A program made the translations under genes and the position numbers. From a virus, in IMG/VR virus record IMGVR_UViG_3300014913_000058, positions 1 to 27,747 of that record: a stretch of DNA of 27,747 nt; one strand, written 5' to 3'. The notes beneath the pieces are model-generated. The model was not told the origin of the DNA. It saw only the letters and a list, made by a program, of their open reading frames with translations, and searched no databases. This document shows, one piece after another, positions 1-27,747 of this stretch (the stretch's first letter is position 1; every line of letters begins with the position of its first letter).

Positions 1-54
1 ATGTTAATCATCCGGTTCATCCAGTATAAAAAGGAATTAAACCTTAATGTTTGA
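1..54 (+). CDS. Possible 3' end of an upstream gene (partial)
   Basis: The frame starting at base 1 is open until a TGA at 52-54 and overlaps the next gene start by 8 bases, like many junctions in this genome. The first codon happens to be ATG, but no upstream bases are available to judge initiation. Only 17 residues are visible and nothing can be said of function. It may be chance. Confidence 0.2.
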   Translation: MLIIRFIQYKKELNLNV

Positions 55-325
55 AAAAATAGAATCTCTAATAAGCTTTTTACTCGGATGGCATCAATAT
101 CGTATTAAATTTATTTATAAAAATAAAGCTGGATCGGTTGTCTTTTGGTATAGTCATACAGTGTCTTTCAAATATAAAAGGTCTGTTGATGACCATAGAA
201 TAATAAAGAAATATGGTTCAAACCTTTATGGAAAAGTAAAGGATAAAAAATATTTGCTTACAAACGGAACGCTTGAAGTAGAACCAACATGTTATCTGGG
301 TAGATTTAAATCAAAAGGAGAATAA
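47..325 (+). CDS. Small protein of unknown function (92 aa)
   Basis: I do not recognise a family. The protein is basic and rich in aromatic and Lys residues, with an amphipathic or hydrophobic stretch at residues 6-16 and then beta-type alternation (tracts around residues 20-45 with many Tyr, Phe and Val). There is no convincing signal peptide. The start is supported by AAGGA about 11 bases upstream, rather far. The stop is directly followed by the next start, so it is probably the first visible member of the plus-strand operon. Codon use resembles the AT-rich neighbours. Confidence 0.6.
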   Translation: MFEKIESLISFLLGWHQYRIKFIYKNKAGSVVFWYSHTVSFKYKRSVDDHRIIKKYGSNLYGKVKDKKYLLTNGTLEVEPTCYLGRFKSKGE

Positions 326-583
326 ATGAAACCAATAAAATTTGATGGATGCAATTGCACGTACGCAGAAGATCAGCCACAATACGGATCATTGCCAGTA
401 TATAAAGACGATGAACAAGGTGGCCGTGTTTTCCATTGCTGGCAGATGTCCTGGAAGGAAAGGCTCCGTGCGCTTTTTACCGGCAAAATATGGGTCAATG
501 TTTTGAATTTCAATAAGCCATTGCAGCCTATAATTCTGATGGTTAAAAATCCGTTCAAACCGGCAGGAAAGGAGAAAAAATAA
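326..583 (+). CDS. Conserved phage hypothetical protein (85 aa)
   Basis: The start has a good Shine-Dalgarno site (AAGGAG, 5 bases before ATG) and abuts the upstream stop codon. The sequence pattern (MKPIKF at the N-terminus, a central HCWQMSWKERLRALFTGKIW segment, then FNKPLQP) matches a small protein I recall as recurrent in phage early regions, usually left as hypothetical; this is from memory, not a search. It contains an N-terminal Cys pair (CNC, residues 9-11) and an amphipathic Trp/Arg-rich central helix. There is no signal peptide or membrane segment. Function is unknown; it is co-transcribed with the zinc-ribbon gene downstream. Confidence 0.7.
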   Translation: MKPIKFDGCNCTYAEDQPQYGSLPVYKDDEQGGRVFHCWQMSWKERLRALFTGKIWVNVLNFNKPLQPIILMVKNPFKPAGKEKK

Positions 584-584
584 T

Positions 585-1250
585 ATGGCAAAGAAATTAA
601 TATCTCCTTGTAAAATTTGTCCAAATAAAAATCTGAACAGGAGTTCAGAAATTTGTAAAGCGTGTGATGATACATACAAGTATGCCGAATATATAGTTGA
701 CCCTGAAACATTCTTAGAACAGCATCCAAACTTTAAATATTCATTTGAGATACCACCGGAGCATCAGAAAAAGACCGATACTTCGAAAGATACTGAAAAG
801 GAATCAATACCAGAAAAAAAGGAGAAAGATAAAATGCCATCAAAAAAAAGATGTACAAAATGCAAAGATAAATTTCCGCCCGATGCTGACCACTTTCATA
901 AAAATAAAAGAAATAAAGATGGTCTCTCCAACTGGTGTAAAAAATGCAACACGGAATATCAGAAAAAATTTGCTGCAAAAAAGAAAAAGAATAAGAAGAA
1001 AAACATCAATACAAGCTCCAAGAAATCATCACAAAAACCAGGAGCTTCCCAGGAAACCGCGCCGGCCGAAACATCCGAAGTTCTGAATCTGGCATGGGAG
1101 AAACTTTCAGAAAAAACTATGCCGGAGCTGGAAGCTATAAAGCAGGCAAAGATGCAGGAGCTTTTCGAGATCCGCGAACAGAAGAATGTGTTGATCGGAA
1201 ACATAATATCACTGCAGGGAATGATCCAAATTGAAAAGGGAAAATCATAA
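585..1250 (+). CDS. Zinc-ribbon protein with coiled-coil tail
   Basis: Two Cys modules are visible. Residues about 9-28 contain CKIC then CKAC. Residues about 90-125 contain CTKC followed by CKKC around a DGLSNW segment, the pattern of small phage zinc-ribbon or HNH-like proteins that bind nucleic acid, although no HNH histidines are evident. A very Lys-rich linker follows, then a Glu/Lys-rich helix at about 160-221 likely to form a coiled coil. The Shine-Dalgarno is AGGAG about 10 bases upstream. An internal ATG at 834 is preceded by GGAG at 821-824 (9-base spacing) and could start a separate 138-residue product holding only the second ribbon. A DNA- or RNA-binding role is inference. Confidence 0.75.
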   Translation: MAKKLISPCKICPNKNLNRSSEICKACDDTYKYAEYIVDPETFLEQHPNFKYSFEIPPEHQKKTDTSKDTEKESIPEKKEKDKMPSKKRCTKCKDKFPPDADHFHKNKRNKDGLSNWCKKCNTEYQKKFAAKKKKNKKKNINTSSKKSSQKPGASQETAPAETSEVLNLAWEKLSEKTMPELEAIKQAKMQELFEIREQKNVLIGNIISLQGMIQIEKGKS

Positions 1251-1251
1251 T

Positions 1252-1830
1252 ATGGATGAAATAGGACTTATCGATAACACCATGGCTACTCCGTCAGGAA
1301 TTTATTTTGACTTCGCAGATCCACAACCGGATCAAATAGATATTAATGAAATTGCAAGATCATTAAGCAATACTGTCAGGTATAGGGGCTTTTTAAGGCA
1401 TGGTATATTTTATTCAGTTGCGGAACATTGCGTACACTGCGCAGAACTTGCATTCAAAAATAGATATACGCCAGGCACGGTATTTTATGCATTAATGCAT
1501 GATGCTGCTGAAGCTTATACCGGTGACTGCCCGAAACCTTTAAAAGTTATGTTGCCGGATTTTCAAAACGTAGAGCGCCGGATTGAAAACGCTATTAATA
1601 AAAAATTCGATATTAATACTGCGCATAAATCGATCATAAAAGACCTTGATTATCAGATGTTGAAGGCTGAAAAGAAAGTTTTATTTCCTAATGATAATCG
1701 TAAATGGTCCGGATTCGATCAGATAAAAGATGTTGATATTGAAATTCAATGCTGGAAACCAGAAATAGCAGAAGTTTATTTTTTAAATATGTTTAATTTG
1801 CTTCAATCAAAAATTTCAATAGGGAGATGA
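1252..1830 (+). CDS. HD-domain phosphohydrolase (YfbR-like)
   Basis: The 192-residue protein has the metal-binding pattern of HD-superfamily phosphohydrolases: His59 in SVAEHC, the His83-Asp84 pair in MHDAAEAYTGD, and a later Asp in KDLDYQ (about 131-133). The segment after the HD pair, including GDCPKPLK, is typical of the YfbR-like or phage-encoded 5'-deoxynucleotidase group, which removes phosphate from dNMPs. A role in nucleotide-pool control is therefore likely, but substrate specificity is inferred. I place the start at the ATG at 1252, just past the upstream stop, rather than at the TTG at 1231; AAAAGGG lies about 11 bases upstream. It sits in the early nucleic-acid cluster. Confidence 0.85.
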   Translation: MDEIGLIDNTMATPSGIYFDFADPQPDQIDINEIARSLSNTVRYRGFLRHGIFYSVAEHCVHCAELAFKNRYTPGTVFYALMHDAAEAYTGDCPKPLKVMLPDFQNVERRIENAINKKFDINTAHKSIIKDLDYQMLKAEKKVLFPNDNRKWSGFDQIKDVDIEIQCWKPEIAEVYFLNMFNLLQSKISIGR

Positions 1831-1833
1831 AAA

Positions 1834-2268
1834 ATGGCTATTACCAAAACAGAATTAGGCGGCAGTAATAATTTCTTCTTACGAATAGATACTGATGGTG
1901 AAAGTAAAATCATGATAGATATGCTCAGGAAAGAAAGAATAAATTTTCAGGGCTCTTTTACTGATAAAAATGAAACACTCATTACTATAAATAAGAATGA
2001 CTGGCCAAGATTAAAAAAGTGCATGGATGAGAAATCTATATCAATTATTGAGGCCAGCTGTAACACATCATCTTCAAAGATAACTGATTTTAAAATAAAC
2101 TGTACATCAAAGTTAGCTATAGGAACTGAATATAAGTTAACATGCCGTCATAAAGGTGTACGTGTGTATACAGATATTTTGGTCACACAAGAAATGATCG
2201 ATTGTAAAAGCATAAATATAGATGAATATTTAAAAGAAGCAATGCAGGAATATTGTGACAGTAAGTAA
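1834..2268 (+). CDS. Hypothetical protein (144 aa)
   Basis: No family is recognised. It starts three bases after the HD gene stop with a good GGGAG Shine-Dalgarno that overlaps that stop. The sequence suggests an alpha/beta fold: residues 14-60 hold two strands and an amphipathic helix (IMIDMLRKERINF), and the C-terminal half has a beta-rich segment with TEYKLTCRH and a terminal acidic helix. Four Cys residues are scattered and form no clear metal site. There is no signal peptide or membrane segment. Its position suggests an early cytoplasmic protein. Confidence 0.65.
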   Translation: MAITKTELGGSNNFFLRIDTDGESKIMIDMLRKERINFQGSFTDKNETLITINKNDWPRLKKCMDEKSISIIEASCNTSSSKITDFKINCTSKLAIGTEYKLTCRHKGVRVYTDILVTQEMIDCKSINIDEYLKEAMQEYCDSK

Positions 2269-2286
2269 ATAAATTAAGGAGAAAAA

Positions 2287-2505
2287 ATGTCAAAAGGTTG
2301 TCGCGGCGATTTAATGATCAGAGCGTTTAAGGTTATAAAAATACTTCAGGAAAGATCTGTAACAGTAAAAGAGCTTGCTGAAGAACTGGACTGTCATGTG
2401 CGAACCGCATATAGATATCTTGACGCTGCATCAATTGTTTTCCCAGTTACAGAACAACCAGAAGAAAGGCATCCTAAAAAGTTTTATATAACTGATTTCA
2501 AATAG
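2287..2505 (+). CDS. Small HTH (HTH_11/DeoR-like) DNA-binding protein
   Basis: At 72 residues this is essentially a single winged-helix DNA-binding domain. Residues about 9-50 follow the HTH_11 pattern: a hydrophobic helix (RAFKVIKILQERS), a turn with TVKELAEEL, and a recognition helix DCHVRTAYRYLD. The short C-terminal segment (PKKFYITDF) looks like the wing strand. There is no effector domain, so it may be a dedicated phage regulator or an accessory factor. The Shine-Dalgarno AAGGAG is 6 bases upstream. It lies directly ahead of the ssb gene, so control of early genes is possible but not shown. Confidence 0.75.
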   Translation: MSKGCRGDLMIRAFKVIKILQERSVTVKELAEELDCHVRTAYRYLDAASIVFPVTEQPEERHPKKFYITDFK

Positions 2506-2520
2506 AAAAGAAGAAACACC

Positions 2521-2913
2521 ATGGCAGGAGTTAATCGAGTTCATATTATTGGAAACCTTGGCAAAGATCCGGATATCACATACCTCCAGGATGGAACAGC
2601 TGTTGCAAAATTCAGTGTTGCCACATCAGAAGAATGGAAAGATAAAAATTCCGGCGAGAAAAAAGAAAAAACTGAATGGCACCGGATAGTCATATTCGGT
2701 AAACTCGCGGAAATCTGCGGAGAATATCTGAACAAAGGTGATCAGGTTTATGTTGAAGGCAGATTGCAGACAAGATCATGGGAACAGGACGGTATCACCA
2801 GATACAGTACAGAAATAAAAGCGGATCAGATGCGCATGCTCGGCGGCCGGTCAGATGATACCGCAAATGCATCTAAAAAATCGGCAGAAGACAGTTCCGC
2901 GCCGTTATATTAA
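2521..2913 (+). CDS. ssb: Single-stranded DNA-binding protein
   Basis: Residues 1-105 are a clear bacterial-type OB-fold SSB: the start [17 protein letters not shown], the [18 protein letters not shown] core and [11 protein letters not shown] are diagnostic. It coats single-stranded DNA during phage replication and recombination. The linker is short (about 20 residues) and Ser/Asp/Ala-rich. The usual acidic tip ending in Pro-Phe is replaced by a tail ending APLY, so interaction with host proteins through the C-terminus may be altered. The start has only a weak AAGAAG element. A strong hairpin begins seven bases after the stop codon and probably bounds this transcript. Confidence 0.95.
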
Positions 2914-2919
2914 TCCATG

Positions 2920-2957
2920 GGGAAGATAGTAAGCAGATTTTTTCTTGCTATCTTCCC
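2920..2957 (+). terminator. Strong hairpin after ssb, possible terminator
   Basis: A 14-bp inverted repeat (2920-2933 pairs with 2944-2957, one G-U pair) encloses a 10-base loop containing a run of six T. There is no T-tract after the stem, so it is not a standard rho-independent terminator. It may instead stabilise the mRNA 3' end or act with a factor. It separates ssb from the DUF5131 gene. Confidence 0.5.
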
Positions 2958-2996
2958 GCAATTAATATCATTACCTAAAATCAGGAACTTATAAAA

Positions 2997-3668
2997 ATGA
3001 ATAAGCAGGGACCCGGGAAAATTGATTGGACTGAATGGACATGGTCACCCATCACCGGATGCCGGTATGATTGCTCATATTGCTATCTCAAACGGATGGA
3101 AAAACGATTTAAAAGAAATATGATGCTCCCGATGTTCCATCGCAACAGATTGTTTGAGCCGGTCAAACTCAAAAAACCGAGCCTTATTTTCACTGGATCT
3201 GCAGGCGATATGTTCGGTGATTTCATTAAGCCTTCCTGGATTAAAGCAGTATTTGACATTTGCAATTTTTCAGCATCACATCATACGTATCAGTTCCTTA
3301 CAAAAAATCCTGTACGATATGAAGAATTTTGCCACATCCTTCCGGAGAATGGATGGTACGGTACAACGTGTGACGGCACGTATAAAACCATTGATAACAT
3401 TAGAGTATTAAAAGATGTCCCAGGTAACTTTTTAAAATTCGTTTCATTTGAGCCGCTACTTGAGGATCCTGTTCGTCGGTTTGATAGTATACTCCCATTG
3501 GATGGCATTGACTGGATAATAATAGGCGCCGACAGCACTCCAGGAGCTAAAAAACCTCCATACACATGGGCAGACAGGCTTATCTACGAAGCAAAGGAAA
3601 TCGAATCAATACCAGTGTTTGTTAAAGATAATTATGGATATCATAAGGTTTTAAAGGAAATGCCATGA
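2997..3668 (+). CDS. DUF5131 (phage Gp37/Gp68-like) radical-SAM-type protein
   Basis: The N-terminus carries IDWTEWTWSPITGC, the signature of the DUF5131/phage Gp37-Gp68 family, followed by Cys22, Cys26 and Cys29 in a CX3CX2C arrangement (GCRYDCSYCY), the 4Fe-4S motif of radical SAM enzymes. Later family blocks are visible: IFTGSAGDMFGD (about 64-76), QFLTKNP, SFEPLLED and IDWIIIGADSTPGAKKPP. The length (223 aa) is usual for the family. The reaction and substrate are unknown. It follows the post-ssb hairpin and overlaps the next gene by ATGA, so the next two genes are likely co-translated. Confidence 0.9.
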   Translation: MNKQGPGKIDWTEWTWSPITGCRYDCSYCYLKRMEKRFKRNMMLPMFHRNRLFEPVKLKKPSLIFTGSAGDMFGDFIKPSWIKAVFDICNFSASHHTYQFLTKNPVRYEEFCHILPENGWYGTTCDGTYKTIDNIRVLKDVPGNFLKFVSFEPLLEDPVRRFDSILPLDGIDWIIIGADSTPGAKKPPYTWADRLIYEAKEIESIPVFVKDNYGYHKVLKEMP

Positions 3669-3934
3669 GCCAAACAAGAATAACCTGCGAAAAATGTGGC
3701 ATAGCTATGTGTTGGTGTCAATGCCATAAAGTAGCTGAAAACATAAAGGATAAAGAAAAACTATCAGCGCGACAATTTTGTATAGACATTACAAGATGCT
3801 CAGATGGATGCCCTTTTTTGATCGGTAAGTGTGCAGTTGCTTATCGATGTGGTTTATTCATGAGAATACTCCATCAGGATATGGAAGGTAATCCTCCGTT
3901 TAGAGATCAAGCATGTAAGGAAATTCCGAAATGA
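3665..3934 (+). CDS. Small Cys-rich protein
   Basis: The 89-residue protein has ten Cys: CEKC, CWCQC in the first 20 residues, then C, CSDGC, C, C and a final C. The first group looks like a zinc knuckle or Fe-S ligand set (CX2C with CXCXC following); the second could be another metal site. I do not recognise the family. It overlaps both neighbours by ATGA, with AAGGA six bases before its start, so it is tightly coupled to the radical-SAM-like protein upstream and the DUF1643 protein downstream. A partner or metal-handling role is only inference. Confidence 0.7.
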   Translation: MSQTRITCEKCGIAMCWCQCHKVAENIKDKEKLSARQFCIDITRCSDGCPFLIGKCAVAYRCGLFMRILHQDMEGNPPFRDQACKEIPK

Positions 3935-4455
3935 TGAAGCGCAGCGCAGAATTTTCCGGAGACCGGATATATCGATATTCTTTAACCCGGGATTGGGGAT
4001 CCGAAGACGATCCAATTGTCAACTTTATAGGGCTCAACCCGAGCACTGCAGACGAAAAGACTGATGATCATACCATCATACGCTGCATAAGGTTTGCGGA
4101 GTCCTGGGGATATAAACGCCTGATTATGACAAATCTATTTGCATTCCGCGCCGTCAGTCCTAAAACAATGCTTGCACACGGCGATCCTATTGGCCATTTA
4201 AACGACACTGCCCTTATCAATACATCAAAGCAGGCTCGGTTAATTATAGCGTGCTGGGGGTCTCATGGCGCCCACCTGAGCAGGGATAAGGCAATTATCC
4301 GGATGATACCAGGCCTTCACTATCTAATTTTGACTAAAAAAGGCTTTCCTGTCCACCCATTATACCTGCCAAAGACATTAAAACCGGTATTATGGAAAGA
4401 AGCGCGGGTCAGATATAGATTCGGAATTAAGAAAAAAAGACTTGAAAAATTATAA
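3931..4455 (+). CDS. DUF1643 family protein
   Basis: The family signature FIGLNPSTAD is present at about residues 32-41, followed by the typical blocks TIIRCIRFAESWGYKRLIMTNLFAFRA and IACWGSHGAH. These are conserved in DUF1643 proteins, common in phages and bacteria and of unknown biochemical role. The protein ends in a basic tail. The start codon overlaps the Cys-rich gene stop (ATGA) and AAGGA lies nine bases upstream; the second Met is an alternative start. It ends the coupled three-gene set; a promoter-like sequence for the next gene begins at its end. Confidence 0.9.
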   Translation: MMKRSAEFSGDRIYRYSLTRDWGSEDDPIVNFIGLNPSTADEKTDDHTIIRCIRFAESWGYKRLIMTNLFAFRAVSPKTMLAHGDPIGHLNDTALINTSKQARLIIACWGSHGAHLSRDKAIIRMIPGLHYLILTKKGFPVHPLYLPKTLKPVLWKEARVRYRFGIKKKRLEKL

Positions 4456-4470
4456 CATACAGTATATATA
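4442..4470 (+). promoter_or_regulatory. Candidate sigma70-like promoter for the exported-protein gene
   Basis: TTGAAA (4442-4447) is separated by 17 bases from TATATA (4465-4470), followed by an AT-rich leader of about 55 bases before the start at 4529. The -35 matches five of six consensus positions, the -10 four of six. In such AT-rich sequence chance matches are common, so this is a candidate only. Confidence 0.35.
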
Positions 4471-4528
4471 GAAGCTTTATTAATAAATTTAACCAGTAAT
4501 ATTAACCAAAAGAAAAGGAGGAAGGCAC

Positions 4529-4897
4529 ATGAGAAAAGGATTTTTTATGTTGTTTGTTGTAATCATGATTCTTTTTACCGCAGTATTTGCCGGTGCCGCA
4601 GTCGCTTATGACATTCCTTCTGAGTGCCCAGATGAAATATCGGCAGCTTTCAAAAGCGAACCGGTAGAATTCCTGGCAGTACTCAGTTATGAAATGCCGC
4701 GCGATCATGCAGCACATTTTTTTAGTTATAATTCACATAACGCTTCATGCCTATGTGGAATACATTCAGGTCAAGTGATCTCATTAAATATGGGGATAGA
4801 TCTGGATAGTGATAATAATAGAGCCGGGATCATGGCAAGGGGATCCACCTGTCCAATTATAGGGATGTATCGCGTGTTGAAATGTCCTCTATCATGA
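4529..4897 (+). CDS. Exported small Cys-containing protein (moron-like)
   Basis: A clear Sec signal peptide is present: basic start (MRKG), a hydrophobic core at residues 5-20 and an AVA cleavage site at about 24-26. The mature protein of about 96 residues has five Cys, no lipobox and no domain I recognise. It has a very strong Shine-Dalgarno (AGGAGG), a 74-base gap upstream with a promoter-like sequence and a terminator downstream, so it looks like an autonomously expressed unit at the end of the early block. Such placement fits a lysogenic-conversion or superinfection-exclusion gene, or a periplasmic lysis accessory. Function is unproven. Confidence 0.75.
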   Translation: MRKGFFMLFVVIMILFTAVFAGAAVAYDIPSECPDEISAAFKSEPVEFLAVLSYEMPRDHAAHFFSYNSHNASCLCGIHSGQVISLNMGIDLDSDNNRAGIMARGSTCPIIGMYRVLKCPLS

Positions 4898-4955
4898 GGA
4901 CGTGAATAAAAAAATATTATTGTAAACAGCAATACATGCAATTAGATTGAAACAG

Positions 4956-4990
4956 AAAAGGCCCGGACTTACCAACCGGGCCTTTTTTTT
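4956..4990 (+). terminator. Rho-independent terminator of the plus-strand block
   Basis: The stem AAAAGGCCCGG (4956-4966) pairs with CCGGGCCTTTT (4976-4986) around a 9-base loop and runs into eight T. It lies 59 bases after the exported-protein stop. The A-run on the other side gives weaker activity for the opposite strand. Confidence 0.92.
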
Positions 4991-5053
4991 GTTGACAATT
5001 ACTGCAACTTAAATTACATTACGAACAGATCCGACATGATCCGTTTTAAGCAT

Positions 5054-5092
5054 GAAAAAGCCTGACTACTGCAATGGTAATCAGGCTTTTTC
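5054..5092 (-). terminator. Bidirectional terminator between convergent blocks
   Basis: A 12-bp perfect stem GAAAAAGCCTGA (5054-5065) with TCAGGCTTTTTC (5081-5092) has A-runs and T-runs on both sides and so can stop transcription from either direction. It lies 15 bases beyond the last minus-strand gene and is best placed to end the virion operon. Confidence 0.9.
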
Positions 5093-5107
5093 TATTTGTT
5101 ATTTTTA

Positions 5108-5449
5108 TTAGGGGCCTGTTTTTCTACTGTTACATACAAGCATCGCAACCTCAACCTTACCCAGGGCCTCAGTATTGTTTTCTATAACCTTTAACTGCCT
5201 CTGCTCGCGTATCGCTATTGTTTCATCGCGTTTATCTAAAGCCTTTGCGTATTCCTTTCGATCTTCCCTGACCTCTTTAAACCAGTCATTACGGTCATTC
5301 CTATGAGCTTTGAGCAGCTTAACTAAAAAAAATACCAATATAAGAACAACAGATATCAGTATTATTAGACTTACTGACCATGCTCCAAAAATATGATATA
5401 ATGGGTTTGCAGTTTGTGCGATAGTTTTAGCAATAACAGTTTCAGGCAT
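5108..5449 (-). CDS. Holin-like single-TM membrane protein
   Basis: The 113-residue protein has one strong membrane segment (about residues 23-45) preceded by a short uncharged N-terminus and followed by a highly charged helix (about 46-100) rich in Arg, Asp, Glu and Lys, likely a coiled coil. This layout resembles BhlA-type holins or related small phage membrane proteins found next to lysis genes, but sequence evidence is only topological. The Shine-Dalgarno GGAGGA is five bases upstream of ATG. It is the last gene of the minus-strand block, a common place for lysis functions. A spanin or other membrane factor is the alternative. Confidence 0.6.
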   Translation of the reverse strand: MPETVIAKTIAQTANPLYHIFGAWSVSLIILISVVLILVFFLVKLLKAHRNDRNDWFKEVREDRKEYAKALDKRDETIAIREQRQLKVIENNTEALGKVEVAMLVCNSRKTGP

Positions 5450-5525
5450 AACATTCCTCCGGTCAGTAGTAAGTTAAAGTCAAATATCAATCCGCACGCT
5501 TCGCTATTTTTATCCGCCAGGGCTC

Positions 5526-5900
5526 TCAATCCCCTGGAATTTGTTTTGATTTTTCATGTTCCTGAATAATAAGATGCTTTTTAAAAGCTTCTCCTGCCAT
5601 ATGAACAAGTGCATTCAATGCCTGTGATGCTTTCGGACCGGTTTCTCCTGTCATATTATTCCGGAAACTTTCAATGGCTTGCTGATTGCCCTCTAACAAT
5701 CGTAAAGCCTGAAAATTAAACTGCATATTCCAAACATCAATACAATTTCCCTCCATGCCTTTCTGTTTTAAAGGTTCATCTTTTGGAGTCATCATAAATT
5801 CTGCCCATGCAGGACATGCAAAAGATTCCGGGCATCCGCTTTTTTCAAATGCCTTTAACCCTCTAATACAAATACGTTTTTCCGTGCCGGTTCGTGCCAT
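5526..5900 (-). CDS. Hypothetical Cys-containing protein (124 aa)
   Basis: I do not recognise a named family. The N-terminal 40 residues contain Cys11, Cys23 and Cys29 (the last two in CPESFACPAW), with a further Cys near residue 58, a possible zinc site. The C-terminal two thirds look helical and amphipathic without a membrane segment. The start is supported by AGGA nine bases upstream. Its first codons contain the 16-base repeat that also occurs upstream of the tail chaperone gene. The 3' end forms a small hairpin (5517-5537) overlapping the stop. It lies between the metallopeptidase-like and holin-like genes. Confidence 0.65.
   Translation of the reverse strand: MARTGTEKRICIRGLKAFEKSGCPESFACPAWAEFMMTPKDEPLKQKGMEGNCIDVWNMQFNFQALRLLEGNQQAIESFRNNMTGETGPKASQALNALVHMAGEAFKKHLIIQEHEKSKQIPGD
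5883..5898. repeat. 16-bp direct-repeat element, copy B (start of Cys-containing gene)
   Basis: These bases are identical to 15619-15634 but here form codons 2-6 of the 124-residue gene. A further single unit (TTCGTGCC on the plus strand) lies at 5914-5921 in its leader, and another at 25656-25663 in front of the 109-residue gene. Confidence 0.6.
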
Positions 5901-5929
5901 TTTTTAATATCCTTTCGTGCCAGTAGTTA

Positions 5930-6217
5930 TTAATATTTATTTTTAAAACGATCCACATAAAATTTCAACCTATAAGGCGCAAGGCTCATAATGCAGCATA
6001 GAAAAAATCCTAAAGGGCAGTGGATCATTCCTACAAAATTGGCCTTGATTTCGCGCCATAATACATTCCTGGAAGTATCTTTCAAATGATATAGCTCATG
6101 CGCTATTACTGACGTTTGAACAATCGCCGGTAAATCATTTCGAACATACGCATACCCTCCTTCTGCCTTACCAAAATTTGGAAATAATTCTTTTTTATCC
6201 TGTAAAATTACTTTCAT
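5930..6217 (-). CDS. Small membrane protein with HExxH metallopeptidase motif
   Basis: Residues 40-44 are HELYH, preceded by VIA and followed 12 residues later by Glu56 in REIKANF, the arrangement expected for a gluzincin-type zinc site (two His and a downstream Glu). Residues about 61-80 are hydrophobic and probably span or enter the membrane, leaving a basic tail. At 95 residues it is much shorter than ordinary M48 or M78 peptidases. The Shine-Dalgarno AGGA overlaps the end of the tail-fibre gene. Location beside lysis-type genes suggests a role at the envelope or late in infection, but no substrate is known. Confidence 0.65.
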   Translation of the reverse strand: MKVILQDKKELFPNFGKAEGGYAYVRNDLPAIVQTSVIAHELYHLKDTSRNVLWREIKANFVGMIHCPLGFFLCCIMSLAPYRLKFYVDRFKNKY

Positions 6218-6218
6218 T

Positions 6219-7241
6219 TTAGTCCTTTGTAGCAGCTATTAATTCCTGATAGTAAGGAGCATTGTTATTTCCGGATTCTCCATCAGTTTGACCCTCTACG
6301 GACCAAGCATCTTCATCGGCTGGAGGATTTGAATAAGCTGACACCCTTGAACCAATCGTTGATGAAATATCATTGTCTTGTGCTAATATTTCTCGTTTAG
6401 TTCCGGATTTATTGTATAGATACACTTTATGGGTTAAAGGAGATCCTGCACCTTCCAATTCTCCAATTTTAAATTGCAGAGTACCTCCGCCATGTTTATG
6501 TGCTGATTGCGGATTTACTGCGCCGCCTCCGTTAATATTCCCGGTTGAATAACAAAACATCGCGTTATTCTGCCAGTCAGTCTTTTTTGTCCACCCGGTA
6601 GGCGCCGCATTTTGTCCAAAAACCGTAATCGTACCTACATCGCCGGTAAGCAGTACAAAATTTTTATCGCCGCCTTTTATGGCGATTGTTCTATTGGCAG
6701 ATAGATCACTTTCAAGATTTAATATGCCATAATGAGATAGATCAGTATCAAGAAGTTTTAAGCTGCCAGGCGCGAAAGCAGGATTAGATATAAGCACAAA
6801 CTGTGTACCGTCATATCTTGCAGTAACATACTGGCCGGCAACGATACGGCCTGCAGCAAGTGCAACCCCTCCGATATCTGTCAGGTTTTTAACGCCAATA
6901 CCCCCAACGTTTATGGTACAAGCGCCGGTATTGGTATTCGCAGGGATAAAAGTTATTTCCATGCCGTTAAAATACGCATTTGGAACCTGCATTGTGGCTA
7001 CAATTTTTGTCAGCGTGTAAGCGTTTGCAGCGCCGCCGTCCTGGTAATAACCCCCGTCAGCTGCATAAATTGCCGCCGCGATGCCCATTTGATGTTCTTT
7101 TGTATCAGGGCCCCCTTCAGGGTCTAAAGTCTGCCCGGTATCGGTTACATAATTATTCAGTTCTTTCAATCCGAGATTGGCATTAAAATCACCGGCGGGA
7201 AGTGTATCAACTCCGTCAGCTTTTGATGATATTGCTCTCAT
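6219..7241 (-). CDS. Tail fibre / receptor-binding protein
   Basis: The N-terminal segment with TGQTLDPEGGPDTKEHQMGIAAA is typical of phage tail-fibre proteins placed after Mu gp48-type genes. It is followed by a Gly/Asn/Thr-rich beta region containing TINVGG, common in fibre shafts. The C-terminal 130 residues include PTGWTKKTDWQNNAMFCY, a collar-like segment, an HKH motif and a final NNNAPYYQELIAA, usual for fibre tips that bind the host surface. Shine-Dalgarno AGGAGG is strong. No fibre-assembly chaperone is seen next to it. Host-receptor binding is inferred from family and position. Confidence 0.85.
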   Translation of the reverse strand: MRAISSKADGVDTLPAGDFNANLGLKELNNYVTDTGQTLDPEGGPDTKEHQMGIAAAIYAADGGYYQDGGAANAYTLTKIVATMQVPNAYFNGMEITFIPANTNTGACTINVGGIGVKNLTDIGGVALAAGRIVAGQYVTARYDGTQFVLISNPAFAPGSLKLLDTDLSHYGILNLESDLSANRTIAIKGGDKNFVLLTGDVGTITVFGQNAAPTGWTKKTDWQNNAMFCYSTGNINGGGAVNPQSAHKHGGGTLQFKIGELEGAGSPLTHKVYLYNKSGTKREILAQDNDISSTIGSRVSAYSNPPADEDAWSVEGQTDGESGNNNAPYYQELIAATKD

Positions 7242-7253
7242 ATGTTTTTCCTC

Positions 7254-7856
7254 CTAATAGAAAATTAACTGCACATTGGCAGGAATTAAAATTTCAAATA
7301 TTAATCTCAAAAAAGGCTGACCACCTTCACTGAACGGAATCGGAAACGGTAAGGGAAAAGCTTCCCCCACGACACCTGACCCGCCTACAATATGAACAAA
7401 AATAGTATGGCCTGCTTCTCCAGTACTTCCACTGAACATAATCGGAAAGGTCAGCGGAAATGTTAAAAAATCAGCTCCAGGTTTTACAATTATTTCAAAT
7501 CCAAAAAAATCAGCTACGCGCACAAAATCAGCATTTTCTTGTACGCCTCCAAAGTTTGAAAATAACTGTTCTACCTGCTGGCGCCTTCTCTCAAGTGATG
7601 CAGTCGTTTTAAAATAATCATTCGGAATTCCTACTGATTGTTCCCATTCGATCAATAAATCATTCGTTTTCCGGATATCCATTTCATCGGATAACTTCTG
7701 CATCAATAATGATAATCGATAATATTCTACTGCCAAAGCAGCTGTAAACCTACCTAAATTCGTTGATGCGTCAAAGCATCCTTCCCATAAGCGACCTTCA
7801 GGCATACTATCTGCCAGTAAAAATTCGCTATCTTCTTTTGTTATATCAAATCTCAT
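7254..7856 (-). CDS. Mu gp48-like baseplate/tail protein (DUF2313)
   Basis: The 200-residue protein has the features of the DUF2313/YmfQ family: LLADSMPEGRLWEG near the start, a helical middle with EWEQSVGIPNDYF, and RRRQQVEQLFSNFGGVQ followed by a beta-rich C-terminus. In Mu this protein (gp48) lies after gp47 and links the baseplate to tail fibres. Its start overlaps the gp47 stop as TAATG, indicating translational coupling, and the fibre gene follows after 12 bases. Confidence comes from both sequence pattern and exact Mu-like order. Confidence 0.88.
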   Translation of the reverse strand: MRFDITKEDSEFLLADSMPEGRLWEGCFDASTNLGRFTAALAVEYYRLSLLMQKLSDEMDIRKTNDLLIEWEQSVGIPNDYFKTTASLERRRQQVEQLFSNFGGVQENADFVRVADFFGFEIIVKPGADFLTFPLTFPIMFSGSTGEAGHTIFVHIVGGSGVVGEAFPLPFPIPFSEGGQPFLRLIFEILIPANVQLIFY

Positions 7857-9178
7857 TATGAAAAATTAACCGATCCTAATACTCCGATTTCAAGATCATC
7901 AACAGTAATATCTCCGGAAGGAGTGCTCAAAGTAAAAGATGATAATGACTGCCCGGTTTCCGGATCAACGGTATCGATAATTGCTGATCTATATTTATCT
8001 TCTGAAATATCTGTTTCAAATTCAACACTATTTCTATAAAAAGAATTCAAGCTTTCTATAATAGAAGATCTCATTGTAGGTGTATCTGGCGAAATACTTG
8101 TAAATGTATAATTTGTTGTAACAGGAGTTGGAGCTAATGTATATAGCCATGCTTCAGGTGTTTGTGCCGGTAATATTGCAAGTAAAACATCCCGAACGTC
8201 CTGCACTTCACCGGCATCAGGAATTATATTAGAATCATTATCCCGAACAAATAATACTGTTACTGCACCTACATGCGGAGTTATTCTTTTTACTTTTACA
8301 CGAGTAACGCCTGGCACTTTCAGGCATTCTTTTGTTATTGCAGCTGGATTAAAATTCGCTACCGGGTTCGATCTTGACTGCTGAGTTCTATTAAATAATG
8401 ACTCGTTAGATTCGATATCCGCGCCCCCGGTAATTCCTAAATACTGCACTCTTGCAGTAGGATTAATGCCTATTTCCGGGCTGGCCAGTGTTAATTTTGC
8501 GCCGTTTGCCAAATTAACATTAACTCCGCTTTCAGAATCATTCACAACATCTGACTCAACTTCACCAAAAGCACCATCAAAATCTGCCGTAATAGTGCCG
8601 GTTGCAGGAGTGGAAGGAGTGCCGGTAATTTCATATGTGAATTCGGTTTCAGAAATGACTGTTATTACAAATGTTCCATTATATTCAGATTCATTCGCGC
8701 CGAGTATATCAATGCTAATATTTGAGGCAAACTGATGTTCTGATGATGTTACAGCTGTAACTACTGATCCGACACGCGTTAAAGATGTAACACTTATTAA
8801 CTGATTTGCAAAAGTAATACCCGCCTTTAATGAATATACAACTCCTGTTTCAGCTGATACCTTATCACCCGCATCAAGTGTTTTTCCTACTGTACCCTCG
8901 AATGTGACCGGACCATCTGATCCTTCAGCAGCGTTCCTGGTTATTCCTTCATATGCTGCCCATCGTTCTAAAAATTCATCAATGGCAGTTTGAGGAAACA
9001 ACATTTTTTCAAGCTGCTGAATAATTAACTGTAAGTCAAAAGCCCTATTTCCAAGACCGTCACCAAAGCCGCGAGTCATAGAACCAAAAATTGTAGGATC
9101 GATTTCTGGAATGTCTGCCGCGATATCAGCTCTAATCTGATTTAATATTTCTGAAAGTGTCCGATAATTGATAGGCAT
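7856..9178 (-). CDS. Baseplate J-like protein (Mu gp47)
   Basis: The N-terminus (YRTLSEILNQIRADI, then DGLGNRAFDLQLIIQQLEKMLFPQTA and LERWAAYEGI) is typical of baseplate J/gp47 wedge proteins; GTVGKTLDAGDKVSAETGVVY and the later PGVTRVKVK and PDAGEVQDV blocks agree. Residues about 129-201 hold an extra FCCH-like beta domain, so the protein is longer (440 aa) than the core needs. It forms part of the baseplate that triggers sheath contraction. Shine-Dalgarno AGGAAA is present; it follows the gp46 gene by one base and overlaps gp48. Confidence 0.93.
   Translation of the reverse strand: MPINYRTLSEILNQIRADIAADIPEIDPTIFGSMTRGFGDGLGNRAFDLQLIIQQLEKMLFPQTAIDEFLERWAAYEGITRNAAEGSDGPVTFEGTVGKTLDAGDKVSAETGVVYSLKAGITFANQLISVTSLTRVGSVVTAVTSSEHQFASNISIDILGANESEYNGTFVITVISETEFTYEITGTPSTPATGTITADFDGAFGEVESDVVNDSESGVNVNLANGAKLTLASPEIGINPTARVQYLGITGGADIESNESLFNRTQQSRSNPVANFNPAAITKECLKVPGVTRVKVKRITPHVGAVTVLFVRDNDSNIIPDAGEVQDVRDVLLAILPAQTPEAWLYTLAPTPVTTNYTFTSISPDTPTMRSSIIESLNSFYRNSVEFETDISEDKYRSAIIDTVDPETGQSLSSFTLSTPSGDITVDDLEIGVLGSVNFS
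8576..8794 (-). repeat. FCCH-like domain copy 2 (in baseplate J protein)
   Basis: Residues about 129-201 of the gp47-like protein run from VTSLTRVG through SEYNGTF and ETEFTYEITGTP to FDG. By eye more than half of the positions are identical to the domain inserted in the head-tail connector at 20059-20277, and short DNA stretches (for example the bases around 8598-8608) are also identical. Confidence 0.85.
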
Positions 9179-9179
9179 T

Positions 9180-9632
9180 TTAGTTTCCTGTGAGCTCCCA
9201 TAAATTAAAATATCTTGATTCAGTCTTTCCGTTTAATGCAGTCATTATTGCACCGAGCCGGATCCCTAATTTAGAGATTGTTATCGCTTCAACATCAACC
9301 CTGCTCAAAAGGCCATCCTCAACAAACCAAGCAAGAGCCTTTCTTCCGAAATCGACCGTAGCATTTCTGGTTGTAGGGGTCAATCTTCTTTGATCTGTCA
9401 GCCAAAGCAATCCTCCTAAATCTCTATCCTCCACGCCCTCTATTGGACTGACAGAATTAGCTATCCATCCCCGCCTCTTCTCAGGGATGGCCACAAGATT
9501 TGCAGGCGCCCTGGCATCGGTAAACCAGGAAACAAGGATTGCAGTATCAAATCCGTCTTCCTTTGCTATATCACCATTTTCAAATGATATATCAAATCGG
9601 CCGTCAGTTTCTATTACTTTCATGTCCTGCAT
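9180..9632 (-). CDS. Mu gp46-like baseplate wedge protein
   Basis: The 150-residue protein has the Gp46/gpW-like pattern: IAKEDGFDTAILVSWFTDARAP, then RRGWIANS, LGGLLWLTDQRRLTPTT and ARKALAWFVEDGLLSRVDVEA-type blocks. In Mu it joins the baseplate wedge with gp47. The start is the ATG at 9632, which overlaps the preceding small gene stop as TAATG; no separate Shine-Dalgarno is seen, so coupling is likely. The internal Met at residue 4 has AGGA too close to serve. It is followed one base later by gp47. Confidence 0.9.
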   Translation of the reverse strand: MQDMKVIETDGRFDISFENGDIAKEDGFDTAILVSWFTDARAPANLVAIPEKRRGWIANSVSPIEGVEDRDLGGLLWLTDQRRLTPTTRNATVDFGRKALAWFVEDGLLSRVDVEAITISKLGIRLGAIMTALNGKTESRYFNLWELTGN

Positions 9633-9838
9633 TATTGAATCCCAACATTATTATGTGTATCGCCACTCGGATTATCAGTTCCACTGCACCTGGCGTTTGC
9701 TTGAATTTCGTCCACAACTGCATTTGCGATCGCTTCGGCCATTTTTTGAGCAAAAGAAAATGAATTCCCAGTATCAAATCCGAGTCCATTTAATTCAGTT
9801 ATTATTCTATTTTTTAGACCGTTTTTTGATAAAGCCAT
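9632..9838 (-). CDS. Small conserved baseplate-cluster protein (68 aa)
   Basis: The protein begins MALSKNGLKNRI and has a helical middle (AQKMAEAIANAVVDEIQANA) ending in a short Gly/Asn tail. Small proteins of this shape occur between the spike and gp46 genes of Mu-like tail clusters; I recall the pattern but no named function. It has AAGGA about six bases upstream and its stop overlaps the next start as TAATG, supporting real translation. A minor baseplate or assembly role is inference from position. Confidence 0.7.
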   Translation of the reverse strand: MALSKNGLKNRIITELNGLGFDTGNSFSFAQKMAEAIANAVVDEIQANARCSGTDNPSGDTHNNVGIQ

Positions 9839-9847
9839 TTTTATTCC

Positions 9848-10447
9848 TTATGTCTTACTTGCCTTAACATCAGGAGATACATCTGCATGATTGAGTCCAG
9901 TAAAATGACATTTTGAACGGCCACATATCACTCCTGTTTTATTACCACTGCCGCCGTCAAGCTCAACTCCATCCTTACCATTAATCAGATATTTACCGTC
10001 AATATTGACATTCTTAACCCCTTTTATATTAACAGTACAGTTCCCTTCAATATTCACATTATGATTATTTGGAACATAACCATCAATGTCTCCATTCTCT
10101 TTTAAATAAACATATGATCCAGTCAGTACATTATATAATCCGCATTCTCCTTCTTTGACATTCTTTTTTCTCCGCAGCATATCCTGGATCATAGCAAATG
10201 GCCGTGAATCCTGAGCACTCGGACTTAGCAGGAATGCAACTGATTTTTCCGGAGGATTAGAAAATAATCCATATGGAGAAAAACGTACTGCCTGAACAGG
10301 CTTTCCATTATATGACACCTGCACCTGCGGATAGGCGCTCGTATCATCTGATACAAGAGAAACAAATGCCTGCTTAATCATTTGCGTGCATCGCCTGACG
10401 CGCGCACACAAAGAATAAAGTTTTCTCATTAATTCTGTAGGTGTCAT
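9848..10447 (-). CDS. Mu gp45-like baseplate spike (gpV-type)
   Basis: The N-terminal half (residues 1-110) has the OB-like gp45 pattern with QVSYNGKPVQAVRFSPYGLFSNPP. Residues about 125-165 form a triple-stranded beta-helix type repeat with recurring VNI-x-G units (NVNIEG, TVNIKG, NVNIDG). The C-terminus has CHFTGLNHADVSPDVKAS, close to the metal-binding tip motif of membrane-piercing spikes. It is the central puncturing device below the tube. The start overlaps the hub stop as ATGA. Family assignment is strong; metal binding at the tip is inferred from the His residues. Confidence 0.9.
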   Translation of the reverse strand: MTPTELMRKLYSLCARVRRCTQMIKQAFVSLVSDDTSAYPQVQVSYNGKPVQAVRFSPYGLFSNPPEKSVAFLLSPSAQDSRPFAMIQDMLRRKKNVKEGECGLYNVLTGSYVYLKENGDIDGYVPNNHNVNIEGNCTVNIKGVKNVNIDGKYLINGKDGVELDGGSGNKTGVICGRSKCHFTGLNHADVSPDVKASKT

Positions 10448-11532
10448 AATCCTGAAAAGAATCCTTCGCCTTGGTTTCCCTGGGACGCTTCACGCTGCGC
10501 CTGTTCTGCCTGCAGTGTAAATGCATCTTTATATGTATATATTAAATTTGTGGTACTACCGCCTATATCATATAAATATTCAGCTTGTCTGCATAAAAAC
10601 TGTCCGTTTAAATCGGCAAAACTATCAACAATTTCAGACAAATTATTATAATCCCATATCTTGCCATTTACTGAATGGCCAGCCACTGTTGCGGTATACA
10701 TAAAACTTCGAGCACGCCTGATATTTGCTTCCCAAATTGCACGCTCGGTTGCAGTTTCTGAATTAGAACTTTCCTCTGAAATCAATTCCAGTACTCGGGA
10801 TTTCCTGACAGAATTATCAAAAGCACGTCCAACCTGACTTGCCATATCTTCTGCCGACATATCTACATCCTGGAAGTAAGGATCAAGCTGCGCCTGCACA
10901 ATATATTTATAATATCGTTCTTTGATATTTTCTCTAAAGCGCGCACTTTTTACGTTATTGTCATCACCAGGTACTATATGCTGCAATTTTGGAAGAGTAC
11001 CAGGATTCCCGCGAAGCAGCACAAGATTACTTTCAAAGTCAGATGTCAATAATATCTGTCGCTTACGCGCAAAGCTTTCTACAAATGAAAAGGCATTCTC
11101 ACCGACCCCGCTTGATTCCTTTTCAGTATCACTAAAATTTTTGATCGTACCGGCTTTATTGATAACCTTTACGTTTATTCCAAGATCTGCCAGTACCGTT
11201 TCAGCAATTGTAACAATCCCGATGCCAGGTGAGAATTCAACTGGCTTTGCAATGGTACTATCTGCTAAATCCGACAACTTATCGCGGCCACTAATTTTAA
11301 TATCATGCTTAGTCAGGCTATATTTCATATCAGGAATATCAACATATCCTGACAGTAATGGCATTCCATCTGCAAGTACCTCAACCTCATCACCACCGCG
11401 CACAGGAAACAAATTATCTTCATTTGCAGTCGATGTGAAAGAGAACGTTCCGCATAACTGTTCAATATCACGCAGTACTCTTGCGCTTTTAAAATTTGTT
11501 AAATTATTTCCGTTATGCCGTAAAGTTAACAT
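10444..11532 (-). CDS. Mu gp44-like baseplate hub (gpP)
   Basis: This 362-residue protein begins with a beta-rich domain (FKSARVLRDIEQLCGTFSF) followed by GDEVEVLADGMPLLSGYVD, the standard opening of Mu gp44/late-control-D hub proteins. The middle contains KISGRDKLSDLADSTI and ARKRQILLTSDFESNLVL, also typical. The C-terminal segment carries a Gln-rich tail (QAEQAQREASQ). As a trimer it links tail tube and spike. Its start overlaps the gpN stop as TAATG, and its stop overlaps the spike start as ATGA, so the three are translated as a unit. Confidence 0.9.
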   Translation of the reverse strand: MLTLRHNGNNLTNFKSARVLRDIEQLCGTFSFTSTANEDNLFPVRGGDEVEVLADGMPLLSGYVDIPDMKYSLTKHDIKISGRDKLSDLADSTIAKPVEFSPGIGIVTIAETVLADLGINVKVINKAGTIKNFSDTEKESSGVGENAFSFVESFARKRQILLTSDFESNLVLLRGNPGTLPKLQHIVPGDDNNVKSARFRENIKERYYKYIVQAQLDPYFQDVDMSAEDMASQVGRAFDNSVRKSRVLELISEESSNSETATERAIWEANIRRARSFMYTATVAGHSVNGKIWDYNNLSEIVDSFADLNGQFLCRQAEYLYDIGGSTTNLIYTYKDAFTLQAEQAQREASQGNQGEGFFSGL

Positions 11533-12845
11533 TACTGAGCCACTACCTTTAAATCTCCGCTAATATCAGCATGATTCTTTTTAGGATTTAATTCCTGCAA
11601 TATAGATAAGTTGTCGATATTCCCATAATACCTATACGCAGTGGATGCCAAAGAAGATTTATAAACATTAATATCTCGTATTCTAAAGGCATTCTGCTCT
11701 TTCTGATCCAATATTTTTAATGCATCAATGCGCAGTTTTGCAAAAGCTGCTATAACATTCGGATCAACCGAGATATCTTTATAACCAATAAATCGAGTGC
11801 TTGAAGTCATTTCAACAGCAGGAATAGGAATACTGCCGGATATTGTGTCTCCGGTTTCAGGATCGATTACACTGTCTTCTTTTAATTCTGCACCTGTTTG
11901 AAGCATTATATCATTATACTTCGTCTCCAGGAAACGCCGAGCCTCATCGATCGAAACATCCGTCTGGAAATCCGTATATGCGTATGATTCAAATGATCGA
12001 GCTAATGAGGTCAGTCTTGTATGCGTATCAAGGTTGCGTTCGTTATTCGCGATCTCAGCGTCTTTTACAGTGTTTGTAAACAATGGATTCCTGAAAAGGT
12101 TAAAATCGGTCAATGATTTCCATGATTCAGTCAGATCTTGCGGAAATTGTGCAATATCACGGAAACCATCATAGAGATCCTCAACGGTCTGCTTTACAGT
12201 TTCAGCCTGAGACATAATGGTTAATGCTCCGGACTGAACTGAAGAAACAACTCGATTGAATGCCGCCACGTTTTCCTGTATCGGTTCAACCACTTTAACT
12301 ATCTGATTATTAACAGCTTGTGTAATTGATTTTATTTTATCGGCTGCTGCAGTCAAAGAATCTGAAAAAGACGGTTCTTTATATGATTCTTCAAGGGCAG
12401 TATCAGCTGCTGCAGTGGCATCATTTGCATCGGCTGAGACCTGGCCGGTATCAATAGCTTCAACTGATGGAGTTATTATCTCCTCAGTGGTTGCAAAATT
12501 GATATTAAATGTAAACTGTCCAATCCCTTTTTGATTTGATTTTACGGCATAAGGACCGATTACCTTTACCTGCAATACACCATAGATTGGATGCTGCAAT
12601 GTGCCAGTACTTTCATCATCTAAAGCAGCTTCAAAATTCAATCGTTTACTGATTGCATCCACACCATGTACCATCAAATCCAGATTAAATTTAGGCGGGA
12701 TTACGCCCAGTGGTTCAATATATCTTTTCTTACTGTTTGGATATTCATGTACGGCGCGGCGCGGACCGCCTTCTTTTGATTCAGCAATCATCAAACAAGG
12801 AATATCTCGCCATGCTGCAGGTAAATATGTTTCTATTGCACTCAT
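11532..12845 (-). CDS. Mu gpN-like DNA circularisation / tail protein (gp43)
   Basis: Residues about 10-95 match the DNA_circ_N domain: AAWRDIPCLMIAESKEGGPRRAVHEYPNSKK, then a beta segment ending in DLMVHG. Proteins of this family (Mu gpN, gp43; Sf6/P22-related) sit between the tape measure and hub genes and are part of the tail tip in Mu. The rest is mostly helical, with a long region of about residues 150-300 rich in Ala, Thr and Glu. The start ATG is four bases after the tape-measure stop with no clear Shine-Dalgarno, indicating re-initiation. Confidence 0.87.
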   Translation of the reverse strand: MSAIETYLPAAWRDIPCLMIAESKEGGPRRAVHEYPNSKKRYIEPLGVIPPKFNLDLMVHGVDAISKRLNFEAALDDESTGTLQHPIYGVLQVKVIGPYAVKSNQKGIGQFTFNINFATTEEIITPSVEAIDTGQVSADANDATAAADTALEESYKEPSFSDSLTAAADKIKSITQAVNNQIVKVVEPIQENVAAFNRVVSSVQSGALTIMSQAETVKQTVEDLYDGFRDIAQFPQDLTESWKSLTDFNLFRNPLFTNTVKDAEIANNERNLDTHTRLTSLARSFESYAYTDFQTDVSIDEARRFLETKYNDIMLQTGAELKEDSVIDPETGDTISGSIPIPAVEMTSSTRFIGYKDISVDPNVIAAFAKLRIDALKILDQKEQNAFRIRDINVYKSSLASTAYRYYGNIDNLSILQELNPKKNHADISGDLKVVAQ

Positions 12846-12849
12846 ATTA

Positions 12850-14952
12850 TCAACCCATATTAAATCCTAAGTTCCCGGGTAAATCTGTTTCCATTTCTGC
12901 ATCTGTAATTTCTGTGCCTGGCGCTGCCTTTAAACCTATCATTCCGTTTAAAGTTCCTTTCATTGCGTCCATGCGACCGCCCATAGGACTTTCTTCTTTG
13001 GCTCTTTCACGGCGCGCATTAGAATAGGCAACTTCCTCTGCCCATTTCTCTTCAGGAGTTTTCCCGCCAGATCCCAAGAAAGGTATTTTTTCTTTCACGG
13101 CATTAAATTTTTCTATAATACCACCCAGAAATCCTTTTAACGGTTTCCAATGTTTTATTATCAAAGCAGGTATAGATATGAATGGAGCAAAAACAGTAAG
13201 GGCGGCTACGATAAGAGGATTATCAAGCAATTTGCTGAACCATTCCCATACATTCTTGACCTCATATGCCAAAGCGTCCCAGTGTTTTATTATCTGATAT
13301 GCAGCAGCTCCAACGCCTATTAATGCGAATGCAATCGCCCCGGCAATTGCTAAAACAGGAGAAAGCGCAACTCCTAATAATGCGGCCGCAGCTTTAAACA
13401 TCATAATAGAAGATATAATTCCTGCAAGTGTAATAAGCAAAGGACCTATGGTCGCAACTAATAATCCAAACGTGACAATAACTTTTTTAGCAGTTGGATT
13501 CAGCTTTTCAAACCATTCAGTCACCGGTGTCAATAATTCTGTGATCTTTATCACAAACGGAGTGAGAATATCTCCAAAGGCAGCAAACATTAAAACCATT
13601 CTGTTTTTAAACATAGATAATTTTGCGGCCGCTGTTCCATATCGCAACTCGGCTTCTTTTACTAATGCATTGTTTTCAAGCCATGCTGCATTGCCTCTAT
13701 CTATTGCTGTTCGAAATGTATCTCCTGAAGCAGCTGCTCCCAGTAACGCACGTGCAACCCTTATTCCGTCTAATCCTAACTGGTCTAATGCCGCACTCGC
13801 AGGCTTTCCTGTTTTCTTTTCAAATTTTGCCAGGCCTTCAGTAAATTGTAATAATGCTTCAGCTGCATCTTCTTTCCATAGCTTTTCAAACTGAGCAACG
13901 CTTTTCCCGGTTATAAAAGCAAAGCCTTTCATTTTTTGACTGCCCTTACCTATCTCACCACTGATGCGCATTATAGTCTGAGAAACTGCTGACCCACCCT
14001 CTTCAGATTTAATACCAATAGCAGATAATGCAGCTGAAATACTCAAAACATCTGAAGCTGACATACCCGCAAGCTTCCCAGCTGTTTTCAATCTGGATGC
14101 CATGTTGACTATATCTGCTTCTGTGGTTGCCATATTATTACCAAGATCAACAATTACGGATCCCAGTCTATCATAATCTTTCACCGCTACATCCATTACA
14201 TTTGAAAACTTTGCCAATTCCATTGATGCCTGATCGGTGGCAAGATTGGTTGTTTCTGAAAGATCAATTATAACTTTTGTAAACCCTGCAATATCTTCTG
14301 CGTTAATTCCCAGCTGCCCAGCTGCTTCAGCAATTCCAAATATACCCTTGATATTTGTAGGAACTATTTTTGATAAATCTTTAAGGTCTTTATTTAATTT
14401 AAAAAGGACTTCATCACTCGCATCAACTGTTTTAAGAACACCTGTCCAGGCGGATTCCATACCTACCGCAGTTTTAACGGCCACACCACCAGCAATGGCC
14501 ATGGGTAATGTTACCCGAGTAGTTAAAGTTCTGCCTGCGCCTTGCATGTCTTTATGGAATCTACCAATACCTGAATCAGCCATCTTGCGTTTAGCATCAG
14601 ACATTCTTTTATGAAGGGTCAACAGCTTTGCATTCATTCTACCAAGCGAATTAACTGCCTGGTCCGTTTTATGCCTTACTTTATCTTCTTTATCGGCAAG
14701 AGTATCTGCCTTGTATGCTGCCTGAGATATCGCCTGGCCGAGCGCAATATGCTTAGCATTTGATTTATTCAGGGATCCCGAATATGAGTTGACGGATTTT
14801 TTTGTTTTGAGGATAGTGCTATCTAAAGCCCTCATAGCGGCATTTGTAACCATCATCTGCCGCTCGAAGGCTTTAGTTTTTCTCTGAATACGGGCTAATG
14901 GCGTAGTATATTTATCAATTACCTTGTAGAGATATGATACTGAATAGGCCAT
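12850..14952 (-). CDS. Tail tape measure protein
   Basis: At 700 residues it contains a TP901/PhageMin_Tail-type core (about 150-370: GGVAVKTAVGMESAWTGVLK, then EAAGQLGINAEDIAGF and LSISAALSAIGIKSEEGGSAVSQTIMRIS), preceded by a helical, Lys-rich N-terminus, and strong hydrophobic segments at about 480-560. It sets tail length and is ejected during infection; from the usual rule of about 1.5 angstrom per residue a tail near 100 nm is expected. Its ATG overlaps the stop of the -1-frame chaperone extension (TAATG), tying its synthesis to that product. Confidence 0.95.
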   Translation of the reverse strand: MAYSVSYLYKVIDKYTTPLARIQRKTKAFERQMMVTNAAMRALDSTILKTKKSVNSYSGSLNKSNAKHIALGQAISQAAYKADTLADKEDKVRHKTDQAVNSLGRMNAKLLTLHKRMSDAKRKMADSGIGRFHKDMQGAGRTLTTRVTLPMAIAGGVAVKTAVGMESAWTGVLKTVDASDEVLFKLNKDLKDLSKIVPTNIKGIFGIAEAAGQLGINAEDIAGFTKVIIDLSETTNLATDQASMELAKFSNVMDVAVKDYDRLGSVIVDLGNNMATTEADIVNMASRLKTAGKLAGMSASDVLSISAALSAIGIKSEEGGSAVSQTIMRISGEIGKGSQKMKGFAFITGKSVAQFEKLWKEDAAEALLQFTEGLAKFEKKTGKPASAALDQLGLDGIRVARALLGAAASGDTFRTAIDRGNAAWLENNALVKEAELRYGTAAAKLSMFKNRMVLMFAAFGDILTPFVIKITELLTPVTEWFEKLNPTAKKVIVTFGLLVATIGPLLITLAGIISSIMMFKAAAALLGVALSPVLAIAGAIAFALIGVGAAAYQIIKHWDALAYEVKNVWEWFSKLLDNPLIVAALTVFAPFISIPALIIKHWKPLKGFLGGIIEKFNAVKEKIPFLGSGGKTPEEKWAEEVAYSNARRERAKEESPMGGRMDAMKGTLNGMIGLKAAPGTEITDAEMETDLPGNLGFNMG

Positions 14953-15161
14953 TATTTCTTTCCCGAGTTTTCACTTTTTTTATTAATCTTATATGCTGTA
15001 TTGGATAATTCAAAAATGTTATGAATAGGAAGCTTTATAGCTTTTTCATATTTGAGAGATCCCTGCATCCAGGCACAGACATCTAAGATAATTTCAAGCA
15101 GTTCATCTTTCGTTAAACCCCCGCTTACAGTAGCGAGGGAGCGATAAAAACCGCTATGTAC
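14952..15161 (-). CDS. -1-frame extension of the tail assembly chaperone (frameshift product)
   Basis: An ORF of 69 sense codons without a usable start lies in the -1 frame relative to the chaperone gene and ends with a TAA overlapping the tape-measure ATG. It contains LTKDELLEIILDVCAWMQGS and EKAIKLPIHNIFELSNTAYK, a sensible helical protein. The only Met (in CAWMQG) has no Shine-Dalgarno. Slippage at the T-run 15146-15150 would fuse 150 residues of the chaperone to 64 residues from this frame, giving 214 residues. Programmed frameshifting at this exact place is established for Mu (gp41) and many tailed phages; for this phage it is inferred. Confidence 0.75.
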   Translation of the reverse strand, partial: VHSGFYRSLATVSGGLTKDELLEIILDVCAWMQGSLKYEKAIKLPIHNIFELSNTAYKINKKSENSGKK

Positions 15162-15595
15162 TCACACATCATACCAATAATATCTTCAACGGTCAGACGC
15201 TCAAAAAGAGATTTTTTAAATCTGCATTTCTCATCTTCATCAACCCGGCCGCATTTGACTAAGATCTTTTTAAATTCCTGAATAACATCAGGAACGTTAA
15301 CAGAACCAGCTCCAAATAAAATGAGCTTAACTGACTTCGCATCAAGACCTGCGTCTTCTGATGAGTCTTTTTCCATTTTTTTAAGCTGTTCTTCAGTCAA
15401 ATTTCCTTTGGCAAAGGAACTATATTTCTGACTCTCCATCATTGCCTGTGTCACATAAGATGATAGATGCGCAACTTCATCAAGGCAGTCATGAGAAGGT
15501 GGCTCAATAAAAATAGTGAGCGTTTTTTCATGTTCGCCTTTATGACTGAACTCTAATTCTTCTGATAAATTATACTGCATTTCATCTTTTACCAT
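15125..15595 (-). CDS. Tail assembly chaperone (Mu gp41 position)
   Basis: I place the start at the ATG at 15595 (residues MVKDEMQ), which has AGGAGGA six bases upstream; the open frame extends 15 codons further but that part is leader containing a repeat. The 156-residue protein is mostly alpha-helical with an acidic middle and ends in VEDIIGMMCEYIAVFIAPSLL. Located between tube and tape measure genes, it is the expected chaperone that coats the tape measure before tube assembly. Family similarity is weak, so the call rests on position, size and the -1 extension. Confidence 0.8.
   Translation of the reverse strand: MVKDEMQYNLSEELEFSHKGEHEKTLTIFIEPPSHDCLDEVAHLSSYVTQAMMESQKYSSFAKGNLTEEQLKKMEKDSSEDAGLDAKSVKLILFGAGSVNVPDVIQEFKKILVKCGRVDEDEKCRFKKSLFERLTVEDIIGMMCEYIAVFIAPSLL
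15146..15151 (-). promoter_or_regulatory. Candidate -1 frameshift slip site
   Basis: On the minus strand the chaperone frame reads GCG GTT TTT ATC. The Phe codon TTT (15148-15146) can re-pair perfectly one base back on TTT (15149-15147). The overlap with the -1 frame is open only from 15161 to the zero-frame stop at 15127, so slippage must occur in this 35-base window and this T-run is the best site in it. It is not a classical X XXY YYZ heptamer, because the preceding Val codon re-pairs poorly. Confidence 0.5.
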
Positions 15596-15618
15596 GGTGT
15601 TCCTCCTTTTTTTTTGTT

Positions 15619-15634
15619 CGTGCCGGTTCGTGCC
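15619..15634. repeat. 16-bp direct-repeat element, copy A (leader of chaperone gene)
   Basis: Two CGTGCC units separated by four bases (one helical turn between unit starts) read CGTGCCGGTTCGTGCC on the plus strand. The identical 16 bases occur at 5883-5898. Here the element is non-coding, about 25 bases before the chaperone start. Confidence 0.6.
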
Positions 15635-15656
15635 GGACATTATTATACATCATAAA

Positions 15657-15694
15657 GCATAGAGCTATAATCATATATAGTTATAGCTCTATGC
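15657..15694 (-). terminator. Perfect 14-bp hairpin between tube and chaperone genes
   Basis: GCATAGAGCTATAA (15657-15670) and its exact complement (15681-15694) flank a 10-base AT-rich loop. No T-tract follows on the minus strand, so it is better seen as an RNA-stabilising, processing or attenuating hairpin than a full terminator. It would reduce chaperone synthesis relative to the abundant tube protein. Confidence 0.5.
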
Positions 15695-15707
15695 TGTGAT
15701 ACTGCTA

Positions 15708-16088
15708 TTAAAGAACAGGCGGTCCCTCAAACTCAACTTCGACTTCTGCATCTGCACCTGTAGGCATTTCTGGTTCGCCGAGTACGGCCATCTTGCGGAA
15801 TGACTTTGTAAAGTCTCCCTGGGAAAGCCTGATAGTATTTTCATCACGGTTATCCATCCAGTCTATTACTGATGCATCCACATCTTTTGTCATGATGAAT
15901 GTTGCTTTAACCATTGATTTTTTAGTCTCGGCATCCTCAGTCATTACTGTTTCAATAGAATCACCGCCAGCACTTTGTGATCGAACATTCCTGTCGCCAC
16001 GTCCAGTTTTGTAGCTTAAACTGTTCGGCTTAATAGGAATCGTCACATCATTTATCTGGACAGTTGGATTCTCTAAAGTCTTAGCCAT
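15708..16088 (-). CDS. Tail tube protein (Mu gpM-like)
   Basis: At 126 residues it has the size and pattern of Mu gpM: an N-terminal beta segment with NDVTIPIKPNSLSYKTGRGDRNVRSQS, a middle MVKATFIMTKDVDASVIDWM and a C-terminal beta hairpin ending EVEVEFEGPPVL. Tube proteins stack as hexameric rings inside the sheath and guide the DNA. Strong Shine-Dalgarno AGGAGG lies eight bases upstream, as expected for a highly made virion protein, and the gene directly follows the sheath gene. Confidence 0.9.
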   Translation of the reverse strand: MAKTLENPTVQINDVTIPIKPNSLSYKTGRGDRNVRSQSAGGDSIETVMTEDAETKKSMVKATFIMTKDVDASVIDWMDNRDENTIRLSQGDFTKSFRKMAVLGEPEMPTGADAEVEVEFEGPPVL

Positions 16089-16143
16089 TCTAATACCTCC
16101 TCTATTTTATTTTTATACTGGCCTTATTTTTAATCCATATTAA

Positions 16144-17682
16144 TTATGAACTGAATTTAATCTGGATCGTTCCAAGCATTGCTCTGAACTGTGTTACCAG
16201 ATCAGGCGCGGCTGCTATCCTGGCAGTTCCTTCCCGTACTGATACAATTATGGAAAGATTATCATCAAAATCTTTCTTAGCCTGCGTTCCCTTCTGTACC
16301 AGTGCCTCCTCTGCCCATACATCATAGAGCTCAAGAATAAATGCTCTTATACTGCCCTCATTTGCCATATCACGGCGCGGAAGCAATGATCCATCAGTCA
16401 GGCGTGTCTGAGCATATTTAACGCGTCCATTCTCATACAGAGATTCACGCACAACAGATGCAGTATCAACCGTATTAAGATTTTTGTATGAATCATCCGG
16501 ATTTCCAGCTTCATCTGTCAGATATGTTGTGACAAATGTTCCCATAATACTTCCATTAAAGGCACGATTCGGACCGATAATAGAAACGCCATTGGTTTTA
16601 AAATCCTTCTGTTCAGTATTTGTCCAGAAATCCTGCTGTAGCGCAGGCTTTGTATTCGGCATTGCAGTATTAAAATACGGCAATGAAGAAAGTTCCACGC
16701 CTCCAAACTGATCATCCGGAGCAACGGTTGTAAGGTAATCGGCCAACTGAGCATCCTGCGTTCTCCGCAGCGCCCTTATAGCACCAAACTGCGCAATCAT
16801 TGTATCAGGCATTTCCGGTACAGCTGTTCCAACTCTTTTGTTTGCCACATTAAGAGTTTTATTACCTACGACCACAACGCTCTGGCTGTTCTGATTCGCG
16901 TACGCTTTAACTTCGGTAGACGTTCCTTTCTTGACCTGGAATACGACTCCGTCAAGAATCTGATTTTCTTCATTGAAACGACCATCAAGAAGAGTCTGAG
17001 CTTCTGTCAATGCATATGCTGCAGGCCACATGATTGTCTGGTACCGGATATCGCCTACGATATCGAGAACACCGGTTAATACAGGATCATTTGCGCCGCC
17101 TGACCATCCAGTGACTGCAACAGCAACTCCTGCCACCATTCCGGAGTGACGGATATCCCAGTCATTACAAAGTGTCCCACCGTTTGAAGCTGTAATGGTT
17201 ATGACACCGGCCGCATTTGCGGCAGTAAACGGAGCGTCAAGGTCTGCATCCATAAGAGCCACAAGAGCATCGCCGATTTCAGTTGCAGTGTCTTCATCAA
17301 GAATATCCACTTCATACTGATGATCATTTTCTGATCCAACGGAAAATACAAGAGATCCATCTTCCTCAGCAGGCCCGGTAATTGTAAAGACAGATGTTCC
17401 CTGAACTGCAGTGCCGTTATCATCAAGCGGAATAGCATCCAAACGACTGATTTCATTTTCACGCTTAAAGTTCCGGATCATACCGGCAAGATGAGAACGT
17501 CTGCCGAACAGTGTATTATTCTGTGATGTGTTATTGGTAATGTTGTCGTATAAATCACCGGCAGTTGCAGTGCCGGCTGCAAGCATCTGCGCTACGATCA
17601 ACGCGTTCTGGCCTAATACTCCTGCAAGCTGAGACGCAGGAATAATCTGTAAAGATATTTCCGGTTCTAAAATCCCTGGCAT
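16144..17682 (-). CDS. Contractile tail sheath protein (Mu gpL-like)
   Basis: The 512-residue protein follows the Mu gpL pattern: an early hydrophobic block with LAGVLGQNALIVAQMLAAGTA, then FGRRSHLAGMIRNFKREN, a beta-rich insertion domain (about 85-190), and a conserved C-terminal half including AYALTEAQTLLDGRFNEEN, VGTAVPEMPD and YLTDEAGNP. The end (LGTIQIKFSS) supplies the strand that weaves into neighbouring subunits. It proves that the virion has a contractile tail. Shine-Dalgarno AGGAGG is strong. Mu gpL is about the same length. Confidence 0.95.
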   Translation of the reverse strand: MPGILEPEISLQIIPASQLAGVLGQNALIVAQMLAAGTATAGDLYDNITNNTSQNNTLFGRRSHLAGMIRNFKRENEISRLDAIPLDDNGTAVQGTSVFTITGPAEEDGSLVFSVGSENDHQYEVDILDEDTATEIGDALVALMDADLDAPFTAANAAGVITITASNGGTLCNDWDIRHSGMVAGVAVAVTGWSGGANDPVLTGVLDIVGDIRYQTIMWPAAYALTEAQTLLDGRFNEENQILDGVVFQVKKGTSTEVKAYANQNSQSVVVVGNKTLNVANKRVGTAVPEMPDTMIAQFGAIRALRRTQDAQLADYLTTVAPDDQFGGVELSSLPYFNTAMPNTKPALQQDFWTNTEQKDFKTNGVSIIGPNRAFNGSIMGTFVTTYLTDEAGNPDDSYKNLNTVDTASVVRESLYENGRVKYAQTRLTDGSLLPRRDMANEGSIRAFILELYDVWAEEALVQKGTQAKKDFDDNLSIIVSVREGTARIAAAPDLVTQFRAMLGTIQIKFSS

Positions 17683-17720
17683 GTGTCTACCTCCTGATTA
17701 TTAAATTAATCTTTTTTTTC

Positions 17721-17939
17721 TTATGGTTTATCTTTTGGCGGATTCGGTTTTTTAGCTGTGACAAGCTCACAGCATTTATCCGTTTTTGCATCCTTCAAAT
17801 ATCTGCGAACATCTTTATCAACAGGAATGTCTTTATAAGTTTTGATGGTTATTTTTTGACCTGCTTTGCCGCCTAAAATGTCTGCATTCAGTTTTAATTT
17901 TTTTGATTTCAGCTGCTTATTATCATATCCATTTAACAT
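17721..17939 (-). CDS. DUF2635-like small tail-cluster protein (Mu gp38 position)
   Basis: The 72-residue basic protein has TIKTYKDIPVDKDVRRYLKDAKTDKCCELV, which resembles the core of DUF2635 (Pro then Trp/Tyr-x-Arg-Arg-x-Leu-x-Asp-Gly pattern), though the usual Trp is absent. Mu carries a DUF2635 protein (gp38) at exactly this place between gp37 and sheath. Shine-Dalgarno AAAGGAGG is strong. The N-terminal 25 residues are Lys-rich and the C-terminus Pro/Lys-rich. Function in tail assembly is unknown. Confidence 0.75.
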   Translation of the reverse strand: MLNGYDNKQLKSKKLKLNADILGGKAGQKITIKTYKDIPVDKDVRRYLKDAKTDKCCELVTAKKPNPPKDKP

Positions 17940-17949
17940 GACGCCTCCT

Positions 17950-19062
17950 TTATGGAGCTATAGGTTCTTCATCAAGGTCAACATTGACCTGCATATTCTC
18001 AACCGGATAAACACCTTCTTTCTCCGGATCAACTCTCTGTTCATATTCAATATCACGAAATGCGCTTGTATTTTGAGCATCAACTGCATCTTCATCAGTA
18101 AGATCCATGGGTACTTGAAATTCATATCCATAAAGTAATACTGCTTTGTCATAACCTACAAGACCATGGCCGAGAGGAATTGTTTTAAATTCAGGACCGG
18201 TTTCCAGGTTATTATCAAACTCAACTCCATATAAACATTTATAGATCGGCTTTACTAATTCATACCTGCAGATATCAATAGCTACCTCGCCTGTGATCTC
18301 GTCAGATGTTGGAACAAATACAAAGCATGTAAAACCATCAATCAAACGCAATCGTAAATCCTGCCCGTTTCCAATGGTCGCAACTGCATCGGATAATGCT
18401 TCACGCTGTTTTGATGTTTCAACGTCATGGCCTACAACAAATATCCAGTATTCGCCTGCAGCTTTTTTTGTGTATTCTTTCCGCGCCCGATCAAGAGTAG
18501 CAGCTTTTGCCACTCGAACATTTTTACTGACTTTTCCACCAGTATAAACACCGTCACTGATCGGATATTCAGACCTGGTAACCGTGAATGCGGTAGGAGA
18601 AGTAACAGTAATTTCATAAGAGCCATTCACTCCATCAACTCTATTATTCTCAAGCAACACTTCATTTCCGCTTAATGTCGGAAGGCTGTTTACTGATCTT
18701 ACTTTGAATGTTCTGCGATTAGGAACGGCCAGTAATTTAAAACTATCATTCCACGCGCCATCGGTAAAACCATCAAGGCTTACTTCATCATGTTCTTCCC
18801 ATTCATACGTCAAATCATGATCTTCTGATGTTCCAAAAGTGAACACCAGGCCATCTTTAGAAACAGAATCAATATGAGTGCGCGCGGTAACTCCTGCAAG
18901 ATTTATATCATCACCGGTCTCAAGCTCATGAGGATCATCTGTTGTAACAGTAACCACGCCACCAGACGCATTAATCAAGCTTACATTGATTGTATCACTG
19001 AATCTGTCAGTATATACCGGCAGTAAAAATCTAAGCTGATTTACAACATCTAATAGTTTCAT
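17950..19062 (-). CDS. Tail terminator (Mu gp37-like) with inserted FCCH-like domains
   Basis: The first 22 residues (DVVNQLRFLLPVYTDRF) and residues about 181-370 (ARKEYTKKAAGEYWIFVVG, then FTCFVFVPTSDEITGEVAIDICRYEL and LYGYEFQVPMDLTD) form a Mu gp37/DUF1834-type tail terminator, which caps the sheath-tube end and contacts the head connector. Between them, residues about 26-180 are two consecutive beta-rich FCCH-like units, which nearly double the length of the family. The start overlaps the upstream stop as ATGA. The order connector, closure, gp10-like, gp37-like, DUF2635, sheath is as in other Mu-tailed phages. Confidence 0.8.
   Translation of the reverse strand: MKLLDVVNQLRFLLPVYTDRFSDTINVSLINASGGVVTVTTDDPHELETGDDINLAGVTARTHIDSVSKDGLVFTFGTSEDHDLTYEWEEHDEVSLDGFTDGAWNDSFKLLAVPNRRTFKVRSVNSLPTLSGNEVLLENNRVDGVNGSYEITVTSPTAFTVTRSEYPISDGVYTGGKVSKNVRVAKAATLDRARKEYTKKAAGEYWIFVVGHDVETSKQREALSDAVATIGNGQDLRLRLIDGFTCFVFVPTSDEITGEVAIDICRYELVKPIYKCLYGVEFDNNLETGPEFKTIPLGHGLVGYDKAVLLYGYEFQVPMDLTDEDAVDAQNTSAFRDIEYEQRVDPEKEGVYPVENMQVNVDLDEEPIAP
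18523..18987 (-). repeat. FCCH-like domain copies 3 and 4 (in tail terminator)
   Basis: Residues about 26-100 (GGVVTVTTDDPHELETGDDINLAG) and about 101-180 (ending NGSYEITVTSPTAFTVT) show the same landmarks as the domains in the connector and baseplate J: Thr-rich strand, His-x-Leu-x-x-Gly-Asp/Met turn, NG-Ser/Thr-Tyr-Glu-Ile-Thr-Val strand and a Phe-Thr strand. They are more diverged than copies 1 and 2. Confidence 0.65.
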
Positions 19063-19505
19063 AATCCCTTACTTGCGCGTTTATGTATGTCTTTATGAGT
19101 CGTATCTTCCAGTATTGTTCTGTTCTGAGTGCCTCGTTCATCTGCTGTTCTCTTAACATGAGGCCTATTCATATAATGTTCTAAAAATTCTCCATAGAAC
19201 ATTTTTTCACCAAAAGTCATTTCAGACGATCCGCGTACGTTAAAATCAACACTCCTGAATAGGTTACCGCTTAAAATTGCTGGCGCCTCACCCGGGGCCG
19301 ATGCCTGATGTAATCTGCCTTTTATAAAGTAAATCCTGCCAGTCTTTTTTTCATCCCTGAATAAGCTTTGCAGGTGTCTTGTATTCTCGCGGCCAATTTC
19401 AAACAGAGAATTCCGGATACCCTTCTTAACACCATTAGTAGCGCCCAGATATACATTGCGCATTGTCTGCTTATCTTTTTTTGTATGTGGCGTTACGGTT
19501 ACCAT
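19059..19505 (-). CDS. HK97-gp10-like tail completion protein
   Basis: The 148-residue basic protein has a helical N-terminal half (GVKKGIRNSLFEIGRENTRHLQSLF) and then the family hallmark SAPGEAPAILSGNLFRSVDF, with a beta strand and YGEFLEHYMNRP, as in HK97 gp10-like proteins of the neck. Its start overlaps the head-closure stop (TAATG) and its stop overlaps the tail-terminator start (ATGA). It likely helps connect tail and head. The exact structural place in a Mu-type tail is inferred. Confidence 0.82.
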   Translation of the reverse strand: MVTVTPHTKKDKQTMRNVYLGATNGVKKGIRNSLFEIGRENTRHLQSLFRDEKKTGRIYFIKGRLHQASAPGEAPAILSGNLFRSVDFNVRGSSEMTFGEKMFYGEFLEHYMNRPHVKRTADERGTQNRTILEDTTHKDIHKRASKGL

Positions 19506-19894
19506 TACTGATTCGCCTCTTTATCTTCATCACCCCAAAGTTTAGAATATAATAAAAGCCATTCATCCCTTTCTTCAGGATTGATTATCCTTACAATTTC
19601 AAATGCATTCCCGCGAAACCTGACAACCTTTTCAGCCGTTATTCCTGGCCGATATCGTATGCTAAATAAATGAGTAGGCTGCTTCCCAAGATCTTTATCA
19701 TCAAAAATCTTTTTGCCTGCAGGAAGTGAAAAAACTCCGGCCCATACTGGTAAACCTTCATCATATTTCTCAGTAACCGACCCTGAGCCATGTTTTGGAG
19801 ATGTTAATACCCTGGTATGGATAACTATGCGCTTATCCATATCTCCACCAGTATACTGCTTTAACGGTCTATGTACTGTTTTTCGCTGTGGCAT
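19505..19894 (-). CDS. Head closure protein (SPP1 gp16-like)
   Basis: The sequence from residue 19 on (MDKRIVIHTRVLTSPK, then YDEGLPVWAGVFSLPAGKK and the strands HLFSIRYRPGI, VRFRGNAFEIVRIINPEERDEWLLLYSKL) follows the small beta-barrel head-tail stopper family, in which the barrel closes the connector channel. The first ATG (19894) lies just after the upstream stop with no Shine-Dalgarno; the internal ATG at 19840 has GGTGGAG close by and fits the usual family start better. I report the longer frame but consider 19505-19840 possible. Confidence 0.85.
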   Translation of the reverse strand: MPQRKTVHRPLKQYTGGDMDKRIVIHTRVLTSPKHGSGSVTEKYDEGLPVWAGVFSLPAGKKIFDDKDLGKQPTHLFSIRYRPGITAEKVVRFRGNAFEIVRIINPEERDEWLLLYSKLWGDEDKEANQ

Positions 19895-19896
19895 AA

Positions 19897-20715
19897 TTAA
19901 AAAGTATTTATTACCTCAAATGGGTTATATAAAGCCCGTACAGCGTCAGGCATTCCTTTTTTATTCTGTGGCTCAGCATCGCCTCTATTTGCATAATGAA
20001 AAAATACATGCTCTTTTATGGCGGTCTTTATTCCTTCCGGTACCGCTGGAGCTCCTCCAAAATTTACTGTTAAAACACCGGTTGCAGGTGTCGCCGGCGT
20101 TCCAACTATTTCATATGTAAACTCAGTATCACTTGTAACTGTAATCTCATATGTGCCGTTATAGTCAGCCTGATCCGCGCCTGCAATTACAACATTCATA
20201 CCCGATACAAGACCATGCTTTCCGTCAGTCGTTGCAGTTACGGTTGTTCCAGACCTTGTTAAACTTGATACTCCAAGTGTTTTTCTATATCCTGCATCAA
20301 ATGTAATCTTGATCGGATATGGTATATTATCCGCGTCAGTCATTTCGCTTGTATCAGAAAAAATAACCCGCGAAAATTCACTATTCATTTTAATTGCAAA
20401 CTCAGTTACCGGCTCAAACGATTCGGCAATAGATATCTCAATTGACGCAATAGAAATCAGTGGTGAACGCCGGATCTGAATAAAAGGATATCTTTCTTCA
20501 TCGCTACATTGCAGTCCTGAAAAATATCCTTCGAATGTCCTCTGCACGAATGTCCGGTCTGTATAATCTTCACCTTCTTTCGTCATGCCTGAAATCAGGG
20601 CAGACAATAATGCATCATCTACCGCGATTTCATCCTGCTTTATCCATTCTTTAATTTCCGCCAGTGTTACCGGATCCTCACTGGCGGAAATTATAGCTCT
20701 GTAATAATCATCCAT
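19897..20715 (-). CDS. Head-tail connector (gp6/gp15-type) with inserted FCCH-like domain
   Basis: Residues 1-145 show the head-tail connector pattern (VTLAEIKEWIKQD, then DDALLSALISGMTKEGEDYTDR, and the beta part PLISIASIEI ... PIKITFDAGY). The family normally continues directly to a helix of the form PEGIKTAIKEHVFFHYANRGD, which here appears at 226-246. Residues about 147-219 in between are an FCCH-like beta domain, a clean insertion. Twelve subunits probably sit under the portal. The start overlaps the upstream stop (TAATG). Confidence 0.85.
   Translation of the reverse strand: MDDYYRAIISASEDPVTLAEIKEWIKQDEIAVDDALLSALISGMTKEGEDYTDRTFVQRTFEGYFSGLQCSDEERYPFIQIRRSPLISIASIEISIAESFEPVTEFAIKMNSEFSRVIFSDTSEMTDADNIPYPIKITFDAGYRKTLGVSSLTRSGTTVTATTDGKHGLVSGMNVVIAGADQADYNGTYEITVTSDTEFTYEIVGTPATPATGVLTVNFGGAPAVPEGIKTAIKEHVFFHYANRGDAEPQNKKGMPDAVRALYNPFEVINTF
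20059..20277 (-). repeat. FCCH-like domain copy 1 (in head-tail connector)
   Basis: Residues about 147-219: VSSLTRSG, HGLVSGMNVVIAGAD, ADYNGTYEITVTSDTEFTYE and GTPATPATG. This pattern is known in many phage proteins and I recall database labels of E1 FCCH-like for it; that name is structural similarity only and implies no ubiquitin chemistry. Confidence 0.85.
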
Positions 20716-21398
20716 TATTTACCGTTATTTGCTGACTGTTCTGACTGCGCTTTGGCTTCCTGAATAATCTTTTCAGTCATTGTTGTGCTGTCAAATTTCT
20801 TATCCAGCTCAAATTTAAGATTATTTTTTGCATACGCGATCAGAGCCTTTTTTGCCGCCTTTTCATTCTTGGCAGTCTTTACAATGTTTGCACACTGATC
20901 AGCTACTGAAACATCAACTTCTTCAGGTTTTCCCTTATCAGTATCCTTTTTTTCATCCGGATCAGGTGTATTATCACCGGCGCCTACTTCTACATTATCA
21001 TCCATTACTTCATCAAGGGACTTGCCGGCAATATCAGCAAATTTCTGTTTATCAGCTTCGAACTGTTCACGATCGGCTTTCAGCTGCTCCTGATCGGTTT
21101 TCAACTGATCCTGATCAACTTCAAGTTGCATTTGTGCCTCATTAAGTACTGCTTCACGATCCGCAATAATGGCCAGTCTTTCGGCAACATCACCGGTCTC
21201 TTCGCGTGCTTCTGCATCCTTTGCATCAACCATCTTAAATGAACCAGCTGCTACCATGTCATGAGCGAATTTAATAGGAAAATGATCTATTGTGCCTTTT
21301 TCAATTTTAACAATAGGCCCGACTGCTGGATCAAGTGCGTAATTGTCTGTTTTCAAACATTCTATTTTTAAGGTTTTCACCTTTCCGTTTTTTGCCAT
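20715..21398 (-). CDS. Coiled-coil protein of the head-tail region (227 aa)
   Basis: The start is the ATG at 21398, with AGGAGGA eight bases upstream. Residues 1-55 look like a small globular domain (KTLKIECLKTDNYALD, then IEKGTIDHFPIKFAHDMVAAGSF). Residues about 65-130 are a heptad coiled coil built partly from four 7-residue repeats, and the rest is acidic linker (about 131-160) plus a helical C-terminal domain with Lys-rich ends. The family is not recognised. Position between a capsid-associated gene and the connector suggests a virion or assembly-scaffold role, but this is inference. A strong hairpin precedes it. Confidence 0.7.
   Translation of the reverse strand: MAKNGKVKTLKIECLKTDNYALDPAVGPIVKIEKGTIDHFPIKFAHDMVAAGSFKMVDAKDAEAREETGDVAERLAIIADREAVLNEAQMQLEVDQDQLKTDQEQLKADREQFEADKQKFADIAGKSLDEVMDDNVEVGAGDNTPDPDEKKDTDKGKPEEVDVSVADQCANIVKTAKNEKAAKKALIAYAKNNLKFELDKKFDSTTMTEKIIQEAKAQSEQSANNGK
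21045..21128 (-). repeat. Four 21-bp tandem repeats encoding heptads
   Basis: Units at 21045-21065, 21066-21086, 21087-21107 and 21108-21128 encode, in protein order, QLEVDQD, QLKTDQE, QLKADRE and QFEADKQ. The unit is one exact heptad, so the DNA can gain or lose copies without breaking frame or the coiled-coil register. Confidence 0.85.
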
Positions 21399-21437
21399 TA
21401 TAGTTTCCTCCTTCTGTTTTTTTTTAAAGAAATGCTC

Positions 21438-21465
21438 CGGCAGGCACACCATGTGAAACCTGCCG
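21438..21465 (-). promoter_or_regulatory. Strong hairpin in the leader of the coiled-coil gene
   Basis: CGGCAGG pairs with CCTGCCG (7 bp) and, after a 3-base bulge, an inner CACA/TGTG adds 4 bp. It lies about 40 bases before the start at 21398 and is followed by an A-run and the Shine-Dalgarno. No T-tract follows on the minus strand. It may stabilise or process mRNA. Confidence 0.45.
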
Positions 21466-21504
21466 AAGACATTTTGGCGGTATGGCTACCACCTGACACG
21501 ACTA

Positions 21505-21930
21505 TTAGGGTGTCGGTGCTGCTGAATCAGGAACAGGCATATGATTCGGATGACCAAGTACTGCAATAGCAGATAAGAATCCACCATCTGTTACGCCAGT
21601 GGAAACAATCTTCAGACGCGTATGCGGCTTTTTACCTACTGAGCCGATCCGTTTTACAGTATTATCATCGTCCGCACCAAAAGCTGCAGCTCCAAGAACT
21701 TCATCTGCAGGTACGTCAACGGTAGGATCAGCAACATCACCTTCAACTATCCCTACCGTATGGACGCCGTCAGTAATCGTATCGGAAATAATAAAAAATT
21801 CGAGAGATCCAACCCCCTGCTCAAAACTCGGCAGGTCAAGGTCTTCTCCGTAAATAGTACCATTTTCTGAGATCTCTATTCTTTCAAGAGCCACAACCTC
21901 TTTTACATTATGATGCATATCTTTATGCAT
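21505..21930 (-). CDS. Capsid-associated small protein, decoration-type candidate
   Basis: The 141-residue protein follows the major capsid gene. It is beta-rich and acidic with GVGSLEFFIISDTITDGVHTVGIVEGD, then VPADEVLGA, NTVKRIGSVGKKPHTRLKIVSTGV and AVLGHP. I recall this pattern as a conserved protein placed after capsid genes in many phages, generally unnamed. A decoration or capsid-stabilising role is inferred from position and composition. The Shine-Dalgarno AGGAGG is strong, as for an abundant protein. His residues crowd the N-terminus (MHKDMHH). Confidence 0.72.
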   Translation of the reverse strand: MHKDMHHNVKEVVALERIEISENGTIYGEDLDLPSFEQGVGSLEFFIISDTITDGVHTVGIVEGDVADPTVDVPADEVLGAAAFGADDDNTVKRIGSVGKKPHTRLKIVSTGVTDGGFLSAIAVLGHPNHMPVPDSAAPTP

Positions 21931-21949
21931 TTTAAACCTCCTTGATTAT

Positions 21950-21969
21950 GCGCCGCTTTTACACGGCGC
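21950..21969 (-). promoter_or_regulatory. GC-rich hairpin between capsid and capsid-associated gene
   Basis: GCGCCG (21950-21955) pairs with CGGCGC (21964-21969) around an 8-base loop, about 20 bases before the next start and next to its Shine-Dalgarno. There is no T-tract. It may mark an mRNA end protecting the capsid transcript. Confidence 0.4.
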
Positions 21970-22027
21970 GTTATCGAATTTTCAAGTCTTATCCTACAAA
22001 CTACAAACTGCTGGCCGTAAATAAATT

Positions 22028-23332
22028 TTACAGAGATTTTACTTTAAGCACTCTGAAGGCCTCAGACAGTGTTACCTGTCCAAATGTCCAGCGATGGAAA
22101 ACCAGCTGAATCATTGCCTGCAGTGAAAGGGTTACCTCATCACGGATGATGACCGTTGCAGAACGATCAACAATAGAATATCCGCGCATAAAGTCAGCAT
22201 ATACAACCGGCAATGCACCTGCCGCGATAGACGGCATATCCTGGATTACTGTATACGGTTCGCCGTTTATCTGGTTAGGAGCATTATCAGACATTCTCAG
22301 CTGCCAGATAGGATTACCCGCATCATCCTTGAGTGTCCGGAGTTTAGCAAGCGTCTGCCTGTTAAAACCGTACATAGGATTGTAACCGACTTTAAGATCA
22401 CCGGTCAGTAAGGTCATATCATTTGAACTGACCTCACCAGCATCTTCTGTCTCGCGGAAATTGGCCTGAACATCTGAATTCTGCAGGAAGCCTTCAGACA
22501 TTTTGTCACCAGGTCCGGTACCGATGGTGTAATCACGTCCCATCTTCTGCGCGTAGGCCTCGGAAACATCGATATTGATCTCAGACTCAAGATCAAATTC
22601 AGAAGTCAGAAGCAGATCCTGCGTGTAAGGCACAGCGCAAGTCAGGCGGAAAGGAGTCAGAGATTCGGAGCCGTAAGTGCTGGCATCCGGAGTTCCGGCC
22701 TTAGTTTCGCCTTCATTTGTCACAATCGGAATTGACTGACGTGTTGGCATCTCAATGGATTTCTTACTGATGGTCCGGACCCGGGCAATGTTCCGGATAG
22801 GAGATATTTCAGTAATCTTCCGGATGATCTGATTATCAAATTCAGTATCCGTGAGATATCCACCGGCAGGATCGATATCAGACCGCAGGGTTTTAAGATC
22901 CTGAAGTGTTTTCCTGTTATCTCCGTCAAAGCGATCATCTGTTTTACCAAAGCGAACATAATTTTCGATCGCTTTATATTCCGCAGAATCATGAAGAATG
23001 ATCTCGCTGCCTTTGCCTGTTCCCATACGTGACAACTGAAGCTCAAGAGCTTCAATCTGTTCTGCCTGCTCGTCAAGAACCTTGAGCTTTTCAGCATGCT
23101 CTGTAACAAGCTTCTGATTCTTTTTGAATTCATCAGAATCCAGAACAGTATTGATTTTTTCCATACGCTCTTTGAACTCGGCCGAAGTGATCGTTTTAAG
23201 ATCGGCCTTTTTAACAGTTTCCTGGAGTTCCTGGAACGCAGAGATTACATCAGCAGGTGTGTAATCTTTCATATTAGCCGGTTTACACGTACATTCGGAT
23301 TTTTTATGTCCGCATTTTTCACATTTTTCCAT
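22028..23332 (-). CDS. Major capsid protein (HK97 fold)
   Basis: The 434-residue protein has an N-terminal delta-like domain (about 1-125) that is a coiled coil (KLVTEHAEKLKVLDEQAEQIEALE) and then the HK97 capsid core: DIDPAGGYLTDTEFDNQIIRKITEISPIRNIARV, TNEGETKAGTPD, TPFRLTCAVPYTQDLLL, a G-loop/A-domain region and the end with RWTFGQVTLSEAFRVLKV. The protease encoded upstream would remove the delta domain. Unusually the extreme N-terminus is a Cys cluster, Cys4, Cys7, Cys14 and Cys16, resembling a zinc knuckle. Shine-Dalgarno GGAGGA is present. Confidence 0.95.
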   Translation of the reverse strand: MEKCEKCGHKKSECTCKPANMKDYTPADVISAFQELQETVKKADLKTITSAEFKERMEKINTVLDSDEFKKNQKLVTEHAEKLKVLDEQAEQIEALELQLSRMGTGKGSEIILHDSAEYKAIENYVRFGKTDDRFDGDNRKTLQDLKTLRSDIDPAGGYLTDTEFDNQIIRKITEISPIRNIARVRTISKKSIEMPTRQSIPIVTNEGETKAGTPDASTYGSESLTPFRLTCAVPYTQDLLLTSEFDLESEINIDVSEAYAQKMGRDYTIGTGPGDKMSEGFLQNSDVQANFRETEDAGEVSSNDMTLLTGDLKVGYNPMYGFNRQTLAKLRTLKDDAGNPIWQLRMSDNAPNQINGEPYTVIQDMPSIAAGALPVVYADFMRGYSIVDRSATVIIRDEVTLSLQAMIQLVFHRWTFGQVTLSEAFRVLKVKSL

Positions 23333-23338
23333 GGCTTT

Positions 23339-24118
23339 TTATTCCTCCTCAATTTCAATTTTCATAGTTTTAAGTCCTTCAACAATACTGCCCCAGTCAT
23401 AATCATTATCAGAATCACTCTGATCCTTGCTGTCAGACTCACTCTGAAGCATAGGACTGATTAAAGAAACAATTTTGGTGGCAGTTGCTCTACTTACTTT
23501 AACGCCATTCCTTAAATGCTTTTCAATGGTCTTGGCATCTAATTTTGACATATCTTCAATTGATGTAATGTGTTTTGGTAATGGCATGTCAGTCAATGCA
23601 AATCGGTCTGCACCAACTCCCACCAGTGAGATTTCATAAATAAGGGCTTTTGTCATATGATTCGGATTATCAGGATCTTCAAAATACCAGTTTCCGCCTA
23701 TTGATAAAGCATGCCCGAAACCACCTCTAAAAGCAGACACTGCATCTTTTGTGATAAGAGTATGGATATCGTCAAGGTCGCGCAATAAGAGCTTAAAAAA
23801 CAGGCCTTTTTCATCTTCTTTAAGGATAGTAAAATTTCCTGCAATATTACCAGCTGAACTCCAGTGATCTACAAAGCAGACAGGATTAGTTTTCATTCGG
23901 TCCAGGATATAAACCGGTTTACCATCCATGCTATGCGGAATATCTCCATATGAATCAGGCTCGTCTTTTGTATTGGCATAACCAGTAATATAGAATTTCC
24001 CGTTTTCGCCATCTTCACCTTCTTCTTTTGTTACCTTCATGTCGATGATAGGAATTTCTTTTGTCTGTATGCCAAGCTTCTTTAGGCGTTCCGCAGTTTC
24101 AATATCTCGTTTATCCAT
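23339..24118 (-). CDS. Prohead maturation protease (U35, HK97 gp4-like)
   Basis: The 259-residue protein shows the U35 fold: GKFYITGYANTKDEPDSYGD, then a His in VDHW (His85), SSAGNIAGN, and Ser139 in GHALSIGG with Glu162 in IYEISLVGVGADR. His and Ser are the likely catalytic residues. It cleaves the capsid delta domain during prohead maturation. The C-terminal 70 residues are a helical and acidic tail (Ser/Asp-rich), possibly an internal scaffold or self-cleavage region. It lies upstream of the capsid gene with six bases between. GGAG precedes its start by eight bases. Confidence 0.92.
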   Translation of the reverse strand: MDKRDIETAERLKKLGIQTKEIPIIDMKVTKEEGEDGENGKFYITGYANTKDEPDSYGDIPHSMDGKPVYILDRMKTNPVCFVDHWSSAGNIAGNFTILKEDEKGLFFKLLLRDLDDIHTLITKDAVSAFRGGFGHALSIGGNWYFEDPDNPNHMTKALIYEISLVGVGADRFALTDMPLPKHITSIEDMSKLDAKTIEKHLRNGVKVSRATATKIVSLISPMLQSESDSKDQSDSDNDYDWGSIVEGLKTMKIEIEEE

Positions 24119-24160
24119 TGCATAATCTCCTTTGAAGTATCAGTAATGGCCAGGGCAACA

Positions 24161-24202
24161 AAAAAGGGAATTCCAGTCAGGCGCGCCCGAAATTCCCTTT
24201 TT
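24161..24202 (-). terminator. Terminator-like hairpin upstream of the protease gene
   Basis: AAAAAGGGAATT (24161-24172) pairs with AATTCCCTTTTT (24191-24202); the loop includes a GGCGCGCC palindrome. Runs of A and T on both sides make it terminator-like on either strand. Minus-strand transcription toward the protease and capsid genes would cross it 43 bases before the protease start. Confidence 0.7.
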
Positions 24203-24263
24203 GTATTCTTAGTCTGCTCCGTCCGTCGACTCGGCAGAACCCTTTTTATATTTTATAAATCAG

Positions 24264-24398
24264 CTAATAGACAGAAACAATATCTCCATCTTTAGTTACA
24301 TATATTCTGTTCGATAATTTACATTCTTCATCAAAACAATGTAACATGTCCAATAATTCTCCTACTGTTTCAGCATACTCATTTTTCCTCTGACTCAT
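24264..24398 (-). CDS. Tiny protein (44 aa), possible gene
   Basis: An ORF starts at ATG 24398 inside the 3' part of the 19-codon ORF, in another frame, and ends 61 bases before the terminator-like hairpin. The predicted protein (MSQRKNEYAETVGELL..., with two Cys) has an amphipathic N-terminal helix and an ending IYVTKDGDIVSVY that looks like a beta hairpin, so it reads like a real small protein. No strong Shine-Dalgarno is seen. Function unknown. Confidence 0.5.
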   Translation of the reverse strand: MSQRKNEYAETVGELLDMLHCFDEECKLSNRIYVTKDGDIVSVY

Positions 24399-24438
24399 CT
24401 GGATGTGAGTTCGTTACTTCAATATCTTCTCGTGCCAT
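24379..24438 (-). CDS. Leader-like micro-ORF (19 aa)
   Basis: An ATG at 24438 is preceded by GGAG eight bases upstream and encodes MAREDIEVTNSHPDESEEK. It overlaps the 44-residue ORF by 20 bases. It may be a leader peptide that couples translation to that ORF, or chance. Its start resembles the MAR start of the gene at 5900. Confidence 0.4.
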   Translation of the reverse strand: MAREDIEVTNSHPDESEEK

Positions 24439-24503
24439 TTTCGTGTCTCCTAATTTTTTATTGTTATGCCATTAAAAATCCCTATACAATAAAAAAAATC
24501 ATT

Positions 24504-25310
24504 TTACAAGACATATTCACTCAAACATCTGCATTCGACAACATTTCCAAAGCTGGCGCCTCTGGACATATCTTTCGGATACATTAACTCCTCACCACTG
24601 ACAATGAACGGCTGAAGTAAATTTACAACCTGTCCACCAGCATTCCAATGATCAAATCGACTGGCAGGAGGACGCCTGACGCGCGAATCTCCCATATTAC
24701 GCCATATTTTTTCTGTCTGAGTTACTGCAGCAGCTCCGCCTAAAATACCTGGTGTTAAGTCGCTGGCCACTTCAGCTTCTATAAATTTAGTGGCTTCCGC
24801 TACTGTTTCCGTTTCCTGCATAGCGATTTTATTTACACGTGCTTGAAATTTTCTTCTTAATATGACTGCAGCGGCCAGTGCCAACTCTCTATTTGTTAAT
24901 ATAACACCATCATTAAACGCTTCATCCCGGGCCATTCTAATAGCCTGGATCATTTCTTTTTTATTTGTCTCAGATATGATAGCTGATTGTTTTGGAATGT
25001 TTTGATCCCTGTATGCCATTAACGCAAGAAGCAGCAATTCTTCATCAATTTCATCATCTTCATCCTGATCCTGCTTAATTGATTTCCGGATCCCGATTCC
25101 ACCAGTAAAGGCTTTTTGAACACGTCTATACTGTTTATCAAGAATCGCTTTCCATGCCGGTTCATAAGCCATGGCGTCCGGAGGAAGGCCTGTCTTGGTT
25201 ACAGTGATTCTGAAATCTACCAGTATAGAATTAAACGCAGATATGATATCCGGTCTAAATGTTTTCTCCAGCTTTAATTTCAGATTTAATTGTTCGCCCA
25301 GTGGTAGCAT
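24504..25310 (-). CDS. Mu gpF-like minor head protein
   Basis: The 268-residue protein ends with the hallmark of the phage Mu protein F/SPP1 gp7 family: TEKIWRNMGDSRVRRPPASRFDHW, then SGEELMYPKDMSRGASFGNVVECRCLSEYVL. The first half is helical with an acidic Asp/Glu patch (QDEDDEIDEE, about 92-101). It is probably injected or bound near the portal during head assembly. It lies five bases after the upstream gene. The Shine-Dalgarno is weak. Confidence 0.88.
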   Translation of the reverse strand: MLPLGEQLNLKLKLEKTFRPDIISAFNSILVDFRITVTKTGLPPDAMAYEPAWKAILDKQYRRVQKAFTGGIGIRKSIKQDQDEDDEIDEELLLLALMAYRDQNIPKQSAIISETNKKEMIQAIRMARDEAFNDGVILTNRELALAAAVILRRKFQARVNKIAMQETETVAEATKFIEAEVASDLTPGILGGAAAVTQTEKIWRNMGDSRVRRPPASRFDHWNAGGQVVNLLQPFIVSGEELMYPKDMSRGASFGNVVECRCLSEYVL

Positions 25311-25314
25311 TATT

Positions 25315-25644
25315 TTACCAAATTTTACAGGATTTCATCCAAGGTTCTATTCCATTCCTGCACCAAATATCATACCAGCTTGTCATATAAAAAAAATAAC
25401 CTGATTTGAAACTTTTTTTCATATTTGAAAAAGTTAAAACTTTCCTACAATCAGATCTTTTTACCCATCCGCTATCTCCGTTGCTCAATCCTGAAAGTCT
25501 CCATGAATTACTTCGGACACCATTGGCAACGATATATTTTTTATTTTTGTAAAAAACAGTATCACCAAGATTAACTCTGAAACACCATTTAAAGCTCAAA
25601 AATACAACGTACACCCACCAGTAAATTTTTTTAATAGTAGTCAT
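25315..25644 (-). CDS. Trp-rich membrane-anchored hypothetical protein
   Basis: The N-terminal 25 residues contain a hydrophobic, aromatic membrane segment (YWWVYVVFLSFKWCF) after a short basic start, then a soluble domain with DTVFYKNKKYIVANGV and RKVLTFSNMKKSF, ending YMTSWYDIWCRNGIEPWMKSCKIW. Eight Trp and four Cys in 109 residues are unusual for a head-gene neighbour. I recall similar small proteins between portal and gpF-like genes in some phages without known function. AGGA and the element GGCACGAA precede the start. It may be a moron; membrane anchoring makes a virion part unlikely. Confidence 0.65.
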   Translation of the reverse strand: MTTIKKIYWWVYVVFLSFKWCFRVNLGDTVFYKNKKYIVANGVRSNSWRLSGLSNGDSGWVKRSDCRKVLTFSNMKKSFKSGYFFYMTSWYDIWCRNGIEPWMKSCKIW

Positions 25645-25664
25645 AATTTTTTCCTTTCGTGCCT

Positions 25665-27044
25665 TTAATCATCATCGTTTTCATCCTCTTCAATCTCGCG
25701 CCTTATACGCTCTTCCAGTTCTTCCGGTGTTTCATAATTATCAAGCGTATGCTGATCTGATCCCATAGGAATCATCGTGCCAGGTATATAAACCTCATCG
25801 CCACCATCTTTCAATGGCTCTCTATGAGGCAGTAATTGTCTGAGCTCATTAGGTGTTTCAACATTTATCTTTTTGCGCTTTTCAATCTCTTCAAGTTTCT
25901 TGCGCATGATAATATCGATTGATTCAGGATCATATGTTAATCGATATACGGAAGGATCCAGACCATATCGAGGCAGATATACTTTTGAAATCCCAGCAAA
26001 TATCGTGTCATAAGTCGTACACACAGGATTTGTATATAACTCAAAATAACCCTGTTCCATGTTGTTATAGCTGCTGGCATCAGTGGTTATCAATGCCAAT
26101 GGTATTTTATATCTGAGGAAAATTGCTTCCTTAGATGAGCTATCCAATGTCTGATAATCCATATCTTTATTGTGTGTTCCGGCTTCTGTGATATCAACAT
26201 CTTTTGCACTTATGACCGCAATGCCGCCTTTTTTAGTGCCTCCAAGCTGTTCATTTATTCGTTTTTTACGCTCCTTATGCTGATCATCATTCATTTTATC
26301 TTTGAATGTAAAAATCAAAGATAAGCGCCCACCGTTATCAAGAAGAGCAAGATTATGATACTTTCCTTTAAGATGCTGTCTGATATCAGTTGCAGCTGCT
26401 TCCAAAGGACTGTCAGGCTCAGCATCATCTGAACGTGATGAAAAGCCGGTAATGCGATAAACCTCTCTTAAAGGACCGTCCAGGTAAGCCAGTTCGCCTT
26501 TGCGTATGTCTTCTGTCCGTACATATGTTCCTCTTCCCATTTCCTTTCCGGTCAAAATAAACGCATCAGGGAAAATATCAAAGGATGATTTAACTGATAT
26601 GTTTTGAGGCTTAGGCGCATACATTTGAAGAGGAGGCCTTTTAAAATTACCAAACATTAAATAATATCCTGCATGGGTCAGTAAATAATGCCTGGCCAGC
26701 TTGCCTACAAATTCACGGTATGTTTCAAAAGGATTAGGATTAAGGAGAGCCTGTACTGCCGGATGCTTACTATCATACTCTTTGTCTTTGCCTTCTGTTT
26801 TTAGCAGAACCGGCTTTATCTGCTCAATGGGATCGGCTATCATATCAACTGCAGTTGCAACAGCTGAGTCGTTACGATAAAACTCCATGGCCCGAGAAGC
26901 CGAAACACGTCCTCCTCCGGTCAAGGCATATTCAAGAAGACTGCCAGGCTGCAGGTCCATCATACCGCCAACAACCAAAGACTTTTTGCCCCCAGTAAAC
27001 CCTAAAGAAAGATTCTTATCAGTAAACGGTATTTTTAAATCCAT
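25665..27044 (-). CDS. Portal protein (HK97 family)
   Basis: At 459 residues it has the portal pattern: FYRNDSAVATAVDMIADPIEQIKPVL near residue 55, ALLNPNPFETYREFVGKLARHYLLTHAGYYLMF, a middle YKIPLALITTDASSYNNMEQGYFELYTNPV that corresponds to the stem region, and an acidic C-terminal tail (EELEERIRREIEEDENDDD). Twelve subunits form the DNA entry vertex. Shine-Dalgarno AAGGA lies seven bases upstream. The expected terminase genes are not upstream within the window. Confidence 0.94.
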   Translation of the reverse strand: MDLKIPFTDKNLSLGFTGGKKSLVVGGMMDLQPGSLLEYALTGGGRVSASRAMEFYRNDSAVATAVDMIADPIEQIKPVLLKTEGKDKEYDSKHPAVQALLNPNPFETYREFVGKLARHYLLTHAGYYLMFGNFKRPPLQMYAPKPQNISVKSSFDIFPDAFILTGKEMGRGTYVRTEDIRKGELAYLDGPLREVYRITGFSSRSDDAEPDSPLEAAATDIRQHLKGKYHNLALLDNGGRLSLIFTFKDKMNDDQHKERKKRINEQLGGTKKGGIAVISAKDVDITEAGTHNKDMDYQTLDSSSKEAIFLRYKIPLALITTDASSYNNMEQGYFELYTNPVCTTYDTIFAGISKVYLPRYGLDPSVYRLTYDPESIDIIMRKKLEEIEKRKKINVETPNELRQLLPHREPLKDGGDEVYIPGTMIPMGSDQHTLDNYETPEELEERIRREIEEDENDDD

Positions 27045-27057
27045 TCAGAGTCCTTAT

Positions 27058-27372
27058 TTAATCTTTATACGCCTTCCACTCATTATAAGCTATCAATGCC
27101 TTTGCTTCAGCATGTGTTAAGTATGGCCAGTCAGACATTTCTTCAACGACATAAGCAGGCTTTGTTGTAATCAATTCAGATGGCACTGTTCTTTTCACAT
27201 CATCGCTCTTATCGACAATTATCATTGTACCATCATCATTTTGATTTCCTGCCGGAAAGCCTTCTTCTGACATAAACGCATCTGCTTGCGCTCTAACGGA
27301 AGGATCATATTTGATTACTGTATATATGTAATTTATATAAGGCGGTTTTTCTGTGACTAATTTTAATGGCAT
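27058..27372 (-). CDS. Hypothetical protein (104 aa)
   Basis: I do not recognise the family. The protein starts with LKLVTEKPPYINYIYTVIKYDPSV, a strand-rich segment, has a central turn-rich part (FPAGNQNDDGTMIIVDK) and ends in an amphipathic helix (THAEAKALIAYNEWKAYKD). No membrane segment or Cys. Good Shine-Dalgarno AAGGA; it lies between a LamG-like gene and the portal gene. It could assist that LamG-like protein, but this is only positional. Confidence 0.6.
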   Translation of the reverse strand: MPLKLVTEKPPYINYIYTVIKYDPSVRAQADAFMSEEGFPAGNQNDDGTMIIVDKSDDVKRTVPSELITTKPAYVVEEMSDWPYLTHAEAKALIAYNEWKAYKD

Positions 27373-27385
27373 TTTATTTCCTTTT

Positions 27386-27747
27386 TTAAAATCTTGCCAA
27401 TGTCAATATTGCCTGGCCTGAAAGATCAGTAGTAAAAAATCTTACCTGGTCTAATTTACCCTCATAATCTTCTCCGATACTTGGGTACCAAACGCCCAAA
27501 CAAAAAAAGTCAGTATTGGCCATTAATCCAACGCCCGGATTATAAGAGCCGACGCTAAAACCCGAAACAAAATATTCTATTTCAAAATCTGACTTTTGTC
27601 TTACACAATGATGAACCCATGCGTCTTCCGCATGGCCTGAATCAAACTCTTCGCTCCCGCCCTGTGTATAAATAGCAACCTGGCCGCTCCCAACGTCGAC
27701 ATAAGGATAAACTGCCAAACCATCGTCTTCAGATTCATCACCGATAC
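27386..27747 (-). CDS. LamG / concanavalin-like protein, 5' end beyond the window
   Basis: The reading frame stays open to the window edge, so the start is missing; the TTG at 27718 is not the true start. The C-terminal residues YEGKLDQVRFFTTDLSGQAILTL are the closing motif of LamG/concanavalin-like jelly-roll domains (x-x-Lys-x-Asp-x-Val-Arg-x-Phe), preceded by beta-strand alternation with many Gly, Phe and Asp. Such domains bind carbohydrate and occur in tail-fibre and adhesin-like phage proteins. It lies upstream of the portal gene, an uncommon place for a fibre gene; a head-surface adhesin is possible. Confidence 0.75.
   Translation of the reverse strand, partial: IGDESEDDGLAVYPYVDVGSGQVAIYTQGGSEEFDSGHAEDAWVHHCVRQKSDFEIEYFVSGFSVGSYNPGVGLMANTDFFCLGVWYPSIGEDYEGKLDQVRFFTTDLSGQAILTLARF

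Follow-up and report, generated by a model that had tools for sequence, protein, structure and literature searches.

A probable -1 programmed frameshift of the lambda kind extends an uncatalogued tail assembly chaperone in a contractile-tailed phage

The closest described systems are the tail assembly chaperones gpG and gpGT of phage lambda and their counterparts in other tailed phages, in which a short chaperone is followed by a -1 shift near its end and by an extension that terminates at the start of the tape-measure gene (PMC5009743). Phage Mu, with the proteins gp41 and FS-gp41, shifts by -2 and not by -1 (PMC5009743). One-tRNA slippage at Z_ZZN sites is known from insertion sequences of the IS3 family, where U_UU.U is combined with a downstream structure (PMC4066793). 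In E. coli, U_UUU is a documented shift-prone tetramer and U_UU.U ranks among the most shift-prone ones when a stimulator is present (PMC4066793); with a pseudoknot, Sharma et al. placed A_AA.G before U_UU.C and U_UU.C before U_UU.U (PMC4066793). Six tetramers were active with the IS3 pseudoknot at 0.26-5.6% in E. coli, U_UUU being a weak one (PMC4066793), and this weakness counts against slippage at the site described below.

The stretch of DNA analysed here (the window) is a virus record of 27.7 kb that carries genes for the portal, an HK97-type capsid, sheath, tube, chaperone, tape measure and a DNA_circ_N baseplate hub on the minus strand. Its source is a contractile-tailed phage, and the tail genes are arranged in the order sheath, tube, chaperone, gap and tape measure that is found in Mu-like contractile phages, including Mu itself. 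The layout around the gap is that of lambda and other tailed phages, whereas the slip site GTT_TTT takes the place of the lambda heptamer, neither Pfam nor PHROGs reveals a sequence relationship of the chaperone to gpG, and the product is a tail chaperone and not a transposase as in the IS3 family. The extension of the window lies in the -1 frame and not in the -2 (+1) frame. The sequence-only reading of the locus had named Mu as precedent for the -1 layout; since the Mu shift is -2, lambda or P2 stands closer as regards the mechanism. The features of the tail module are compiled in Table 1.

Table 1. Features of the tail module in the window and the evidence for their assignment
Feature	Position	Strand	Evidence
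Tail sheath protein	16144..17682	-	phrog_165 tail sheath, 4.4e-55
Tail tube protein	15708..16088	-	Weak tail tube match (phrog_185, PF10618), position, sheath-adjacent homologues in 85 loci
Frame-0 tail assembly chaperone, 156 aa	15125..15595	-	Upstream Shine-Dalgarno, HMM homologue in the corresponding position of 79 loci, AlphaFold pLDDT 93.6
Putative slip site G_GTT_TTT	15146..15152	-	Sole candidate in the 37-nt overlap; core tetramer T_TTT at 15149-15146
Predicted downstream hairpin CCCTCGCT-ACTGTA-AGCGGGGG	15118..15139	-	-13.9 kcal/mol, z -3.3
-1-frame extension, 64 aa + stop (YRSLATV...NSGKK)	14952..15146	-	Homologous -1 extension in 75 loci, dN < dS, three-helix model
Tape measure protein	12850..14952	-	PHROG tape measure matches down to 2.8e-93, Pfam PF10145

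The chaperone gene starts with an ATG that is preceded by the Shine-Dalgarno sequence AAAAGGAGGAACACC and ends with the stop codon TAA at 15127-15125, leaving a gap of 172 nt, and not of 170 as given previously, to the tape-measure gene. Between tail tube and tape measure, the chaperone frame overlaps by 37 nt with a second frame, in -1 position and without a start of its own, that is open from stop to stop (15161 to 14952). The stop codon TAA of the latter shares one base with the ATG of the tape-measure gene (TAATG); when frames and coordinates were re-read, the start-less -1-frame ORF ending in this overlap proved to have been described correctly. The same bases are read as TAC ATA GCG GTT TTT ATC in frame 0 and as GTA CAT AGC GGT TTT TAT in the -1 frame. 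A fusion would comprise 150 residues in common with the chaperone plus the 64 residues after the slip, yielding a protein of 214 aa.

The sheath served as anchor for collecting relatives: screening viral contigs and genome assemblies with its profile detected 92 close ones. When stop-to-stop segments were searched with HMMs, a homologue of the chaperone was present in 79 loci, with the window counted, and one of the extension in 75, and the extension is in the -1 frame in all 75. The other four loci (L092, L144, L175 and L180) were inspected individually; their -1 frame is open to the tape measure, and their slip sites read A_AAT_TTT, A_AAT_TTT, T_TTT_TTT and T_TTT_TTC, respectively. The tape measure as query found distant siphophage domains only, or no locus. 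One further 7-kb contig, L003 (IMGVR_UViG_3300014914_000134), encodes an identical sheath protein and ends before the slip site.

An origin of the -1 frame by chance, by decay or through a sequencing error that split one gene can be virtually discounted. An open frame of 69 codons has a chance probability of about 0.004 at the composition of the window, which by itself is modest evidence and, genome-wide, not negligible, but the relatives refute this explanation, as all 79 loci, which stem from independent assemblies, show the same -1 arrangement, with purifying selection. The -1 frame is therefore taken as real, and the retention of both frames in related phages, proposed earlier as a check, has been confirmed. 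In close pairs, dN is far below dS over the extension (e.g. 0.028 versus 0.363 and 0.131 versus 1.526), and judged from these substitution rates the extension is under purifying selection. It displays the conserved pattern I..L....EGG.SY..L..MP..EL..L...A.KI, its predicted structure consists of three helices (pLDDT 85), and in profile comparison it aligns with extensions from other Mu/P2-like phages (hhalign 95.6%, E 1.2e-8).

Within the overlap of the window, GCG_GTT_TTT_ATC is the only site of the T_TTT type, with G_GTT_TTT as the putative slip sequence. An in-phase X_XXY_YYZ heptamer is absent from this overlap, and the P-site codon GTT would face GGT after the shift. The window thus contains a T_TTT tetramer of the Z_ZZN class, followed 6 nt downstream by a predicted stimulator hairpin, and most relatives contain a canonical X_XXY_YYZ heptamer, with CAT_TTT_TTG and similar sites being counted as canonical on account of the T_TTT_TTG they contain. 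The heptamer A_AAT_TTT occurs in 34 of the 63 distinct slip contexts. The core tetramer T_TTT is kept in 61 of them, the remaining two having T_TTC; accordingly, phenylalanine is encoded by TTT in 61 of 63 contexts, compared with 39 expected from codon use (log10 P -16), and asparagine by AAT in 35 of 35, compared with 19 expected. This bias is also seen in GC-rich phages, such as L009, where TTT makes up only 7% of the phenylalanine codons elsewhere.

Retention of the slip codons against synonymous drift is not needed for separate initiation, and it is very unlikely that the extension is made as a protein of its own by re-initiation or coupling after the chaperone stop. The short gap and the tight coupling of the genes would keep ribosomes at hand for such a start, but in the window the first start codon of the extension frame, an ATG, is located 26 codons past the slip, with no earlier ATG, GTG or TTG, and a scan of 75 loci revealed no start codon close to the slip that is preceded by a Shine-Dalgarno. 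Relatives with such a start had been named beforehand as the case that would speak against a frameshift.

Ten loci (the window, L107, L126, L128, L134, L137, L139, L140, L154 and L172) have no in-phase heptamer and only T_TTT before A. At these loci slippage should rest on tRNA-Phe alone, since P-site re-pairing from GTT to GGT, from ACT to AAC or from CGT to GCG does not work. The earlier suggestion that a standard heptamer is lacking, and that slippage may depend mainly on the Phe codon, is borne out by these ten loci and by the shift-prone character of U_UUU in E. coli. PRFect lists motif shapes such as twofive and twoonefour among those of annotated chaperone frameshifts, and most twoonefour sites are described there as not explained by G:U re-pairing (PMC10885494). 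Judged by these motif names alone, GGTTTTT would correspond to twofive, and GGCTTTT or AACTTTT to twoonefour.

Downstream of the slip codon, the window can form a hairpin of 8 bp that was overlooked in the sequence-only reading; the frame-0 stop codon is formed by loop bases together with the base that opens the 3' arm. In the clade of the window (14 members), a hairpin is predicted 4-8 nt after the slip in 12 members at p < 0.05 (combined p 1e-11), and the mean fold z is -1.7 directly behind the slip site versus about 0 elsewhere. The arms of these hairpins differ within the clade, comprising CCCTCGCT/AGCGGGGG, CCCTCACTT/AAGTGGGGG, CCCTCGTTATT/AATAGCGGGGG and GTAGTATCTGTC/GATGGATGCTAC. An upstream Shine-Dalgarno was not detected in this clade (mean duplex -2.0 kcal/mol; control -2.6), which according to the predicted folds relies on the hairpin. 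In the other lineages, the hairpin signal is weaker than in the clade of the window, and a Shine-Dalgarno-like element is mostly present about 16 nt before the P-site codon (mean -6.3 kcal/mol), with GGG being over-used for the Gly codon at that element (21 seen versus 9.3 expected). An inverse relation between Shine-Dalgarno and hairpin strength (rho -0.45, p 2e-4) was lost in phylogenetically independent pairs (median p 1) and is kept as a lead only.

The hairpin at its fixed spacing of 4-8 nt and the upstream Shine-Dalgarno-like element are ribosomal stimulators, which argues against slippage of the RNA polymerase on the T run and translation of the fusion from an edited mRNA. Such a run comprises five T in the window and eight in some relatives, but the commonest site of the family, AAATTTT, has four T only and no homopolymer, making polymerase slippage an exceedingly improbable source of the fusion. 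Every comparative test available supports the -1 frameshift fusing the chaperone to a 64-residue extension that was proposed initially. Ribosomal frameshifting is thus the preferred reading, and from the comparison of sequences it is very probable that some ribosomes slip by -1 near the chaperone end, a programmed frameshift that would provide two tail assembly chaperones in a fixed ratio.

According to this model, the majority of ribosomes would stay in frame 0 and terminate at the TAA codon, releasing the 156-aa chaperone. A minority would pause at the hairpin while GTT and TTT occupy the decoding sites, tRNA-Phe would leave its UUU codon and pair again with the UUU that overlaps it one base upstream, and reading would continue in the -1 frame, giving the fusion as a minor product with the predicted junction peptide ...CEYIAVFYRSLATV... 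By analogy with gpG and gpGT of lambda, the short form may coat the tape measure and the extension may recruit tube subunits.

On the sheath tree, the distribution of heptamers and tetramers corresponds to nine changes, a count without direction on a quick tree in which 20 of 60 branches are weak. We consider it possible, though not quite probable, that frame and extension remained fixed while the signal passed several times between the two-tRNA heptamer A_AAT_TTT and the one-tRNA tetramer T_TTT, and the stimulator between a hairpin downstream and a Shine-Dalgarno-like element upstream. If this holds true, re-pairing of the P-site tRNA is dispensable and the T_TTT core is the conserved requirement. 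Since the natural series of sites (A_AAT_TTT, G_GTT_TTT, A_ACT_TTT, G_CGT_TTT and others) varies the P-site codon and not T_TTT, the contribution of each tRNA and of each stimulator is directly testable.

The assignment as tail chaperone is firm by virtue of the profile match and the gene order, and by no threshold of a curated family. The chaperone profile aligns with those of Mu/P2-like chaperones (hhalign 85%, E 6e-6). As a single sequence, the chaperone found no match in tblastn searches of phages, in viral contigs, in Pfam or in PHROGs, and one-by-one scans of the aligned chaperones and extensions against PHROGs and NCBIfam yielded no consistent family. The Pfam family Phage_TAC_7 (gpE, gp41, gp14) does not match the protein of the window; among 45 relatives, two match at E values up to 0.1 (best 0.0093). 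A distant kinship is supported by the comparison of profiles. Foldseek found no match for the chaperone model in the PDB, which, like the lack of a Pfam or PHROG match, weighs against the proposed reading. The fold matches in BFVD include proteins annotated as tail assembly chaperones and FS-gp41 of Mu (P0DJY4), mostly with weak scores, and the two strong matches are unnamed.

The locus is accordingly assigned, with high probability, to the -1 programmed frameshifts of tail chaperones known from lambda. The device itself is ordinary; what joins the phages using it is an uncatalogued chaperone family, whose member in the window is recognised neither by Pfam nor by PHROGs. Slippage at U_UUU and -1 frameshifting in tail chaperones are already known, and only the repeated change between heptamer and tetramer in a single family is mildly novel. 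In Acetobacter phage phiAP1 and Bordetella phage PBb002, the genes follow each other as in the window and a -1 extension likewise stays open up to the tape measure, the slip sites being ACC_GGT_TTT_TTT and GAT_TTT_TTG, respectively, whereas their sheaths are just 24-27% identical and the chaperones align as profiles only. No frameshift product is annotated in the regions of their tail modules that were examined.

These data predict that the second chaperone product has been missed in public phage records. In the regions examined of five Mu-like phages, no frameshift product is annotated, and the stretch before the tape measure is blank in four. Between chaperone and tape measure, public Mu-like records contain an unannotated extension in the -1 frame (L004 and L005) or in the -2/+1 frame (L006 and L008), the latter at GGGGGCGA; the deposited annotations of these four therefore miss the fusion.

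Two further observations concern the window. Between tail tube and chaperone, positions 15656-15695 (minus strand) form a near-perfect inverted repeat with a stem of about 16 bp (-24.2 kcal/mol, z -4.45) and without a terminator-like T run, which may lower chaperone expression relative to the tube. Moreover, a segment of 79 residues with 53% identity is common to two structural proteins encoded at 7856-9178 and 19897-20715 (both minus strand), and a third protein, perhaps that at 17950-19062, has a weak E1_FCCH-like match; the segment resembles a domain that has been inserted in several virion proteins of the same phage.
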